This document shows positions 1-64,000 of a stretch of 64,000 nucleotides of DNA, in pieces. The translations under genes and the position numbers were made by a program. Source of the DNA: Crocinitomix sp. (lineage in GTDB: Bacteria; Bacteroidota; Bacteroidia; Flavobacteriales_D; Crocinitomicaceae); the NCBI GenBank assembly GCA_013138735.1, contig WTCE01000019.1, positions 62,001 through 126,000 of the forward strand. The letters run 5' to 3'. The number at the start of each line of letters is the position of its first letter. Within the stretch, counting starts at the first letter, position 1. The notes beneath the pieces are model-generated. The model was not told the DNA's origin. It did no database searches and saw nothing but the letters and a program-made list of their open reading frames with translations.

Positions 1-222
1 TTGAACTGAATCCTCTGCAACTTTTTCGTCTCGCAATATTTTCAGACTAACGCCATACATTGCTGGTGCATAGGCATCATACAAAACTTCAAAAGCAGCA
101 TGATCGCCACTTTGAACTTTTAAAATTGTTGCCTTGAGCTGTTGTTGCGTTAACAATTTGGTTGGTGTTGGTTTATTGATTTGACATTTATCAAAACCCA
201 AGATATTAAGAAAGTATGGCAA
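1..222 (-). CDS. ECF-type RNA polymerase sigma factor, N-terminal part (cut by window edge)
   Basis: Only the N-terminal 70 or so residues lie in the window; the reading frame runs off the left edge. The translated end contains AAFEVLYDAYAPAMYGVSLK followed by ILRDEKVAEDSVQ, which is the region 2 signature of extracytoplasmic-function sigma-70 factors (core RNA polymerase binding and -10 melting). Such factors switch on a small regulon, usually with an anti-sigma partner, which would lie outside the window. No ATG is in frame before the sigma region; candidate starts are TTG at 222 or TTG at 201, after an in-frame stop at 232-234. It lies 60 bases downstream of the acetyltransferase on the same strand and may be co-transcribed. 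The family call is firm; the start is uncertain. Confidence 0.75.
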   Translation of the reverse strand, partial: MPYFLNILGFDKCQINKPTPTKLLTQQQLKATILKVQSGDHAAFEVLYDAYAPAMYGVSLKILRDEKVAEDSVQ

Positions 223-281
223 ATGACTTAATTATATGAAAAAACATTCATATCCATAAAAGGCTTTAACTGTGGCCAATT

Positions 282-812
282 TTAATCTACATCCAATATT
301 GCGTACTCAAAATTATCGCTCCATCCTGCTGCCAAGGGTAAAAGTTGTCTTCGCCTAGCTTCCCGTTGCATGCCTGATTTTTCCAATACTCGAATTGAGG
401 CAACATTTCCAACTGCGCATCCTGCTTCAACTCTATGAACCTCTAGTGTATCAAAACAAAAGCGGATTAGTTCTTTAGAGGTCTCTGTTGCATATCCTTT
501 GCCCCAAGTTTGTGGTAGTATTTTATACCATATTTCTGCCGATTTATATTTTGGTTTACCTGGAAATACGCCAGCCATTCCAATAAATGATTGGGTGGTT
601 TTGTCTTGAATAATAAAGGTATACTTTTCGCGCGCAATATTTGCATCAAATAAAGGAAGCATAATTGTCTCTGTTTCTTTCAAGTCTTTCGGAATTCCAA
701 GTGTATTATATTGATCGACCTCTGGAAATGAATGGAGATGGTGAATATGAGCCAAATCGTTGCTATTTGCAAGACGTAAAGTCAACCTCTCGGTTTCTAG
801 TTTAAGTAGCAT
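282..812 (-). CDS. GNAT-family N-acetyltransferase (RimJ/RimL type)
   Basis: A cytoplasmic protein of 176 residues, the usual length for the RimJ/RimL-like GNAT family, which moves an acetyl group from acetyl-CoA to the amino group of a protein N-terminus or a small molecule. The N-terminal LETERLTLRLANSNDL is the typical beta1-alpha1 opening. QTWGKGYATE at residues 101-110 is the acetyl-CoA pyrophosphate-binding loop (Q/R-x-x-G-x-G/A), and NVASIRVLEKSGM at 136-148 is the conserved motif B region. The substrate cannot be told from the sequence. It sits between a gene remnant (ends 12 bases upstream) and the sigma-factor gene on the same strand. Confidence 0.85.
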   Translation of the reverse strand: MLLKLETERLTLRLANSNDLAHIHHLHSFPEVDQYNTLGIPKDLKETETIMLPLFDANIAREKYTFIIQDKTTQSFIGMAGVFPGKPKYKSAEIWYKILPQTWGKGYATETSKELIRFCFDTLEVHRVEAGCAVGNVASIRVLEKSGMQREARRRQLLPLAAGWSDNFEYAILDVD

Positions 813-823
813 GGCTAAAATAT

Positions 824-1147
824 TTATTTAATTTTTTGGATAGCTATGATGTCAATACTGGAAAGATAGATAATTTTCTTCTCTTGGTTATGTAGTGTAA
901 ATTCGAGTTTATAAATGTGCGCGGCATGCATGGCTTGATCCTGACTATTTCTAATCCACCACCAAAACAACTGTTTAATACTGCGTTCACGTTGATTCGT
1001 TTTCGTGAGGGCTATGGATATAATTTCTGTGAGCGAGAATTGATGTAGAAGTTCATGTGATTTATCTTAGGCATAACAAAATACTTCCTCCTTATCTAGG
1101 TCAACCCCAAGTGACTTTAATTTTAATATTTCATTTTCAGACAGCAC
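824..1147 (-). pseudogene. Remnant of a small gene with one in-frame stop
   Basis: A minus-strand frame from GTG (1145-1147) to TAA (824-826) reads as protein-like sequence on both sides of a single TAA at 1067-1069. The upstream part reads LKLKSLGVDLDKEEVF and the downstream part includes RERSIKQLFWWWIRNSQDQA and KIIYLSSIDIIAIQKIK. The even composition and lack of other stops over about 107 codons suggest a gene broken by one base change, or two short genes; I do not recognise the family. It ends 12 bases before the acetyltransferase start on the same strand, so an intact version would probably have been co-transcribed with it. No ATG follows the stop closely enough to restart translation sensibly. 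Confidence 0.4.
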
Positions 1148-1346
1148 GTTCTAAAGGTAGTCAAAAACAAAAAATTTAATTTTTATTTCAATAAATTTTA
1201 TTTATTTAAAATTTATAACTATATTTATCCTAACCAAAACGAAATAAGAATATTATTAAACCCCATAGTTATACACTTATTTTTTAGCACGAAAGACCCT
1301 ACTCAGTTTTGGGTTAATATCCCTCTTGAATTTGTAGGTGAGGGAA

Positions 1347-1390
1347 GGAAGACGAGTGCGAGGACCGGGAATCTTCGCGCTTGTCTTTCC
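1347..1390 (+). promoter_or_regulatory. Long hairpin just upstream of the SPASM maturase gene
   Basis: The left arm 1347-1363 pairs with the right arm 1373-1390 around a 9-base loop (1364-1372). The stem is about 17 base pairs with three G-U wobbles and one bulged U, so it is a better fold in the plus-strand RNA than in the minus-strand RNA. It ends 17 bases before the ATG at 1408 and has no U-tract, which argues against a simple terminator. It may be a leader structure of the next gene. The rest of the 1148-1407 gap is AT-rich and I see no small precursor-peptide gene in it. Confidence 0.45.
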
Positions 1391-1407
1391 GCTAAAAACA
1401 AACTCGG

Positions 1408-2511
1408 ATGCAGAAAAATAAATATCTCACACTGTTACCCGACATTCTTATTTACAAAGGGTTTTCAAGGTGTGCGATTTTTGATCTAAAACAAAGTAAC
1501 CATTGGTTCTTGCCAAATGAATGGGGCGAAATCCTCATGAATCCCAATGGTTTTTTAGCGGAGAACTTATCCGTAAAGCTACCAACATCAAGTAAGGAAG
1601 ATATTCAGAACAACCTTATCTTTTTGAAGAGAAATGGGATAATCGATTTTGCTCAACATTCGAGCCTAAAGGATGTACCCACCGAAGCACATATTTTAAA
1701 TTATTTTACAGAAACATGCTCTATCGGCATTGAAAAATCATTTAATAGTCAATTCATTCCTATACTTAGCGCGCTCCGCATTAAAAAGTTGGAGCTCCAC
1801 TTTTTGCGCAATTCAAATATTCTAAACTGCATTTTAGTAGCGAATCAACTTAATTTTGAATCACTCGAAATTTTTCTCGATTATAAGTATACCAAGCGAC
1901 TTAACTTGAAGGAATTAAGTTGTAAAGTGCCAAAACTTACTCATATTCGAATCATCAACACGCCATTTACATATACCGAAATTTACAAGCAGCTTGAAAT
2001 AAAAAAGTTGAAAAATTACAGTAATCATGAACTCAATGTGAAATTGCTTAAGCGTCAAGAAAATGTGAACCTACATTATTACTACAATAAAAGGGTACAT
2101 ATTGATTCGGATGGAACAATAAAAAACTCCCCTTATACAGCAAATAGTTATGGAAACATTCTTACAAACAGCATTGATGAAGTTGTACATAGTGAAGCTT
2201 TTCAAAAAATTTGGCAAGTCAAAAAAACATTAGTGGATGTTTGCTGCGACTGTGAATTAAGAGCAATTTGCATTGATAGGCGGCCTTTAATTAAAAGAAA
2301 AGGCGGCACTTGGTTTTCGAATGAAGCCTGTAGTTACAATCCGTATTTAGGGAAATTTAAAGGTGAATCTGGTTATCAGCCCTTAAATGAATGCGGCATT
2401 GAAAGTAACAAACAGGGTTTTAAAATTTTAGTTGATCAATTTATCGCGATTAAAACAAACTATTCAAATGTCGCTCTTGAATTGGACACAAACCACAATT
2501 TATTTTATTGA
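1408..2511 (+). CDS. SPASM-domain peptide maturase of the grasp-with-spasm type, orphan
   Basis: A protein of 367 residues. The N-terminus (CAIFDLKQSNHWFLPNEWGE) resembles the start of 'grasp-with-spasm' SPASM maturases, with the D-L-x(n)-F/I-P-N pattern. There is no radical-SAM CxxxCxxC motif anywhere. The C-terminal region carries the SPASM-like cysteine cluster: C279, C280, C282 and C288, then C308 followed by YNPY at 310-313. In the known systems this protein works with an ATP-grasp ligase on a short precursor peptide, but neither partner is seen here: the upstream 260 bases hold only a hairpin and the downstream gene is a glycosyltransferase. The membership is read from the cysteine pattern and length; the function here is unknown. 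It may be a relic or may act with partners elsewhere. Confidence 0.6.
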   Translation: MQKNKYLTLLPDILIYKGFSRCAIFDLKQSNHWFLPNEWGEILMNPNGFLAENLSVKLPTSSKEDIQNNLIFLKRNGIIDFAQHSSLKDVPTEAHILNYFTETCSIGIEKSFNSQFIPILSALRIKKLELHFLRNSNILNCILVANQLNFESLEIFLDYKYTKRLNLKELSCKVPKLTHIRIINTPFTYTEIYKQLEIKKLKNYSNHELNVKLLKRQENVNLHYYYNKRVHIDSDGTIKNSPYTANSYGNILTNSIDEVVHSEAFQKIWQVKKTLVDVCCDCELRAICIDRRPLIKRKGGTWFSNEACSYNPYLGKFKGESGYQPLNECGIESNKQGFKILVDQFIAIKTNYSNVALELDTNHNLFY

Positions 2512-2547
2512 AAGACTTGAATTAATTTTTCTAAATTCACGTCACCT

Positions 2548-4011
2548 ATGAGTGAGATGAAGTTAAATCTAAAAAACAATCCTATTTGGGTGCATTACTT
2601 GATTCTTTTGGTTTTATGTTTTTTGGTTTTATTCATAAAATTAGGCAGTTTTCATATGCGCATTTGGGACGAATCCATGTTTGCCGTGAACACTTACGAG
2701 ATGATGCAGAATGGAAACTACTTTTCCCTTTTCTACAATGGTAATATCGATCTTTACAATACCAAACCTCCATTAACAAATTGGTTTCAATTATTGAGCG
2801 TTAAGGCCTTCGGTTATAATGAATTGGCAATACGAATCCCTTCCGCTTTGGCGGCATTGCTCACCAATTTATTTTCATTTAAATTTATTGCGAAATACTT
2901 CAATTACGTTTGGGCATGGGCGGTGGCTTTAATCATTATTAGTTCTGCTGGATTCGTTAATTATCATACAGCAAGAACTGGAGAGTCTGATGCAATTCTC
3001 ACCTTCTTTTTAGTGCTGACAAACATTGCATTTATTCGTTATATCATTGAAAACAACAAGAAACATATTTTACTTTTATTCATTTTCATTACGCTTGCCT
3101 TTGCCACAAAGCTTTATGCAGCCCTTTTATTTGCCCCTGCCTACCTGTTTTTGCTCATCTATTTTAAAAGATTCAAATCATTCGTTTTTTCTTGGCAATT
3201 CTTAGCAGGCACGCTGCTATTTATAGGGACTAGTTTATCCTTTATTATTTTAAGAGACATTGAATCCCCTGGATATATTGATGCCATCTTGTCTAGTGAT
3301 GCTGGGCGCCTGTTTACTGTATTAAAGCAATTTGAAAAGTCGACTTTCTTTTATATCGAGAATTTTTATGTTAAACGTTATGCTGTTTATTTCCTATTCT
3401 TTCTGATAGGGAGCGTATTTATCTTTCTAAAAAAACGGGACGAAACCTCTCAAAAAATACTGGTTATTTATTTCTCATTGATTGTTTCTTATTTGCTAAT
3501 CATCACCTTATCATTTACAAAACTACCTTGGTATGACATGCCATTATATCCGCTTTTAGCTTTAATATCTGCCTACCCAATTATTGAAATAATTCGACTA
3601 TTGACAAGCGAAACTAAAGTGAACAAAACGTATGTCAATTACGTAATGGTTGCACTTATTTTTGCCTATCCTTACTACTACCGCTTTAGTAAATCGCAAG
3701 GAAATAAAATAGATGATGGCGCCATAAAGATTGAAGCCAATGAACGTTATTTGCATCAAGCGATTCGAAAAAATTTAGACTTGGATGGACTAAATGTATT
3801 GTACCATGGCTACAATGGTGCACTGCTTTTCTACAAATATAAATTGCATGAGGCAGGGCAAGAAATTGAATTACACACGAACATTGCGCAGCTTAAAATT
3901 GGAGATCGCGTATTGGTTTGCAAAGATGAACAACGCGCCGAATTACGGGAATATTTTGTATTAGATCCGGTAGATGATTACCAATATTCGGATGTTTATA
4001 GGTTAAAGTAA
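2548..4011 (+). CDS. GT39/ArnT-like membrane glycosyltransferase
   Basis: An integral membrane protein of 487 residues with about ten hydrophobic segments. Family features are the acidic pair D41-E42 in the first periplasmic loop (RIWDESMFAV), the conserved KPPLTNW at 73-79, and the following NELAIRIPSAL. Such enzymes (PMT_2 / dolichyl-phosphate-mannose mannosyltransferase family, including ArnT) take a sugar from a polyprenyl-phosphate carrier and add it to a protein or lipid on the periplasmic side of the inner membrane. The acceptor cannot be read from sequence. The C-terminal part (residues about 385-487) is a short soluble domain. It follows the SPASM gene by 36 bases on the same strand, so the two may be co-transcribed, though no functional link is known. 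Confidence 0.8.
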   Translation: MSEMKLNLKNNPIWVHYLILLVLCFLVLFIKLGSFHMRIWDESMFAVNTYEMMQNGNYFSLFYNGNIDLYNTKPPLTNWFQLLSVKAFGYNELAIRIPSALAALLTNLFSFKFIAKYFNYVWAWAVALIIISSAGFVNYHTARTGESDAILTFFLVLTNIAFIRYIIENNKKHILLLFIFITLAFATKLYAALLFAPAYLFLLIYFKRFKSFVFSWQFLAGTLLFIGTSLSFIILRDIESPGYIDAILSSDAGRLFTVLKQFEKSTFFYIENFYVKRYAVYFLFFLIGSVFIFLKKRDETSQKILVIYFSLIVSYLLIITLSFTKLPWYDMPLYPLLALISAYPIIEIIRLLTSETKVNKTYVNYVMVALIFAYPYYYRFSKSQGNKIDDGAIKIEANERYLHQAIRKNLDLDGLNVLYHGYNGALLFYKYKLHEAGQEIELHTNIAQLKIGDRVLVCKDEQRAELREYFVLDPVDDYQYSDVYRLK

Positions 4012-4027
4012 TTCCCCTTGTAACGGA

Positions 4028-7009
4028 TTATTCGAAACGCGCATATAAGGCTTCAATGTCTAGCTTCTTGGTTCCTTGCGTGCGCTTACCGTCAATTGTT
4101 ATGGATGACTTAAGCTCTACTAGCATTTTTTCTTGTGCGGCTTTTATGAGAACAGTTTTAAAATCGATTTGTGCCCCATCATATTCGGGCTTTTTGCGGA
4201 AGGCAGCCAAGGCATACTCAACGTTTTCAATTGCGATATTTGCTCCTGTAATCACAGTCCCATCTTTTGCAGCGACTCCTGTTACGGCGCCATTTATTGT
4301 GACATTATTTAAAATTAATGCGGATGCTTCTCCACCCGAGATGCCTTTATCACCGGAGTTATTAATGGTTATTGCCTCAATCAAAACGGTTGATCCTGAA
4401 AAATCGATACAATCATTTCCTGTTCTTGTAAAGCTTGATTTTTCAATATGTCCAGTGCAAAAATCAGCATCAAAACCATCCGAATAAGTATCTGAAATAT
4501 TTAGGGCACTAATACTAAAATCGCTTCTAATAATGTTTAGCGCATCTTCTGAAAGATTACCACTTATTGTACAATTAAGCATACTTGTAGGCGTTTCATA
4601 GATTGATAAAGCGCCTGTTAACTCCCAGTTTTTATAGTTTAAATTGGATAACCCTTCAAATAAACAATGAGAAAATACTGCTGTCTCACCATTTAAAACA
4701 GTTATACCATTTGAACTGCTGTCGCTACAAAAAACATGGATAGGTTGGGTAATCGTACCCTCTGCATAAAAACTATTGCTTGCAATGATGCCACCACCTG
4801 TTTTAAATTCAATTGTAGTCCCGGGCTTAAGTACCACTTCATACGCTTTCGGAATATAAAGAAGTGAATCAACTACAACGCTACCTTTAAAAATAACCTG
4901 CTTATTTCGGACAGTATAATATGAATTTGATTCAGAAAACTGTCGAGCTAACGTCATTCGAGCAGTAGAACCTTCAGGTTTTTCCCAAGGCAGTACTTTT
5001 TTTGCCACAATCAAAGAAGGTGAATTGGAAACTGTAAAGTAGATTTTTTTAGGTTTCAAAACGGTCAAAAATTCAGCGGTATCGGCTATTTGAACAAAGC
5101 CATTTAATTCAATTGGCTCAGCCAACAACACATGCTTTATTGAATCATCCTTAATGCCATAGCCATGTACTGTAATTGTATTAGAATGAAAGCTTTGAAG
5201 ACGGATACGATAGCCATTATCCTCTTTCTTTAAATAAGCATTGATCGATAAATCGCGTAAAAATTGGTGGTCAGATCGCGGAATATAACTTTGTGGTAAA
5301 ACCCAATCATCCACCCTAGGTTTTTCAGTAATTTTACGATCCCAAGCCGCTTTCAACCGCGGCAACCAGGTTCTTAAATACGCTGCATTATCATAATAGA
5401 TTTCCTTTTGAAAATTATACGCTGGCACTTCTGTTTGAATCGCCAATTCGGCCACTGCTAATTCATCTTCCAAAGCCTCAAAAACAGAATCCAAATAGGC
5501 TGGCTTTGTTTTTTGATCTAAATAATACAAGTATTTCGTTTGAAATTCGGAATTATAAAGAATGGCATTATCGAAACAATTCTCTCTAATTCTTGCATTC
5601 TCAGAAAGTCGTCTTGCCATGTCGCATTGAAAATTTCGCCCTTGAATAAAGGGAAGAATGTCATACGCGACATGCTCTAATTTTTGTGTAATTGGATTAT
5701 AATAAAACCTTCGATTATGCCATCTTAAACCATGACTACTTCCGCTTAATTCCATTACCACATAAAACTTCGCCAATTGATCAATGTCAAACAAATCTTC
5801 AATTTTCAAGTACCCGTCTTTGAACAGTTGCATCAATTTTTTTCCTTCATCAAATTGTTTACTGAGTTGGTCAGATTTTCTTGTTCTGTTCTTCTTAAAA
5901 CAGGACACGGTACTTTCTTGAAAAAACGGAAACAACTTCATACTATCGAAGGAAACATTCTGTTTTATGGCCGTCCAATAACTTGTTTCGTCAAATTTAA
6001 GAATAGGTCCTTCTCTTCTATTTCTGTGCTCTAATAATTGTTTATCAAAATGCTCTTCCAAGGCATACACCCCCATTTGGACATCACTTATATTGACATT
6101 TATAAAATCATATGTTGTGGTTAATACCCCTTCACGATCTGCAATTTTATGCACCACCCATTCGCCTATATAGCGGCGCGTTTTCGGATGCTGAATTGAG
6201 AAACTTTTGAGTCCTTGAAAAGCTAAATCGCCTTTAATTTTAATCCGATAAGACTCCTTACCTGTATGCAAATGATCCGTCCAATCACCTTTTAATTTCA
6301 TTTGAATCTTTGCGGTATCCTCGCCTTCAACCAAATTGGCACTAACATATTTTTTACTACTAGCAGGAATGGCTTCAAAATTGGCGGCATACATAATATA
6401 CTCATCCAATGTGGCTAGAGAAGAATCAGGAATGTCCAAATTTAGCTGAATCGGTAAATCGTTTTCTGGCGCGTGTTCCATACGGAGCAGTGAAAAATCA
6501 TCAAAGTAGGCAATGTGCCCACCAGAAAAAACATCAATATGAATTACATCAATCCCGGGTCCAACGGTAAATGACAAGGTATGTTTTTGCCACCCATCCT
6601 CATCTGCTGCCGACTTATCAGTTGTAGTCCGATAACGATACTCAGAGGCTTCACCTTGTAAATAAGCATGCAACGTTGCATTTACACTTGTTTTATGAAC
6701 CCATACTGAGATTTGAAAAAACTCTTGTGGTTCAACGTTTTCGATTTTATAATTTAATCCATATTTATTGATCGAATCCAGGCGAAGACAACTCAATCCA
6801 CTTCGCGCATACTCTTGATTAATTCCATCACCTCCACCCAATCTAATCCCAGGGACAGAGGTAACAAACCCTTGTACTTTATCTCTCTCCTTTACAACTT
6901 CCAAATCACTCTCAAATTCCATTACGTCATTTTCAGACATAACTTGTTCATCCTTACAAGCAACTAAAAGGAAGGTTAAAATTAAGAGGGCGCAATGAAT
7001 TTTTTTCAT
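4028..7009 (-). CDS. Exported CotH-kinase-family lipoprotein with C-terminal beta-helix
   Basis: A lipoprotein of 993 residues: the signal peptide ends in the lipobox LLVAC with the lipidated cysteine at residue 18. Residues about 40-175 look like a carbohydrate-binding-type beta sandwich. Residues about 190-560 form a CotH-like domain, including KLKGDWTDHLHTGKESYRIK, SFSIQHPKTRRYIGEWVVHK and GVYALEEHFDKQLLEHRNRR. CotH proteins are atypical protein kinases in spore coats and in some secreted bacterial effectors. From about 700 onward, short repeated turns (NCTISGN, NVTINGA) indicate a right-handed parallel beta-helix. It is probably anchored on the outer membrane or cell surface. It is convergent with the glycosyltransferase gene, 16 bases away. 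Kinase activity here is inference; the substrate is unknown. Confidence 0.75.
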   Translation of the reverse strand: MKKIHCALLILTFLLVACKDEQVMSENDVMEFESDLEVVKERDKVQGFVTSVPGIRLGGGDGINQEYARSGLSCLRLDSINKYGLNYKIENVEPQEFFQISVWVHKTSVNATLHAYLQGEASEYRYRTTTDKSAADEDGWQKHTLSFTVGPGIDVIHIDVFSGGHIAYFDDFSLLRMEHAPENDLPIQLNLDIPDSSLATLDEYIMYAANFEAIPASSKKYVSANLVEGEDTAKIQMKLKGDWTDHLHTGKESYRIKIKGDLAFQGLKSFSIQHPKTRRYIGEWVVHKIADREGVLTTTYDFINVNISDVQMGVYALEEHFDKQLLEHRNRREGPILKFDETSYWTAIKQNVSFDSMKLFPFFQESTVSCFKKNRTRKSDQLSKQFDEGKKLMQLFKDGYLKIEDLFDIDQLAKFYVVMELSGSSHGLRWHNRRFYYNPITQKLEHVAYDILPFIQGRNFQCDMARRLSENARIRENCFDNAILYNSEFQTKYLYYLDQKTKPAYLDSVFEALEDELAVAELAIQTEVPAYNFQKEIYYDNAAYLRTWLPRLKAAWDRKITEKPRVDDWVLPQSYIPRSDHQFLRDLSINAYLKKEDNGYRIRLQSFHSNTITVHGYGIKDDSIKHVLLAEPIELNGFVQIADTAEFLTVLKPKKIYFTVSNSPSLIVAKKVLPWEKPEGSTARMTLARQFSESNSYYTVRNKQVIFKGSVVVDSLLYIPKAYEVVLKPGTTIEFKTGGGIIASNSFYAEGTITQPIHVFCSDSSSNGITVLNGETAVFSHCLFEGLSNLNYKNWELTGALSIYETPTSMLNCTISGNLSEDALNIIRSDFSISALNISDTYSDGFDADFCTGHIEKSSFTRTGNDCIDFSGSTVLIEAITINNSGDKGISGGEASALILNNVTINGAVTGVAAKDGTVITGANIAIENVEYALAAFRKKPEYDGAQIDFKTVLIKAAQEKMLVELKSSITIDGKRTQGTKKLDIEALYARFE

Positions 7010-7103
7010 GGAAGCTTATTGCAATAAAGCGTTATTTATACATTTGTTTTTGAAAGCACAATATTACGGGATTATTTACAATTGTCTCAAATAAAAATTG
7101 CTT

Positions 7104-8099
7104 TTAAAGATTAAAGACCATTTCTGTTTCCGTAATATTAAACCCAAAATTCAATACTTCATCCACCTGACTTCCATGCAAGCCCAATAAGGGATTCGTA
7201 TGATTAAAATGAATCAGATAGATCTTATTGCGATCTTCTTTACTCAAGCTTTCAAAAGTGAGCATACTCTCCACTACAAAAGGATGTGGAATTTCAGAAA
7301 TATCACGATTATTAATTTCTTCGCCATCATAAAAAGTGGCATCTAAAAAGGCATAATCTACTTTTTTTACCAATTCAACTATATCTCGCTCCCATTTTTC
7401 CCATTTATCGATATCTGGAATAAAAAGCGCCGTTTTATTGGGGCCAGAAATAATAAAACCGACAGTTTCAGAAAACTCATCTCGGTGCGGCACCAAAATC
7501 GGTGTAACACTAATTTCTGTTCCCAATCCAAAACTATCAGACGCTCGCAATTCTTTTAAGGCAATATTTTTATTGGATACCAATTGGCTCCAAGGTCCAT
7601 TATTTTGCAAAAAATCTGTCATTCGTGGCATTGCATAAACGGGTACTGCATTCGCATTCATTGCTTCTTTACCCAAATACATTAAACCGGTATAATGACC
7701 AATATGCGCATGTGTCAAGAAAATGCCATCAGGAGTTTTACTTAAATCTGAACCGCTTTTTCGATTCAGGATTTCTAATTGGGCCGGTAGATCTGGAGTT
7801 GCATCAAATAAATAAGTGCTTTTAGTTCCTCCATCAATTAAGCCTAAGGAAACGACCATTCTCTTAGGATCTGGATGTTCAAATAAATCGACACAACAGC
7901 TTTTTTGACATGCAATTTGTGGTGAACCTGCATCTTGAACAGTACCTAATATAACCAATTTTACACCGTTAGAAGTTTCAGCTTCGAATGTTTCCAAGAT
8001 AGGAATATCATCCTCTATTTCGTTTTCCGGATTTCCGCCACATTGAAAAAACAAAAATATGCCACAGAATAGAAACGCTACCTTGATCAAATTGCTCAT
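7104..8099 (-). CDS. PqqB-like metallo-beta-lactamase-fold lipoprotein
   Basis: 331 residues. The N-terminus is a lipoprotein signal ending FLFFQCGGN, with the lipidated cysteine at residue 20. The body is a metallo-beta-lactamase fold closest in pattern to PqqB: VKLVILGTVQDAGSPQIACQ carries the N-terminal cysteine cluster (Q-I-A-C-x-K-S-C-C) where PqqB has its zinc knuckle, and the metal motif is HAHIGH, where a classical enzyme has HxHxDH. PqqB is a cytoplasmic hydroxylase in pyrroloquinoline quinone synthesis. This protein is instead exported and no other pqq gene is nearby, so a PQQ role is unlikely. It is better described as a PqqB-like surface or periplasmic hydrolase/oxygenase of unknown substrate. 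It lies 94 bases upstream of the CotH gene on the same strand. Confidence 0.75.
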   Translation of the reverse strand: MSNLIKVAFLFCGIFLFFQCGGNPENEIEDDIPILETFEAETSNGVKLVILGTVQDAGSPQIACQKSCCVDLFEHPDPKRMVVSLGLIDGGTKSTYLFDATPDLPAQLEILNRKSGSDLSKTPDGIFLTHAHIGHYTGLMYLGKEAMNANAVPVYAMPRMTDFLQNNGPWSQLVSNKNIALKELRASDSFGLGTEISVTPILVPHRDEFSETVGFIISGPNKTALFIPDIDKWEKWERDIVELVKKVDYAFLDATFYDGEEINNRDISEIPHPFVVESMLTFESLSKEDRNKIYLIHFNHTNPLLGLHGSQVDEVLNFGFNITETEMVFNL

Positions 8100-8294
8100 G
8101 ACACGAATTTAAAAAGGATCTTTTAAAGATGATGGAATTGGACATAAAAAATCCACCGATAGATATCTGCTCTATTTTAATTATTTGATTCTGCATTTAT
8201 TTTTCGAAAGTAATTCTTGTGATATCTCCATCACCATCATTCAACTCAACAATGAATTTCTCTTTTTATTAAAAATTGATTTGGAGATTATACC

Positions 8295-8302
8295 TAACTT
8301 TG
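8295..8302 (+). promoter_or_regulatory. Candidate -7 promoter box for the CpsB-type phosphatase
   Basis: TAACTTTG matches the Bacteroidota primary sigma -7 consensus TAnnTTTG and lies 24 bases before the ATG at 8327. A TTTG at 8280-8283 is too close (11 bases) to be a standard -33 element, so the assignment rests on the -7 box alone. Confidence 0.35.
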
Positions 8303-8326
8303 GTTAAAACCTACTTGTTACGCGAA

Positions 8327-9073
8327 ATGAATTTTTTTAAAAAGCTATTTAACACTGGTCCTAAACTTCCGCCTCTAGACCTATCGATTTTAGGAACAGA
8401 TCTGCACAGCCATTTAATTCCTGGAATTGATGACGGTTCAAAGTCATTAGAAGATTCTATTGCAATGCTGAAAAAATTTGCAGCATTAGGCTATAAGAAA
8501 GTCATTACCACTCCACATGTGATGAGTGATTTTTACCGCAATTCGCCCGAAACGATTCTCGGCGGACTTGAAACGGTTAAAAACGAATTGAATAAACAAG
8601 GAATCAATATTGAGATAGAAGCGGCGGCTGAGTATTATTTAGATTTTCATTTGAACGATTTAATAAAAGAAGAAAGGGTTTTGACTTTTGGAGATCGTTA
8701 TGTGCTTTTTGAGCTGTCTTTTTCTCAAGAGCAACCGAATGTGAACCAAACAGTATTCGAACTTATTACGGAAGGTTACAAGCCGATTTTAGCGCATGTA
8801 GAACGTTATCCATTCTATAATAACAATTGGGAACGGATTCAAGAATTTAGAGATCGTGGGGTTTTATTGCAACTAAACATGTTATCACTCACAGGACATT
8901 ATGGCCCGCAAGTAAAACGCATGGCCGAGTTATTAATTGAGCGTGATTGGATAGATGTTATCGGCTCGGATTGTCACCATTTTCAGCATTTAGAAATGAT
9001 TGATCAAATGCGTACTAATCCATTTTTACACAAATTAGCTGCCAAAGAAAATTTATTGAATAAGTTCCTATAA
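8327..9073 (+). CDS. CpsB/YwqE-type tyrosine-protein phosphatase (PHP fold)
   Basis: 248 residues from the ATG at 8327; the frame is open further up to a TTG at 8276, but MNFFKKLFN is the natural start and a -7 promoter box lies in the upstream stretch. The metal-binding PHP motifs are visible: TDLHSHLIPGIDDG (H-x-H plus D), TTPHVMSDFY, the acidic residue in EAAAEYYLD, LAHVERYPFY and VIGSDCHHFQ. Family members (CpsB, YwqE, Wzb-like in function) are manganese-dependent phosphatases that dephosphorylate the BY-kinase controlling capsule or exopolysaccharide export. No kinase or polysaccharide gene lies next to it, so the partner is elsewhere. It is divergent from the PqqB-like gene. Confidence 0.85.
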   Translation: MNFFKKLFNTGPKLPPLDLSILGTDLHSHLIPGIDDGSKSLEDSIAMLKKFAALGYKKVITTPHVMSDFYRNSPETILGGLETVKNELNKQGINIEIEAAAEYYLDFHLNDLIKEERVLTFGDRYVLFELSFSQEQPNVNQTVFELITEGYKPILAHVERYPFYNNNWERIQEFRDRGVLLQLNMLSLTGHYGPQVKRMAELLIERDWIDVIGSDCHHFQHLEMIDQMRTNPFLHKLAAKENLLNKFL

Positions 9074-9235
9074 ACGCATATTCAAAAGTGCTTCGTTAAT
9101 CCATTTTCTGTCGTTCCATAGAGTATTCAGCCATTTCTATCGATAAGTCAGCCCAAAAACGCTTTAAAAACGCTACATTAGACATGCTCTCCAAAAAGGG
9201 TGTTTAAAATTTAAAAACAAAAAAAATAGAATAAG

Positions 9236-9673
9236 ATGTTTGGATTAGAAGATTTAATGAAGAATGTAGATTTAGGAGACATCCTAGAAAAAGTAGGCTT
9301 ATCTGACAAAGATAAAAAAGAGGTTACCAACCAAGCTGCGGATGCGATTAAGTATCGTACGAATAAGGAAAAGGCAAGAGGAAATGACGGCACAATGGCC
9401 AATCTTTTTTCGGCAAATGACAATAATGAAGACGCGAATAAAGTAGCGAAGAAATTAGAAGGAGATTTAGCGCACAATTTGAAAAACAAATCAGGAATGT
9501 CTGAAAGCATTATTGATAAAATCAAATCTGCTGTAATGAGCAAAGTAATGGGCAGTTTTACTGGTGATGCAGCAAAAAGTGGCGACAAAGAAGGAAACGG
9601 ACTAATGGATATGTTTACTGATAACGATATGATTAGTGGTTTAAAAAGCAAATTAGGCGGATTCTTTAAATAA
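9236..9673 (+). CDS. Small highly charged protein of unknown function
   Basis: 145 residues, rich in Asp, Lys, Asn and Gly, with no signal peptide and no membrane segment. It starts MFGLEDLMKNVDLGDILEKV and ends GLKSKLGGFFK; the two ends both look like short amphipathic helices. The middle is low-complexity (ANLFSANDNNEDANKVAKKL). The codon pattern and the strong terminator right after the stop support a real gene, transcribed alone. I do not recognise the family; it faintly recalls DUF937-type glycine/helix proteins but this is not firm. The 160 bases upstream, between it and the phosphatase gene, show nothing clear. Confidence 0.7.
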   Translation: MFGLEDLMKNVDLGDILEKVGLSDKDKKEVTNQAADAIKYRTNKEKARGNDGTMANLFSANDNNEDANKVAKKLEGDLAHNLKNKSGMSESIIDKIKSAVMSKVMGSFTGDAAKSGDKEGNGLMDMFTDNDMISGLKSKLGGFFK

Positions 9674-9697
9674 GAATTGACATTTAAATAAAAATTT

Positions 9698-9729
9698 GGG
9701 CGTTTAGCAGAGCTAGGCGCCCTTTTTTT
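9698..9729 (+). terminator. Intrinsic terminator after the small charged protein gene
   Basis: An 11-base-pair stem (9698-9708 with 9712-9722, two G-U wobbles in the plus-strand RNA) closes a 3-base loop and is followed by seven T residues (9723-9729). This is the clearest rho-independent terminator in the window, and the wobbles favour the plus-strand direction. Confidence 0.9.
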
Positions 9730-9852
9730 GTTCATGAATTTGAAACCTTGTTAAGCATAACACAAAACATGCGCCTCCTTGCTCCATCAAGAATTTTTAT
9801 CCCTTGAATTACTTATATTTAGGAAGCATTTAAATCCTCACAATAATACAGC

Positions 9853-11067
9853 ATGAAAAAAATCGTATTTCTAATTTCTATCTTCCTATTTGCTCAAAGT
9901 TCAATTGGGCAAGATGAGTGGGAAAGTAATATTACATTCGCACCCGGACAAACACTTAAGGACATTTTAGCGATAAGTCCAACAACCATTTATGGCATTA
10001 GCGCCCTGTATAGTGGAACCGCTTTGAATGTAAAAAAGACTGTTGATAATGGCGATAATTGGGTGGAGCAGTATGCAGGCCATACATCCATGAATTACTA
10101 TGAACTTGCCAGCCCAGATAGTGTTGACATTTTCGCAGTTGCAAACGGCGGGATCATTATTCATAATTCGGGCGGGGAAACATGGGCAACAGTTGCGTCT
10201 GGCACCACAGAGAATTTGAGAACAATTTGTTTTGTAAATAGCACTATTGGTTTTATTGGTGGAGATGGTGGCACGATACTTAAAACAACTGACGGAGGTG
10301 CAACATGGATAGATTTGGAGGCGACATTGGACGCACCCTACTCTCCATTATGCTTGGAAATGATAAATGAAACGCAAGGTTTTCTTGGAGGTCATAGTTT
10401 TTTACAAGTCACTTTTGACGGCGGACTCAATTGGACTTTTGTTGATGGATTTGCACCAGGCGACGGAACATTTGCTTTCCGAGAGATTCAATTCATCAAT
10501 AATAATTTAGCCTTTGCATGCGGAGATCAAGGAGCGATATGGATTTCAGAAGATGGTGGATTAACATGGACTTTGCAAGAAACAGGAACAACAGAATCGA
10601 TTCAAGACATTAGAATGATAGATGAAAATATTGGCTTCGCTTGTGGTTTTAATGGTGTTGCTATTCGAACTGAGGATGCTGGGGAAACATGGACGAACGT
10701 GGCCACGGACATTTCCGAAAATTTCTACACGCTAGATTTTCATGAAAGCAGAGGATATATGGGCAGTTATTTTGGAACCGTTTTAACCTTCGAATTTATC
10801 TCACCTGGTGTTTCCATATCGGAGTTCAAGAATCATGAGCTTAGCATTTATCCAAACCCAAGTGTTGAATCCATTACGTTTAGTGGTGTTAGTTTAGTTG
10901 ACATTTCTAGAATTGAAGTCATTCAAATGAATGGTGAAGTTGTTCTTGAAATTAGTACGCCTGCACAAAACACAATAGATTGTTCGGGATTGGAAAGTGG
11001 CACTTATATTGTTCGGATTCATGAGCAGGATGGTGGGATTGTGAGTCGATCTTTCATCAAAAAATAG
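9853..11067 (+). CDS. Secreted Ycf48/BNR-repeat beta-propeller protein with T9SS sorting domain
   Basis: 404 residues. Residues 1-19 form a signal peptide ending SSIGQ. The body has repeated blades of the type GGTILKTTDGGATWIDLE, FVDGF and GAIWISEDGGLTWTLQETG, the BNR/Asp-box signature shared with the photosystem II stability factor Ycf48/HCF136. In Bacteroidota, such propellers are secreted proteins unrelated to photosynthesis. The last 75 or so residues (SIYPNPSVESITF, IEVIQMNGEVV, LESGTYIVRI, SRSFIKK) are a type A T9SS C-terminal domain, which directs export across the outer membrane and anchoring to the cell surface. Its substrate or role is unknown. It stands alone on the plus strand between the terminator at 9729 and the FGE gene. 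Confidence 0.85.
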   Translation: MKKIVFLISIFLFAQSSIGQDEWESNITFAPGQTLKDILAISPTTIYGISALYSGTALNVKKTVDNGDNWVEQYAGHTSMNYYELASPDSVDIFAVANGGIIIHNSGGETWATVASGTTENLRTICFVNSTIGFIGGDGGTILKTTDGGATWIDLEATLDAPYSPLCLEMINETQGFLGGHSFLQVTFDGGLNWTFVDGFAPGDGTFAFREIQFINNNLAFACGDQGAIWISEDGGLTWTLQETGTTESIQDIRMIDENIGFACGFNGVAIRTEDAGETWTNVATDISENFYTLDFHESRGYMGSYFGTVLTFEFISPGVSISEFKNHELSIYPNPSVESITFSGVSLVDISRIEVIQMNGEVVLEISTPAQNTIDCSGLESGTYIVRIHEQDGGIVSRSFIKK

Positions 11068-11247
11068 AGGATGAGGTTTTGCAGGTATTGTGTTAGGCTC
11101 CAGATTTCTGCAGTAGTATTGGGGTTGTGACGTACGCACACGAAAGGATTGACTTCGTCGAATTGCATTTCGTGCGGTAACGCGGGAATTAAACTCCGTA
11201 ACTTTTTGAAAAAAGTAAGTTATTTGTTTGCATAAATAATTAAACCT

Positions 11248-12240
11248 ATGAATGTTAAAACTTTCCCTCTTATAATAGTTTGTTTATTCTTATTCTCGTC
11301 AGTTGGATTTTCAGGAGCCACTGATTCACTCAAAATAATCGAAAAAAAGAATAAAAAATTTTTAAAGAACTACCCCGACAATGTTTTTATTCCTGCGGGA
11401 ACAACAACTGTGGCCGTAACAGAAGGAGAATCAATTGCCGCAAACCTCATGAATTCTGTATTTTCGGTTGACAATTACTTTATGAAAAAAGGTGAAGTAA
11501 CAAATAGTGATTATTTAGCATTTCTGAATTACTGCAGGACGAAAGATACATCCACCTATGTAAAAGCACTGCCAGACACCTTGGTTTGGAGAACACCCTT
11601 GGCCTATAACGAACCCTATGTAGAATACTATTTGCGACACCCATCCTATCAAACTTACCCAGTAGTTGGCGTTTCATATCAACAAGCGAAATTATTTTGC
11701 GAATGGTTAACAAAAAAGTACAATCAAAATCCAGAACGCGTATTTAAAAAGGTAGTTTATAGGTTACCAACACAATATGAGTGGGTATATGCTGCCCAAG
11801 GAGGAAGCGGAAGGGCAATTTATCCATGGAACGGTGAATACATGCGGGCAAGTAATGGAGATCTGATGGCAAATTGTTTACGTTTTGGCACCGAAGATGT
11901 TTACAGAGACACACTCTATGAAAAAGATTATAAGGGTGAATTTAAAGAAGTTTACATTTACCGAACAGCACCGCACCGCTGTAGAAGTGCAGCATGCGCT
12001 ATAGATCACACAGCAGATATTACCGCACCAGCAGTATCCTATCGGCCCAGTCCTTATGGTTTATATAATATGGCAGGAAATGTATGTGAAATGGTTGAAG
12101 AAATTGGAATCACACATGGTGGCAGTTGGAGAGATCCGGGAGCATATTTACAAAATTCTGCCCGACAATTTTATAAAGGAGAGAATTCTGCATCATCTAA
12201 AAGAGGATTTCGATATGTGATTGAGGTGCTAGAATATTAA
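11248..12240 (+). CDS. Exported FGE-sulfatase-fold protein, GldK/GldJ-like, non-catalytic
   Basis: 330 residues with an N-terminal signal (FPLIIVCLFLFSSVGFSG). The rest is a formylglycine-generating-enzyme/SUMF1 fold: VFIPAGTTTVAV, YFMKKGEVTNSDYLAFL, YPVVGVSYQQAKLFCEWL, YRLPTQYEWVYAAQGG, YGLYNMAGNVCEMV and THGGSWRDPGAYLQNSARQF. These are the order and motifs of GldK/GldJ and related T9SS or gliding proteins. The catalytic cysteine pair that true FGE enzymes carry near their C-terminus is not visible in the GGSW...ARQF region, so I expect a structural or scaffolding role. GldJ and GldK are lipoproteins, whereas no lipobox cysteine is seen here, so this is a relative and not GldJ or GldK itself. 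No gldLMN genes are present nearby. Confidence 0.75.
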   Translation: MNVKTFPLIIVCLFLFSSVGFSGATDSLKIIEKKNKKFLKNYPDNVFIPAGTTTVAVTEGESIAANLMNSVFSVDNYFMKKGEVTNSDYLAFLNYCRTKDTSTYVKALPDTLVWRTPLAYNEPYVEYYLRHPSYQTYPVVGVSYQQAKLFCEWLTKKYNQNPERVFKKVVYRLPTQYEWVYAAQGGSGRAIYPWNGEYMRASNGDLMANCLRFGTEDVYRDTLYEKDYKGEFKEVYIYRTAPHRCRSAACAIDHTADITAPAVSYRPSPYGLYNMAGNVCEMVEEIGITHGGSWRDPGAYLQNSARQFYKGENSASSKRGFRYVIEVLEY

Positions 12241-12392
12241 GGGGTTAGATAGCTGCGCATTTCGATTTCGATTTGATTAGGGAATGATTCATTGTTAGTG
12301 TCAACTGCACAACATTAAAAAATGTAACATGCACAGAATTACAAATCCTGCACAGCATACTAAATACATCAAGAAAGCTTTAGGAACCTTGC

Positions 12393-12818
12393 CTATTGCT
12401 TGACAAAAGTATAAGTATAGTAATCCTGTGAATTACCAGATCTTAATGTCATATTATCTTTATCCAATTCTAGAATTTGATAAGTTCTGTCGGAATAAGT
12501 TGGTGATGACCAAGAAGTCATTTCCAAAACAGAACCATCATCCGAAACCGTATAATCATACGCATAGTTGGTGTTACTTGGTGAAGAAATTACCCAAGAA
12601 GTTTCGCATCCTTTATTCTTAGAAAGCTTACAATCGCCAAATGTTGCATGCAAAACGGTTGTATATTCATCATCTACACTTACCACAACCTCTCCATCAC
12701 TAACGACTTCTAAAGTAGTTGCGAGCCATGTACCTTCCAATTTATTTACAGAACGTTGGTCTTTCGAACAGGCAAAGAGTAAAACAGGCAATAATAATAA
12801 AACGAATAGCTTTTTCAT
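12393..12818 (-). CDS. Lipocalin-like lipoprotein
   Basis: 141 residues from the ATG at 12818 (MKKLFVLLLLPVLLFAC); an upstream in-frame ATG at 12836 would add MTQFNY before the signal and is less likely. The lipobox LLFAC gives a lipidated cysteine at residue 17. The mature part (KLEGTWLATTLEVVSDGEVV, GSVLEMTSWSSPTYSDRTYQ, ILELDKDNMTLRS) has the beta-strand pattern of Bacteroidota lipocalin-like domains, small outer-membrane-anchored beta barrels that often bind lipids or form part of stress responses. The ligand is unknown. It lies upstream of yqeY on the chromosome map but downstream in transcription, 46 bases past the yqeY stop, so the two may share a transcript. Confidence 0.75.
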   Translation of the reverse strand: MKKLFVLLLLPVLLFACSKDQRSVNKLEGTWLATTLEVVSDGEVVVSVDDEYTTVLHATFGDCKLSKNKGCETSWVISSPSNTNYAYDYTVSDDGSVLEMTSWSSPTYSDRTYQILELDKDNMTLRSGNSQDYYTYTFVKQ

Positions 12819-12881
12819 ATAATTGAATTGAGTCATACACTCTAATACACGAAAAAAACTTAGAAAAGGTTTGTGAAAACC

Positions 12882-13331
12882 TTATTTATTCAACTCCTCT
12901 TTTACGATTGTTGAAATTAATTTCCCGTCTGCCTTGCCATTTAATTGACCCATAATTGGCCCCATTACTTTACCGATATCTTGAGGACCAGAAGCACCCA
13001 TTGCTGCAATTTTATCTTGCACTACTTTTCGAACGTCAGCCTCAGACATCATTTCGGGCATATAGACTTTAATGATTTCGGCTTGCGCTTTCTCATCAAC
13101 CGCCAAATCTTCTCTTCCTTCTTTCATGTACAAATCGTATGTATCGATACGTTGTTTGTATAATTTCATCACGATCTTATTGGCTGCTTCATCAGAAACT
13201 TTGCCATCACCACCACTTGTAGCCTCTAACAACAATTTAGATTTCACATCTCTCAATGCTGCTAATTTATCCTTGTCACGCGCTTTCATTGCGGTTTTTA
13301 TATCGTCGTTTATTCTGTCGGTTAAGCTCAT
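12882..13331 (-). CDS. GatB/YqeY domain protein
   Basis: 149 residues, the usual length for free-standing YqeY proteins. Motifs include MKARDKDKLAALRDVKSKLL near the N-terminus, YKQRIDTYDLYMKEGREDLA in the centre and VMGPIMGQLNGKADGKLIS near the C-terminus. The domain is the tRNA-binding tail of GatB, the amidotransferase subunit that makes Gln-tRNA or Asn-tRNA. The stand-alone form is of uncertain role, possibly tRNA binding or quality control. It is the last gene after ftsZ on the same strand; this ftsA-ftsZ-yqeY order is common in Bacteroidota. A hairpin terminator and a simple-repeat tract lie between ftsZ and this gene, so it probably has its own promoter. Confidence 0.9.
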   Translation of the reverse strand: MSLTDRINDDIKTAMKARDKDKLAALRDVKSKLLLEATSGGDGKVSDEAANKIVMKLYKQRIDTYDLYMKEGREDLAVDEKAQAEIIKVYMPEMMSEADVRKVVQDKIAAMGASGPQDIGKVMGPIMGQLNGKADGKLISTIVKEELNK

Positions 13332-13337
13332 TTTATT

Positions 13338-13430
13338 TTAGTCCTTAGTCGTTAGTAATTAGTATCTAGTACTGAGTATCCAGTACTTGGTACTTAGACT
13401 GCTCGCGTAGCTCGCGGTTAGTATTTACTG
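13338..13430. repeat. Simple TTAGTC/TAGTACT repeat tract upstream of yqeY
   Basis: A run of short related words (TTAGTC, TTAGTA, TAGTACT, CTTGGTACTTAG) begins six bases before the yqeY start codon. It is one of about eight such tracts in the window that abut start codons. It also holds a GCTCGCGTAGCTCGCGG word like the TCGCTTCGCTG words at 20443 and 50445. Confidence 0.7.
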
Positions 13431-13546
13431 TTCACTGCGAAGATAGTGATTTTTTGAGATTGTAATCAAAACCAAGAGCAACTAGGAAACATATACTTAT
13501 TTCAAAAACAATGGTTCCTTACTAAAACTGGTTAAGCCTCAAACCC

Positions 13547-13580
13547 AAAGTGCCTCCTGGAATAATCCAAGAGGCACTTT
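13547..13580 (-). terminator. Probable terminator of the ftsZ transcript
   Basis: The arms 13547-13560 and 13567-13580 pair over 14 bases around a 6-base loop. The single imperfect pair is G-U in the minus-strand RNA and C-A in the plus-strand RNA, which fits a signal for the minus-strand ftsZ transcript ending at 13634. The T-tract after it is weak. A 13-base direct repeat (CTAAAACTGGTTA at 13522-13534 and 13581-13593) brackets the hairpin. Confidence 0.6.
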
Positions 13581-13633
13581 CTAAAACTGGTTATACCCCT
13601 AACCAATTTGGGTATTTCAAAAATTAAATAGCT

Positions 13634-15223
13634 TTAATCCACATTGTCATGTAAAAATGAATTATTGTCTTTCAAACCACCAGCTTCGCCATCACTTTCA
13701 CCAGAAAGTGTAAACTTGCTCATGCTTTCTTCAGACGAATGTGGTAAATCATCAATTTGAATGTTCTTACGTTTATATGCAGGCTCTTTTTCCAAATCAG
13801 AAATTCCTGTTGAAGATTTTAACTTAGAAGTATAAGCCTGAATTCTCTCCATTCTTTCTTTCGCTCTAGCTTGTTGCTCTTCTTGCGGAAGAACTTGCTT
13901 TGGCTTAATGGTAGTCATTTCTACTTTCTCTTCTAAATCGTCCGTTAAATAATGACGCACAACTTCATCCGCATCAACCGCCTCAACTTTTGGTGTTTTT
14001 GGTGGCGCTTCTGACTTCGCAGATTCTGACGAAAAGGACCAATTAATTTCAGTTTGTGGCTTATCCTCAACTGATTCTTCAGTTTTTAAGAACGGCGCCG
14101 TCTCAACTTCTGGCTCAACTCCTTTAGGCGGCTCTTCAGCCTTAGCATCTTGCCAAGCGTTCGATTGTGTTGGCTTTTCAATTGGTTCAGAAATCATAGT
14201 CGGAACATTATCGTCGTCCAAGCTCACTACCTTTTTCTCAGGTGCTTTTTCAAACCCTGTAATTGGTTGTGAATTAAATCCTGTTGCAATTAGCGTTACA
14301 CAAATTCCATCACCTAACGATTCATCATGTCCATGTCCCCAAATCACATCTGCAGTAGCCCCTGCTTCATCTTGAATGTAATCGGTAATCTCACCTATTT
14401 CATCCATTAAAATTTCTTTGCTACCGTATGTAATATTTAAAAGCACATATTTGGCGCCTCGTATATCATTATCGTTCAATAAAGGAGAAGCAAGTGAAGT
14501 ACGTACAGCCTCAATAGCTCTGTTTTCACCTTCGGCAACAGCAGAACCCATTATAGCAACACCACTATTTCGCATTACAGTGCTAACGTCGTTAAAATCA
14601 ACATTGACCATTCCAGTTACAGAAATCACTTCAGCAATTCCTTTAGCGGCAATTGCCAAAACATCATCCGCTTGCGCAAATGCGTTTCCTAGGGAAAGGT
14701 TTCCAAACATTTCACGTAAACGATCATTGTTAATAATAAGCAATGTGTCAACGTTCTTACGCATTTCTTCCAACCCTTCCTCGGCTTGTAATTTTCTTTT
14801 TCTTCCTTCAAAGCTGAATGGTACAGTTACGATACCAACAGTTAAGATGCCCATGTCTTTCGCCACTTTGGCGATAACAGGTGCTGCACCCGTTCCTGTT
14901 CCACCACCCATTCCTGCAGTGATGAAAACCATTTTAGTATTCGTTTGTAAAAACGCTTTGATGTCCTCAATATTTTCGATTGCGGCATTTTTGCCAATTT
15001 CAGGAATAGCACCAGCACCCCTACCTTCGGTAAGACTAGCACCCAATTGCATTTTAATTGGAACAGGACTAATGTCTAAGGCTTGTTGATCTGTATTACA
15101 AATCACAAAATCCACCCCTTTAATTCCCTGATTATACATGTGGTTAACTGCGTTTCCGCCACCACCACCCACACCAATAACTTTGATGATTGATGATTGA
15201 TCTTTTGGTATATCAAATTCCAT
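13634..15223 (-). CDS. ftsZ: Cell division protein FtsZ
   Basis: FtsZ is the tubulin-like GTPase that assembles the division ring. I place the start at the ATG at 15223 (MEFDIPKDQSSIIKVIGVGG), the typical Bacteroidota FtsZ opening; the frame runs 28 codons further up to 15307 (MESWMFRSK...), which would be an unusual extension. From 15223 the protein is 529 residues. The G-box GVGGGGGNAV is at 18-26, the tubulin signature GGGTGTG at 106-112, and the T7 synergy loop NVDFNDV at 207-213. After the globular core (about 330 residues) comes a long, acidic, proline-rich linker and a C-terminal peptide ending NSFLHDNVD, a tail characteristic of Bacteroidota FtsZ and the likely contact for FtsA. It follows ftsA, with 174 bases between. 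Confidence 0.97.
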   Translation of the reverse strand: MEFDIPKDQSSIIKVIGVGGGGGNAVNHMYNQGIKGVDFVICNTDQQALDISPVPIKMQLGASLTEGRGAGAIPEIGKNAAIENIEDIKAFLQTNTKMVFITAGMGGGTGTGAAPVIAKVAKDMGILTVGIVTVPFSFEGRKRKLQAEEGLEEMRKNVDTLLIINNDRLREMFGNLSLGNAFAQADDVLAIAAKGIAEVISVTGMVNVDFNDVSTVMRNSGVAIMGSAVAEGENRAIEAVRTSLASPLLNDNDIRGAKYVLLNITYGSKEILMDEIGEITDYIQDEAGATADVIWGHGHDESLGDGICVTLIATGFNSQPITGFEKAPEKKVVSLDDDNVPTMISEPIEKPTQSNAWQDAKAEEPPKGVEPEVETAPFLKTEESVEDKPQTEINWSFSSESAKSEAPPKTPKVEAVDADEVVRHYLTDDLEEKVEMTTIKPKQVLPQEEQQARAKERMERIQAYTSKLKSSTGISDLEKEPAYKRKNIQIDDLPHSSEESMSKFTLSGESDGEAGGLKDNNSFLHDNVD

Positions 15224-15397
15224 ATCGCTGTTTTTAGAAATAAGATCGATTTGCTCCTGTATGAAAGACGAAAGATTTCTTTTTGACCTAAACATCCAAC
15301 TTTCCATGTAAACTCTTCGAACTTAATCTTTTATTTTTTCTTATTTGTCAACATAAAATCAAACGACTTTATGTTTATTGTCTTTAATTTTTACTCT

Positions 15398-16693
15398 CTA
15401 ATCTTCCTCCTCAAACCAAGTTCTACTCTTGGTTAAAATCTTTTCAAAGAAACTTCCTTTTGTTTTTGACGAGTGATTCTTCGCCGCATTTTCATTTGTT
15501 GAATTTGTTGCATTTGATTCTGCGCCTAAGTTTCTATATGAATCTTGGAATCCTTTAATCACTAATCCAATACCTGTGGAATACATTGGACTAGTAATAT
15601 TGTCCACTAAGGTTGTTGGCGCTAAATGTTCGTTAGGATAACCTATTCTTGTATCCATTCCTGTGATATATTCAAACAACTGCGTAATATGCTTTAGTTG
15701 AGCTCCACCACCGGTCACTACAATTCCTCCAATCAGTTTCTTTTCAAATCCTGAGTTTTTAATCTCATAATATACATGCTCAATAATCTCTTCCATTCTC
15801 GCTTGAATGATTGAGGCTAAATTGCGCACAGATATTTCTTTTGGTTCACGCCCTCTTAATCCTGGGATGCAAACAATTTCATTTTCTTGACATTCGCTTG
15901 CTAATGCAGATCCAAACTTCACTTTTAAAAGTTCTGCTTGACGTTTCATTATAGTGCAACCTTCTTTAATATCTTCCGAAATAATATTACCTCCGAAAGG
16001 AATAACTGCCGTGTGACGAATAATGCCATCTTGGAACATTGCAATATCCGTTGTTCCACCGCCTATATCCACCAAAACAACTCCAGCTTCTTTCTCCTCT
16101 TCACTCAAGACTGCTTCTGAAGATGCCAATGGTTCTAAAATCATTTCATCCACTTCTAAACCACCTTTATCAACACATTTTTTAATGTTTTTAGCAGCAG
16201 CAATTTGCCCAGTAATGATATGGAAATTCGCCTCAAGACGAACCCCAGCCATACCAATTGGATCTTTAATTCCTTGTTCAGAATCTACAATATACTCCTG
16301 TGGTAAAACGTGAATAATTTCCTCACCTGGTTGCATTACCAATTTGTACATATCCTCAATCAACGCATCTACATCCGTTTGGTTAATTTCACGATCTAAA
16401 TCATCACGAATCAACATTCCACGGTGTTGTAAGCTATTGATATGCTGTCCAGCAATACCGACATTTACTACACGCACCTGTAATTCTCCTTCTACTCTAC
16501 TCTCTGCCTCTTCTACTGCAGCACGAATCGATTGTACCGTTTTTTCAATATTCGAAACAACGCCACGTGTTACACCAACACTCTCGGATTTACCCATTGA
16601 CAAAATTTCAATTTTATCATGTTCAGTTTTTCTTCCGACAATGCAAGCAATCTTTGTGGTCCCTATATCTAATCCTACAACAATTTCTGACAT
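15398..16693 (-). CDS. ftsA: Cell division protein FtsA
   Basis: 431 residues; the actin-like ATPase that tethers FtsZ filaments to the membrane. Phosphate-1 motif DIGTTK is at residues 9-14, phosphate-2 DIGGGTTDIAMF begins at 209, and the C-terminal adenosine motif is GGIVVTGGGAQL. The last stretch (GSFFEKILTKSRTWFEEED) is the amphipathic membrane-targeting helix, preceded by a serine/asparagine-rich linker as usual. The gene follows ftsQ at 221 bases, a larger gap than elsewhere in the cluster. That gap holds repeated words such as TTTGTCTTTG and GTTAGATC but no gene that I can see. Confidence 0.96.
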   Translation of the reverse strand: MSEIVVGLDIGTTKIACIVGRKTEHDKIEILSMGKSESVGVTRGVVSNIEKTVQSIRAAVEEAESRVEGELQVRVVNVGIAGQHINSLQHRGMLIRDDLDREINQTDVDALIEDMYKLVMQPGEEIIHVLPQEYIVDSEQGIKDPIGMAGVRLEANFHIITGQIAAAKNIKKCVDKGGLEVDEMILEPLASSEAVLSEEEKEAGVVLVDIGGGTTDIAMFQDGIIRHTAVIPFGGNIISEDIKEGCTIMKRQAELLKVKFGSALASECQENEIVCIPGLRGREPKEISVRNLASIIQARMEEIIEHVYYEIKNSGFEKKLIGGIVVTGGGAQLKHITQLFEYITGMDTRIGYPNEHLAPTTLVDNITSPMYSTGIGLVIKGFQDSYRNLGAESNATNSTNENAAKNHSSKTKGSFFEKILTKSRTWFEEED

Positions 16694-16914
16694 ACTATTC
16701 TTTTTAGATGTTAGATCGTTCCCAAACTTCGTTTGTTATCTGTTAGATCAAAGACAAAAGATTTCGATTTGACTCGTCGTTCCTTTGTTTTAAAATCCGA
16801 AAGAAATACTTTCTAACGCCTGTTATTTTTTCTTTTTTTGACTTCGAATCCTTATGCAAAATTTGACGGACTATTAAATCCATCATGCCATCTTTGATCT
16901 TTTGTCTTTGTTCC

Positions 16915-17703
16915 TTAATCTTTCTTCGAGCACACTATTTGGCTCTTAAACATTACATTAATCGTATCATAATTCTCCCACCCTGCGCGGCTAATCCCTT
17001 CCGTATAGAACAGTTCAAGCTTTTTGAACTTACCGGCAATATCCTCTGCTTCTCCAAATAAAATACGCTGACTTCCTACCCTTGGTATTAGCTCAAATTC
17101 GTTGTAGGTATTAATATGTACCTGTGTGAATTGGGCGGAAAGGAATTCATCAGAACAAACATAAGATGATATTTGGTACAAATCATCCAGTATTTCAATA
17201 GTTTTCAAACTATCATTGTTCATTATTTCCCCAACATCCTTACTATAATCAGTTTCATTGATATTTCCAGTGACAGCCAAAACATGCGCCGTATAATTAT
17301 CAGACAAAGGCATTAGTCTTCCACTTTTATCTAAATAACAACTGCTTCCGTCAATATTGAAAATGCGGGCAATCGGTCTTCTTAAGGTAATATCAACCAC
17401 CCATTCGCCCCCCAAATGAGCGAAAACTTGCACCTTTTTAACTTCTGGCATTTCGGCTAAAAACTGCTCAATTGCGCCTAAATCTACCTCGCTATATTTT
17501 TTATCTTCTGAAACTAACCCTTTATCTGCCAAGCGCTCTAATATATCATCCTCTGAAAGAAACATCATATCTTCATGCAGCTCAAGCTCGACAACTGGTA
17601 AACCAACCACTTTATTATCCTGTGTGGAATCAATAAGGCTCATCAGAATAATCACAACGATTATTGATAGTACCCAAATTGTATTTCTTACCCAAGATTT
17701 CAT
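16915..17703 (-). CDS. ftsQ: Cell division protein FtsQ/DivIB-like
   Basis: 262 residues, a single-pass inner-membrane protein: the hydrophobic segment is residues 8-24 (TIWVLSIIVVIILMSLI). Residues about 38-115 form the POTRA domain (MFLSEDDILERLADKGLVSE, MPEVKKVQVFAHLGGEWVVD, LRRPIARIFN) followed by the beta domain (SCYLDKSGRLMPLSDNYTAH). FtsQ bridges early and late division proteins (FtsB/FtsL, FtsW/FtsI). The identity rests on the fold pattern and its position between murC and ftsA, since FtsQ sequences are poorly conserved in Bacteroidota. The start ATG at 17703 follows a TAGTC-type repeat tract. Confidence 0.85.
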   Translation of the reverse strand: MKSWVRNTIWVLSIIVVIILMSLIDSTQDNKVVGLPVVELELHEDMMFLSEDDILERLADKGLVSEDKKYSEVDLGAIEQFLAEMPEVKKVQVFAHLGGEWVVDITLRRPIARIFNIDGSSCYLDKSGRLMPLSDNYTAHVLAVTGNINETDYSKDVGEIMNNDSLKTIEILDDLYQISSYVCSDEFLSAQFTQVHINTYNEFELIPRVGSQRILFGEAEDIAGKFKKLELFYTEGISRAGWENYDTINVMFKSQIVCSKKD

Positions 17704-17709
17704 TTTTTT

Positions 17710-17743
17710 CTAGTCTTTAGTCATTAGTCGCTAGTCATTAGAC
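17710..17743. repeat. TAGTC simple-repeat tract upstream of ftsQ
   Basis: The words TAGTCTTTAGTCATTAGTCG and CTAGTCATTAG run together within six bases of the ftsQ start codon. Read on the gene strand, it is an adenine-rich, structure-free leader of GACTAA/GACTAG words. Confidence 0.75.
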
Positions 17744-17825
17744 TTCGGTTTGACTTGTTTTTTTTAGTGTTATGTGTTAAGTGGCAGTTTTACATATCAA
17801 CTTCTACTGCCTATTGCCTATCTGC

Positions 17826-19202
17826 CTATTCCAGCTTAAAACTGTTTACGATTGGCTGGATGCAAGTATCAATATCCCCTGCACCAACGATTACAATTAG
17901 TTCTTTCTTATTATTTTTTAAATCCTCAACAATATTATTTTTAGTACTAATGTACTTATCTTTTAAGTTTATTTTTTCTAGCAATACCTTGCTAGTAACT
18001 CCCGCTATTGGCACCTCTCTTGCTGGATATATGTCCAATAAATAGAGTTCGTCTGCTAATTCTAAAGCCCTTGCAAAGTCTTCCATAAAATCGCGTGTGC
18101 GACTAAATAAGTGGGGTTGAAAAACTGTGGTGAGCCTTTTATCTGGATAAATTGTTTTTACAGAAGACAGAAATGCGGTAATCTCAGTAGGATGATGCGC
18201 ATAATCGTCAATCACAACCAAATCATCTCTTCGGATGTGAAAATCAAATCTTCGTTTTACTCCTTTAAATGATTTGAATGCATTCCGAATTACTTGTTCA
18301 TCAACTCCATTGCGCATGCACAAGGCAAAAACGGCTAAAGCATTTTCTGCATTATGTTTACCCGGCAAACCAAATTCAACAGCTCCATACTGCTTTTCGC
18401 CATTCTTAATATCGAAATAAAAATGACCATTTTCATACCTCAAATTTTCACCCTTCCAGTCTGCTTGATCAGAAAAGCCGTAGGTACTTATTTTAAGCGC
18501 CTTATTTAAGTTAAAATTGGACACGTCCAAATCTGAATGCAACCATAGATGTCCGTTTGTATTGATGAGATCAATAAAATCATTGAATGATTTTCGCAAA
18601 TGATCTCCGTCACCATAGATGTCTAGATGATCAGAATCCATTGTTGTAATAATGGCGTAATTTGGTTTGAGCTCCAAGAACGACCGATCAAATTCATCTG
18701 CCTCTACAACGACTCTTTTGGCGTCAGCATCAATAATACAATTTGAATTATAGTTAGAGGTTATCCCTCCTATAAAGGCATTACACTTTTCTGGTGTTTG
18801 ATACAGCACATGAGCCAAAATAGCGCATGTGGTTGTTTTACCATGCGTTCCGGCAACAGCATATGTTTCAAATTCAGAAGAAATAACCCCCAAGGCTCTT
18901 GCACGCTTAATTATTACAAATTCTTTTTCTTGAAAAGCAGCTAGCTCACCCATTGATGCAGGAATCGCAGGTGTATACACTACTAATGTATTTGACTTTT
19001 CTAAACCAATTAAAACGGCAGCACCGATATCCTCGTAATGCACCTCAATTCCTTCGGCCACTAAATTTTTAGTGAGCACAGTTTCGGTTTTATCATATCC
19101 CGCAACATGCTTTCCTTGGCTGTTAAAATAACGTGCAAGCGCACTCATTCCGATTCCTCCGATTCCGATAAAGTAGACGGTATGTATTTGGTTAAAGTTC
19201 AG
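17826..19202 (-). CDS. murC: UDP-N-acetylmuramate--L-alanine ligase MurC, apparent CTG start
   Basis: MurC adds the first amino acid, L-alanine, to UDP-MurNAc in the cytoplasm. The first ATG in frame (19148) begins MSALARYF, which would cut off the conserved N-terminal nucleotide-binding loop. Codons 5' of it read NFNQIHTVYFIGIGGIGMSA, the complete MurC N-terminus, and the only codon at the place of the usual first Met is CTG at 19200-19202. A TAA lies two codons further up (19206-19208). No ATG, GTG or TTG lies between that stop and the ATG at 19148. Full length is then 458 residues, normal for the family. The ATP-binding P-loop GTHGKTT is at 118-124 and the Mur-ligase centre includes VVEADEFDRSF. 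Either initiation is at CTG (or ATA) or a base is wrong. It lies between murG and ftsQ. Confidence 0.92.
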   Translation of the reverse strand: MNFNQIHTVYFIGIGGIGMSALARYFNSQGKHVAGYDKTETVLTKNLVAEGIEVHYEDIGAAVLIGLEKSNTLVVYTPAIPASMGELAAFQEKEFVIIKRARALGVISSEFETYAVAGTHGKTTTCAILAHVLYQTPEKCNAFIGGITSNYNSNCIIDADAKRVVVEADEFDRSFLELKPNYAIITTMDSDHLDIYGDGDHLRKSFNDFIDLINTNGHLWLHSDLDVSNFNLNKALKISTYGFSDQADWKGENLRYENGHFYFDIKNGEKQYGAVEFGLPGKHNAENALAVFALCMRNGVDEQVIRNAFKSFKGVKRRFDFHIRRDDLVVIDDYAHHPTEITAFLSSVKTIYPDKRLTTVFQPHLFSRTRDFMEDFARALELADELYLLDIYPAREVPIAGVTSKVLLEKINLKDKYISTKNNIVEDLKNNKKELIVIVGAGDIDTCIQPIVNSFKLE

Positions 19203-19305
19203 TTGTTAGTTTTTAGTCGTTAGTCTCTAGTAATTTGTTTTATGTCGCTGTACATGGTGCATGATGTTTTGTACTTAATACTTGACACCTCACACTTAAT
19301 ACTGT
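19203..19305. repeat. TTAGTC repeat tract between murG and murC
   Basis: The murG-murC gap is filled with GTTAGTTTTTAGTC, GTTAGTCTCTAG and CTTAATACT words. The tract reaches directly to the presumed murC start codon, so on the gene strand the leader reads GACTAACGACTAAAAACTAA before the CTG region. Confidence 0.7.
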
Positions 19306-19310
19306 TTTGC

Positions 19311-20411
19311 TTAAATCAATTTTTCTATTTCGATTAAAATTCTTTCGGCAGCATCACTGATGCCTAGTTTCGTTATATTTTCAGATAGTGTTTTCATTTT
19401 TGCCTCATCTGATAAAAGGCTTAAAGTTTGATCGATTAGTTGTTCGTTTGCATCAACGTCTTTCACTAAAATGGCTGCATTTTCTTCCACCAATGCCATG
19501 GCATTTTTTGTTTGGTGATCTTCAGATACGTTTGGTGATGGAACTAGGATAACAGGTTTACCAACCAAACAAACTTCTGAAACAGAAATTGCTCCAGCTC
19601 GCGATATAATAACATCTGCAGCCGCGTAAGCGAAATCCATCTTAAATATAAATTCGGACATATAAACAAGCTTTGACGCTAAAGTCTCACCCATCTCTTC
19701 TTTCAGTCGATTAAAATAAATTTTACCGCATTGCCAAACTACCTGCACATCCTGATCAATGAGTTTTTGCAAGTCTTTTTTCAAACTCATATTCAAGGTT
19801 CTCGCTCCTAAACTTCCCCCAATAATCAGTACTGTCTTTTTATTCGGATCAATTCCAAAATGTTCGCAAGCTACTGCCTTCTTCCCATCAATCTGAACCA
19901 TTTCATTTCGAATAGGATTCCCTGTTTTAACAATTTTCTCTTTAGGGAAAAATCTTTCCAAATTATCATACGCAACACAAATGGTTTTAGCACGCTTAGC
20001 CAACCATTTATTGGTAATTCCTGGATATGAATTTTGCTCTTGAATTAGGGTAGGCACTTTTTGTTTTGACGCCACACGCAACGTTGCTGCACTAGCATAC
20101 CCCCCAACTCCAATTGCAATATCTGGACGCATTTTTTTAACCAGTTTTTTTGCTTTCCACAAACTAGAAATCAACTTGAATGGAACAGCAAAGTTTTTCA
20201 ATGTTAACTTTCGTTGGATGCCACGAATGGGTAATCCCACAATTTTATAACCTGCCTTGGGCACTTTTTCCATCTCCATTTTACCTTCTGCACCAACAAA
20301 CAATATCTCAACAGCAGGATACTTTTTCTTAATCGTATCTGCTATTGCAATGGCCGGGAAAATATGTCCTCCTGTTCCTCCACCGCTTATGATTACTTTG
20401 GTTAATGCCAT
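19311..20411 (-). CDS. murG: UDP-GlcNAc:lipid I N-acetylglucosaminyltransferase MurG
   Basis: 366 residues, normal length. MurG makes lipid II by adding GlcNAc to lipid I on the inner face of the cytoplasmic membrane. The N-terminal glycine-rich loop ISGGGTGGHIFPAIAIAD holds the diphosphate-binding site, the second G-loop is GGSLGARTLN, and the donor site includes ISRAGAISVSE and VPSPNVSEDHQTKNAM with the conserved His and Gln. The gene follows ftsW with a 132-base gap of simple repeats and precedes murC. A dimerised TAGTACTTGGTA inverted repeat lies in the ftsW-murG gap. Confidence 0.96.
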   Translation of the reverse strand: MALTKVIISGGGTGGHIFPAIAIADTIKKKYPAVEILFVGAEGKMEMEKVPKAGYKIVGLPIRGIQRKLTLKNFAVPFKLISSLWKAKKLVKKMRPDIAIGVGGYASAATLRVASKQKVPTLIQEQNSYPGITNKWLAKRAKTICVAYDNLERFFPKEKIVKTGNPIRNEMVQIDGKKAVACEHFGIDPNKKTVLIIGGSLGARTLNMSLKKDLQKLIDQDVQVVWQCGKIYFNRLKEEMGETLASKLVYMSEFIFKMDFAYAAADVIISRAGAISVSEVCLVGKPVILVPSPNVSEDHQTKNAMALVEENAAILVKDVDANEQLIDQTLSLLSDEAKMKTLSENITKLGISDAAERILIEIEKLI

Positions 20412-20541
20412 AGTTTTTAGTCTTTAGTACCTAGTATTTAGATCGCTTCGCTGTTAGTACTTGGTACTTTGTGTTTTTTATAATGTGTTGTATTGTGTCA
20501 TACTGAATACCAAGTACTAGCTACTAAGTACTCCATACTCT
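20411..20541. repeat. Repeat tract with inverted repeat between ftsW and murG
   Basis: The gap holds TTTTTAGTCTTTAGTACCTA, an AGATCGCTTCGCTGTTAG word and two perfect 12-base inverted arms, TAGTACTTGGTA (20455-20466) and TACCAAGTACTA (20508-20519), 41 bases apart. The arms could form a hairpin in the ftsW-murG intercistronic RNA. Confidence 0.75.
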
Positions 20542-20543
20542 CA

Positions 20544-21740
20544 TCAACCTATTTCATTCTCTACCACCTCTTCTACTTTTGTCTTTTTTTGTGTTTCACG
20601 GCTAATGCCAATCACAATTCCGAATGCGATACATGTGAACCAAGCAGATGTTCCTCCCATACTTAAGAGTGGCATATTTTGGCCTGTTACCGGCATTAAC
20701 TTCGTGCTCACCATCATATTTACCAACACTTGGAGCATTATCATAATGGCAATACCCAACACAACATAGGTCATAAAATTATCCTCTGCTGCCAGCGCTG
20801 TTTTAATGAACCTAAAAAAGAGCCACATGTAGAGCATGATTATGAAGATAGCTGTTGGCAAACCCCCTTCCTCTACAAGAGCCGCGAAATAAAAATCCGC
20901 ATAGGCTTCAGCTATATAATGCTTTAACACACCATTCCCTGGTAATTCAGGTCCATGAAGGGTTCCATTTGAAAAAGTGAACGCCCCATTTTTAATTGCA
21001 GTTAGGGCATTATTAATTTGCATATTCTCTGTTGGATCCAATGTCTTTTCATCACTAAACATTCGCACAATCCTCATCCGCCACGTCTCAACACGCGGCA
21101 TGACTTCTGGTTGATATTTTGCAATGGTCAACAAGAGCATAAATGCAGCCACAGCAGCGCCTATCGACAACCAAATCCATTTCCAAGGGAATTTTGCAAG
21201 GATCAACATGACGAATGCAATTAAACCTACCAAAACCGCCGTAGATAAATTGGATGGAAGAATTAAAAATATCGTCAATCCAATTGGTAATAGAATGTAA
21301 CGCGCCACGATTTTCAAATCTTGAAATTCATCTTTGCGCTTAACCAACTGTCTTGCCAAATAAATAATTAAACTCAGTTTGGCAAAATCAGATGTTTGAA
21401 ATGAAAAGGGTACAAATGGAATTTTCAACCAACGGTCTGCTCCATTTACACTTTCACCTACGAGCATTGTTAAAACCAATAAAACAATTGCCAGGTAAAA
21501 TAGGACCTTCGAGAGTTTTGAAAAAACCTTGCTTGGAATCTTATGCACACCGTACATTAAACCAAAGCCTAATACTAATAAAATGAAATGCTTAAAAAAC
21601 AAATAGGCATAGCTTAGCCCCTTTACCTTTACCAAAATTGGAATAAAGCTAAATACTGACACGACTGATATCACCCCGAGTAATAATGCAATTACCCAGA
21701 TATTTTTATCGCCGCCTAGATATTTGAATAGAGATTTCAT
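20544..21740 (-). CDS. ftsW: Lipid II polymerase FtsW (SEDS family)
   Basis: 398 residues from the ATG at 21740 (MKSLFKYLGGDKNIW). The frame is also open to a TTG at 21752 but the ATG gives the natural start. About ten membrane segments are present. SEDS-family marks are GADRWLKIPFVPFSFQTSDF near the fourth helix, the large periplasmic loop with ENMQINNALTAIKNGAF and GVLKHYIAEAYADFYFAALV (which holds the catalytic-type acidic residues and EEGG), and the C-terminal TGQNMPLLSMGGTSAWFTC. It works with the FtsI transpeptidase encoded upstream. It lies between murD and murG in the usual order. Confidence 0.94.
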   Translation of the reverse strand: MKSLFKYLGGDKNIWVIALLLGVISVVSVFSFIPILVKVKGLSYAYLFFKHFILLVLGFGLMYGVHKIPSKVFSKLSKVLFYLAIVLLVLTMLVGESVNGADRWLKIPFVPFSFQTSDFAKLSLIIYLARQLVKRKDEFQDLKIVARYILLPIGLTIFLILPSNLSTAVLVGLIAFVMLILAKFPWKWIWLSIGAAVAAFMLLLTIAKYQPEVMPRVETWRMRIVRMFSDEKTLDPTENMQINNALTAIKNGAFTFSNGTLHGPELPGNGVLKHYIAEAYADFYFAALVEEGGLPTAIFIIMLYMWLFFRFIKTALAAEDNFMTYVVLGIAIMIMLQVLVNMMVSTKLMPVTGQNMPLLSMGGTSAWFTCIAFGIVIGISRETQKKTKVEEVVENEIG

Positions 21741-21750
21741 CTCTATGGTC

Positions 21751-21842
21751 AATAATCATTAGTCATTAGTCACTAGTTTTTTGCGCATGTGTTATGTGGT
21801 GCTGTGTCCTTAAACTTAACACTGCACACTTAACACCAAACA
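21751..21842. repeat. TTAGTC repeat tract between murD and ftsW
   Basis: Upstream of the ftsW start are ATCATTAGTCATTAGTCACT and further ACTTAACAC-type words (CTTAAACTTAACACTGCACA). It belongs to the same family as the tracts before ftsQ, murC and murG. Confidence 0.7.
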
Positions 21843-21845
21843 CTA

Positions 21846-23186
21846 TTAAAGCGCTCTAACGCATGTTTTAAATTGCGCGCCACGATCTTCGTAGCTTTCG
21901 AATAGATCAAAACTTGCACAGGCTGGTGATAATAAAACAGTTTCACCGTTTTTTGCAAAGCGGTAAGAAAGCGCTACGGCTTCCATTGCTGAATTTGCTT
22001 CGGCAATAACATCCACTGAACCACTAAATGCTTCAATAATCTTTTCGTTATTCTTTCCTAAACAAACGATTGCTTTAACCTGCCCTTTTACAAGCTCAAG
22101 TAAAGTTTCATAATCGTTTCCTTTATCAACTCCACCTACAATCCAAACGGTAGGGTTTGACATGCTTTCTAAGGCGAACCAAGCAGCATTCACATTCGTT
22201 GCTTTTGAATCGTTTATAAATTCGATTCCATTCACTTTAGCTACAAATTCCAAACGGTGTTCAACATTTTGGAAGTCTGCAAGGCTTTCTCTGATATTCT
22301 CCTTTCGGATATCAAGAATTTTAGCTGTAATGCCTGCAGCTAAAGAATTTTGGGTATTGTGCTTACCCTTTAATGATAGGTCGTGTATAGACATAGTTAC
22401 TATTGGTTTTAAGTTTATTATGATTTGGTTGTTGTTTACGTATCCAGCCATTCCTTTTTCTTTGGTGATTGAGAATGGTGCGAGTTGTGCAACGATATTG
22501 CGCTCCTCTATTTCTTTGTTAATAATTGGATCATCAGCGTTATAGATGAACCAGTCGTTCTCTTGCAGGTTTTGCGTAATTCGAAATTTTGAATTCACAT
22601 AATGCTGCATTTCATAATCGTATCGATCAAGATGATCGGGTGTTATATTGAGTAAAATGGCAATGTCAGCTTTGAACTCAAACATACCGTCCAATTGGAA
22701 GGAGCTTAATTCAATGACATAAACATCTGCCGTGTCTTCCACAACTTGTCGCGCTAGTGAATCGCCAATATTACCCGCCATACTCACATTCAATCCTGCT
22801 TGTTTTAAAATGTGATGAATCCACATGGTGGTGGTTGTTTTGCCGTTACTGCCAGTAATACAAATCTTTTTCTTGCTGGTATAGCGTCCTGCAAATTCAA
22901 TCTCACTAATGACTGGTATACCATCCATTAAGGCCTTTCTAACCAATTCCACCTTTTCTGGAATGCCAGGACTCTTTACTATTAAGTCAGCAGACAAAAT
23001 ACGCTCCTCGGAATGTGCTCCAGCTTCAAATTCGATTTGATTCTCCGTCAATTCTTTTTGATACGAAGGTTTAATCGCCCCCTTATCAGAAACAAATGGA
23101 ATCATACCTTTTGCTTTAGCCAACAAGGCTGCGCCAACACCGCTTTCTCCGGCTCCTAGTATTGCGATATGTTGGTTTTTAGTCAT
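21846..23186 (-). CDS. murD: UDP-N-acetylmuramoylalanine--D-glutamate ligase MurD
   Basis: 446 residues, normal length. MurD adds D-glutamate as the second residue of the peptidoglycan stem. The N-terminal UDP-binding loop is ILGAGESGVGAALLAK (9-24), the ATP P-loop is TGSNGKTTTT (111-120), and the central region has DVYVIELSSFQLDGM and LLNITPDHLDRYDYE. The C-terminal domain contains INDSKATNVNAAW and LLSPACASFDLFESYEDRGA, family signatures. Its start codon ATGACTAAAAAC is itself made of the GACTAA repeat word that precedes many genes here. It follows mraY by 42 bases. Confidence 0.96.
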   Translation of the reverse strand: MTKNQHIAILGAGESGVGAALLAKAKGMIPFVSDKGAIKPSYQKELTENQIEFEAGAHSEERILSADLIVKSPGIPEKVELVRKALMDGIPVISEIEFAGRYTSKKKICITGSNGKTTTTMWIHHILKQAGLNVSMAGNIGDSLARQVVEDTADVYVIELSSFQLDGMFEFKADIAILLNITPDHLDRYDYEMQHYVNSKFRITQNLQENDWFIYNADDPIINKEIEERNIVAQLAPFSITKEKGMAGYVNNNQIIINLKPIVTMSIHDLSLKGKHNTQNSLAAGITAKILDIRKENIRESLADFQNVEHRLEFVAKVNGIEFINDSKATNVNAAWFALESMSNPTVWIVGGVDKGNDYETLLELVKGQVKAIVCLGKNNEKIIEAFSGSVDVIAEANSAMEAVALSYRFAKNGETVLLSPACASFDLFESYEDRGAQFKTCVRAL

Positions 23187-23208
23187 TAATTTTTAGTCGA
23201 TAGTCACT
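23177..23208. repeat. TTAGTC repeat tract overlapping the murD start
   Basis: TTTTTAGTCATTAATTTTTA and TTTTTAGTCGATAGTCAC run through the murD start codon, so that the ATG lies inside one copy of the repeat word. Confidence 0.65.
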
Positions 23209-23228
23209 TGTTCTTTGTCTTTGTTCTT

Positions 23229-24473
23229 TTATCTCAGTTTTAGTGTTACAATTGTTATTACCGCTAGCAGTACACCTACAATCCAAAAGCGCGAAACGAT
23301 TTTAGATTCGTGCATTCCTAATTTTTGAAAATGATGATGTAATGGCGCCATTTTGAAGATGCGTCTTCCTTCTCCGTATTTCTTTTTGGTGTATTTGAAC
23401 CAACCTACCTGCATTACAACTGATAGATTTTCCATAATGAAAACACCGCACAAAACAGGGATTAACAATTCTTTACGGATGACAATTGCGAAAACAGCAA
23501 TGATTCCGCCCAAAGCCAAGCTCCCAGTGTCGCCCATAAAAACTTGCGCTGGGTATGAATTGTACCATAAAAACCCAATACAAGCCCCCATAAATGCGGA
23601 GATGAAAATCACCAGTTCAGATGAATATGGGATATACATGACGTTGAGATAATCGGCAAATTCAATATGACCCGAGACATAAGCAAAAATGGCGAGCGCA
23701 ATTCCAATAATTGCGGAAGTTCCCGTAGCCAGACCATCTAGGCCATCCGTCATATTGGCGCCATTGGAAATAGCCACCACTAAAAAGATAACGATTGGAA
23801 TAAACAACAACCATCCGTAGCTCTTATTCGTATCACCAATCAACCAGTTATAATTAAACTCATTCCCTTTCACAAATGGAATAGTCGTGGTCATATCCTT
23901 AGTTTTAACCCACTTTGTATCTTCGTGTATTTCGCCGGAAGTATGCAAATGCGAAACATCTGTACTATTTGCTATGATAGCATCAGCAGCCACCTCTTCA
24001 TGCACTTGCACATCTGGATGAAAATAAAGAATCGACCCCACAAGAATTCCAACAGCAATTTGCCCAACTACTTTAAACCGTCCGGCCAAGCCATCTTTAT
24101 TCTTCTTAAAAACTTTGATATAATCATCAATAAAACCAATAGTCCCTAACATGACAGTGGAAATAAGCATGATAATCACATAGATATTATCCAATTTTGC
24201 AAAGAGCAACGTAGGAATTAAGATAGACGCCAAAATGATAAGGCCACCCATTGTTGGCGTACCTTCTTTTTCTTTTTGACCTTCCAATCCTAAATCACGA
24301 ACTGTTTCCCCCATTTGCTTTCTGCGCAACAGGTCAATAATTCTTTTTCCAAAAACCATTGAAATAAGCAAAGACGTGATAATTGCCATTGCCGCTCGAA
24401 ATGAGATAAAATTGAACAATCCTGCTCCAGGAACGCCCAGCTCATGTAAATATGAAAACAAATAGTACAACAT
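23229..24473 (-). CDS. mraY: Phospho-MurNAc-pentapeptide transferase MraY
   Basis: 414 residues, about ten membrane segments, longer than the roughly 360 residues of E. coli MraY as is usual in Bacteroidota. MraY transfers phospho-MurNAc-pentapeptide to undecaprenyl phosphate to make lipid I. The signatures are [35 protein letters not shown] (the first aspartates of the active site), [33 protein letters not shown] and [17 protein letters not shown] (the HHH loop). The additional length is a periplasmic-side insertion of about 55 residues, with [12 protein letters not shown] and [19 protein letters not shown], between helices. The start overlaps the murE stop as TAATG. Confidence 0.96.
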
Positions 24474-25936
24474 TATTTATTCAGGTTTTTAAGGGTTTCT
24501 TTTACTAAAGTGAGATCATCAAAAGGAAACCGTTCTCCATTGATCTCTTGGTATTTTTCATGACCTTTACCCGCCACCAAAACAATGTCACCTGGCACTG
24601 CTAAGGCACAAGCTACTTTTATTGCTTCTTCACGACTTGTAATCGCCATTACTTTTGAACTACGATCAGCAGGCACGCCCACCTTCATCTCATCTATAAT
24701 TGTATCTGGATTTTCTGTTCTTGGATTGTCGGATGTTAAAATCACTTTATCACTCATCTTAGCAGAAATCTCTGCCATTAATGGTCGCTTAGTCCGATCT
24801 CGATCTCCACCACAACCAACTACAGTTATTACTTGCTCGTTTCTTGTGCGCACAGCCTGAATGGTTGCCAATACATTTTTTAAAGCATCTGGTGTATGTG
24901 CATAATCAATAATCGCAACAACACCTGCCTTTGATTGCAAATGCTCAAAACGACCTTCTACTGATTTAAGTTTAGAGATCGCTCTTAACACATCCATCTC
25001 CTCAATATCCAACTCCGCAGCAACTGCATAAACCAACAATAAATTATAGGCATTGAATCCGCCAATAAGGTTGGTCCATAACTCATGATGATTTAGCTTG
25101 AGCACTAATCCAGCAAACGTGTTTTCAATTATCTTAACTTTATAGTCGGCAACAGTCTTTAATGCCATAGTTTTAACCACAGCTTTGGAATTTTGAACCA
25201 TCACCAAGCCATTTACATCATCTACATTTACAATTGCAGTTGCGCTTGAAGCGAGATCATCAAAAAATTGCTTTTTCGCATAGATATACTCTTTGAAAGT
25301 TTTGTGATAATCCAAATGATCATGCGAAATATTAGTGAATCCAGCAATATCAAAATCTAACCCAGCAATGCGGTTTTGATGAATAGCATGCGAACTAACT
25401 TCCATAAAACAATAAACACAACCCTCATCTACCATTCTACGCAACAAAGCATTTAAAGCAATGGGATTTGGAGTGGTATGCGTTGCAGGAATTTCTGTCT
25501 GACCAATTTTATTAACAACCGTTGATAGTAAACCAGATTTTAAACCCAAATCAGTAAACACATCATGCAATAATGTTGTGGTAGTGGTTTTACCATTGGT
25601 GCCTGTAATACCAATTAGCTTTAATTCATGCGAAGGATTATCGAAAAAGTTAGCAGCCAATAAAGCCAAGGCTTGGTGCGAATCTTTCACCTGCACATAA
25701 GTCACTCCATCAACTCTTTCATCCGGAACTTCTTCACAAACAATTGCGACAGCACCCAACTCAATAGCTTTATCAATGTATTGATGCCCATCAACCTGAG
25801 TTCCTTTAACAGCAACAAAAACAGCATTCGCTTTTACTGCTCTCGAATCAAATTCAATTTGAGACAGCTCCAGCTCCAACGTTCCATGAACGGCTAAAAG
25901 CCTTACTTTATACAATATGTTTTGTAAAATTTGCAT
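24473..25936 (-). CDS. murE: UDP-MurNAc-tripeptide ligase MurE (meso-diaminopimelate type)
   Basis: 487 residues. MurE adds the third residue of the stem peptide. The P-loop is [10 protein letters not shown] (111-120), followed by [20 protein letters not shown]. The C-terminal motif [10 protein letters not shown] contains DNPR, the sequence that binds meso-diaminopimelate, so the peptidoglycan is predicted to be of the DAP type (lysine enzymes have a different tetrad). The gene overlaps its neighbours by one base at both ends (TAATG junctions with ftsI upstream and mraY downstream), so the three are translationally coupled in one operon. Confidence 0.96.
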
Positions 25937-28029
25937 TACCCTAACACCAATTTTATGGTTTCACCATTTGTTATATTTTTTCCTGCAGCAACAGATTGCT
26001 TAAGCACTTTTCCACTGCCCGTCACTCTTACTTTCATTCCCATATTCTCTAAGAGGTAAACAGCATCACTTAGCGGCATACCCTTTACATTTGGGACTTT
26101 CGTTTTATCAATATCTCTTGTCGTTAACGACACTAATCCCTCTTGATTAGTTGATACTACATAACCTGAGCGCGGCACATTATTTGAATGCTTAACGCGC
26201 ATCTTATCCAATGCAATCATTGTTTCGGGAGCACTTCCTGTTTTCACTATCGGAAGCGTCTCTTCATCAATTGGGGTACCGTTATAATTGGGATGATACT
26301 GCAATGAAGAGGAATAAACTTTATTTGCTATACTCGCGAAAACAGTCCCTGAAACTTGGGCACCATATATTTGCTTTGTAGGTCCAGCGATCACGACAAT
26401 ACAAGAGTATTTTGGCTTCTCAGCAGGAAAGTACCCAACGAAAGAAGCTTGATAATGATTTGTATAGCCTAAGGCTCCATTTGCCAATTTAGCCGTACCT
26501 GTTTTACCAGCAATTGTGAAACTGTTTTTTTCCAAATTCTCACCTGTCCCTCGCTCAACCACTCCCTCCAAACAAATCTTTAAACTTTCAATGGTTTGCG
26601 GAGAACAGATTTGCTCATTGAGCACGACCTTATCAAAAGTTTCAATTACTTTTCCATCACGACGTACTTCTGTCACAAATTGCGGTTTTACCAATTCACC
26701 GTTATTCGCGACAGCATTGTAAAATGCCAAGGTCTGAATAGGCGTGATCTCAACTTCATAACCAATCGACATCCACGGAAGCGTAATTCCAGACCAACCA
26801 TCTTCTCCTACATTTTTAAGCGTTGGCTTTGGCTCACCAGCAATATCCAATCCTAATTTATCGCCCAAACCGAAAGACTTTAAGCGGTCTACAAATTTTT
26901 GCTCATTATCATAATAAGCGCGATTCGTAATTTTTGAAAACACATTGGACGAAACTTCAAAAGCTCTTTGAATTGTGATTTTACCATATCCCCAAGGATT
27001 TGAATCCACAAAACTCTCTGTATAAAAATCATATTTCCCAACCGCATTTACAGAATCAGTAATTGAAACTTTACCGTCCTCTAACAAAGCCATTAAGGTT
27101 GCCAACTTAAACGTTGATCCTGGATCAGTTTTCAATCCAACAGCATGGTTATAAGACTCATAATATTCGCCATCTCCTGCGCGCTTTAAATTTGCAATTG
27201 CTTTCACAAAACCAGTTTCAACCTCCATTAAAACAACAGAACCATACAAAGCTTCTTGGGTCTCCAACTGCTTTTTCAACTCATTCTCTGCAACGTCCTG
27301 AATATCGATATCAATTGAAGTAACAATATCTGCTCCCGGAACAGGATCTTTCAAATAATCACCAGAAACTGGTTTCCAACCATTACTGATATAATGCTTA
27401 GCAATTAAACCATATTCGCCAGATAAATACTCATCAAAAGCACCTTCTAAACCAACATCCATTGCTCCTTCTCGTTGAGAAGACCCCAAAGTTCGTTTCG
27501 CCAACAAACCATACGGCATTTGACGTTTAGACTCCTTTTCCTCAATAAAACCACCCTTAAACTGACCTTCTTTTAAAATGGGAAACTCGCGCACCTTTTG
27601 CAGAACATCATATTTAACATTGGCTTGTAGCGAAAAGTATTTATTCTTATCCGTCCTTGCCTTCAACAAGGCACCAAGCCATTCTTCATTATCATTTTTA
27701 GGAAAAACTTGCGCCAAATACCATGCTAAAGAATCCGCTTCTTTCCACAACTCATCTTTAATCACCGTCACATCCAAGTGAAGCTTATAGATTGGAATAG
27801 AGGTCACCAAATCACTCCCATCATCTGACAAAATGCGGCCACGCATTGGCTGAATTGAATCTATGCGAGTCGGCATTGGCCCCAACGTATCGTTAATAGA
27901 AATATTGGGACGTGGAGCAACATCACCGTACTGAATAGCAATAACGCGACCAATCACAACCACCATAGCGACTGCAACCAGTATGTACATAACGTACGAT
28001 TTTAGCATTATTTGCTTATTATCTTCCAC
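25936..28029 (-). CDS. ftsI: Division transpeptidase FtsI/PBP3-like with PASTA domain
   Basis: 697 residues. A single membrane helix lies at residues 11-32; the N-terminal dimerisation region follows. The penicillin-binding motifs are STFK (S305, K308), SSN at 360-362 and KTG at 509-511. The C-terminal 55 residues (KVPNVKGMPLSDAVYLLENM onward) are one PASTA domain, a peptidoglycan or muropeptide sensing module, as found in many Bacteroidota and Gram-positive homologues but not in E. coli FtsI. The enzyme crosslinks septal peptidoglycan with FtsW. Its start overlaps ftsL by 11 bases and its stop overlaps murE by one base. Confidence 0.95.
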   Translation of the reverse strand: MEDNKQIMLKSYVMYILVAVAMVVVIGRVIAIQYGDVAPRPNISINDTLGPMPTRIDSIQPMRGRILSDDGSDLVTSIPIYKLHLDVTVIKDELWKEADSLAWYLAQVFPKNDNEEWLGALLKARTDKNKYFSLQANVKYDVLQKVREFPILKEGQFKGGFIEEKESKRQMPYGLLAKRTLGSSQREGAMDVGLEGAFDEYLSGEYGLIAKHYISNGWKPVSGDYLKDPVPGADIVTSIDIDIQDVAENELKKQLETQEALYGSVVLMEVETGFVKAIANLKRAGDGEYYESYNHAVGLKTDPGSTFKLATLMALLEDGKVSITDSVNAVGKYDFYTESFVDSNPWGYGKITIQRAFEVSSNVFSKITNRAYYDNEQKFVDRLKSFGLGDKLGLDIAGEPKPTLKNVGEDGWSGITLPWMSIGYEVEITPIQTLAFYNAVANNGELVKPQFVTEVRRDGKVIETFDKVVLNEQICSPQTIESLKICLEGVVERGTGENLEKNSFTIAGKTGTAKLANGALGYTNHYQASFVGYFPAEKPKYSCIVVIAGPTKQIYGAQVSGTVFASIANKVYSSSLQYHPNYNGTPIDEETLPIVKTGSAPETMIALDKMRVKHSNNVPRSGYVVSTNQEGLVSLTTRDIDKTKVPNVKGMPLSDAVYLLENMGMKVRVTGSGKVLKQSVAAGKNITNGETIKLVLG

Positions 28030-28453
28030 TGTTAAAAACGTATTTTTTTACTCTTATTTTTTTGGGCGAAATCAAACTTTCCTCCACCCCTGTTCCAATT
28101 AATTTTTGCGCCACCGACCGTCTTCCTCTTGTCGCATTATAAGTACTCCCTAATGTGAAATACTCCGAATTCAACTCACCCAATTCCTTCTCCAATGTCA
28201 CCTCTTTTTTGGTGACTGTTTCGGCATAATACCCCCACCCAATAAGCACCACTAACAAAAAGCCTAGAAAAAAAACAAAGGGCAAGTTTGCCACGAAATT
28301 ATCGCGCGATAAAAACTCTCCATTCATTATCTGAACAAAGGTTCTGCGAGATTGCGCGGTCTCCTTTTTCACAGTCTTCTTTTTTTCCTTGACTGTTTTT
28401 AAAGTTTCGCGAGCATCTATCTCTTGCCTATCGACAAACTCGTTTTCACTCAT
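28019..28453 (-). CDS. ftsL: FtsL-like division protein
   Basis: 144 residues. A lysine-rich cytoplasmic stretch (about 15-35, VKEKKKTVKKETAQSRRTF) is followed by one membrane helix at about 55-76 and a short coiled coil (EVTLEKELGELNSEYFTLGS) in the periplasm. The size, topology and location between rsmH and ftsI identify it as the Bacteroidota FtsL-like protein, which with FtsB and FtsQ activates FtsW/FtsI. The N-terminal extension is longer than in E. coli FtsL. It overlaps rsmH by 4 bases (ATGA) and ftsI by 11. Confidence 0.85.
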   Translation of the reverse strand: MSENEFVDRQEIDARETLKTVKEKKKTVKKETAQSRRTFVQIMNGEFLSRDNFVANLPFVFFLGFLLVVLIGWGYYAETVTKKEVTLEKELGELNSEYFTLGSTYNATRGRRSVAQKLIGTGVEESLISPKKIRVKKYVFNSGR

Positions 28454-29358
28454 CCTTTAATTGCTATTCTCATTTTTGCACTTCTTGCTCTAGGATTTCT
28501 CTCAATCTCTTCAGCCGTGGGCACAATTGGTTTTCTATTTACTGCAGAGAGCGGCTTCCGTACCGCGCCATACATATCTTTATCTAATTCTCCCGCAAAA
28601 TTTCCTGAGCGAATAAAATTCTTCACCATTCGATCCTCAATGGAGTGATACGAAATGACAACTAATCGACCACCTTCTCTCAAAACAGGAACTGTTTGCT
28701 CTAAAAAATCCTCAAGCGCACCCATCTCATCATTAACTTCAATTCTTATCGCCTGAAAAACTTGCGCTAAAAATTGCGTTTGCTTATTCCCCTTCACCAA
28801 CTCCTTCATCAAGTCAACCAATTGTTTCGTTGTACGAATTGGATTCGCTCTTCTTTGTTTTAAAATTGTTTGAACTACTTTATGCACATTCTTAAGATCT
28901 GCGTAGGAGTTAAAAACCCGATACAGCTCTTTATCCACATACTTATTCACAACGTGACAAGCAGTTAGAGCTGAGCTTTGATTCATTCGCATATCCAAAT
29001 CTCCTTCTTCACGAATTGAAAAACCGCGATCACCAGCATCAAACTGATGAGAAGAAACTCCTAAATCTGCCAAGATTGAATCAACCCCCATTAAGTCATA
29101 AAACTTGACGAAGTTGATCATGAATCTAAAATTGGAATTTGCAAAAACCAATCGTTCATCATCAATCAAATTGGCTGCAGCATCATCATCCTGATCAAAG
29201 GCCAACAATGTACCCTCTTCACCCAAACGGTTTAGAATTTCACGCGAATGACCACCACCTCCATAGGTAACGTCAATTATCAAATCATCCACAGCTATTT
29301 CTAGCGCATCAATCGATTCGTTAAATAATACGGGTACGTGATAATCATTATTCGTCAT
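28450..29358 (-). CDS. rsmH: 16S rRNA (cytosine-1402-N4) methyltransferase RsmH
   Basis: 302 residues from the ATG at 29358 (MTNNDYHVPVLFNESIDAL), the typical start; an upstream ATG at 29385 would add nine residues and overlap mraZ more deeply. RsmH (formerly MraW) methylates C1402 in the decoding centre of the small ribosomal subunit using S-adenosylmethionine. Motifs: DVTYGGGGHSREIL (SAM loop), FDQDDDAAANL, DLGVSSHQFDAGDRGFSIRE, VVISYHSIEDRMVKNF. It overlaps the mraZ stop by 11 bases and ftsL by 4 bases, so the three are coupled. Confidence 0.96.
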   Translation of the reverse strand: MTNNDYHVPVLFNESIDALEIAVDDLIIDVTYGGGGHSREILNRLGEEGTLLAFDQDDDAAANLIDDERLVFANSNFRFMINFVKFYDLMGVDSILADLGVSSHQFDAGDRGFSIREEGDLDMRMNQSSALTACHVVNKYVDKELYRVFNSYADLKNVHKVVQTILKQRRANPIRTTKQLVDLMKELVKGNKQTQFLAQVFQAIRIEVNDEMGALEDFLEQTVPVLREGGRLVVISYHSIEDRMVKNFIRSGNFAGELDKDMYGAVRKPLSAVNRKPIVPTAEEIERNPRARSAKMRIAIKG

Positions 29359-29809
29359 TCGAGTCAATTTCCCCCATAACTTCATCAGCTAAATCAGAGA
29401 AATCACCCATGTTTTCGTCTAGCACTTGGAAGTACTCTGATTTATCCCACACCTCTACCCTATCGTTGTAAGCAGTTAACATTATTTCTTTTTTCAATCC
29501 AATTCGTTCCATCAATGCGGTTGGAATCAAAACTCTTCCTGAACGGTCAAGTGTTAATTGTTTTGCGCCTTGATGAAATAATCGATAGAACATCCTGTTT
29601 TTTGGTTTGAACAAGTTCAGTTTCGACAACCTTGAACTCACTTTCTCCCATTCATTCATTGGATAAAGCGAAAGGCAATTTTCAAATCCCTTATTCATCA
29701 TAAAAACCTCGTTAGCAGTTGGATCCAATTGCTTTCTTAGTCCAGAAGGGAAGAGGAACCTCCCTTTAGAATCTAATTTGCATTCGTATTCTCCTACTAG
29801 TCCTGACAT
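29348..29809 (-). CDS. mraZ: Transcriptional regulator MraZ
   Basis: 153 residues with two SpoVT/AbrB-like DNA-binding repeats: YECKLDSKGRFLFPSGLRKQ near the start and QLTLDRSGRVLIPTALMER near the middle. MraZ is the first gene of the cluster and represses it by binding short direct repeats in front of itself. Candidate boxes are present at 29844-29858 and 29963-29985. The protein probably forms a ring-like oligomer, as known for the family. The 739-base gap upstream (to the RDD gene) suggests that the operon promoter lies there. Confidence 0.95.
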   Translation of the reverse strand: MSGLVGEYECKLDSKGRFLFPSGLRKQLDPTANEVFMMNKGFENCLSLYPMNEWEKVSSRLSKLNLFKPKNRMFYRLFHQGAKQLTLDRSGRVLIPTALMERIGLKKEIMLTAYNDRVEVWDKSEYFQVLDENMGDFSDLADEVMGEIDSNDE

Positions 29810-29843
29810 TCTTTGATTAAAATGTAAAAATAATTATTAAACT

Positions 29844-29858
29844 CCCACAAATTACCAC
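29844..29858 (-). promoter_or_regulatory. Candidate MraZ boxes, proximal pair
   Basis: Reading towards mraZ, GTGGTAATTTGTGGGAG holds two GTGG words whose starts are 10 bases apart, about 35-50 bases before the mraZ ATG. MraZ in other bacteria binds tandem TGGGN-type boxes spaced by 10 bases, so this is a natural autoregulation site. Confidence 0.55.
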
Positions 29859-29962
29859 CTAAATCAGCTTTGTTGATAACTTTTGTGACTGTTATTCATT
29901 ACTATACTGTAAAAATAGTTAAAAGTTACTGATTTCATTGGATTTAATAGGAAATAGTGAAA

Positions 29963-29985
29963 GTGGTAAAAAGTGGGACATTGTG
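29963..29985 (+). promoter_or_regulatory. Candidate MraZ boxes, distal triple
   Basis: On the plus strand, GTGG (29963), GTGGG (29973) and GTG (29983) recur at exactly 10-base steps. The orientation is opposite to the proximal pair, about 105-125 bases further upstream of mraZ. A looping or two-sided arrangement is possible. The third copy is weak. Confidence 0.45.
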
Positions 29986-30360
29986 AACAACTGTTCTCGA
30001 TACGATTTCAAATTACTTCGCTTTGCAAGCAAATTTAAATCACTCGAACTGACGTTGATCACTTCACAATCGCTACACTGAACCATTCGAACAGCCTGTT
30101 TACAAGCGTATTACACAGACATCAGGATGCAATGGAAGGTTGGTTTATATTTTGTGAATTGCGATTTGTGTGTTTGATTTGTGATTTGCGTGTTTTGAGT
30201 GAGGTTTGATGTGTTTATTTTCATGAAGTGGTAACGTGTGGGATTCACGTTCTTTGGGATTGGATCAAGCGCCCTAACTAATCGTTCATGCTTGAAGTAT
30301 AAGCTTAGAACTAACACCTACTCAGAACCTCATGAACTATGCCCTGAGACTTAGTTAATA

Positions 30361-30419
30361 GAACACAGTCCCGATTTCTATCGAGAACGCTGATCAAGCA
30401 GATTTTCACTGATTTTTTA
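30361..30419 (+). repeat. Dispersed intergenic element, copy 1
   Basis: GAACACAG, then AACGCTGATCAAGCAGATTT and CACTGATTTTTT. The same order of words occurs at 63122-63217, also after a TTAGTTAAT-like lead. Elements of the form GAACACAG...GCGGATTTACGCTGATTTTT are scattered in intergenic regions of many Bacteroidota. Confidence 0.6.
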
Positions 30420-30513
30420 TTAATAATGTATCGCCCAAACTCGAAATTTCAAGACTCCTAACAGCACAGATTGCAAATCCCGCACAACTCATTTGTTTTG
30501 TGCAGACTTAGGA

Positions 30514-30543
30514 TTGCGCATACAGGAAAAAGAGCTATCTTCG
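30514..30543 (+). promoter_or_regulatory. Promoter of the RDD gene, leaderless
   Basis: TTG at 30514-30516, a spacer of exactly 19 bases, then TATCTTCG at 30536-30543 (consensus TAnnTTTG with one change). The ATG follows after 5 bases, so the transcript would start at or within a base or two of the start codon. Confidence 0.6.
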
Positions 30544-30548
30544 CGCCC

Positions 30549-30971
30549 ATGTTATATCAAGAGCCGTATCCAAATAATTTACCTTTAGCCCCAGAAGGTT
30601 CGAGAATGATTAATTTTTTTATTGACTTGATTATTTCAACCGCGCTTAGTCTTGTGATAATGAAAACGGTTATTTTGCCAATACAATCAACTGGCTACTA
30701 TTTTCTAGACATTGTTGTCCCAGTTGCGGTATTCACAGGAATAAGGCTCGCTTACTATTTTATTTTCGAAGCTTTTTTAGGAGGAACAATTGGGCAACGC
30801 TTAACTAAATCGCGAATTGTTACGCTTGACAAGGGCCACCCATCACTTTTTCAGTATATACTTCGCTCTCTTTCAAGACCGATTACTGGTGCTGGTTCTT
30901 TTATTTCGGATGACATTCAGTCATTTCATGATAAGAACTCTAAGACTTACGTGATTACGAAGGAGAATTAA
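30549..30971 (+). CDS. RDD-family membrane protein
   Basis: 140 residues from the ATG at 30549 (MLYQEPYPNNLPLAPEGSRM). The frame is open upstream to 30471, but a well-formed promoter lies in that extension with its -7 box 5 bases from this ATG. RDD proteins are small integral membrane proteins named for conserved Arg/Asp residues; here the first helix starts GSRMINFFIDLIISTALSLV, with the R..N.FID pattern, and the conserved Gly/Arg region is GGTIGQRLTKSRIVTL. Two or three membrane segments are seen. The role is unclear, with some relatives implicated in ion transport. It is convergent with the DUF4249 gene; a hairpin overlaps its stop codon. Confidence 0.8.
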   Translation: MLYQEPYPNNLPLAPEGSRMINFFIDLIISTALSLVIMKTVILPIQSTGYYFLDIVVPVAVFTGIRLAYYFIFEAFLGGTIGQRLTKSRIVTLDKGHPSLFQYILRSLSRPITGAGSFISDDIQSFHDKNSKTYVITKEN

Positions 30972-30999
30972 AGAGCACTTCGAGAGCCTCAGTGTTCTT
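30971..30999 (+). terminator. 3'-end hairpin of the RDD gene
   Basis: AAGAGCACT (30971-30979) pairs with AGTGTTCTT (30991-30999), one G-U wobble, around the 11-base loop TCGAGAGCCTC, in which GAG and CTC can pair further. It begins on the last base of the stop codon. The same loop with a different stem follows the LytTR gene at 37994. Confidence 0.6.
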
Positions 31000-31175
31000 A
31001 AATCATGTAAAGATCAACAAACTCCAAATAGCACAACTCACCAATTCAACCTTTGCGTTCCTTAACCTTGCAAAGGTTAACAAACTCAGCTCGTTGCAGC
31101 TCACTAACCTAACCTTAGTGTTCTTGAATCGCGAAAAATTCAACAAATGCAGAATGGCGCAATTCGCGAATTAAA
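30987..31175 (+). repeat. Three tandem 63-bp repeats
   Basis: Units at 30987-31049, 31050-31112 and 31113-31175 are degenerate copies that share the words CCTNNGNGTTC, TTAACCTT-like and ATCAACAAACTC-like segments. The unit is 21 codons long. A plus-strand frame from GTG 30992 to TAA 31172-31174 would encode 60 residues with period 21 (VFLNHVKINKL / AFLNLAKVNKL / VFLNREKFNKC). The gap to the DUF4249 gene ends at 31235 without other signals. Confidence 0.75.
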
Positions 31176-31235
31176 CTTTAGAGTTCGGCAATCACTCGAA
31201 ATGATGCTATAAGAAATAGTTCAGGTTTAAAATCT

Positions 31236-32033
31236 TTAGGGCAAGATAATACTGATCGTGTCGGTTGAGTAAGCTCCGAAAAAACCTAAAGCATTTCCAT
31301 TGAGATTAGAGGGCGGATTAGCAGGAGCAGCAGAAAAAGGTCCACTACTGAGGTTATTTGACAAGCCAACATAATAATTGTAATTGGCCTGATCCATAGA
31401 GATCATTTCCACTAATACAGTATCTCTTGGTTTAGCTTCAGATCCGAAAAATTGCGCTTGGTAATAAATGCCATTTATGAAATCATCATTTCCCAAATAG
31501 TAACCGCTATTCGCACGTCCATTTCGGAATATTTTTAATAAATAATAGTTGTCCTCTGCGCCATTATCCACCGAGTGGAAGGATATTAAATTCAATGTAT
31601 CTCCTTCAGGAACGCCAAAAGTTCCGGTCAAACTTAAATAAGTTAAGGAATCAACTTTAGGCTTTGAAGGCGCAAAGCAAGTCGCTGTAACAACACGATC
31701 CATGGCATTTATTTCAATGTCATATTTTGTTGATGGCACCACAGCAAACTCAGGCAATTTATACAAACCATTTCCTTGATGCGGAAAATCATAAACTGTT
31801 CCATCTTCAGCAATAACCGTGACTGTTGCGTCTTCAATTTTTTCAAAATTTTGATCTTGATAAACGGAACCTGTTTTAGACAGAATAATGTAATTTACCC
31901 CAACCCGATCTTTCATTACCGCCTCAACTACTAATGTTTGCTCGGCTTCATTCAATGGCAAATCAATCACTTTTTCACAGCTTGAAAAGCCTAAAACGAA
32001 AATCAGTAAGCAGAAGAAAAACAACGTTTTCAT
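31236..32033 (-). CDS. DUF4249 lipoprotein, third of three
   Basis: 265 residues. Signal peptide ends FVLGFSSC (lipidated cysteine at residue 19). The mature part starts EKVIDLPLNEAEQTLVVEAV, the standard opening of DUF4249 proteins, and ends with the NGNALGFFGAYSTDTISIIL motif typical of the family. DUF4249 lipoproteins are paired with TonB-dependent receptors in Bacteroidota and are thought to lie on the outer membrane surface, with an unknown ligand. It is the most distal gene of a receptor operon. It differs from its two paralogues throughout, so the copies are not recent. Confidence 0.88.
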   Translation of the reverse strand: MKTLFFFCLLIFVLGFSSCEKVIDLPLNEAEQTLVVEAVMKDRVGVNYIILSKTGSVYQDQNFEKIEDATVTVIAEDGTVYDFPHQGNGLYKLPEFAVVPSTKYDIEINAMDRVVTATCFAPSKPKVDSLTYLSLTGTFGVPEGDTLNLISFHSVDNGAEDNYYLLKIFRNGRANSGYYLGNDDFINGIYYQAQFFGSEAKPRDTVLVEMISMDQANYNYYVGLSNNLSSGPFSAAPANPPSNLNGNALGFFGAYSTDTISIILP

Positions 32034-32053
32034 ACTACAAAGTAACGAAAAAT

Positions 32054-32854
32054 TTATGGAATTATTATTGACATTGTATCCATCATAAAGGCTCCAAAAT
32101 ATCCAATCCCGTTCTCAATATTAGATGGAAGACCCGACGGCGCCGCACTAAACGGACTTTGGTTTAAGTTACTATTGAGCGCCGAGAAATAATCATAATT
32201 CTGTTTGTTCATTGACCATAACTCCGCGTAAACCAAATCTTCTGAATCGAATGAAATACCAAAGAAAGGCGAAGTGTACACTTCTCCATTTCCTAAATCA
32301 TCTGTTTCAATAAAAATAATATTCTCTTTAACGCCATTCACCCATAAGACAAAACGATAAAAGTTTTTCTCATCAGGATTATCAGAAACGGTATAAATAA
32401 GGACATTTGAAGTATCTCCAACCTCCTGACCAGGTCCACCAACACTCCGGAAAACGAAAAACGAATCAATTTGTGGCTTCGTCAAAGACCGTGACTCCGC
32501 ACTAAGCAACTCACCCTCATAAGTAACACTCAAACTATAGCTTGTATTTGGCAGAACGCTAAACGTTGGATGAATATAACGCCCATCAACCGTTGGGTCC
32601 TCCTCAAAAACAAAAGATTCGCCCTCATTATCTGAAACGGACACCACCGCACCCAACAACCTTTCTATCCCGCTAGGTGTGCCAGAAGAACTTATCGTCT
32701 TGGAAAGAAGCACGTAACTTTGCCCAACTAAGCTTTTCCCCACTGCCTCAACAACTATTTGAGGTTCGGTATCATTCAAAGGAATTTGCACCACCTTTTC
32801 ACAACTTGAAAGGCCGAACAAAACCACTAAAACTACTACATGAAAGCTCTTCAT
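32054..32854 (-). CDS. DUF4249 lipoprotein, second of three
   Basis: 266 residues with signal peptide ending LFGLSSC (lipidated cysteine at about 18). It opens EKVVQIPLNDTEPQIVVEAV and closes ENGIGYFGAFMMDTMSIIIP, the same frame as its neighbours. It lies 20 bases upstream of the third copy and 10 bases downstream of the first, in an operon led by the TonB-dependent receptor. The three copies have very similar lengths (265-266 residues) but only part of the sequence in common, suggesting old duplication and divergence, perhaps of ligand specificity. Confidence 0.88.
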   Translation of the reverse strand: MKSFHVVVLVVLFGLSSCEKVVQIPLNDTEPQIVVEAVGKSLVGQSYVLLSKTISSSGTPSGIERLLGAVVSVSDNEGESFVFEEDPTVDGRYIHPTFSVLPNTSYSLSVTYEGELLSAESRSLTKPQIDSFFVFRSVGGPGQEVGDTSNVLIYTVSDNPDEKNFYRFVLWVNGVKENIIFIETDDLGNGEVYTSPFFGISFDSEDLVYAELWSMNKQNYDYFSALNSNLNQSPFSAAPSGLPSNIENGIGYFGAFMMDTMSIIIP

Positions 32855-32864
32855 AAAATATAAT

Positions 32865-33662
32865 TTACGGCATAATTATCGACATGGTATCGACCATATA
32901 GACTCCAAAATAGCCAATTGCATTATCAATATTTGTAACTGGATTGGCCGGAACCGCACCAAATGGACCAGCTGTTAAGTTACTACTCAGTGTTGAAAGA
33001 TACTTGTAAGTATCCTGATCCATTGACAAAAGCTCAATATGAACCGTATCTTTCCCTTTAATTTCAGTACCAAAGATTGGAGCTGAAGTTGGTTGACCGC
33101 TTCCTAAGACGTCATCCCCGATATAATAATTACTACCTGCCTCTCCGTTTACCCATGCTTTTATACGATAGAAATTTGTTTCATCACCGTTATCCACAAA
33201 ATTATAGAACAATAAAAAGGTGGTATCCTCGGAACCAAAACCAGGGGGAATAAGAATGTAATTCAAAGAATCTAAGACGGGAAGAGAATTTGTTATACTA
33301 GACGACGACAAGGTTTTTTCTGACGTAACAACACTCAAACTATAAGCGCTATTAGGCAAAGCCTCAAATGTTGGAGCAATGTATTTACCTGGATTTAAAG
33401 GATCATGTGTAAAGATAACCTCAACACCATCCTGATCAGTAACTGTGACTACTGCATCCGTTATTTTTTCAAATCCACCATCATCATAAACACTTCCAGA
33501 TTTTGAGAGCAGGACGAAACTTTCGCCTATAAAATTTCTACCCACTGCCTCGACAACAATCTCTCGATCTGCCTCATTTAATGGAACATCAATCACTTTT
33601 TCGCATGAAAAAGAAAGAGCCAAACTTGCAAGAGCTGCGAATTGTAATGCTAATATTTTCAT
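32865..33662 (-). CDS. DUF4249 lipoprotein, first of three
   Basis: 265 residues. The signal peptide ends ASLALSFSC (cysteine at about residue 20). The mature N-terminus is EKVIDVPLNEADREIVVEAV and the end is DNAIGYFGVYMVDTMSIIMP. It starts 3 bases after the TonB receptor stop codon, so it is translationally close to the receptor and almost certainly works with it. The ligand is unknown. Confidence 0.88.
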   Translation of the reverse strand: MKILALQFAALASLALSFSCEKVIDVPLNEADREIVVEAVGRNFIGESFVLLSKSGSVYDDGGFEKITDAVVTVTDQDGVEVIFTHDPLNPGKYIAPTFEALPNSAYSLSVVTSEKTLSSSSITNSLPVLDSLNYILIPPGFGSEDTTFLLFYNFVDNGDETNFYRIKAWVNGEAGSNYYIGDDVLGSGQPTSAPIFGTEIKGKDTVHIELLSMDQDTYKYLSTLSSNLTAGPFGAVPANPVTNIDNAIGYFGVYMVDTMSIIMP

Positions 33663-33665
33663 GTC

Positions 33666-36035
33666 TTAAAATTTAAAATTATACGTGATTGAAGGAATGA
33701 TTTTGAACAAAGCTAATTGCACTGCTTCAGTTTGCCCAGTTTCTGCGTTTTCTTGAAAATCAATAGAATATGCATTCTCGCGGCCATAGGCGTTATAAAC
33801 AGAGAAATTCCAACTTGACTCAAATCGTTTTTCGATTTGTTGCTCTTCTCCAGAAACAGGATCTAAGACCGTTTTAAACTTCTTACTTTCCAAGGTCACC
33901 CCTAAATCTAAGCGGTGATACTCAGGCATTCTATACCCATTTCTTTCGCTGTATAGATTAACAATTTGTCCATCCAATTCATATTTACCACTTGGGAAAG
34001 TTACTGCATTACCTGTGTAATAAACCCATGTTGCAGATGCTGTTAGACGGTCGGTGAAATTATACATACCAACCAAGGAAATGTCATGCGTTCTATCTTG
34101 ACGTGCGGCATACCAAGCTCCCTCATTGATCCCATCAAACTTACGCTCACTTCTTGAAAGCGTATATGAAACCCAACCTGTAAATTTACCTCTTCGCTTT
34201 TTCAACAACAATTCAATCCCGTACGCTCGTCCAATCCCGTATAAGAGTTCACCTTCGACAGTTGGATTAAGTGTCACCTCAGCTCCGTCACGATAATCGA
34301 TTACGCGACGCATATCTTTATAATACACTTCTCCCGAGAATTCCAGCATATTATCAAAGAAGTTACGGAAATAACCAACCGAAACCTGATCGGCCACCTG
34401 TGGCTCAATATTATTACTTGAAGGCACCCAAATATCTGTTGGCGACGAAGAAGTAGAATTAGAGACTAAATGGATATACTGATAGGTTCTAGCATACGAC
34501 GCTTTTACTGAACTTTTTTCATCAACACTAAAATTAACGCTTAACCTAGGTGACAAACCATTATAAGAGGATACTGGCTCCCAATCTCCAAAAATAGTGG
34601 TATCGTTTACATTACCATCAACATCATAAGAGAAGATATTACCAGGCCCGATTTGCGTAAAATTTGAATAACGTAGACCATAAACAACTTTCCATCTCTT
34701 TTTTATCTTTTGCTCATTAGAAATATAAGCAGCAGACTCTAATGAATAACGATTCTCAATATCATTCAAAACAAATCCAATGTCAGATCCCGTCTCAATC
34801 TCTCCTGGACGGAAGGTATGGTGAATAATATTCCCACCAAAACTCATGGTATTATTAGAGTTGATGTAAAAATCAAAATCTTCTTTAATATTGATGTCTT
34901 GAATTTCAGATCCAATTTGAAAGGTTTCATCCCCGCCACCAAACTTAATTTTATAGTTATAATTACTAAAGACTATTGACGTGTTTCCAAACAAACGATC
35001 GCCATATAAATGGTTCCATCTGAAAGTACCTGTTGCATTCCCCCAATCGAATCCGAACTGATCAGCAAATCCAAAATTATCTCTACCAAAATAACCTGAG
35101 AGGAAGATACGGTCCTTTTTTCCGACACGATAATTTGCCTTAGCATTCAAATCATAGAAATAAAGGATAGAGTTCTGTGCTCGTTCGTCCTTTGACAATC
35201 TCAAAAAGATATCCGCATACGTTCTACGAGCAGAGACAATAAACGAGCCTTTATCTTTTACAATTGGCGCTTCAATGGTCAATTTAGAAGAAATTAAACC
35301 TATACCACCACTTACAGATAAGCGTTTTGAATTTCCCTCTTTCATTTTAATATCCATTACAGAAGAAAGTCTTCCGCCGAACTCTGCAGGTGCTCCTCCT
35401 TTATATAATTTCACATCTTTTAATGCATCCGAATTAAAAACCGAAAAGAAACCCAATAAATGTGAGGCATTATAGACAGGCGCTCCATCCAATAAAATAA
35501 GATTTTGATCTGCAGAACCACCTCTCACGTAAAACCCCGCACTACCTTCACCAGCAGACTTGACTCCTGGCAGTAATTGAAGCGTTTTCAAGATATCTTT
35601 CTCCCCAAACAATACAGGAATATTTTCAATATCTTTCATGTTTATTTTATCAACCCCCATTTCAGCAGAGGTAATGTTTTCGTCTAACTTTTCACCCGTT
35701 ACGGTTACGGTTCCAAAAACTTTGCCTTCAACCTTCATTTCAAGATCAAAGGTTTTGTTCGCGGTTAAATCCATTTCCATTGTTACGGTTTCAAACCCTA
35801 AGGACTTAATTACAAATGTATATGTGCCCGGCGCAATTGTTAGTGAATAAAAACCGTAGTCATTCGTTAAGGCACCAACTCCTGGAAGTTCGGTAACAAC
35901 AACTCTTGCCCCAATTAAATCTTCTCCACTGTCGGCATCACTTAAGTTTCCGCTCAACGTAACCTTATCCTGTCCAAAGGAAAAGAAAGCTGTAAATATA
36001 AAAATGGCACTCCAAAGTAATTTCTGCATAATCAA
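33666..36035 (-). CDS. TonB-dependent outer-membrane receptor with carboxypeptidase-regulatory-like N-domain
   Basis: 789 residues; the start may be the first ATG (36035) or the third residue (ATG at 36029), giving MQKLLWSAIFIFTAFFSFGQ as signal. Residues about 25-105 form the CarboxypepD_reg-like domain (LSGNLSDADSGEDLIGARVV). The plug (about 115-230) contains LFGEKDILKTLQLLPGVKSA and GFYVRGGSADQNLILLDGAP. The rest is the 22-stranded barrel, ending with the usual aromatic residue (SITYNFKF). The receptor takes up a large or rare nutrient using TonB and the proton motive force. Which substrate is not visible; the paired DUF4249 lipoproteins do not tell. A two-component system is divergently encoded 245 bases away. 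Confidence 0.9.
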   Translation of the reverse strand: MIMQKLLWSAIFIFTAFFSFGQDKVTLSGNLSDADSGEDLIGARVVVTELPGVGALTNDYGFYSLTIAPGTYTFVIKSLGFETVTMEMDLTANKTFDLEMKVEGKVFGTVTVTGEKLDENITSAEMGVDKINMKDIENIPVLFGEKDILKTLQLLPGVKSAGEGSAGFYVRGGSADQNLILLDGAPVYNASHLLGFFSVFNSDALKDVKLYKGGAPAEFGGRLSSVMDIKMKEGNSKRLSVSGGIGLISSKLTIEAPIVKDKGSFIVSARRTYADIFLRLSKDERAQNSILYFYDLNAKANYRVGKKDRIFLSGYFGRDNFGFADQFGFDWGNATGTFRWNHLYGDRLFGNTSIVFSNYNYKIKFGGGDETFQIGSEIQDINIKEDFDFYINSNNTMSFGGNIIHHTFRPGEIETGSDIGFVLNDIENRYSLESAAYISNEQKIKKRWKVVYGLRYSNFTQIGPGNIFSYDVDGNVNDTTIFGDWEPVSSYNGLSPRLSVNFSVDEKSSVKASYARTYQYIHLVSNSTSSSPTDIWVPSSNNIEPQVADQVSVGYFRNFFDNMLEFSGEVYYKDMRRVIDYRDGAEVTLNPTVEGELLYGIGRAYGIELLLKKRRGKFTGWVSYTLSRSERKFDGINEGAWYAARQDRTHDISLVGMYNFTDRLTASATWVYYTGNAVTFPSGKYELDGQIVNLYSERNGYRMPEYHRLDLGVTLESKKFKTVLDPVSGEEQQIEKRFESSWNFSVYNAYGRENAYSIDFQENAETGQTEAVQLALFKIIPSITYNFKF

Positions 36036-36267
36036 CTTATTAATCTTAATCTGTCTCTGACAAACAATACAAAGACGGAATTGGTTGCAAATTTGTTACA
36101 ATAATTTCACTCTTTAATTTATTTTCCACGAATAATCAAATTTCATCAATGAACGGTCATTTGCTTATATTCATTCCATGAAATAAGAAAAATAGAGAAA
36201 AGAGGGACTAACCTTGACAAAGACTTGTGTTTTGTTGATAAATAAATTCTCTTGCTAAAACATTCCA

Positions 36268-36275
36268 TAACTTTG
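36268..36275 (+). promoter_or_regulatory. -7 promoter box of the LytS kinase gene, leaderless
   Basis: TAACTTTG matches TAnnTTTG exactly. The GTG start codon of the kinase is 5 bases further on, so the mRNA should have little or no leader. No good -33 element is seen at 19-21 bases. Confidence 0.5.
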
Positions 36276-36280
36276 TCTTT

Positions 36281-37303
36281 GTGAAAAACATACTGCGTAA
36301 TTCTTTAATCATTTGGCTAATCTTTTATTTAGTCGTTAGTAGTTTGCTTTCCCCTACCGCTGATTTGCATATTGTTTTAATTCGTGTTGCGGCATTTGTT
36401 ATCCCACAGGCGCTAATTTTCTACATTAACATATTTGGCTTACTACCAAATTATTTTGAAAAGCAAAAAATGGTTTCTTACCTTATTTTGCTCATGTTAA
36501 TCGCGAGTATTCTAGCAGTTGGCTTTGGATTCATAGATACCTATTTAGACAAGGAAATGCCATTATTAATGGATCATGTTAGGGAACGAAAACTACCGTT
36601 CCTATTACTAGGACGCTTTGCTTCATTCGTTCCAGCTATAATAATAGGTGCACTTATCCGAAAATCAATTCTTTTGCAAAGGAAGACGGAAGAGAGTATG
36701 GAATTACAGAATAAAATGTTGACAGCAGAAACCAATGCATTAAAGGCTCAAATCAATCCGCACTTTTTATTTAACACACTCAACAACATCTATTCTCTCT
36801 CTCAGTTTGACAATAGTAAAACTGGGGAAGCAATTTTACAGTTATCGGATATTTTACGCTATGTCACGTATGAGGGAGATAAAAAATTCGTAACACTTGC
36901 TGCTGAGACTGAGCATATTCAAAGCTTTATTAAACTGCAATTATTACGCGACGAAGATGACAGCAATATTCATATTGATATTGACATTACCGACAAGGAC
37001 TTACAAATAATTCCGCTAATACTGATTCCATTTATTGAAAACAGTTTTAAACACGCTAACCATCATGACAAGGTGAATGGCTGGATCAAAATTAAGATCA
37101 AAGACGAAGATCAAAAATTATTACTAATCGTATCGAACACAGTGAGTGGGGAAACTGGCTCGACCAAAGACAAAGTGGGTGGTGTCGGAATGGAAAACGT
37201 TCGAAAACGACTCACTTTACTTTATCCAGGCGAGCACGATTTGGTCTTAAAAATGGATAAAAAAACTTACTCATCTATTTTGAAAATAAACCTACAAAAA
37301 TGA
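36281..37303 (+). CDS. LytS/YehU-type sensor histidine kinase
   Basis: 340 residues, starting at GTG. Four membrane segments lie in the first 128 residues (about 8-24, 38-56, 65-84, 106-126). The His_kinase domain follows: QINPHFLFNTLNNIYSLSQ, with the phospho-acceptor His at 161. The ATP-binding domain has PLILIPFIENSFKHANHHDK and GVGMENVRKRLTLLYP. The N-terminal domain is not the 5TMR-LYT sensor, so the stimulus is unknown. The response regulator is encoded immediately downstream with a 4-base overlap (ATGA). Divergent from the TonB receptor operon, whose expression it may control. Confidence 0.9.
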   Translation: MKNILRNSLIIWLIFYLVVSSLLSPTADLHIVLIRVAAFVIPQALIFYINIFGLLPNYFEKQKMVSYLILLMLIASILAVGFGFIDTYLDKEMPLLMDHVRERKLPFLLLGRFASFVPAIIIGALIRKSILLQRKTEESMELQNKMLTAETNALKAQINPHFLFNTLNNIYSLSQFDNSKTGEAILQLSDILRYVTYEGDKKFVTLAAETEHIQSFIKLQLLRDEDDSNIHIDIDITDKDLQIIPLILIPFIENSFKHANHHDKVNGWIKIKIKDEDQKLLLIVSNTVSGETGSTKDKVGGVGMENVRKRLTLLYPGEHDLVLKMDKKTYSSILKINLQK

Positions 37304-37992
37304 AATGTATCATCATTGACGACGAGCAATTAGCTCGAAATTTAGTTGAAAGTTATGTCAATAAAATTCCTTTTTTAGATTTGATTGGCTGCTATAAAAG
37401 TGGGGTTGATGCCTTAACTGTCATTCGAGAAAAAGAAATCGATCTCATTATTACTGACATTCAAATGCCTGACCTTTTAGGCACAGATTTAATTAAATCT
37501 TTGGTCGACAAACCTCTTGTAATATTCACCACTGCCTATCAAGATTATGCGATAGAAGGCTTTGAATTGGAAGCAGTAGACTATTTATTAAAACCATTTG
37601 CTTTTGACCGTTTTCTAAAAGCGGCGCAGAAAGCAAATGAACTATTCGATTTAAGAAAGATTAAAACGGAAAGTCCTGAATTTAAGACGGACTATCTCAC
37701 AGTTAAAGCAGATCATAAATTATATAAGATTTTATATTCGGACATTAAGTATATTGAAGGGATGCGGGAATACGTTTCTTTTCATATTTCTACTGGCCGG
37801 ATTACGGCCTTAATGTCTTTAAAGTCATTGGAAGAGAAATTGCCCTCTAAACATTTTATTCGCTGTCATAAATCGTTTATCGTCAATAAAAATCTTGTGA
37901 GTGCCTTGGATAGTGGTTCATTGGTGCTTGGTGAAAAAAGCATTCCAATTGGGCAATCTTATAAGGAGAAGGTAGTTGCGGAGGTTTTTTAG
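37300..37992 (+). CDS. LytTR-family response regulator
   Basis: 230 residues. The receiver domain occupies residues 1-120, with acidic pocket D7-D8, phosphorylatable D53 (LIITDIQMPDLLG), T79 (VIFTTAYQDYAIEG) and K98 (LKPFAFDRFLKA). The C-terminal LytTR DNA-binding domain (about 130-228) has DHKLYKILYSDIKYIEGMRE, YVSFHISTGRITALMSLKSL and FIRCHKSFIVNKNLVS. It is paired with the overlapping kinase gene. LytTR factors bind pairs of short direct repeats; I did not identify such a pair in the receptor promoter. A hairpin and 44-bp repeats follow its stop. Confidence 0.92.
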   Translation: MKCIIIDDEQLARNLVESYVNKIPFLDLIGCYKSGVDALTVIREKEIDLIITDIQMPDLLGTDLIKSLVDKPLVIFTTAYQDYAIEGFELEAVDYLLKPFAFDRFLKAAQKANELFDLRKIKTESPEFKTDYLTVKADHKLYKILYSDIKYIEGMREYVSFHISTGRITALMSLKSLEEKLPSKHFIRCHKSFIVNKNLVSALDSGSLVLGEKSIPIGQSYKEKVVAEVF

Positions 37993-37993
37993 A

Positions 37994-38030
37994 TTAAAAG
38001 TGCATTTCGAGAGCCTCAATGTACTTTTAA
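37994..38030 (+). terminator. 3'-end hairpin of the LytTR gene
   Basis: TTAAAAGTGCATT (37994-38006) pairs with AATGTACTTTTAA (38018-38030), one G-U wobble, around the loop TCGAGAGCCTC. It begins 2 bases after the stop codon. The loop is identical to that of the hairpin at 30971-30999, with a different stem. Confidence 0.6.
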
Positions 38031-38140
38031 CTCAATACGCCATGCTAAACCCGAGAGCCTCAATGTACTTTTAACTCAATACACCTTGCTAAATCGGAGG
38101 GTCTCAATGTACTTTTTACTCAAAATGAACTTTCATAAAG
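38009..38140 (+). repeat. Three tandem 44-bp repeats after the LytTR gene
   Basis: Units start at 38009, 38053 and 38097, each beginning GAGAGCCTCAATGTACTTTT or a near copy. A degenerate fourth copy of the core (CAATGTACCTTTTGACTCAA) is at 38220-38239. The first unit overlaps the terminator-like hairpin. The rest of the gap up to 38317 holds TCGAGAACATTTCGA-like words and no gene. Confidence 0.75.
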
Positions 38141-38317
38141 TCGAGAACATTTCGATAGTTCGACACTTCTATAAACTCAGGACTGCGTAACTCACTAATC
38201 TTAGTTCAATGCTACGCTCCAATGTACCTTTTGACTCAAACACACTACTTACTAGGCGCTAGATAAAGTAGAACACTGAGGTGCACGCAGTGCAAAACTC
38301 GAAGTGTGGATATTCAA

Positions 38318-40351
38318 CTACTTCAAATGATCATCTAACCAAGTATAAAATTCACGGTGCCAAAAGACGCCATTTTGTGGAGAAAGAATCCAGTGGTTTT
38401 CGTCAGGGAACAAAATCATACGACTATCAATGCCTTTGATTTGTAGTGTTTGAAACGCTTCCATCCCTTGATTTAGTGGGACTCTAAAATCTTTTTCACC
38501 ATGAAAGATGAGCATTGAGGTGTTCCAGTTTTTAGCTAGTTTATGCGGAGAGTGTTTTGCATAACTTGGTGGTACGATTGGATTAAAATAGGGTCCACCA
38601 ATATCTTTATTTGCAAAGAACAATTCTTCGGTTGTTCCGTACCAAGATTCTAGGTTATACAATCCAGCATGCGCGATAAATGTTTTAAAACGATTTTGAT
38701 GCATTCCAGCCAAATAATAAACTGAATAACCACCATAACTTGCTCCAATTGCACCAATTCTATTCTTGTCAATGTATGGCTCTTTTTTCAACTCATCTAC
38801 CGCCGAAATGTAGTCATCTATCGGTTGACCTCCCCAATCGCCAGAAATGGCATCATTCCATTCTTGACCAAAGCCAGGTAACCCTCTTCTGTTTGGCGCA
38901 ATAATGATATAATCATTTGCCGCCATTAATTGAAAGTTCCAACGGTAAGAAAAGAATTGACTAACGGCACTTTGCGGCCCACCTTGACAATATAATAAGG
39001 CTGGGTATTTTTTATCTTTATCAAAGTTTGGTGGGAAAATCACCCATACCAATTGCTTTTTACCATCTGTAGTGGTGACCCAACGTTTTTCAATATTACC
39101 AATCTCTAAATCGTCATAAATCTCCTTGTTAACATCTGTCAATTGTGTTTCGGTACCTTTTTTAATATTCACGGCGTAAATATCTGTTGGATGATTCATA
39201 GATTGTTTACCGCCAATTAATTTATCCCCAGCAAATGCAATTGAGGTATAATTATGTACTCCTTCTGTAATTTGGCGCACGGTTTTCTTTTTTAAATCAT
39301 ATTCAAACAGTTGATAAGTTGCTTCTTTAACTGATTTAAAATAAATCTTGTCGCCTGTATCATCCCAAACATAACTTGATACCGTTAAATCAAATTTTTG
39401 CGTCAAATTAGTAGTCAATTGTGTTTCGTAATCATGCACCAAAATATCATTCTTATCTGACTCAAAACCATCTTGCTCCATGCTTAACCAAGCAATTTTT
39501 TTACCATCTGCAGAATAGCTTGGATCTAAATCATATCCCGGATATTTCTTCGTCATATTATTGGTGTTCCCTAATAATATATTGTACACATACAAATCTG
39601 AATTGGTGCTAATGGCATAGTTTAAACCTTCCATTTTTTTACACGCATATACAATGCTATTGCCATCTGGCGATACAGTGATTTGCTCCATCCCACCGAA
39701 TGGCTTCAAAGGCGCGTCATAATTTTCACCTTTCATTATATCAACACCCTCCCCCTGAATCTTACCTTGTTGAAACACTGCAAAGAAAATATGAGATCGT
39801 GTACCATCATCCCAAGAACCCCAATGTCTGTACATTAAATCGTCAATCACACGTGCATTGGACTGTGGCAAATCTGACACTATTTCTTGCGATTTGACCA
39901 AATTCAATTTAACATCCTTAATGAAAACAACTTTTTTGCCATCAGGAAAATATTTGAATCCATTGATTTGACCCGCTTCAAATGATATTTGTTTCAATTC
40001 TGTTCCGTCAGGATTAACTTCGAAAATTGCAGTTGAAGAACCGTCGTCTGGTGTTGCCAAAAATCCAATTTTTTGACCATCAGGTCGCCATTGCGCATCA
40101 AACTCACTTCCTTCTCTATTGGTGATTTGCTTTGGCGTACCGCCTTCTGCAGGAATAATATACAATTCACTACTTCCGCCATTTTTCTCTAAATCATATG
40201 TCTTCAAACTAAAAAGAACCTGCTCGCCATCAGGAGAAACTTGAATATTTCCAACTCGTTTTAATTTCCATAATAATTCTGGGGTCATTCTATTCTGCGA
40301 CATTGCACCAATCGATATGATGAGTGTAATGAGTAGTAATGCTTTTTTCAT
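38318..40351 (-). CDS. Exported S9-family prolyl-oligopeptidase-like peptidase
   Basis: 677 residues. Signal peptide 1-19 (MKKALLLITLIISIGAMSQ) sends it to the periplasm or beyond; no T9SS tail is seen. The N-terminal part is a TolB/WD40-like propeller (SPDGEQVLFSLKTYDL, AQWRPDGQKIGFLATPDDGS, PSYSADGKKIAWLSME). The C-terminal alpha/beta-hydrolase domain carries the catalytic triad: S538 in GASYGGY, D621 in GEKDFRVP and H653 in DENHWIL. The family cleaves dipeptides or oligopeptides (acylaminoacyl-peptidase/DPP type). It is the third gene of an rbfA-permease-peptidase operon, 4 bases after the permease stop. Confidence 0.9.
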   Translation of the reverse strand: MKKALLLITLIISIGAMSQNRMTPELLWKLKRVGNIQVSPDGEQVLFSLKTYDLEKNGGSSELYIIPAEGGTPKQITNREGSEFDAQWRPDGQKIGFLATPDDGSSTAIFEVNPDGTELKQISFEAGQINGFKYFPDGKKVVFIKDVKLNLVKSQEIVSDLPQSNARVIDDLMYRHWGSWDDGTRSHIFFAVFQQGKIQGEGVDIMKGENYDAPLKPFGGMEQITVSPDGNSIVYACKKMEGLNYAISTNSDLYVYNILLGNTNNMTKKYPGYDLDPSYSADGKKIAWLSMEQDGFESDKNDILVHDYETQLTTNLTQKFDLTVSSYVWDDTGDKIYFKSVKEATYQLFEYDLKKKTVRQITEGVHNYTSIAFAGDKLIGGKQSMNHPTDIYAVNIKKGTETQLTDVNKEIYDDLEIGNIEKRWVTTTDGKKQLVWVIFPPNFDKDKKYPALLYCQGGPQSAVSQFFSYRWNFQLMAANDYIIIAPNRRGLPGFGQEWNDAISGDWGGQPIDDYISAVDELKKEPYIDKNRIGAIGASYGGYSVYYLAGMHQNRFKTFIAHAGLYNLESWYGTTEELFFANKDIGGPYFNPIVPPSYAKHSPHKLAKNWNTSMLIFHGEKDFRVPLNQGMEAFQTLQIKGIDSRMILFPDENHWILSPQNGVFWHREFYTWLDDHLK

Positions 40352-40355
40352 CCTG

Positions 40356-41582
40356 TTATTCTTTAATTATGCGTTGTATTAAAAATCTACTTGGCAAATA
40401 AGCTGCCAAGGTTCCAAATGTCATTGTTATGGTTAAAATTAAGAATAAGTCGGCCCATTTTAAAATAATCGGGAAATATTCTTCTACACTATTATTCATA
40501 GCGATTAAACCAAATTCTTGCTGAAGATAACAAACACCGTACCCAAGTCCTAAGCCCAAGAGCAATCCTAAGCCATTTATTAATAATCCTTCGAAAAAGA
40601 AAATACGTCGTAACTGTATTGCTTTTGCTCCTAAGGCATGCAATGTTTTCATGTTTTCTTTCTTTTCGATTACCAGCATTGTGATGGATGCCACCATATT
40701 AAAAGTCGCTAAAAAGAAAATGAAACCCAATAATAAAGTGGTAATCCATTTTTCACTTTGGCTGGTTTCATAGATCAACTGATTCTGTTCAAAACTAGTT
40801 TTCACTTGAAAGCTGCTGCCGAGCATTAATTCTAGCTGGGCCTTTTTCTCATCTAAATCTGTTCCTTCTGCAAAGTCAATTTCGACTTGAGTAATTTCAT
40901 TTTTATAATTAAAAATGTCTGAGGCGTAATCGAGTGGAACTATCAAATAATTTTGATCCACTTCATTGTTGAAGCTAAAAATACCAACTATTGGGATTTG
41001 AGAGGTTGTAAAGGCATCAATGTTTTTTAGCTGATTGCGACTAATGCGCTCATCCTTATTGGGAGAATAGATTGTGAAATATTCGTACTGTCCTTCGTAT
41101 TGAAAGATATAACCGTCTAAATTCTCAATTGCGCCACCTCCAATTAATGCAAAGGGTCCATATTCATCTTCAATGATTCCGCGGCCATCTAACAAATGTT
41201 CATCCATTTCTGACATTTCCAAAAAAGGTTCCTCTACTCCTTTTATTGTTCCGATTATGAAATTATCTAGATGTTTAACAATGGCGATTTCTTCAATCAC
41301 CTCAGAATAATTAATCAAACCATCCATTTCGTAAACCTGGCTTGGAATAAAATTACGATCAAAGGTTTTTGTTTGTGTGGAGGTAATTTCAATGTCCGAT
41401 TCGAAAGAACTGAACATTCTTAATACCAATCCCTCAATTCCATTAAAGCCCGAAAGGATAATAACCATTGCGGCGGTTGAAATCATGATTCCAAAAATGG
41501 AAACACCAGAAATAATATTGATAACGTTTTGTGTTTTCTTTGAAAACAAGTAACGCCGCGCTATATAGAATGAGGAATTCAA
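40356..41582 (-). CDS. FtsX/LolE-like ABC-type permease
   Basis: 408 residues. The N-terminal helix is followed by a large extracytoplasmic domain (about residues 45-260) and three C-terminal membrane helices, the layout of MacB/LolC/LolE permeases. The N-terminus (FYIARRYLFSKKTQNVINII, SGVSIFGIMISTAAMVIILS) is typical for the LolC/E-like branch, which extracts lipoproteins from the inner membrane with the LolD ATPase. No ATPase gene is adjacent, so lipoprotein transport is inferred from family resemblance only. It lies 6 bases after the rbfA stop codon. Confidence 0.85.
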   Translation of the reverse strand: MNSSFYIARRYLFSKKTQNVINIISGVSIFGIMISTAAMVIILSGFNGIEGLVLRMFSSFESDIEITSTQTKTFDRNFIPSQVYEMDGLINYSEVIEEIAIVKHLDNFIIGTIKGVEEPFLEMSEMDEHLLDGRGIIEDEYGPFALIGGGAIENLDGYIFQYEGQYEYFTIYSPNKDERISRNQLKNIDAFTTSQIPIVGIFSFNNEVDQNYLIVPLDYASDIFNYKNEITQVEIDFAEGTDLDEKKAQLELMLGSSFQVKTSFEQNQLIYETSQSEKWITTLLLGFIFFLATFNMVASITMLVIEKKENMKTLHALGAKAIQLRRIFFFEGLLINGLGLLLGLGLGYGVCYLQQEFGLIAMNNSVEEYFPIILKWADLFLILTITMTFGTLAAYLPSRFLIQRIIKE

Positions 41583-41588
41583 AGTAAA

Positions 41589-41927
41589 TTATTCCCCTAA
41601 AAGTTTATCAATTTCAGCGGCATATTCAATGCTGTCATCAATGTAAAAACTTAAATCAGGAATTCGTCTTAAACTTTTCCCTAATCGTTTCCCCATTTCA
41701 TAACGAATAGAATCTTTGTGAGTCTTAATGCTTTTATAAACCGCTTGAACATCATTATGCCCGAAAATACTGATGTACGCCTTTAAATAAGACATGTCCG
41801 GCACCATACGAACTTCCGTTACTGAAACCATTGCCCCCAAACACACTGTACGCGCATTTTCTCTAAAATAAATCCCCAATTCAGCCTGAATTACAGCTTG
41901 CACCTTTTTTTGTCTAATTGAACTCAT
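41589..41927 (-). CDS. rbfA: Ribosome-binding factor A (RbfA)
   Basis: 112 residues, a KH-like domain protein that binds the immature 30S subunit and is needed for 16S rRNA 5'-end processing and cold adaptation. It opens MSSIRQKKVQAVIQAELGIY, contains VSVTEVRMVPDMSYLKAYIS (the typical V-T-x-V-x-x-S/P-x-D-L pattern) and KRLGKSLRRIPDLSFYIDDS near the end. Length and motifs are normal. It heads an operon with the permease and the S9 peptidase. A TTAGTC repeat tract lies about 18 bases upstream. Confidence 0.94.
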   Translation of the reverse strand: MSSIRQKKVQAVIQAELGIYFRENARTVCLGAMVSVTEVRMVPDMSYLKAYISIFGHNDVQAVYKSIKTHKDSIRYEMGKRLGKSLRRIPDLSFYIDDSIEYAAEIDKLLGE

Positions 41928-41945
41928 GCTGCAAAATTAGTAAAT

Positions 41946-41984
41946 GTTAGCAGTCTTTAGTCTCTAGTCGTTAGTATTTAGTCT
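41946..41984. repeat. TTAGTC repeat tract upstream of rbfA
   Basis: GCAGTCTTTAGTCTCTAGTC and GTTAGTATTTAGTC lie about 18 bases before the rbfA ATG; same family as the tracts in the mur/fts cluster. Confidence 0.7.
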
Positions 41985-42126
41985 TTTATTGCTTAAAAAA
42001 AACGGTAAGCTCGGTTCCTGAGTAAAACTTATGATTAGGATTTTATTTTTACCATTACTATCCGCCCTATGTATATTACCTTTTTGAAATAAATTCAATT
42101 TTTCTCCGTTATTCAAAATTCAATCC

Positions 42127-42134
42127 TACTTTTG
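42127..42134 (+). promoter_or_regulatory. -7 promoter box of the ABC exporter gene, leaderless
   Basis: TACTTTTG matches TAnnTTTG. Six bases later is GTG at 42141, which I take as the start codon; a TTG three codons further up (42132) overlaps the promoter box itself and would not be transcribed. Confidence 0.55.
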
Positions 42135-42140
42135 TGCCCT

Positions 42141-43985
42141 GTGAAAGGAATTGTACAACTATTTAAGCTCACGTTTATTTATAAGCGGACGACATTTTTT
42201 GTCATCCTTAGTAATTTGTTGTTCGTTATATTCAACTTACTTTCACTGGTACTCTTCATTCCGTTTTTAAAGATCATTTTTGATACACCTGTAGAAGGAA
42301 CAACGCCTGAAGTTATACTGGAACCTATTTGGAATGCTCGGGAAAATATGTTTACCTATTTCGGCGATTATTTCGAGTTTTTACAACATGAGTTTGTACT
42401 TGCTAATGGAAAAGTGGGCGCCTTGTATTTCGTTTGCATCTCAGTTTTAATCGCATTTTTTCTTAAGAATTTATTCCGTTACAGTGCCATCTATCATCAA
42501 TCATTTTTGCGAATGGCCGTTGTGCGTGATTTGCGAAAGAAACTGTTTAACCGTGCTATGCATTTGCCACTCTCTTTTTATTCTGAAGAGAAAAAAGGAA
42601 ATCTATTAACGCGATTAACAGCAGATTTAAATGAAGTCGAAATTGCCGTAGTCTCTACCTTAGAATTGATTTTTAGAGAACCAATTGCGATTGCTGTGAA
42701 CTTAATTATCCTCTTTTATTTGAGTCCAGAGTTAACCACATTTTCCTTAATACTATTGCCTATAAGTGCCTTGGCAATTTCAAGAATAAGAAAAAGTTTG
42801 AAACGCACCTCTCAAAAAGGACAAGAGCAAATGAGCGACTTAGTTTCTAATATTGAAGAAAGTTTGGGTGGAATTAGAGTGATAAAAGCATTCACGGCTG
42901 AAAAAATTGCATTAGATCGTTTTTCGAATAAAAATACGCATCATCAAAATTTAATCACCCGCGCCTTTCGAAAAAAGGATTTGGCCTCACCCTTAAACGA
43001 AGTTTTTGGAGCAGCTGTTTTAATTGCCATTGTTTGGTTTGGCGGAAATCTAGTTTTAAACCAAGAGGGCGATATGACTGGTCAACAGTTCATCACTTTT
43101 ATTATCATATTCTCTCAATTTTTAAGACCTATTAGTAGTATCGCAAGCGCACTTACTTACTTGAAGAAAGCGGAAGTTTCATTGGATCGGGTAAACGAAA
43201 TCATTGATATTAAAGATCCAATTAAAGATCCTGAGAAACCAGTAAAAAAAGAGGGCCTTACTACGCAAATATCATTCAATAAGGTTGGATTTGCTTATGA
43301 TGAGGAACCTGTATTAAAAGACATTTCCTTTAATTTGGTGAAAGGGAAAACGGTTGCCTTAGTGGGCGAATCAGGAAGTGGAAAATCTACTATTTCTGAC
43401 TTGATTCCTAGGTTCCATGATGTTACACAGGGAGAAATTTTAATCGACAATATTAATATTCAAGCCTTACTAAAAAAGGATCTTCGGAAATTAATTAGTG
43501 TTGTTACCCAAGAATCTATCCTATTCAACGATAGCGTTGGTAACAATATTAGGTTTGGAATTCCAGATGCAACGGAGGAAGAAATAATTAAAGCTGCTAA
43601 GGTTGCTAACGCGCATGACTTTATCATGCAGCTTGAAAATGGCTATGACACTATCATTGGAGATCGCGGAAACAAATTGTCTGGAGGGCAAAAACAACGT
43701 GTAAGCATTGCTAGAGCTGTGCTATCTAACGCGCCAATCATGATTTTGGATGAAGCAACATCAGCGCTTGATACAGAATCTGAAAAATTAGTGCAGGATG
43801 CATTGGAAAAACTCATGCAAAACAGAACTTCTTTGGTCATAGCTCACCGATTGAGTACAATTCGACATGCCGATTTAATTTTAGTATTAAAGAACGGCGC
43901 CATTGTTGAGCGCGGTAATCATGATGAATTAATTGCTGCGAAAGGTTATTATAAATCGTTGTGTGATATTCAGCAGGTGATTTAA
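42141..43985 (+). CDS. MsbA-like ABC exporter (fused permease/ATPase)
   Basis: 614 residues from GTG at 42141 (MKGIVQLFKLTFIYKRTTFF); the choice is set by the promoter box at 42127-42134. Six membrane helices lie in the first 340 residues. The nucleotide-binding domain has Walker A GESGSGKST (409-417), Q-loop VVTQESILF, signature LSGGQKQR, Walker B IMILDEATSALD and the switch His in IAHRLSTI. Homodimers of this type flip lipids such as lipid A core or peptides across the inner membrane; MsbA-like is the natural first guess from the architecture. It is convergent with the DUF1501 gene, 6 bases apart. Confidence 0.9.
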   Translation: MKGIVQLFKLTFIYKRTTFFVILSNLLFVIFNLLSLVLFIPFLKIIFDTPVEGTTPEVILEPIWNARENMFTYFGDYFEFLQHEFVLANGKVGALYFVCISVLIAFFLKNLFRYSAIYHQSFLRMAVVRDLRKKLFNRAMHLPLSFYSEEKKGNLLTRLTADLNEVEIAVVSTLELIFREPIAIAVNLIILFYLSPELTTFSLILLPISALAISRIRKSLKRTSQKGQEQMSDLVSNIEESLGGIRVIKAFTAEKIALDRFSNKNTHHQNLITRAFRKKDLASPLNEVFGAAVLIAIVWFGGNLVLNQEGDMTGQQFITFIIIFSQFLRPISSIASALTYLKKAEVSLDRVNEIIDIKDPIKDPEKPVKKEGLTTQISFNKVGFAYDEEPVLKDISFNLVKGKTVALVGESGSGKSTISDLIPRFHDVTQGEILIDNINIQALLKKDLRKLISVVTQESILFNDSVGNNIRFGIPDATEEEIIKAAKVANAHDFIMQLENGYDTIIGDRGNKLSGGQKQRVSIARAVLSNAPIMILDEATSALDTESEKLVQDALEKLMQNRTSLVIAHRLSTIRHADLILVLKNGAIVERGNHDELIAAKGYYKSLCDIQQVI

Positions 43986-43991
43986 TTCTGA

Positions 43992-45170
43992 TTACCCAAA
44001 CAGCCCCAAATCCTTAAATTCTTGATTTAAAACTGCCTTTGCATCCACATTCAAGGTCTTTTGCAATAATTCTTGATAAACACTTCTAAAATCAACCTTG
44101 TATCGCGGATCACCTTTTTCTAAATCATCCAAATCAATTTGATTGTAAGTCATTGCAGTTCTCGTTAAACCTGAATCAATTACAAACATGACATTTGCTG
44201 CACCATGGTCTGTTCCGCGGCTGGCATTTTCTTTTAATCTTCTGCCAAATTCTGAAAACACGACTACTGTGGTTTCCTTGAGGAGATCATCTTTTTCCAA
44301 ATCCGCTATAAAACTTTCTACGCCATTATTGAGCTCTTCAAACAAACGAACTTGTGAATTCAATTGATTAACATGTGTATCAAAACCGCCCAATTCTGTG
44401 TAAAAAACTGGGGTTTGAATGTCTGATTTTATCAAGGTTGCAATTTGCTTTAGCTGCTGTCCTAATCTACCTTTATATTCTGTTGGATTTGCTTTTAAAC
44501 GGTATTGATCAAAAATATATTCAGCCGAGTTTTTTGTATCGTTGAAAGTCTTATACAAAAAATTCAATTCTTCGTTTTCAGACGCTGGGCTTTTCAAATT
44601 ATCGAAAAAATCAGAATGAATACTATCGTAAAAGGCCTTGGGATTCGTTAAAGCAATTCCAGAAAGGTCATTTCCTTTCATAGCCAATGACAATGACCCG
44701 CCCAATTGAATTCCCGCGTGTGCTTGTTCACAGTTATTATCTAAATAACGTCCAATCCATCCAGTTTGCAAATATTTGTTCGCATCTGAACCGGTATGCC
44801 AAATGTCCATAGATCGGAAATGCGACCGATTTGGATTGGGATAACCCACTGAATTAATAATTGAAAGTAGGCCTCTTTTCTCTAAATCATGAAAAGCTTT
44901 TAATTGCGGGTGAAACCCAAATTTATCGTCAATTTTTAATAAATCAGCTGCAGGAATTCCAATTGCCGATCGGTTATTATAATAGGCGTCTAAGCCATAA
45001 GGAACAACAGCATTTAAGCCATCATTCCCACCGCTTAGCTGAATTACAACGAGGCGTTTTTTACTGTTCAATAATTGACTTGAAAACGCTCCTGCTCGTA
45101 AAAAAGAAGGCACTAACAATCCTCCGGCGGTAATTAAACCTGCTTTTTTTATAAAATTTCTTCTGTTCAT
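43992..45170 (-). CDS. DUF1501 protein (exported, Tat-like signal)
   Basis: 392 residues. The N-terminus MNRRNFIKKAGLITAGGLLV carries an RR motif followed by a hydrophobic stretch, consistent with a twin-arginine signal. The family marks are LVVIQLSGGNDGLNAVVPYG, NRSHFRSMDIWHTGS and TTVVVFSEFGRRLKENASRG with TDHGAANVMF. DUF1501 proteins resemble sulfatase/alkaline phosphatase folds but their role is unknown. It lies 11 bases downstream of the DUF1800 gene; the pair is recurrent in Bacteroidota and Planctomycetota, which suggests a joint periplasmic function. Confidence 0.9.
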   Translation of the reverse strand: MNRRNFIKKAGLITAGGLLVPSFLRAGAFSSQLLNSKKRLVVIQLSGGNDGLNAVVPYGLDAYYNNRSAIGIPAADLLKIDDKFGFHPQLKAFHDLEKRGLLSIINSVGYPNPNRSHFRSMDIWHTGSDANKYLQTGWIGRYLDNNCEQAHAGIQLGGSLSLAMKGNDLSGIALTNPKAFYDSIHSDFFDNLKSPASENEELNFLYKTFNDTKNSAEYIFDQYRLKANPTEYKGRLGQQLKQIATLIKSDIQTPVFYTELGGFDTHVNQLNSQVRLFEELNNGVESFIADLEKDDLLKETTVVVFSEFGRRLKENASRGTDHGAANVMFVIDSGLTRTAMTYNQIDLDDLEKGDPRYKVDFRSVYQELLQKTLNVDAKAVLNQEFKDLGLFG

Positions 45171-45180
45171 TTCCGTTGAA

Positions 45181-46518
45181 TTAAGTGAGTTGAAAATCGG
45201 GCGTACTTAAAAGCCTGATGATTGTTTTCGTGTCATTGCTATTGTAGGTTGATTTTAGATTCGGGTTTTCATTTCGAATCAACAAATCAAAAATGGATGC
45301 TTCTTTATTTCGTTTCCAAAAAGCATCCCAATCCACTTCTTCAAAAAATTTTAAATCCTTCCGTTTCGTTTTTTTCGAAATCTGTGCATCTAATTCAGGA
45401 CTGAGTTCATCCATGATATATCCTTTATTTAAGACCAATGAACCTAAGCGCAAACGCAATGCAAAGCGTGAAGCATCAATCCATTTTCTGCCACCAGGCC
45501 AGCCCGCCACATTTGGCGGTTCAAAAAGCACTTGGCCTAAATACTTCTGAATTCGTTTATGCGATTTTTGATCGGGGAACTTTAAATCAAATGCTTTGCC
45601 AATACCTACCAAAAACTCAATTGGACTCTTGACAATTTTTCCTTGAGCTTGATAAAACCACTCGGCTTTGAATAAATACTTCATCATTACAGTTATGTCA
45701 TAATTGGATGAAAAAAGTGCATTTGACAATTCGTTCACATGCTGTTCATTCAATTTTTCAGCTACAAAATAGCGATAGACTTTCTGCGCAATCAACTTCG
45801 CACAATTAGGATTTGCGAGAATCATTTCCAAGACGTCTTCTCCTGAAAAGTTCCCTGATTTACCAAAAATTAATTTCTCTCCACTATCATGTTGACGTGG
45901 ATTTACAACATGTTTACCGTAAGCATCTGTTGTCCACCCGGTAAATGCCCGTGCTATTTCTGTTACGTCTTTCTCTGTATAATCAACATCTCGCCCCAAC
46001 GTAAATAGTTCGCATAATTCTCGTGCAAAATCCTCGTTCGGTTTTCCTTTTTTATTCTGACGTAAATGCAAATAAGCAATCATTGCACTTGATTTAGAAA
46101 CACCATATAAAAGGTCTCTAAAATTTCCTAAAGCATTTGTACGCAGTATATTGTTCAACTCAATTGTTGTGTAAGGATTGTTCTTTGTATTGCAGGCAAA
46201 ATGTCCATGCCAAAACAAGGTCATTTTCTCAACCAAACCATGGTTTTCGCACAACATTTGTTGAAACCATTTATAGTTTAATTCTTGTACCTGCTTTCTC
46301 CAAGTTTTCCGTAATTCTTGTTTTTGCTTTTGTGAAAGTTTTTTGTTTTTGTCTGGATTCCATTTAGGCAAATCCATGTTTAAGTCCGTGCTATTTTGTG
46401 CTTTAAAAATGGCATCAACTGCTTTGTCTAAATCATCCTGCTTTACCAAACCTTGATGATTTGAAAAAAACTCGGCCCTGCTGTGCAAATGGTATTTGTC
46501 GCGTGTTGTTAATTTCAT
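45181..46518 (-). CDS. DUF1800 protein, partner of DUF1501
   Basis: 445 residues with no clear signal peptide. Family motifs are WFQQMLCENHGLVEKMTLFW, HGHFACNTKN, ANEDFARELCELFTLG-like LCELFTLGRDVDYTEKDV, ARAFTGWTTD and PPNVAGWPGGRKWIDASRFA. The W-x-H-x-H-F and the LCELFTLG motifs are the hallmark of the family, whose activity is not known. Unusually for the family, no export signal is visible at the start (MKLTTRDKYHLHSRAEFFSN), although a relocation through its DUF1501 partner is possible. It probably starts the two-gene operon. Confidence 0.88.
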   Translation of the reverse strand: MKLTTRDKYHLHSRAEFFSNHQGLVKQDDLDKAVDAIFKAQNSTDLNMDLPKWNPDKNKKLSQKQKQELRKTWRKQVQELNYKWFQQMLCENHGLVEKMTLFWHGHFACNTKNNPYTTIELNNILRTNALGNFRDLLYGVSKSSAMIAYLHLRQNKKGKPNEDFARELCELFTLGRDVDYTEKDVTEIARAFTGWTTDAYGKHVVNPRQHDSGEKLIFGKSGNFSGEDVLEMILANPNCAKLIAQKVYRYFVAEKLNEQHVNELSNALFSSNYDITVMMKYLFKAEWFYQAQGKIVKSPIEFLVGIGKAFDLKFPDQKSHKRIQKYLGQVLFEPPNVAGWPGGRKWIDASRFALRLRLGSLVLNKGYIMDELSPELDAQISKKTKRKDLKFFEEVDWDAFWKRNKEASIFDLLIRNENPNLKSTYNSNDTKTIIRLLSTPDFQLT

Positions 46519-46607
46519 GAAAATATAAATTGAAATGAGGTCAGAATGTTTCCACTCTATTTAGTCAGACTTGAAAACTAATAAATAGTTTAATTAGTGT
46601 TGTATAT

Positions 46608-46702
46608 AAAGTCCGATTTCGGCGTTACGTTTGCTCATAAATTGAGCATTTACATATGTAAACTCTCAATTTATGAACTACACAAGCTTGAACTCGGACT
46701 TT
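46608..46702. repeat. Nested 95-bp palindromic element
   Basis: Outer arms AAAGTCCGA (46608-46616) and TCGGACTTT (46694-46702); inner arms TCATAAATTGAG (46635-46646) and CTCAATTTATGA (46665-46676), both perfect; and at the centre the 14-base palindrome TTTACATATGTAAA (46649-46662). It is in the 277-base gap upstream of the DUF1800 gene and downstream of the beta-helix gene on the same strand. It could be a MITE-like mobile remnant or a transcription barrier. Confidence 0.7.
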
Positions 46703-46795
46703 ACTGACAGACACCGTTAGATGATGCGGGATAACCTAAGAATTCTGAACAATTTTATCTGACAAACTTATCTCTAAGCTACTAGCAGATGATAA

Positions 46796-49267
46796 TCAAG
46801 GTTGGATAATTTTTTCTGTTTTTTGAATGCCATTCACATTGACTACAGAACAAATGTAAATCCCAGCGTTTAGTTGATTTATTGCGATTCTATTTAGCTT
46901 CTCGCTCAATAAAATCTCTAGGATTAAATCACCTTGTAAATTATGAATTTGGGCGTAATTATCAATTGGATATTGTTCCAATTCAAGCGCAATAATAACC
47001 TCTGGTCTTTCGAAGTTTTGAGAAATTTTAATATCCGGTCTGGCTTCTCCACTATCTTCTTTAATCGGTGAATGTGGGCCCCCACCTATTTCCAAAAAAC
47101 TAGTATAGCGATACCAAATATTTCCAGAAATTGGTAAATCACTTACTCCTTCCGCATCATCATCATAATAACCTTCAACTCCATACAACCACGTCTCCAT
47201 TGCTTCGTGCAAACTATGATCTATTAACCAAGGTCCCATATGATATGATCTTGAAGAGAATATTGGCATCACTGCAGGTTTACGTTCCGACAATGCAATG
47301 GCACGAATGCGATACGTATGATAATTATAAATACTTGAGCCATCACCATAGACATGGTTTGTTCGATAATGATGCAATAAAATTCTATCTACTCTTTCGG
47401 CAAGTGCAATCGATTCGTCATCTGAAGTATATCCTAAATAAATTTCGCTGATGATGCCCATCTCATGCGCTCGTTCATCAATCAACTCAAGTTGGTCGCT
47501 ATAAAAATCAAAAGCGCCTGCATTGGTGCATGGGTAGCCTCCAGGTTCAAGGTAATTTTCACAATAATATGCAAACACATCACCCAACACATCTGTCCAA
47601 AATTCGAACTCTAAATTTAAGACATCAATTTTTTGGAACCAACTGTCTCCAAATAATGAATTAAACACTTCGATTTTATCAAATGATGCATTCTTTTCAC
47701 CAACAGCAGCCACTTGTGCAATTCCGTAATCTTCTTTTGCGCGTTGAATAAAATTGGCCAACACAATCGCTTCATCCGGGTCGGTTAAATCGTATTTGTG
47801 CGTATTGATATAGGATAAATTATAGAATACCAAATAATTAAAGCCATTGTCTTGTGCAAACTCGAGTAAATCCGTCTCAGCATCTTCATCTCCCAAAATA
47901 AATTTAAAATCATTTACGTATAAGCCTACTAAAGGAATGCGCTCGAAATAGGCGATTGGTTCGGGTACATATTCAAATGCACCTGCATCTGGTGCTCCTG
48001 CCAAATCTCTATGCTGATTGACATAATCTGTTGTTAGGTCATTAGCAACACCATAATTCACGGCTGGCGATTCATGTGTTAAGCGATAATCACCTGCCTC
48101 AGCATCAACGAAATTTTGTCCTTCTGCTGTTGCACTATACGTATTTGTGGAAACAACAACTAAATCTGAAAGATCGAATGAAAGATAAGGTGCAAATTCA
48201 AATAAATCGGGCGCAATAACGTAAGGTTCAACAAAAATATTATTCTCTATCCGACTTTCATCTGAGGCAGATTCCGTATTTTCAATTACTAAATTATAAG
48301 TCCCTGAATTAACCAGCGTATTGTGCATGAAAGTGAGTTCATTATGGTCAACCCCACCCTCGGCGGTATAAAACTCAACCTTTACGGCACCTGAACCAAT
48401 GGCTCCATTATCCTCAAAAACATTATTGTAAATCTGAAAGAAACCGCCTTTTTCCGCATTCACACCGTAGAGGTCTGTATTGGAAATTTTATTCTTTTCA
48501 ATGAGCACATCAGACTCCATTGATACTTTAATTCCCGAAATATTGGTTTCTTGAATGTGATTGTTTCGAATGATCGCGTTTGATCCGTACAATGTAATAC
48601 CATTGCCTAATACATTTGTGATCTCACAGTTCTCAATCAATAAATTACTAATTCCATATGGAAAAAGTGGCCCACAAGCGTCATCCAATATACCATAGCG
48701 ATAAAGCGGATGCCCCATCACAATACCATTCCCACAATTTAAGATCGAAAGGTTTGACAAGTGACAATCTTGTAATTCAAATGTTCCTTCATTTGCTGTT
48801 AAATCACACCTTGGATCATCTCTTGACATAACCGCAGCACGTCCAGTATTCTCAATTAAAACATGATCAACTTTAAAGTGATTGGATAAATCGAAAAAAT
48901 GAAGTCCATAACCACTTGTGCCTTCTATATGAATGCCCAAATCAATTCCATCTTCACCACTGCCAGATATTTGTACATAATTACATGCTTGAAATTTGAT
49001 TCCATAATCGGCGGCAATTCCGTCAATCGAAACAACTCCGCCACAATTTTTTATTTGAATTGGATTAAGAAATGACCCTTCTAAATTCTCGAGTCTTAGT
49101 TCTGACCTTTCACCTCCCTCTAAACAAACTGTTTGCCCAGGCAAAACGGAAGTCCCATCAAAAATGTCATCCGTGGTTTCGACTAAATAATCACAACCGC
49201 AATCTTGGGAAAGGCTCACAAGTGAAAAACTAAAAAGGACACTGAGTAAGGTAATTAATTTCATCAT
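46796..49267 (-). CDS. Secreted right-handed beta-helix protein with T9SS sorting domain
   Basis: 823 residues from the ATG at 49267 (MMKLITLLSVLFSFSLVSLS, signal peptide to about residue 21); the frame extends 12 codons further up but the extra part is not signal-like. Residues about 100-440 show regular beta-helix turns (LLIENCEITNVLGNGITLYG, NAIIRNNHIQETNISGIKVS), as in pectate-lyase-like proteins. From about 445 a second globular region begins (YFERIPLVGLYVNDFKFIL, LLEFAQDNGFNYLVFYNLSY), with a glycosidase-like or TIM-barrel look. The last 75 residues (YAQIHNLQGDLILEILLSEK, LNAGIYICSVVNVNGIQKTE) are a T9SS C-terminal sorting domain. The substrate may be a polysaccharide; this is inference. 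Confidence 0.78.
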   Translation of the reverse strand: MMKLITLLSVLFSFSLVSLSQDCGCDYLVETTDDIFDGTSVLPGQTVCLEGGERSELRLENLEGSFLNPIQIKNCGGVVSIDGIAADYGIKFQACNYVQISGSGEDGIDLGIHIEGTSGYGLHFFDLSNHFKVDHVLIENTGRAAVMSRDDPRCDLTANEGTFELQDCHLSNLSILNCGNGIVMGHPLYRYGILDDACGPLFPYGISNLLIENCEITNVLGNGITLYGSNAIIRNNHIQETNISGIKVSMESDVLIEKNKISNTDLYGVNAEKGGFFQIYNNVFEDNGAIGSGAVKVEFYTAEGGVDHNELTFMHNTLVNSGTYNLVIENTESASDESRIENNIFVEPYVIAPDLFEFAPYLSFDLSDLVVVSTNTYSATAEGQNFVDAEAGDYRLTHESPAVNYGVANDLTTDYVNQHRDLAGAPDAGAFEYVPEPIAYFERIPLVGLYVNDFKFILGDEDAETDLLEFAQDNGFNYLVFYNLSYINTHKYDLTDPDEAIVLANFIQRAKEDYGIAQVAAVGEKNASFDKIEVFNSLFGDSWFQKIDVLNLEFEFWTDVLGDVFAYYCENYLEPGGYPCTNAGAFDFYSDQLELIDERAHEMGIISEIYLGYTSDDESIALAERVDRILLHHYRTNHVYGDGSSIYNYHTYRIRAIALSERKPAVMPIFSSRSYHMGPWLIDHSLHEAMETWLYGVEGYYDDDAEGVSDLPISGNIWYRYTSFLEIGGGPHSPIKEDSGEARPDIKISQNFERPEVIIALELEQYPIDNYAQIHNLQGDLILEILLSEKLNRIAINQLNAGIYICSVVNVNGIQKTEKIIQP

Positions 49268-49526
49268 ATCAATTGGTTTAGCAGGGTAAGAACGAATAAA
49301 CACATACAGTTAAAGTGGCTCTTTACCTAAGAAGTGGAATTTTGAAACTGTTTTTATCCGTCGTTTTATAATGTATGCAATTAACACAACCAACGCAAGT
49401 ATTTATTCAAAATAAACTTTCTTTTTTCGACGAACACTAGTATTTAATTCGACTGACCTGAAAATTCAACAGTACGGGTGGAAGGCCCAATAAAATAATA
49501 AATTCAATTTTGGCTGTTTTAACCTG

Positions 49527-49599
49527 AGTTCTTAATTTATTCAAATTTCTTTGCATTTAAAAAGATTAGACTTAACTTTACGCCAGTTCTTAATTTATT
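49527..49599. repeat. 15-bp direct repeat around the riboswitch promoter
   Basis: AGTTCTTAATTTATT occurs at 49527-49541 and again at 49585-49599, 58 bases apart, so it brackets the TTTG-N19-TAACTTTA promoter. It could be a regulator site or a trace of a local duplication. Confidence 0.6.
49550..49580 (+). promoter_or_regulatory. Promoter of the methionine locus
   Basis: TTTG at 49550-49553, exactly 19 bases, then TAACTTTA at 49573-49580, close to the TTTG-N19-TAnnTTTG consensus. Transcription would start about 49585, some 20 bases before the riboswitch. Confidence 0.65.
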
Positions 49600-49605
49600 A
49601 ATGTA

Positions 49606-49718
49606 CTTATAAAGAAAGGTGGAGGGACCGGCCCTTTGAAACCTTGGCAACCGAACTCATGTAAATGAGGACAAGGTGCCAATTCCTGTTCGTCGCAACT
49701 TTGCTAGAACAATATGAG
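49606..49718 (+). ncRNA. SAM-I (S-box) riboswitch
   Basis: The conserved core is unmistakable: AAAGGTGGAGGGACCGGCCC, TTTGAAACCTTGGCAACC, a variable arm, then AAGGTGCCAATTCC. Closing helix P1 is CTTAT (49606-49610) with ATGAG (49714-49718). The kink-turn and the SAM-binding joining regions are all present. SAM-I aptamers switch off genes for methionine and SAM synthesis when SAM is abundant. No U-tracted terminator is obvious between 49719 and 49773, so the expression platform is unresolved. Its former immediate target, metH1, is destroyed; the next intact genes are the QueF-like gene and metH2. Confidence 0.95.
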
Positions 49719-49773
49719 ATTTCAACATTCGCTTTAAAACGAAATTCCGGTCACACTACTTTTCATTCAGATT

Positions 49774-49934
49774 ATGAATGAGATGAGAGAAATATTAAAA
49801 AAACGAATCCTTGTGTTGCGTGGCACCTTGGGCACTATAATACAACACTATAAATTAGAGGAAGCAGGTTTTGCGGAACCACGCCTGACCCTATTAAAGC
49901 AATGGCTGAAATAGCAGCCAGAAATTCAATATAA
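49774..49934 (+). pseudogene. metH1 remnant (homocysteine S-methyltransferase half of methionine synthase)
   Basis: An ATG at 49774 opens MREILKKRILVLRGTLGTII followed by QHYKLEEAGF, which is the N-terminus of MetH (MREIL..RILVLDGAMGTMI...). In another frame, directly after it, TPDPIKAMAEIAARNSI and a stop (49932-49934) match the C-terminal end of the same domain (CGTTPxHIKAIAE). About 270-300 codons between the two, including the zinc-binding cysteines, are missing, and the frame shifts at the junction. The first frame stops at 49912-49914. This is an internal deletion, not a short gene: both ends are present and ordered. It sits right behind a SAM-I riboswitch, the expected position for metH1 in Bacteroidota. 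Confidence 0.85.
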
Positions 49935-49972
49935 ATCAAGAAAACAGTATATTCATTCTAAATAAATAAAAA

Positions 49973-50407
49973 ATGTCAAAATTGTATAAAGAGATCGATA
50001 AGTCAATCCTTGTTGCTCTACCAAATCCTACAAAGGAAGCTTACGAAATCAAGATTAAAATTCCAGAATTCACCTTTTTAGGTGTTCAGGAACAGCCAGA
50101 TTTTGCAGCCATTTATATCACGTTTTATCCTAAAAACAAGATTATGGAACTAAAATCTTTAAAGCAATACTCGTATCACTTGCGTGACATTGTTGTTTCA
50201 TATGAACGTTTGATTAATATTTTTTATGATCACTTGATGGAAACGTATGATCCAGAACGATTGAGACTAATGATGGTCTGTAATCCTCGTGGAGGAATTA
50301 GTTCAAAATTAACGATTGATTCTGATTGGGCTGCACGCGGTGGAGATGAAAGATTCAGGGATTGGGCAAGCCAAGGCGGAGACGATAATTGGAGTGTGGT
50401 CATGTAG
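49973..50407 (+). CDS. QueF-like T-fold protein lacking the catalytic cysteine
   Basis: 144 residues. QueF reduces preQ0 to preQ1 in queuosine synthesis. The family resemblance is clear: LPNPTKEAYEIKIKIPEFTF, QPDFAAIYITFYPKNKIMEL, ELKSLKQYSYHLRDIVVSYE (59-78) and NPRGGISSKLTID (104-116). However, the active-site segment, normally FTSLCPKTGQPDFA, reads FTFLGVQEQPDFA (33-45). The nucleophilic Cys is replaced by G37 and one residue is missing, while the conserved Asp (D43) and Glu (E78 in the FHE position) remain. The C-terminal end is also different and glycine-rich. I therefore doubt preQ0 reduction and suspect another pterin or purine-like role; GTP cyclohydrolase-type T-fold enzymes act on such substrates. 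It lies between the metH1 remnant and metH2, downstream of the SAM riboswitch. Confidence 0.8.
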   Translation: MSKLYKEIDKSILVALPNPTKEAYEIKIKIPEFTFLGVQEQPDFAAIYITFYPKNKIMELKSLKQYSYHLRDIVVSYERLINIFYDHLMETYDPERLRLMMVCNPRGGISSKLTIDSDWAARGGDERFRDWASQGGDDNWSVVM

Positions 50408-50414
50408 TTTAGAC

Positions 50415-50483
50415 AATAGATCGCTATGCTATTAGAGATTAGACCGCTTCGCTGTTAGATATTAGACCGCTTCGCTGTTAGAT
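50415..50483 (+). repeat. Three tandem 23-bp repeats between queF-like and metH2 genes
   Basis: Two identical units (50438-50460 and 50461-50483, ATTAGACCGCTTCGCTGTTA and on) and a degenerate one before them (50415-50437). The TCGCTTCGCTGTTAG word recurs at 20443. The gap up to 50647 then continues with AATTGATAATTGA-type words that run up to the metH2 start codon and a TTCGATACTTCGAGAGGTTC segment. Confidence 0.8.
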
Positions 50484-50647
50484 ATTAGACATTCGACGGT
50501 GGTTAATGAGAATGACACACAACAAAATTCAATTGAAATTTGATAATTGAATAATTGATAATTACAGCCTTCGATACTTCGAGAGGTTCAGCACGGCGTA
50601 GCTCAAGGCAGCGCATTGATAATTGAAAAATTGCTAATTGAAAAAGA

Positions 50648-53362
50648 ATGAGTTTACATCCTGATTATAACGGTAACTATATTTACAAATGGGGACATCT
50701 TCCCAACATGAAGTTGAGTGGTTTAGAACCTTTAGAGGTTACTCCTGAATCCAATTTTATAAATATTGGTGAACGAACAAATGTTGCAGGATCAAAAAAG
50801 TTTCTTCGCTTAATTAAGGAGGAGGAGTTTGACGAAGCCCTTTCAATTGCACGAGATCAAGTTGAAGGTGGCGCCCAAATCATTGACATCAATATGGATG
50901 ATGGTTTGATTGAAGGGAAAGAGGTAATGGTTCAGTTTTTGAATTTAATCGCTTCTGAACCTGACATTTCTCGCATCCCAATTATGATCGACTCATCCAA
51001 ATGGGAGATTATTGAAGCAGGTTTAAAATGCGTGCAGGGCAAATGTATTGTGAACTCAATAAGTCTGAAAGAAGGAAAGGCAAAGTTTGTCAGTGAAGCG
51101 AAAAAAATTCGCCAATATGGTGCAGCAGTGGTTGTAATGGCTTTTGATGAATTAGGTCAAGCAGATACGTACCAGCGCAGAATTCAAATCTGTGAAGAAT
51201 CTTATCGCATATTGGTAGATGAAGTTAATTTCCCTCCACAGGATATTATTTTTGATCCGAACGTTTTTCCAGTAGCAACCGGAATGGACGAACACCGCAG
51301 AAATGCTGTGGATTTTTTCTTGGCAACAAGGTGGATTCGTGAAAACCTTCCTGGCGCTCATGTTAGCGGAGGAATCAGTAATGTTTCATTTTCATTTAGA
51401 GGAAATAATGTGGTTCGCGAAGCCATGCATTCGGCCTTTCTTTATCACGCCATTAACGAAGGTTTAGACATGGGGATTGTCAATCCAGCTATGTTGGAAG
51501 TTTATGATGAAATTCCAATTGATTTGTTGACACATGTTGAGGATGTTTTATTGGATAGACGAGATGATGCAACCGAGCGCCTATTAGAATTTGCCGAAAC
51601 GGTAACAGGATCTGGCAAGGTGCGTGTCGTAAATTTAGAATGGCGGGATGGGAGTTTGCAAGAACGCTTGACGCATTCATTAGTGAAAGGTGTTGCAGAT
51701 TATATTATTGAAGATATAGAAGAAGCGCGCCAAGTTGTGGACGAACCGATTGAGGTTATTGAAAACTTTTTGATGAATGGAATGAACGTGGTAGGCGACC
51801 TTTTTGGAGCCGGAAAAATGTTCTTACCACAAGTTGTAAAATCGGCGCGAGTAATGAAAAAAGCTGTTGCCTATTTATTGCCTTATATTGAAGCATCTAA
51901 AACTGAAAACCGATCTAAAGGGAAAGTTTTAATGGCTACTGTTAAGGGAGATGTGCATGATATTGGAAAAAATATTGTAGCAGTGGTATTAGGTTGTAAC
52001 AACTACGATATTATTGATTTGGGGGTAATGGTTCCAGCTAATAAAATAATAGCCGCCGCGCAAGAACATCAAGTAGATGTGATTGGATTAAGTGGCTTGA
52101 TCACTCCTTCTTTAGATGAAATGGTTCATGTGGCCAAAGAAATGGAGTTGCTTGGAATGGAGTTACCCTTATTAATTGGTGGCGCTACTACATCAAAAGT
52201 TCACACGGCGGTAAAAATTGATCAGCATTATACAAAAGGTCAAACGATTCATGTTTTGGATGCTTCTAGATCTGTAACTGTGGTGAGTAGTTTGTTGGGC
52301 GATAAGAAGGATGCACTCATTGAACAGGTTCAAAATGAATACGAAACTGTTCGCACAAATTATGCGAAGAAAAAAGGGTTCAAGAAATACTTATCAATCG
52401 CCGAAGCACGCAAGAACAAGTTTAATATCGAATGGAAAACTGAAGATATTGCAGTTCCAAAACTAATTGGTTTAGAACAATTGAACGATTATGACTTGAA
52501 TGAGCTTCGTGAATATATTGATTGGACACCCTTTTTCCATACTTGGGAAATGCGCGGAAAATATCCAGCTATTTTGGAGCACGAGCACATGGGAGCAGAA
52601 GCGACCAAATTATTTAAAGAAGCGAATGTCATGTTGGACAAAATCATTGCTGAAAAATGGTTAACCGCGAAAGCAAGTGTTGGAATTTGGCCAGCAAACT
52701 CAGTAAATGATGATGATATTGAAATATATTCGGATGAAAATAGAGATACGGTTATTCACACACAATATGGCTTGCGTCAACAATTGAAAAAATCCAAAGC
52801 TGCTAGTAATGTTTGCGTGGCAGATTTTATTGCGCCAAAAGAAAGCGGCATTCAAGATTACATTGGTGGGTTTGTCGTAACCACTGGCTTAGGCATTGAA
52901 AAAAGGGTGGCTGAATTCGAAGCGGATCATGATGATTATCATGCAATCTTATTAAAAGCACTAGCAGATAGGCTTGCTGAAGCATTTGCAGAACGCTTGC
53001 ACGAATTAGTACGTCAGTCCTATTGGGGGTATGAAAAATCGCAACTAGACATAAAGGACCTAATCAAAGAAACCTATCGTGGAATTCGACCTGCACCTGG
53101 TTATCCTGCAAATCCTGACCATACTGAAAAGCCTGGTTTATTTAAACTTTTAAACGCCGAAGAACTAACGGGTGTTTCTTTAACTGAATCAATGGCAATG
53201 TATCCAACAGCCTCTGTAAGCGGTTGGTATTTCGCACATCCTGAATCGCATTATTTTGGTGTTGGTAAAATAAAAATCGACCAAGTTGAGCGATTATCAG
53301 CCGAAAAAGGAATTGAGCTACCTCGCATGAAACAGTGGTTGAGTAGTAATTTGGAGGAATAA
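50648..53362 (+). CDS. metH: Methionine synthase MetH2 (folate, cobalamin and activation domains)
   Basis: 904 residues, the C-terminal three modules of cobalamin-dependent methionine synthase. Residues about 25-330 form the methyltetrahydrofolate-binding domain ([42 protein letters not shown]). The B12 cap (about 340-420) and B12-binding domain follow with GDVHDIGKN and the cobalt-ligand H437; then [14 protein letters not shown] and [17 protein letters not shown]. The C-terminal activation domain binds SAM ([20 protein letters not shown]). The homocysteine domain is absent from this protein and its usual separate gene, metH1, is only a remnant upstream. Methionine synthesis by this route therefore needs a homocysteine domain encoded elsewhere. 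The leader contains simple repeats. Confidence 0.95.
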
Positions 53363-53636
53363 ACACCTCTTTTTTATGAATCCCTTCCATTTATGAAATA
53401 GAAGCGTTCACTTTAGTTGAAGACTATTCTTTTTTTAGAGCACGATTTATTTACTTTATTGTTAAATCATATTGTACAATGAATTTCAATTCTATAATAG
53501 TCTAAGCGTTACAATTCGATCGTAAATCACTAATTTTAAGAAAATTAAATCGTGATAATCATTTTTTATGATTATTCAGCCAATTTGGATAATAATTGAA
53601 AAGGTTTTACATTGAGAGAAATAAAATCCAGATATT

Positions 53637-54536
53637 ATGAAATCATTTAAAAAATTCTTGCTCCTCGCTTTCCTTAGTCTCTTCCTTGTCGCATCATGCA
53701 AAAAAGAAGGTACAGGAAATCTTGAATTACGCCTAAACAACCTACCCAACATAGCAGATGGCGTATTTATGTATGAAGGCTGGTTAATCGTAGATTATCA
53801 ACCAGTATCTATTGGACAATTCAGAGCTGATGATATAAATGATACTGATGGAGAGTCCCTTTTATTATTTGACGTGGATAAAAAAATATTGAAGCAAGCG
53901 ACCTCGTTCATGCTTACCATTGAAAAAACGAGTGACCTTGTTGCTGGCCCCAATCAGGTTAAATTTTTAGCAGGAGATTTTAAGGAAAACACAGTTGAAT
54001 TGACAACTAATCATCCGAATGGAATTGGGATCGATTTATCCAAGGTAGGGGGCGAATTTTGGATCGGTACACCGACGGACAATTCTTTAGAAACAAATGA
54101 AGTTTCAGGAATTTGGTTTTACTATCCAGGTGGAATGAACCAACCATTATTATCATTGCCAGAACTTAATAATAATTGGACATACGAAGCTACTGTTAGA
54201 AACTGCGGTTTACGCCTGCCAATTGGTAAATTCACAAAAGCTAGAGGAGCAGATGACAGAAATAACTTTGGAGATATTAATTTCGCTCCGTTATTTCCTG
54301 GAGAGGATTTTATCAGTACGTTAGATGAGGATATTTTGGGCTATTATAACTTCCCCTTAAACCTCAGTAATTATTATGTTAATATTTCTATTTCGCCTAA
54401 AAGGGGGGATAATTTTCAGAATGCAATTACAATTCTCTCAGCGCAAATCCCGGAAACCGCAGAAGCCCATGGCTTTTATAGCTTAACGAATAGGCCAGCC
54501 GAAGATTTCCAATATGGGACAGTTACAAGGAACTAA
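53637..54536 (+). CDS. Lipoprotein of unknown function, paralogue A
   Basis: 299 residues. The signal peptide ends FLVASC (lipidated cysteine at residue 21), followed by KKEGTGNLELRLNNLPNIAD. The start of the mature part resembles anti-sigma-K (RskA)-type extracytoplasmic domains: MYEGWLIVDYQPVSIGQF has the Y-E-G-W-L-I-V-D-x-x-P-V-S-x-G-x-F pattern. No anti-sigma helix or membrane segment is present, so it is not an anti-sigma factor itself. A close paralogue of about 298 residues lies 3 kb downstream (56611). A 21-base motif is shared by the two upstream regions (53490-53510 and 56471-56491). The function is unknown. Confidence 0.8.
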   Translation: MKSFKKFLLLAFLSLFLVASCKKEGTGNLELRLNNLPNIADGVFMYEGWLIVDYQPVSIGQFRADDINDTDGESLLLFDVDKKILKQATSFMLTIEKTSDLVAGPNQVKFLAGDFKENTVELTTNHPNGIGIDLSKVGGEFWIGTPTDNSLETNEVSGIWFYYPGGMNQPLLSLPELNNNWTYEATVRNCGLRLPIGKFTKARGADDRNNFGDINFAPLFPGEDFISTLDEDILGYYNFPLNLSNYYVNISISPKRGDNFQNAITILSAQIPETAEAHGFYSLTNRPAEDFQYGTVTRN

Positions 54537-54611
54537 ATAGTCAAACTATTAATTTGTTATCCGATAATTAACTATGCTTTAGAAAAATCTAAAACAAAGT
54601 CATTTCAATTA

Positions 54612-54944
54612 CTAAACAGCATATTGTTCTTGTAAAAAACTACCGACCTCCTCCTCCATTGCTTTGAATTTTTTGTGAAACACGGCAAAATAAATGATTA
54701 TTGGAATAAGTATCCCTCCCAGTATAAGTGTTACAGCAAAAAGAAGTTTCCCGCCCATAGTAGGAAAATTGCCCGCCACAAGCATTTTATTCTTCCTTAC
54801 TAAAATATTAACACCACAACTTGAGCTTTTCTTTACAATTAGGAATTGTTTCCCTTGCATTTTTAACTTATAATCTGGGAATTTTTCACCTATTACTTGT
54901 TTCAGTTCATCAAAGGTGGGCTGCTTGCTTATTTCAAATTTCAT
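54612..54944 (-). CDS. Small membrane protein of unknown function
   Basis: 110 residues. A soluble N-terminal part (MKFEISKQPTFDELKQVIGE, KLKMQGKQFLIVKKSSSCGV) is followed by a hydrophobic segment of about 22 residues (LLFAVTLILGGILIPIIIYF) and a charged tail. No family is recognised. It lies on the opposite strand in the gap between the first lipoprotein paralogue and the MORN-repeat gene. Codon usage resembles neighbouring genes, so I accept it as a real gene. Confidence 0.65.
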   Translation of the reverse strand: MKFEISKQPTFDELKQVIGEKFPDYKLKMQGKQFLIVKKSSSCGVNILVRKNKMLVAGNFPTMGGKLLFAVTLILGGILIPIIIYFAVFHKKFKAMEEEVGSFLQEQYAV

Positions 54945-55178
54945 TTTTTATATTTTGATCAATAGTAATGGTTTTACTCAAGAAGTTTGTCATCCATTTG
55001 GGTGAAATGCTATTTTCTATGACCTAATGATCAGTAATTAAAGACATGACGTATTTCTCATTAAACATTAAACTAGCAAACGAAATAACTAAGATTATCG
55101 GTTTCAAAACCGCTTGACTCCCTAAAAACTATGTTTGAAACACGCATAAACCTCTGCTAAAATAGGGTGATTACCTTA

Positions 55179-55209
55179 TTGCAACAAGGTTGAAATACAT
55201 TGATCTTTG
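55179..55209 (+). promoter_or_regulatory. Promoter of the MORN-repeat gene, near-leaderless
   Basis: TTG (55179-55181), 20 bases, then GATCTTTG (55202-55209; TAnnTTTG with one change). The ATG at 55214 is four bases after the box. Confidence 0.45.
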
Positions 55210-55213
55210 AAAT

Positions 55214-56365
55214 ATGAGATTAGCATTTACATTATTTATTTTGACACTCATGTCTTTCAGTATCAGCCGGGCACAAGAGGGCGTAGAATACTACTATGAG
55301 AATGGTCAATTAAGGTCTGTTGGAAATTACAACGAAGTCGAGCAACTTTACGGCGAATATATTCAGTATTACAACAATGGTAATGTTGAAATGAAAGGAG
55401 CGTACAATTTAATTGGATATCCTATTAATGAATGGACTTTTTACTACCCCTCTGGTGGTGCACATTTTACAGGCTCTTATAATGATCAAGGTTATGAGCA
55501 TGGTTTATGGAAATTCTATTACGAAGACACCAACGCACTAAGCGCAGAAGGCAGTTATGATGATGCTCGACGCGTTGGTTTTTGGTCATATTATCACAGA
55601 AATGGAAATCTAAAAGAGGCAGGCAAATTTCTTAATAATGAGCCAGAAGGCCCTTGGAAAGAATATCACAAAAACGGAAAAATAGCTGGAGAAGGAAACT
55701 ATAGTAGATTCGGAAATAAAACGGGTATTTGGAAATATTTTGACCCCCTAGGAAACGTAACTGAAGAAAAGGATGAGACAATTCATGTTCGCATAAATCA
55801 TGGGACCCATTATAAGGTATCGAACGGAGACACTGTGGAAACTGGTTTTACGTTAAATGGCAAAAAGCATAGAAAAACAACTGAATTTTATGCAAGTGAT
55901 AAAATTAAGGATGTAGGCGAATACAGTTTCGATAAAAAAGATGGGGAATGGACTAGTTATTATCAAAATGGTAACACACAATGGGTCAGATCATATAAAG
56001 CTGGTCAACTGACTGGAGAATCTCTTTATTATCACGAAAATGGCCAACTTAAGTGTGAGGAGGCTTATGTCAATAATGACGTCATTGGCGAAAGCACCTT
56101 TTATCTGCCCAGCGGGGTTTTAGATTTCAAAACAAAGTCCTATTTTGAAGGCACAGACTACTATGTAGCATTTACTTATTATTATGAAAATGGTAACAAA
56201 AAGCGCGAAGCCATTTTAAAAAATGATAAGAATGATGGAAAAGAAACAGAATATTACGAAAATGGAAATCTAAAATTTGAGGGGAATCAAAAAGATGGAG
56301 AAAAAATAGGCACTTGGATTTATTATAAGGAAAATGGTAGAAAACTTAAAAAAGAGGTTTTTTAA
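55214..56365 (+). CDS. MORN/YwqK-type repeat protein, secreted
   Basis: 383 residues with an N-terminal signal peptide (LAFTLFILTLMSFSISRAQE). The rest is built almost entirely from MORN-variant repeats: YYENGQLRSVGNYNE, YYNNGNVEMKGAYN, YHRNGNLKEAGKF, YHKNGKIAGEGNYS, YYQNGNTQWVRSYKAGQLTG, YHENGQLKCEEAYV and YYENGNLKFEGNQKDGEKIG. MORN_2 repeats form beta-sheet walls, found in YwqK-type antitoxins and in many secreted Bacteroidota proteins. No toxin-like neighbour is present. It lies between the two lipoprotein paralogues. Confidence 0.88.
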   Translation: MRLAFTLFILTLMSFSISRAQEGVEYYYENGQLRSVGNYNEVEQLYGEYIQYYNNGNVEMKGAYNLIGYPINEWTFYYPSGGAHFTGSYNDQGYEHGLWKFYYEDTNALSAEGSYDDARRVGFWSYYHRNGNLKEAGKFLNNEPEGPWKEYHKNGKIAGEGNYSRFGNKTGIWKYFDPLGNVTEEKDETIHVRINHGTHYKVSNGDTVETGFTLNGKKHRKTTEFYASDKIKDVGEYSFDKKDGEWTSYYQNGNTQWVRSYKAGQLTGESLYYHENGQLKCEEAYVNNDVIGESTFYLPSGVLDFKTKSYFEGTDYYVAFTYYYENGNKKREAILKNDKNDGKETEYYENGNLKFEGNQKDGEKIGTWIYYKENGRKLKKEVF

Positions 56366-56610
56366 TAGGCGAAGTAGTAGCGCATATAATAATCCCTTTC
56401 TTTAGAGTAATCCGTACTTTCTCGACCATCTCACTCATAAAATATCGAGTTTTGAAACAAAAATATTGATTTCTATAGTAGTCTAAGGATTCTGTTGAAA
56501 AACAATAATCACATTTTCAACGCGTTATATAAAAGAATCTGTTTTTACACAGAATAGACGCAATTTGGAGGCCACCTTAAAATCGCGTAATTTGAATCAA
56601 ATCCAATATT

Positions 56611-57507
56611 ATGAGATCTTTAAAAAAAATAACATTATTGACAATATTAAGCCTATTTCTATTTGCGTCTTGCAAGAAAGAAGGAACAGCGAATCTTGAA
56701 TTGCGTTTGAATAATTTACCATATATAGGATCGGCACATTTTGAAGGTTGGCTCATTGTCGACAATACACCAGTATCAATTGGACAATTCACTACTTCTA
56801 ACGTGAATGAAGATCCTGGTGGAGATCTCTTATCATTTGATGTAGATAAAAAAACTTTAAAAGAGGCGACTTCTTTCATGGTCACTATTGAAAAAGCAGA
56901 TAACCTTACTGTTGGCCCCAGTCAATTTAAATTTTTAGCAGGAGATTTTAAAGACAACGCAGTTGAATTGACGACAAATCATCCAAATGGTGTAGGCGTT
57001 GATTTGACCTTTGTAAAAGGTGCCTTCTGGATTGGCAGTCCTACAGACAACTCATTAGAAACGAATGAAAAATCAGGAATTTGGTTTTACAGCAATATAG
57101 GCACGGCTTTTCCAACTTTAGATTTACCTGAGCTAGATAACGACTGGACTTATGAAGCTTATTTAGATAATGGTTGTGGCACTTCTTTACCTATAGGAAA
57201 ATTTGAAAAAGTAAGAGGCGCAGACGACAGAAACACTTTCGGGGATCATGCATTTCTACCTGGTTTTCCTGGAGAAGATTTTATTAGAACTTCAGACGAA
57301 ATATTAGGAACCCATTATAATTTCCCAGTTGACGTTAGCAATAGTCATGTAATCATTTCGATTGCACCTAAATTTGGTGACGCCATGGCTAAAACGATCA
57401 GTATACTTTCTATCAAACTTCCAGAAAACGCTCAAGCGAATGAAATGATCTATTTAGAGAGCAAACCAGCAGATAAGTTCCAATATGGAACAGTTGTTCG
57501 CAACTAG
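56611..57507 (+). CDS. Lipoprotein of unknown function, paralogue B
   Basis: 298 residues. The signal peptide ends FLFASC (lipidated cysteine), followed by KKEGTANLELRLNNLPYIGS. It is colinear with paralogue A: EGWLIVDNTPVSIGQF, FKFLAGDFKDNAVELTTNHP, NGVGVD, PTDNSLETN, KSGIWFY and FQYGTVVRN are all near-identical between the copies. The middle differs more. The copies retain the same length and are separated by a minus-strand gene and the MORN gene, so the duplication was not a simple tandem one, or the intervening genes were inserted later. The function is unknown. Confidence 0.8.
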   Translation: MRSLKKITLLTILSLFLFASCKKEGTANLELRLNNLPYIGSAHFEGWLIVDNTPVSIGQFTTSNVNEDPGGDLLSFDVDKKTLKEATSFMVTIEKADNLTVGPSQFKFLAGDFKDNAVELTTNHPNGVGVDLTFVKGAFWIGSPTDNSLETNEKSGIWFYSNIGTAFPTLDLPELDNDWTYEAYLDNGCGTSLPIGKFEKVRGADDRNTFGDHAFLPGFPGEDFIRTSDEILGTHYNFPVDVSNSHVIISIAPKFGDAMAKTISILSIKLPENAQANEMIYLESKPADKFQYGTVVRN

Positions 57508-57641
57508 GTACATAATCTATTTTAGCCTTTGCCTTAGATTTTGGGTTGATTCTACTTCAGGTCTAGAAATTTCAAAGAACTTCCACGAACAATACACTGA
57601 ATTACTTGTTTTAATTTAAGACGTTAAATGTTCAGAAATTC

Positions 57642-58943
57642 ATGGAAGAAATAACATTTTTTTGGCTACGGAGAGATTTCAGGTTGAATGACAATACTGG
57701 GCTTAATTCTGCCTTGCGCAACAACTCGAATGTTCAACTTGTTTTTATTTACGACACTTCTATTTTGGATGAACTCCCCAAGGATGATGCTCGCGTAACT
57801 TTCATTTGGCAATACCTAGAAAAATTGAATAAGGAGTTAAACGCATATGGATCAAGTGTCTTAGTAAAGCATGGCAATCCAATTGAAGTTTGGAAGGAAC
57901 TCTTAAGCGAATTCAATATCGCTAATTTATATACCAATCGCGATTATGAACCAAGAGCGATTGCCCGCGATAAAAAAGTTCGTTTTTTAATGGAAACGAA
58001 TGGCGTTAATTACCTTGACTTTAAAGATCATGTATTTTTTGAAAAGGCTGAAGTCTTAAAAGCAGATGGAACGCCCTATACTATTTACACGCCCTATAAA
58101 AACAAATGGCTTGAAAAGTATGCCAGAACAAATATTGAAATCCCGAAAAAAGAAGAACAATTAAACGCGTGTTATTCCAAAAGCAACTTTGAAATCCCTT
58201 CGCTAAAATCAATAGGATTTATTGAAAACAAACAACAGTCATTTGATTATGATTTAAAGGGAGTTGATAATTATGACCAACATAGAGACTATCCGTTTAT
58301 TGATAAAACTACGCGATTGGGACACCATTTGCGCTTTGGAACAATCAGTATTCGCAGTTTAGTTGCCTTTTCTACATCTAAAAACAGCACCTTTTTATCC
58401 GAATTGATTTGGCGGGATTTCTTTTCTCAAATACTAGCCCATTTCCCTCATGTACTTGAAGGTCCTTTTAAGAAAAAATATGCCAATATTGAATGGCGAA
58501 ATAATGAAAAGGAATTTCAATTATGGTGTGAAGGCAAAACGGGATATCCGATTGTGGATGCAGGAATGCGTCAACTAAATGCAACGGGCTTTATGCACAA
58601 TCGTGTCAGAATGGTAGTGGCCAGTTTTTTAATTAAACACTTATTGATTGATTGGCGTTGGGGCGAAGCTTATTTTGCTGAAAAATTATTGGATTTTGAC
58701 TTAGCATCTAACAATGGCAATTGGCAATGGGCTGCTGGAACGGGATGTGATTCTGCGCCTTATTTCCGTGTATTTAATCCAACCTTGCAACAAGAAAAAT
58801 TTGACAAGCAACGCAGCTATATTCAACACTGGATTCCTGATTTTAATTCAGAAAATTATTTAAAGCCAATAGTGGAACATAAAATGGCCCGCGTTCGAGC
58901 GATTGATACATACAAGACTGCATTGGAGCAATATGAAGCTTAA
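57642..58943 (+). CDS. phrB: Deoxyribodipyrimidine photolyase (class I)
   Basis: 433 residues. The enzyme repairs UV-made pyrimidine dimers using FADH and blue light. N-terminal photolyase domain (EITFFWLRRDFRLNDNTGL) is an alpha/beta Rossmann domain. The C-terminal FAD domain carries RLGHHLRFGTISIRSLVAF, SELIWRDFFSQIL, GYPIVDAGMRQLNATGFMHN, RVRMVVASFLIKHLLIDW, GEAYFAEKLLDFDLASNNGN and WQWAAGTGCDSAPYFRVFNP, which includes the tryptophans used for electron transfer. It is of normal length for class I CPD photolyases. It is followed by the epimerase gene (tail 41 bases to the frame start, 113 to the chosen ATG), which probably shares the transcript. Confidence 0.93.
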   Translation: MEEITFFWLRRDFRLNDNTGLNSALRNNSNVQLVFIYDTSILDELPKDDARVTFIWQYLEKLNKELNAYGSSVLVKHGNPIEVWKELLSEFNIANLYTNRDYEPRAIARDKKVRFLMETNGVNYLDFKDHVFFEKAEVLKADGTPYTIYTPYKNKWLEKYARTNIEIPKKEEQLNACYSKSNFEIPSLKSIGFIENKQQSFDYDLKGVDNYDQHRDYPFIDKTTRLGHHLRFGTISIRSLVAFSTSKNSTFLSELIWRDFFSQILAHFPHVLEGPFKKKYANIEWRNNEKEFQLWCEGKTGYPIVDAGMRQLNATGFMHNRVRMVVASFLIKHLLIDWRWGEAYFAEKLLDFDLASNNGNWQWAAGTGCDSAPYFRVFNPTLQQEKFDKQRSYIQHWIPDFNSENYLKPIVEHKMARVRAIDTYKTALEQYEA

Positions 58944-59055
58944 AGTTATTGTATTGTTAAAATAGAATAGTGTTCTGTTTTATGTGTTAAGTTTATTGAC
59001 TCAGATCAGTAAACACAGAATACAAAAATTTAATTATCATCCTTTATTCAAGATT

Positions 59056-59961
59056 ATGGAAACAGTTTTAATAACAGGCGGAAGCGGTTTAATTGGTCAA
59101 GCGCTAAGCGAATTGTTAATGCAACATGGTTATACTGTTCGACATTTATCACGAACTGTAAAAGGCAACGAAAAATATCCAACCTTCAAATGGGATTTAA
59201 GTCAAAATGAATTGGATTCGAAAGCATTGGAAAATGTGAATCATATTATACATTTAGCAGGAGAAAATGTGGGCGAAGGAAGATGGACAGCTGCGCGTAA
59301 AAAACGCATTTTATCCAGCCGAGTTGACACCGTAGCATTAATTCAATCAAAGCTCCAACCGAATCAATTAAAATCCTTTATATCAGCTTCTGGTATCAGT
59401 TATTACGGCACCAAAACTACTGAAAACATATTTAAAGAAAGTGATCCAAAAGGAACAGACTTTTTAGCAGATATAAGTGTACAATGGGAGAAAAAAGCAT
59501 TCGAAATGTCATCACTTGCAAGTCGTGTTGTAGCCTTACGAACTGGCGTAGTATTAAGTTCAAAAGGAGGAGCACTCGAAAAATTACAAAAGCCTATAAA
59601 AATAGGCATTGGATCTGCTTTAGGTTCTGGCAAACAATACATGCCATGGATTCATATCAAAGACTTATGTAATCTTTATTTAGAAGCAGTGCAAAACACA
59701 AAACTTGAAGGTGTTTACAATGCCGTTTCATCACAACATACCACCAATTTAGAAATGACGCAAGGCGTTGCTAAAGTTTTTGGTAAGAAGCTGTGGGCAC
59801 CAAAAGTCCCGGCGTTTATTTTGAAATTATTATTTGGAGAAATGGCTCAAATTATTTTGGAAGGCAGTAGAATCGACAATTCTAAAATTAAAGCAGCAGG
59901 TATTGCCTTTGAATTTGAGGATTTGGATGGAGCCTTAAACGACTTAATTTCTAAGAATTAA
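59056..59961 (+). CDS. TIGR01777 family NAD-dependent epimerase/dehydratase (YfcH-like)
   Basis: 301 residues from the ATG at 59056 (METVLITGGSGLIGQALSEL); the frame is open 24 codons further up without a good start. The N-terminal Rossmann loop TGGSGLIG is the NAD(P)-binding site; other family marks are NVNHIIHLAGENVGEGRW, RKKRILSSRVD, SFISASGISYYG and MPWIHIKDLCNLY. The family, which includes YfcH, has extended-SDR folds with an unknown substrate. It ends at 59961, immediately before the stop codon of the convergent lipoprotein gene (59962), with no base between them. Confidence 0.9.
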   Translation: METVLITGGSGLIGQALSELLMQHGYTVRHLSRTVKGNEKYPTFKWDLSQNELDSKALENVNHIIHLAGENVGEGRWTAARKKRILSSRVDTVALIQSKLQPNQLKSFISASGISYYGTKTTENIFKESDPKGTDFLADISVQWEKKAFEMSSLASRVVALRTGVVLSSKGGALEKLQKPIKIGIGSALGSGKQYMPWIHIKDLCNLYLEAVQNTKLEGVYNAVSSQHTTNLEMTQGVAKVFGKKLWAPKVPAFILKLLFGEMAQIILEGSRIDNSKIKAAGIAFEFEDLDGALNDLISKN

Positions 59962-60618
59962 TCAAGAACAATTCGTGAAAGGATTACCACAACACCATTC
60001 AGCTTTCATCCATCCTTTGCGGTAATAATCGTCATAAGACAGTTCTATCAACACCCAATCATTACAAGCATCTAAAATTCTTAATCCGCCAGATTCTATA
60101 TCAATAGTTCCCGTTTCTTTACTCGACTCATCTGCCGATTCATATAAAGTAATGGACTGATTCCCATAATTCCGAGTATCTGTGGCCACCACTGACTGGT
60201 GCACCCAACCAAATCCTCCAGGAACTTCCAGATCTTCCTCAACTCCTAAAAGCGGACCTTTAAACTTAAACCAACCATTGGTTACCTCAATAATGGTTAA
60301 CATGTACTCTTGCTCTACCTCGCCATGCAGCAATTCCATAATAATGTCACCGCTCGGTGCATTTCTAACATTCGTAAATGCTTCGCCAGGGTCAGATATA
60401 TAGACATCAAAATTTGTTTTGCAACTATTAATTTCTAAATCAGTTTGTTCCTCTTCAATCCCCTCGTTTGTATCCGATCCTTCAGTTTCAATCTGTAATT
60501 CAGGTATTTCAGGTTGATTTGTAGTTGGATCAGGAAGAAGTTCTGCATTCTCATAATTAGCTTCGCCACCGCAACTCGCTATTGTCAGAGCCACTAATAT
60601 CAATCCTACTAATTTCAT
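59962..60618 (-). CDS. Lipoprotein with SH3-like domain
   Basis: 218 residues from the ATG at 60618 (MKLVGLILVALTIASCGGEA), lipidated cysteine at 16; an ATG at 60627 would add MRS. Residues about 20-60 are acidic and low-complexity (ETEGSDTNEGIEEEQTDLE). The C-terminal part (NFDVYISDPGEAFTNVRNAP, HGEVEQEYMLTIIEVTNGWF, PGGFGWVHQSVVATDTRNYG) resembles bacterial SH3 domains. A role in cell-envelope or protein binding is possible. The four C-terminal cysteines (LDACNDWV, WCCGNPFTNC) may form disulfides. It abuts the epimerase stop codon exactly. Confidence 0.7.
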   Translation of the reverse strand: MKLVGLILVALTIASCGGEANYENAELLPDPTTNQPEIPELQIETEGSDTNEGIEEEQTDLEINSCKTNFDVYISDPGEAFTNVRNAPSGDIIMELLHGEVEQEYMLTIIEVTNGWFKFKGPLLGVEEDLEVPGGFGWVHQSVVATDTRNYGNQSITLYESADESSKETGTIDIESGGLRILDACNDWVLIELSYDDYYRKGWMKAEWCCGNPFTNCS

Positions 60619-60692
60619 ACTTCTCATTTTTTAATTTTCAATACTGATGTTTGATTTCCGCCCAATTGTTCCCATGCGCTTTCATAGCTCAA

Positions 60693-62939
60693 TTATTGCT
60701 TCACCAACTTCCTAGTAATACCAAGTTCTGGAAAAACGATCAAATAAAGTCCGGCATCCCAATCAGCCACATTAATTTCTGTATTTGAATAAATAGCGCC
60801 TTGATGGATTAACTGACCACGCACATCATAAACCTGTATGTTTTCTAATTCGTTTGATTCAAAAAAGATAGTCACCGAATTATTAGCAGGATTAGGGTAA
60901 AGCATTACCTCTAATTCAACTTGATTTTCATCAATTGTGAGTGCCGTATAACTATTTGAAGCTGCAAAAGTTGGGAACATTCGAATAAATGGGCCGTCAC
61001 CATTTGGATATCTGCCATAAGTTGTTCCAGAACTCATTTCAGGCATTTTAACTTTATTGATTTCGAATCCATCCGCATCCAATAAAACAATCGTTTCTCC
61101 AGATGACGATAATTTAAAAGTCGCATGCAAACCTTCTTCCGTGGTATCCTCATCTGCCCAAATGATTAAATAAGCATTCGCATCAATTGTTGTTCCGTCA
61201 GGAATTTGATACTTAGTTGGATCTGCCGTAGGTTGATCTGACAAATAATAACCAGACAAATCGATACTTGAACCTGTGTTATTATACAATTCAATCCAAT
61301 CTTCAAAATCTCCTGCTGGATCGGTAACACTCACATTGTTTTGTGGCATCATTTCATTGATCACCACATCTGCTTCAATCACAATTGAATAAAATTCATG
61401 CTCGGCACGAACGGGTGAAAACTTACCAGCATCATCATTATCTGCATAAACATAATATTGAATATCCTTTGAAGTTACGCTCATTAGAACGCCATAAATA
61501 CCATCTCCTGCATCACCGTCCCAATGGTCGCCATCATCAAACATTTCAATTTTCTCAAAGGCATCTTGCCAATCATTTCTATAAGCAACATAGGCATATG
61601 TAGCGTCCGAAATATTTGCCGTAATGATGACGCTCTCATAGGCTGTGATAATTTCAGGACTTGTTTCAACACTAAATATCGTAGGTGCCACATAACTCCA
61701 TTCGGCTAAACCTTCCAAATAATCCACACGTGGATCCATTACCTCCGAAATTCCATAAACTCCACCGCCAGGTCCACCACCTCCGCCGCCTTCGGTCTCA
61801 TAAAGGTTAGAAGTAAATTGTGTCGTCGTATAAAACCCGTTTGGTTCTGCCGCAACTTCAGCTGAAATAACGTCTTGCATTTCTTCGGCACGGGTGTAAT
61901 ACGAACCATCTGCAAAGTTTTCTTCAACCATTGTTTTAACATGTGCTACATACATTTTTCTATATCGTGGAACTGATAATAACTGATAAATCAAAGGAAA
62001 ATCAGTCTCATCAGCTCTTAAAAACAAATCCATATCGGTTAAGTCATCAATATCTGTTGGGCCTCCTCCACTTTCTATCATTGAAAAGCTTCCGAGTGAC
62101 TGATTTAAATCCCAAATAATGGACATAAACCGTTCATTGTCATCCTTAATCATATAATAGTTTTGCTTAAAAGGTCCTGTATAAGAATCAAGATTAACCA
62201 AAACATTATTAAATGCCAACATCCAAATGGCGCGATCAACATCTAAAAATTCCTCAATAGTAGCCAAGTTATTTTCTAAGTCGTATGTAAAATCTTTGAT
62301 ATCATTCCATCCAAAATCAGATTTTAACTCATAAAAATCAAAATAATCACTTGAATCCGTCCCTAAATATTCTAGCGAAGAGCCTCCATCAAAAACAGAA
62401 ACTGGATTGCATTTTATTCGCGTATTGTCGTCATCACAATATAAACGGCGTTCTTGATAATCGCCATCTATCGCTTCGGCACTTGAAAACAAACCATAAT
62501 AATCTCCATTAATAGTCACCTTGGCATAATTAGCCAAAGGCATATCCATATAATTTCTCCCAATTTCGTACGATAAAACTTCTCGTACAAAAGAAGGGTC
62601 TTTTGATCCGTTCGATAATTTTAATGTGCTATAACCTTGAAATCTTTGTTCTAAAACATAATCCAATTTTATATTGAGTGGATTTTTTTCTTGTGTCGCG
62701 TCATAGGTACTATTTCCTTTAAACGCCACCCCTACACTATCATAAAAATTGCCATTTACAGTGCAAGTCCCTGTCAGTCTTTCGCCCAAATCATTCTCAT
62801 AATAATCATCCATGAGTTCATCCCAATTGGATTCCTCAAAAACAATATCAACTTGGGTAATTGAACTAACATCATAAAGACTTTGCGCCATTAAAGGCAG
62901 AGATAAAAGGCAGATAAATGCACAGATTACACTTTTCAT
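60693..62939 (-). CDS. Secreted CotH-kinase-family protein with lamin-tail and T9SS domains
   Basis: 748 residues from the ATG at 62939 (MKSVICAFICLLSLPLMAQ, signal peptide); the frame extends 13 codons upstream without a signal. CotH domain spans about 20-410: VDIVFEESNWDELMDDYYEN, VAFKGNSTYDATQEKNPLNI, YSTLKLSNGSKDPSFVREVL and NYYMIKDDNERFMSIIWDLN. An Ig-like domain follows (SVETSPEIITAYESVIITAN). Residues about 535-660 form a lamin-tail domain (NEMMPQNNVSVTDPAGDFED, WIELYNNTGSSIDLSGYYLS). The last 75 residues (MLYPNPANNSVTIFFESNEL, ENIQVYDVRGQLIHQG) are a T9SS type A sorting domain. The order CotH, lamin-tail, sorting domain is a repeated layout in Bacteroidota. Kinase activity is inferred, not shown. 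Confidence 0.85.
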   Translation of the reverse strand: MKSVICAFICLLSLPLMAQSLYDVSSITQVDIVFEESNWDELMDDYYENDLGERLTGTCTVNGNFYDSVGVAFKGNSTYDATQEKNPLNIKLDYVLEQRFQGYSTLKLSNGSKDPSFVREVLSYEIGRNYMDMPLANYAKVTINGDYYGLFSSAEAIDGDYQERRLYCDDDNTRIKCNPVSVFDGGSSLEYLGTDSSDYFDFYELKSDFGWNDIKDFTYDLENNLATIEEFLDVDRAIWMLAFNNVLVNLDSYTGPFKQNYYMIKDDNERFMSIIWDLNQSLGSFSMIESGGGPTDIDDLTDMDLFLRADETDFPLIYQLLSVPRYRKMYVAHVKTMVEENFADGSYYTRAEEMQDVISAEVAAEPNGFYTTTQFTSNLYETEGGGGGGPGGGVYGISEVMDPRVDYLEGLAEWSYVAPTIFSVETSPEIITAYESVIITANISDATYAYVAYRNDWQDAFEKIEMFDDGDHWDGDAGDGIYGVLMSVTSKDIQYYVYADNDDAGKFSPVRAEHEFYSIVIEADVVINEMMPQNNVSVTDPAGDFEDWIELYNNTGSSIDLSGYYLSDQPTADPTKYQIPDGTTIDANAYLIIWADEDTTEEGLHATFKLSSSGETIVLLDADGFEINKVKMPEMSSGTTYGRYPNGDGPFIRMFPTFAASNSYTALTIDENQVELEVMLYPNPANNSVTIFFESNELENIQVYDVRGQLIHQGAIYSNTEINVADWDAGLYLIVFPELGITRKLVKQ

Positions 62940-62978
62940 ATTCGCGGTTTTAGTTTGCACGGCATTAAAAAACCGCAT

Positions 62979-63451
62979 TAATTAATCAATCAGACAGTAA
63001 AAATAGGGAAAGGTTTAATTCTTTCAGAGATTTATTTTCTAGCGCTCATTTTAATTTAGTCCTATAGGACCCGCCAGTTTGCGAAACCATCCTGTAGTAT
63101 CAATTGAAATTCAGTTAATGGAACACAGAATCACGGCCGGCAGAAGCCTTTCACCGACGGACTTAGCCTTTGGCGAAGGCCTGACGCTGACTGAGCGGAT
63201 TTACGCTGATTTTTTTGTGTAACATTTCATTATAAAATCGAAAGTTAAAGGTTCCGATTACTTCATACAAGACTCTGTACTTCGATCGAACTTAAAAAGC
63301 ATACAATAATTGATTCAATACTCCGTTCTACCTCATGTAACTTTTAAACCCCTACCCTAAAGAAATACATCTACTTAACTTATAAACCTTTTAAGAACTT
63401 GAGAGCTAATATTCTTCTTAGGTTTTTGATTTTTATTATCAAAAGTAGAAA
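62979..63451. other. Intergenic region with dispersed element, no gene
   Basis: From 62940 to 63451 I see no convincing coding frame. It contains the second copy of the GAACACAG element and otherwise AT-rich sequence. A TAGGTTTTTG word lies about 33 bases before the esterase ATG and may be part of its promoter. Confidence 0.6.
63122..63217 (+). repeat. Dispersed intergenic element, copy 2
   Basis: GAACACAG (63122-63129), then GACGCTGACTGAGCGGATTT and ACGCTGATTTTTTT. It matches copy 1 (30361-30419) in word order with an insertion of about 35 bases, GCCTTTCACCGACGGACTTA and following, in the middle. The insertion can form small hairpins (AGCCTTTGG / CGAAGGC). Confidence 0.6.
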
Positions 63452-64000
63452 ATGATATTGACAAGATTTATCTTATTAGCCTCCCTATTCATGTTAATTT
63501 CTTGCCGAAAGGATGCCATAGATGTGAATGGTGAAGGACTGCATATTATTATTGTTGCAGGACAATCTAACACGCATTATGGAACAGGTTTTGACGCCGA
63601 CTTTGACAGCCCGCATCCAAGAATCCTGCAATTGGGAAGGCATAATGGAAATCAGCTAAAAATAATTGATGCCGTTGAACCATTAGATCATCACACCAAA
63701 ATATCTGAAAGCATTGGTTTTGCCATGACTTTTGCAAAATATTACCTCGAAACTTATCTCACTGAAACAGAAAAAATAATCATTATTCCGGCCGGGCATG
63801 CTGGTACAGGTTTTTCTGACAATGACTGGAATAAGGGCGACCCTTTATTTGACGATCTTGTTGATCGTTATAAGCATGTAAAAGAGCTTCGCCCAGGAAG
63901 CCATTTGGCGGCAATATTGTGGCATCAGGGAGAATCGGATGTTAAAAATTTAAATTACCAGGAAAGTTTGGACACATTCATTTACGATTTAAGAGAAGAA
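63452..64000 (+). CDS. SASA/GDSL-type carbohydrate-esterase lipoprotein, N-terminal part
   Basis: Open from ATG 63452 to the right edge (183 residues seen). The signal peptide ends LMLISC (lipidated cysteine at 18), followed by RKDAIDVNGEGLHIIIVAGQ. The family motifs are VAGQSNTHYG (the catalytic-serine block GQSN, 37-46) and WHQGESDVKN (the WHQGESD block, near residue 160), plus PAGHAGTGFSDNDWN between them. These are the marks of the SASA (sialate O-acetylesterase) SGNH hydrolases, which remove acetyl groups from carbohydrates. It is lipid-anchored and probably acts on the cell surface. The catalytic His block is outside the window. Confidence 0.85.
   Translation, partial: MILTRFILLASLFMLISCRKDAIDVNGEGLHIIIVAGQSNTHYGTGFDADFDSPHPRILQLGRHNGNQLKIIDAVEPLDHHTKISESIGFAMTFAKYYLETYLTETEKIIIIPAGHAGTGFSDNDWNKGDPLFDDLVDRYKHVKELRPGSHLAAILWHQGESDVKNLNYQESLDTFIYDLREE

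Follow-up and report, generated by a model that had tools for sequence, protein, structure and literature searches.

Behind two genes in one stretch of bacterial DNA, the same 11-base word sits at the tip of hairpins whose stems differ in sequence. The stretch, hereafter the window, comprises 64,000 nucleotides of a Crocinitomix sp. contig (WTCE01000019.1). What sort of element keeps its tip while its stem changes? An earlier note on this DNA had read the pair as covariation and as the sign of a functional RNA structure at the 3' ends of genes, such as a terminator family or a protein-binding element.

Architecture of the two hairpins

The first hairpin (30971–30999, forward strand) lies at the 3' end of a gene for an RDD family protein (PF06271; 30471–30971, forward strand), the last base of whose stop codon is also the first base of the hairpin. 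The second (37994–38030, forward strand) begins 2 nt after the stop of a response regulator gene with a LytTR domain (PF00072 and PF04397; 37300–37992, forward strand). Folding shows that both are real over exactly the spans that had been proposed, with RNA folding z-scores of −2.6 and −4.7, respectively. RNA and DNA folding concur on the architecture, namely a stem, a 2-nt TC bulge, three GAG/CTC base pairs and an AGC triloop. In the RDD hairpin, a 9-bp stem (30971–30979 with 30991–30999) carries the bulge at 30980–30981, GAG at 30982–30984, the triloop at 30985–30987 and CTC at 30988–30990; in the LytTR hairpin, a 13-bp stem (37994–38006 with 38018–38030) carries the same parts at 38007–38008, 38009–38011, 38012–38014 and 38015–38017. 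The word TCGAGAGCCTC is indeed identical in both hairpins (30980–30990 and 38007–38017), but it is not the open loop that it had been taken for. When folded as DNA, the tip strand is more stable than its complement in both cases (−5.6 versus −4.4 and −8.4 versus −6.7 kcal/mol).

With up to one mismatch, the window contains three matches to TCGAGAGCCTC against 0.27 expected, and none of 100 shuffles reached three. The third match, with one mismatch (38051–38061), falls within a 44-bp tandem array of 2.6 copies (38008–38123, forward strand), in which the tip and the 3' arm are repeated without the 5' arm; this copy (38034–38078) shows no fold (z = +0.95). A recurring word without flanking pairing, which the earlier note named as the outcome that would speak against its reading, describes a minority of the copies, such as the one at 38051. 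Across 30900–38400, no covariance model of Rfam 15 matched at E ≤ 1.

The surroundings hold other features. The gap behind the RDD gene (30990–31235) measures about 265 bp here as opposed to some tens of bases in the relatives G003, G005 and G006, so it has been filled up with non-coding sequence. Other dispersed repeats at 38263–38317 and 29992–30059 recur at many places in the host genome, as seen by whole-genome matching. A tandem array with a 23-bp unit (TTAGATATTAGACCGCTTCGCTG, 3.6 copies) lies at 50409–50490, and a SAM riboswitch (RF00162, 72.9 bits) at 49604–49720.

Copies in the host genome and its relatives

The host genome (G000) comprises 6.84 Mb in 188 contigs and, at 6.8 Mb, exceeds all eight congeners (2.9–6.1 Mb) in size. 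The genome-wide search that the earlier note had called for returned 46 copies of CGAGAGCCTCA, 24 and 22 by strand, and none of the reversed word. Pairing around these copies was evaluated against shuffles in which the 3' arms were dealt among the 46 copies. Since some stems were inherited together, the cells of this comparison count copies, not independent events; with this reading, 168 of the 184 cells for pairs 1–4 from the tip hold Watson-Crick pairs (mean of the shuffles 133, maximum of 1000 shuffles 149), and pairs 5–14 are standard in 323 of 460 (shuffles 218 ± 9, maximum of 2000 shuffles 251). The covariation suspected from two hairpins is therefore real: stems differ and stay paired. 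Examples of stems common by descent are L001, L002, L005, L012 and L036, and the RDD copy belongs to a group with the stem AAGAGCACT...AGTGTTCTT. Position 5 of the stem holds G-T in 25 copies and G-A in 8, and 38 of the 46 have G-C at position 7. Conservation thus extends from the tip to some letters of the stem, and the remainder covaries. The constant part can be written TTC-GAG-NNN-CTC-A (bulge, 3-bp stem, triloop), on a stem that is variable in both letters and length and mostly paired. The copies are mostly single, not dimers, and lie mostly behind genes, which bears out the proposed location at gene 3' ends: 42 of the 46 are outside open reading frames (ORFs) called by a simple longest-first rule, and one is in a divergent gap.

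Presence among relatives is patchy. The word TTCGAGAGCCTCA was found in 19 of 59 genomes, the host included, with a single match overall for the reversed control. It has 45 copies in the host, none in four of the eight congeners and 1–4 in the other four, and 28, 25 and 13 copies in G009, G043 and G049, respectively. Stems are genome-specific, with GACGGTCC...GGAACCGTC in G009 and CGTTGCC...GGCAACG in G043, where inverted clusters and a 22-bp array also occur. Of 148 genomes sampled in the phylum, 134 contain the wider pattern YTTCGAGNNNCTCAR, most of them about as often as its control; in 14 it occurs at least ten times, and 12 of these 14 have at least five times their own control. Matches against reversed control are 66 to 2 in the host, 94 to 0 in G059, 86 to 0 in G063 and 101 to 0 in G064; as a check, the unamplified genomes G010, G018, G037, G042 and G044 gave 1/0, 1/5, 3/5, 2/2 and 0/1. 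G123 has 25 matches, against 0–3 across five sampled congeners. A second tip class, YTTCGACNNGCTCAR, is frequent in G067 (75 versus 2 in the control), G065 (70 versus 2) and G009 (41 versus 0); G059 and G061 lack it. The densest occurrence seen is that of G063 (the genome of L242), whose 86 matches fall within 1.1 Mb.

Orthologous gene ends were compared in sister genomes that are about 77–84% identical to the host in aligned genes, flanks too diverged to yield a clean empty site with junctions. The end of the RDD gene has no hairpin in any of three relatives (G003, G005 and G006). Behind the LytTR gene, G003 and G005 likewise have no hairpin, and G006 carries a related one with the tip ATCGAAGACCTCA and a different outer stem. 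At a third site (C26:144126), where the element starts directly behind a stop codon, G006 has the related word TTTCGAGGAGCTCA, and nothing similar was found in G003, G005, G002 or G007. Two host terminators contain a 23-nt module with the tip. Their G003 orthologues retain the 8-bp stem, the second with a single base change, and have a loop of 15 or 5 nt instead of the module; at the second, the stem in G005 is altered yet still paired and carries a 5-nt loop. At the first, the core is inverted in G006, which may reflect an inversion or a separate arrival, and G005, G007 and G002 have other terminators without the core. The orthologous terminators thus indicate that one loop is combined with different stems in part because a single module lies within hairpins that were different to begin with. 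For the element C141:2282 (L037), no orthologous terminator was readable in G003 or G005. The core faces in opposite directions in orthologous terminators of two congeners, L413 (G006:C18, ~48571–48597) and L389 (~1700–1730).

Dimers, arrays and other phyla

In G064 (Chitinophagaceae record L180), all 20 fetched neighbour pairs face in opposite directions, 33–40 nt apart; the pairs had been selected as opposite neighbours, stems being no criterion. Each dimer combines one ATGY stem with one stem of another type, mostly ACCC, and the ends are mostly TGTCA and TGACA. The spacers keep their length and are not conserved in sequence, a pattern compatible with old structures under selection and equally with recent jumps. 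The same two stem types are joined in record L200, from Deltaproteobacteria, and also, apart from changes at one or two bases, in L177 and L197, both labelled Chloroflexi. Over the scanned loci there are 52 opposite neighbours within 130 bp. Neighbours differ at two or more of five stem bases at 27 of 32 opposite-facing loci versus 6 of 13 same-facing ones. Equal stems in opposite copies would amount to long perfect palindromes, which bacteria would tend to lose.

When named genomes were scanned for an exact 15-mer, at least 119 stretches matched; 97 stretches came from viral contigs. Because many chance matches are expected (about 480 by estimate in the named-genome collection), pairing was counted instead of matches. 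Taxon labels rest on record titles for 80 stretches among the matches listed. At least three further pairs beyond the tip are present in 88 of the 151 cellular matches among those listed, versus 13 of 99 viral ones. Likewise, pairs 2–5 are standard in 130, 136, 106 and 107 of the 151 cellular copies listed (shuffled 61, 66, 65 and 73), and in 37, 40, 33 and 26 of the 76 distinct contexts among the 99 viral matches (shuffled 27, 29, 29 and 26). A phage origin was rejected since the viral matches pair at about the shuffled level; a few viral contigs, e.g. L328 and L325, do carry paired copies. Records with at least four further pairs are labelled as Bacteroidota groups, Chloroflexi, Deltaproteobacteria, Acidobacteria, Neomarinimicrobiota, Treponema and Falkowbacteria. 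Among the matches listed, the 67 cellular copies with five of five pairs have 36 distinct 5-bp stems. With hardly any stem, the matches in Streptomyces (L165) and Methanosarcina (L207) are probably due to chance.

Of 80 multi-phylum copies with at least three further pairs, 25 are inside ORFs (simple caller), 15 in ++ gaps, 16 in −− gaps, 13 in convergent and 5 in divergent gaps, and 6 are undetermined. There is thus no sense-strand bias at these loci. Together with the inverted dimers and the tandem arrays, this points to a DNA-borne, REP-like repeat; the 25 copies inside ORFs weigh against that reading. Of the functional RNA structure suggested earlier, the structured element itself is supported.

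Known repeat systems and competing explanations

Repeats resembling TTCGACAAGCTCAG are common in bacteria. By behaviour the present element is a REP: its short palindrome is dispersed in many copies (in the host 46 versus 0 for the exact word and 66 versus 2 for the wider pattern), it is extragenic and avoids promoter-side gaps, and it forms opposite-facing dimers or mosaics, yet it shows no enrichment of a GTAG or CGTC foot and, at the loci scanned, no link to a RAYT. Among copies with at least three consecutive pairs, a 5' foot of GT[AG]G occurs in 7 of 36 of the host's own copies (6.3 when shuffled), 14 of 165 in the next set (18.6), 0 of 40 in G064 (0.9), 3 of 18 in G123 (1.6) and 1 of 17 in G009 (4.7). 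The corresponding numbers for a CGTC foot are 1/36, 9/165, 0/40, 0/18 and 0/17, with 0.8, 9.6, 0.6, 0.7 and 0.6 in the shuffles.

The comparison with known systems is instructive. GTAG REPs, BIMEs and REPINs share with the element the short dispersed intergenic palindromes, the stem irregularity, the opposite-facing dimers and the arrays; BIMEs of E. coli combine different REP types, according to passages of PMC8266576. Unlike in GTAG REPs, however, the constant part is the tip, not the foot, the stems vary within one genome, and no RAYT lies beside the copies scanned. CGTC REPs, as described in sections of Di Nocera et al. 2013 (PMC3733652), are likewise REP-like, form dimers and are without a dedicated transposase, but their loops are of 4–5 nt, as opposed to a bulge, three pairs and a triloop here, where the CGTC foot is not enriched; in those sections TTCGA occurs once, inside a palindrome hosting another repeat. 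The end hairpins of IS200/IS605 elements are also strand-specific and bulged, and are read by an HUH enzyme. Here, in contrast, there is no insertion sequence between hairpins, and the G064 dimers enclose just the short spacers. According to passages of PMC8266576, irregularities in the loop or stem of single-stranded hairpins are contacted by TnpA-REP and by the transposases of IS200/IS605; by analogy, recognition of the tip is plausible. A search by letters or topic found no tip-defined bacterial repeat family among the REP papers listed, nor in the portions of PMC12306157 and PMC2267715 covered, and a consensus given solely in a figure or supplement would escape such a search.

Two alternatives place the function of the element in the transcript. 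That it is a family of intrinsic terminators with the tip as favoured loop, one of the options of the earlier note, we regard as highly improbable, and as its main identity this was rejected because T-tracts are too few: one follows in sense behind 5 of the 46 host copies, and a T or A tract lies on either side in 14. A terminator scan of the window listed neither hairpin, which it could miss as its model wants at least three G-C pairs and a loop of 3–8. Some copies do form the apex of terminator stems, a few of them within clear bidirectional terminators (L009, L024, L034, L037 and L038), and the two host terminators with the module have orthologous counterparts, but those in G003 are without the tip. 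Better placed, though still unlikely, is a 3'-UTR RNA element, whose tip would be bound by an RNA-binding protein or RNase and would set mRNA stability, end formation or translation; selection on RNA would keep tip and pairing. The G-T at position 5 in 25 copies, a wobble on the tip strand, agrees with this, as do the positions of copies: in the host, the own-strand gene is the closer one for 12 of 13 copies within convergent gaps, and 7 of 7 in ++ gaps are within 23 nt of the stop (41 of the 46 copies used, those near locus ends being omitted from gene-placement counts), and in G009 all four convergent copies are nearer the own-strand gene, two of them nearly equidistant. Such sense copies close behind stops in G000 and G009 would also be explained by an RNA role, and in the host's own family this role is possible. 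The preference falls to 3 of 6 convergent copies in G123, however, and to 9 of 13 at the multi-phylum loci, where ++ and −− gaps are used almost equally; the strong patchiness among congeners and the opposite-facing dimers, whose two tips can never both be in sense, also argue against it.

The other alternative, that the element is a relic or satellite of a RAYT (TnpA-REP), such as subclass 2.6 of Bacteroidetes, appears to us distinctly improbable. In its favour, Y1 proteins with YIHxNP-type motifs exist in the host and relatives, PF01797 proteins being present in 11 of 12 genomes of a first set (five in the host), and parts of PMC6006769 describe subclass 2.6 genes as flanked by atypical structures. 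Against it, an intact tip was found near just 1 of 30 Y1 loci, about 1.4 kb from an IS200-like gene (L096, G049), a relaxed search at the same loci gave scattered imperfect matches only, and stemmed tips also occur outside Bacteroidetes. Moreover, 4 of 11 copy-bearing genomes of a second set, which overlaps the first in G043, have no PF01797 match: G043, G062, G065 and G067 hold 35, 49, 29 and 79 YTTCGAGNNNCTCAR-type matches (controls 2, 1, 3 and 5), where G062 (the genome of L182) is titled a complete chromosome and G065 and G067 may be incomplete. A Y1 enzyme is hence unneeded for the present existence of the copies, although it may once have been there and since been lost. With no link across 30 loci and absence from these four genomes, a Y1/RAYT transposase was rejected as the driver. 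Genes beside the arrays were likewise rejected as movers, since the ten proteins compared, at four loci, have no mobility family in common; they belong to secretion-tail, metabolic and AAA/PD-(D/E)XK families, and one is without a family. As a separate observation, a small GACCCCTTCAGGGTC-like palindrome lies beside a Y1 transposase gene (L105, 1986–2161; L097, 949 and 2203) in four copies with 53–55 bp spacing, and is a candidate REP of the adjoining Y1 enzyme.

We therefore favour, as probable but well short of certain, the explanation that both window hairpins belong to a family of dispersed, REP-like repeats of hairpin form, which are recognised by their tip and spread as folded single-stranded DNA. 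The element would move as a single DNA strand in folded form, and an enzyme would read the tip and the bulge, which would leave the stem with the sole requirement to pair. Its landing places would be the ends of genes and the apex of pre-existing hairpins, including terminators. Once transcribed, a copy would form a 3' hairpin and may incidentally stabilise the mRNA or join a terminator. The binding element of the earlier note survives in this form, in that the conservation of the tip, judged from the letters, suggests recognition by some factor. The responsible enzyme is probably not the usual RAYT (TnpA-REP). More tentatively, and with the odds rather against it, the element may represent a third bacterial REP superfamily, defined by a bulged tip, present in several phyla, arranged in some genomes as opposite-facing dimers whose two stem types recur across distant phyla, and spread by an enzyme independent of RAYTs that can insert hairpins into the apices of others, such as terminators.

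If this is true, REP searches based on the foot would overlook a single tip-defined family to which many short palindromes in Bacteroidota, Chloroflexi and other groups belong, and terminators would have a route for gaining new apices. Because the tip is constant, copies can be counted in any genome, and the enzyme is open to pull-down.
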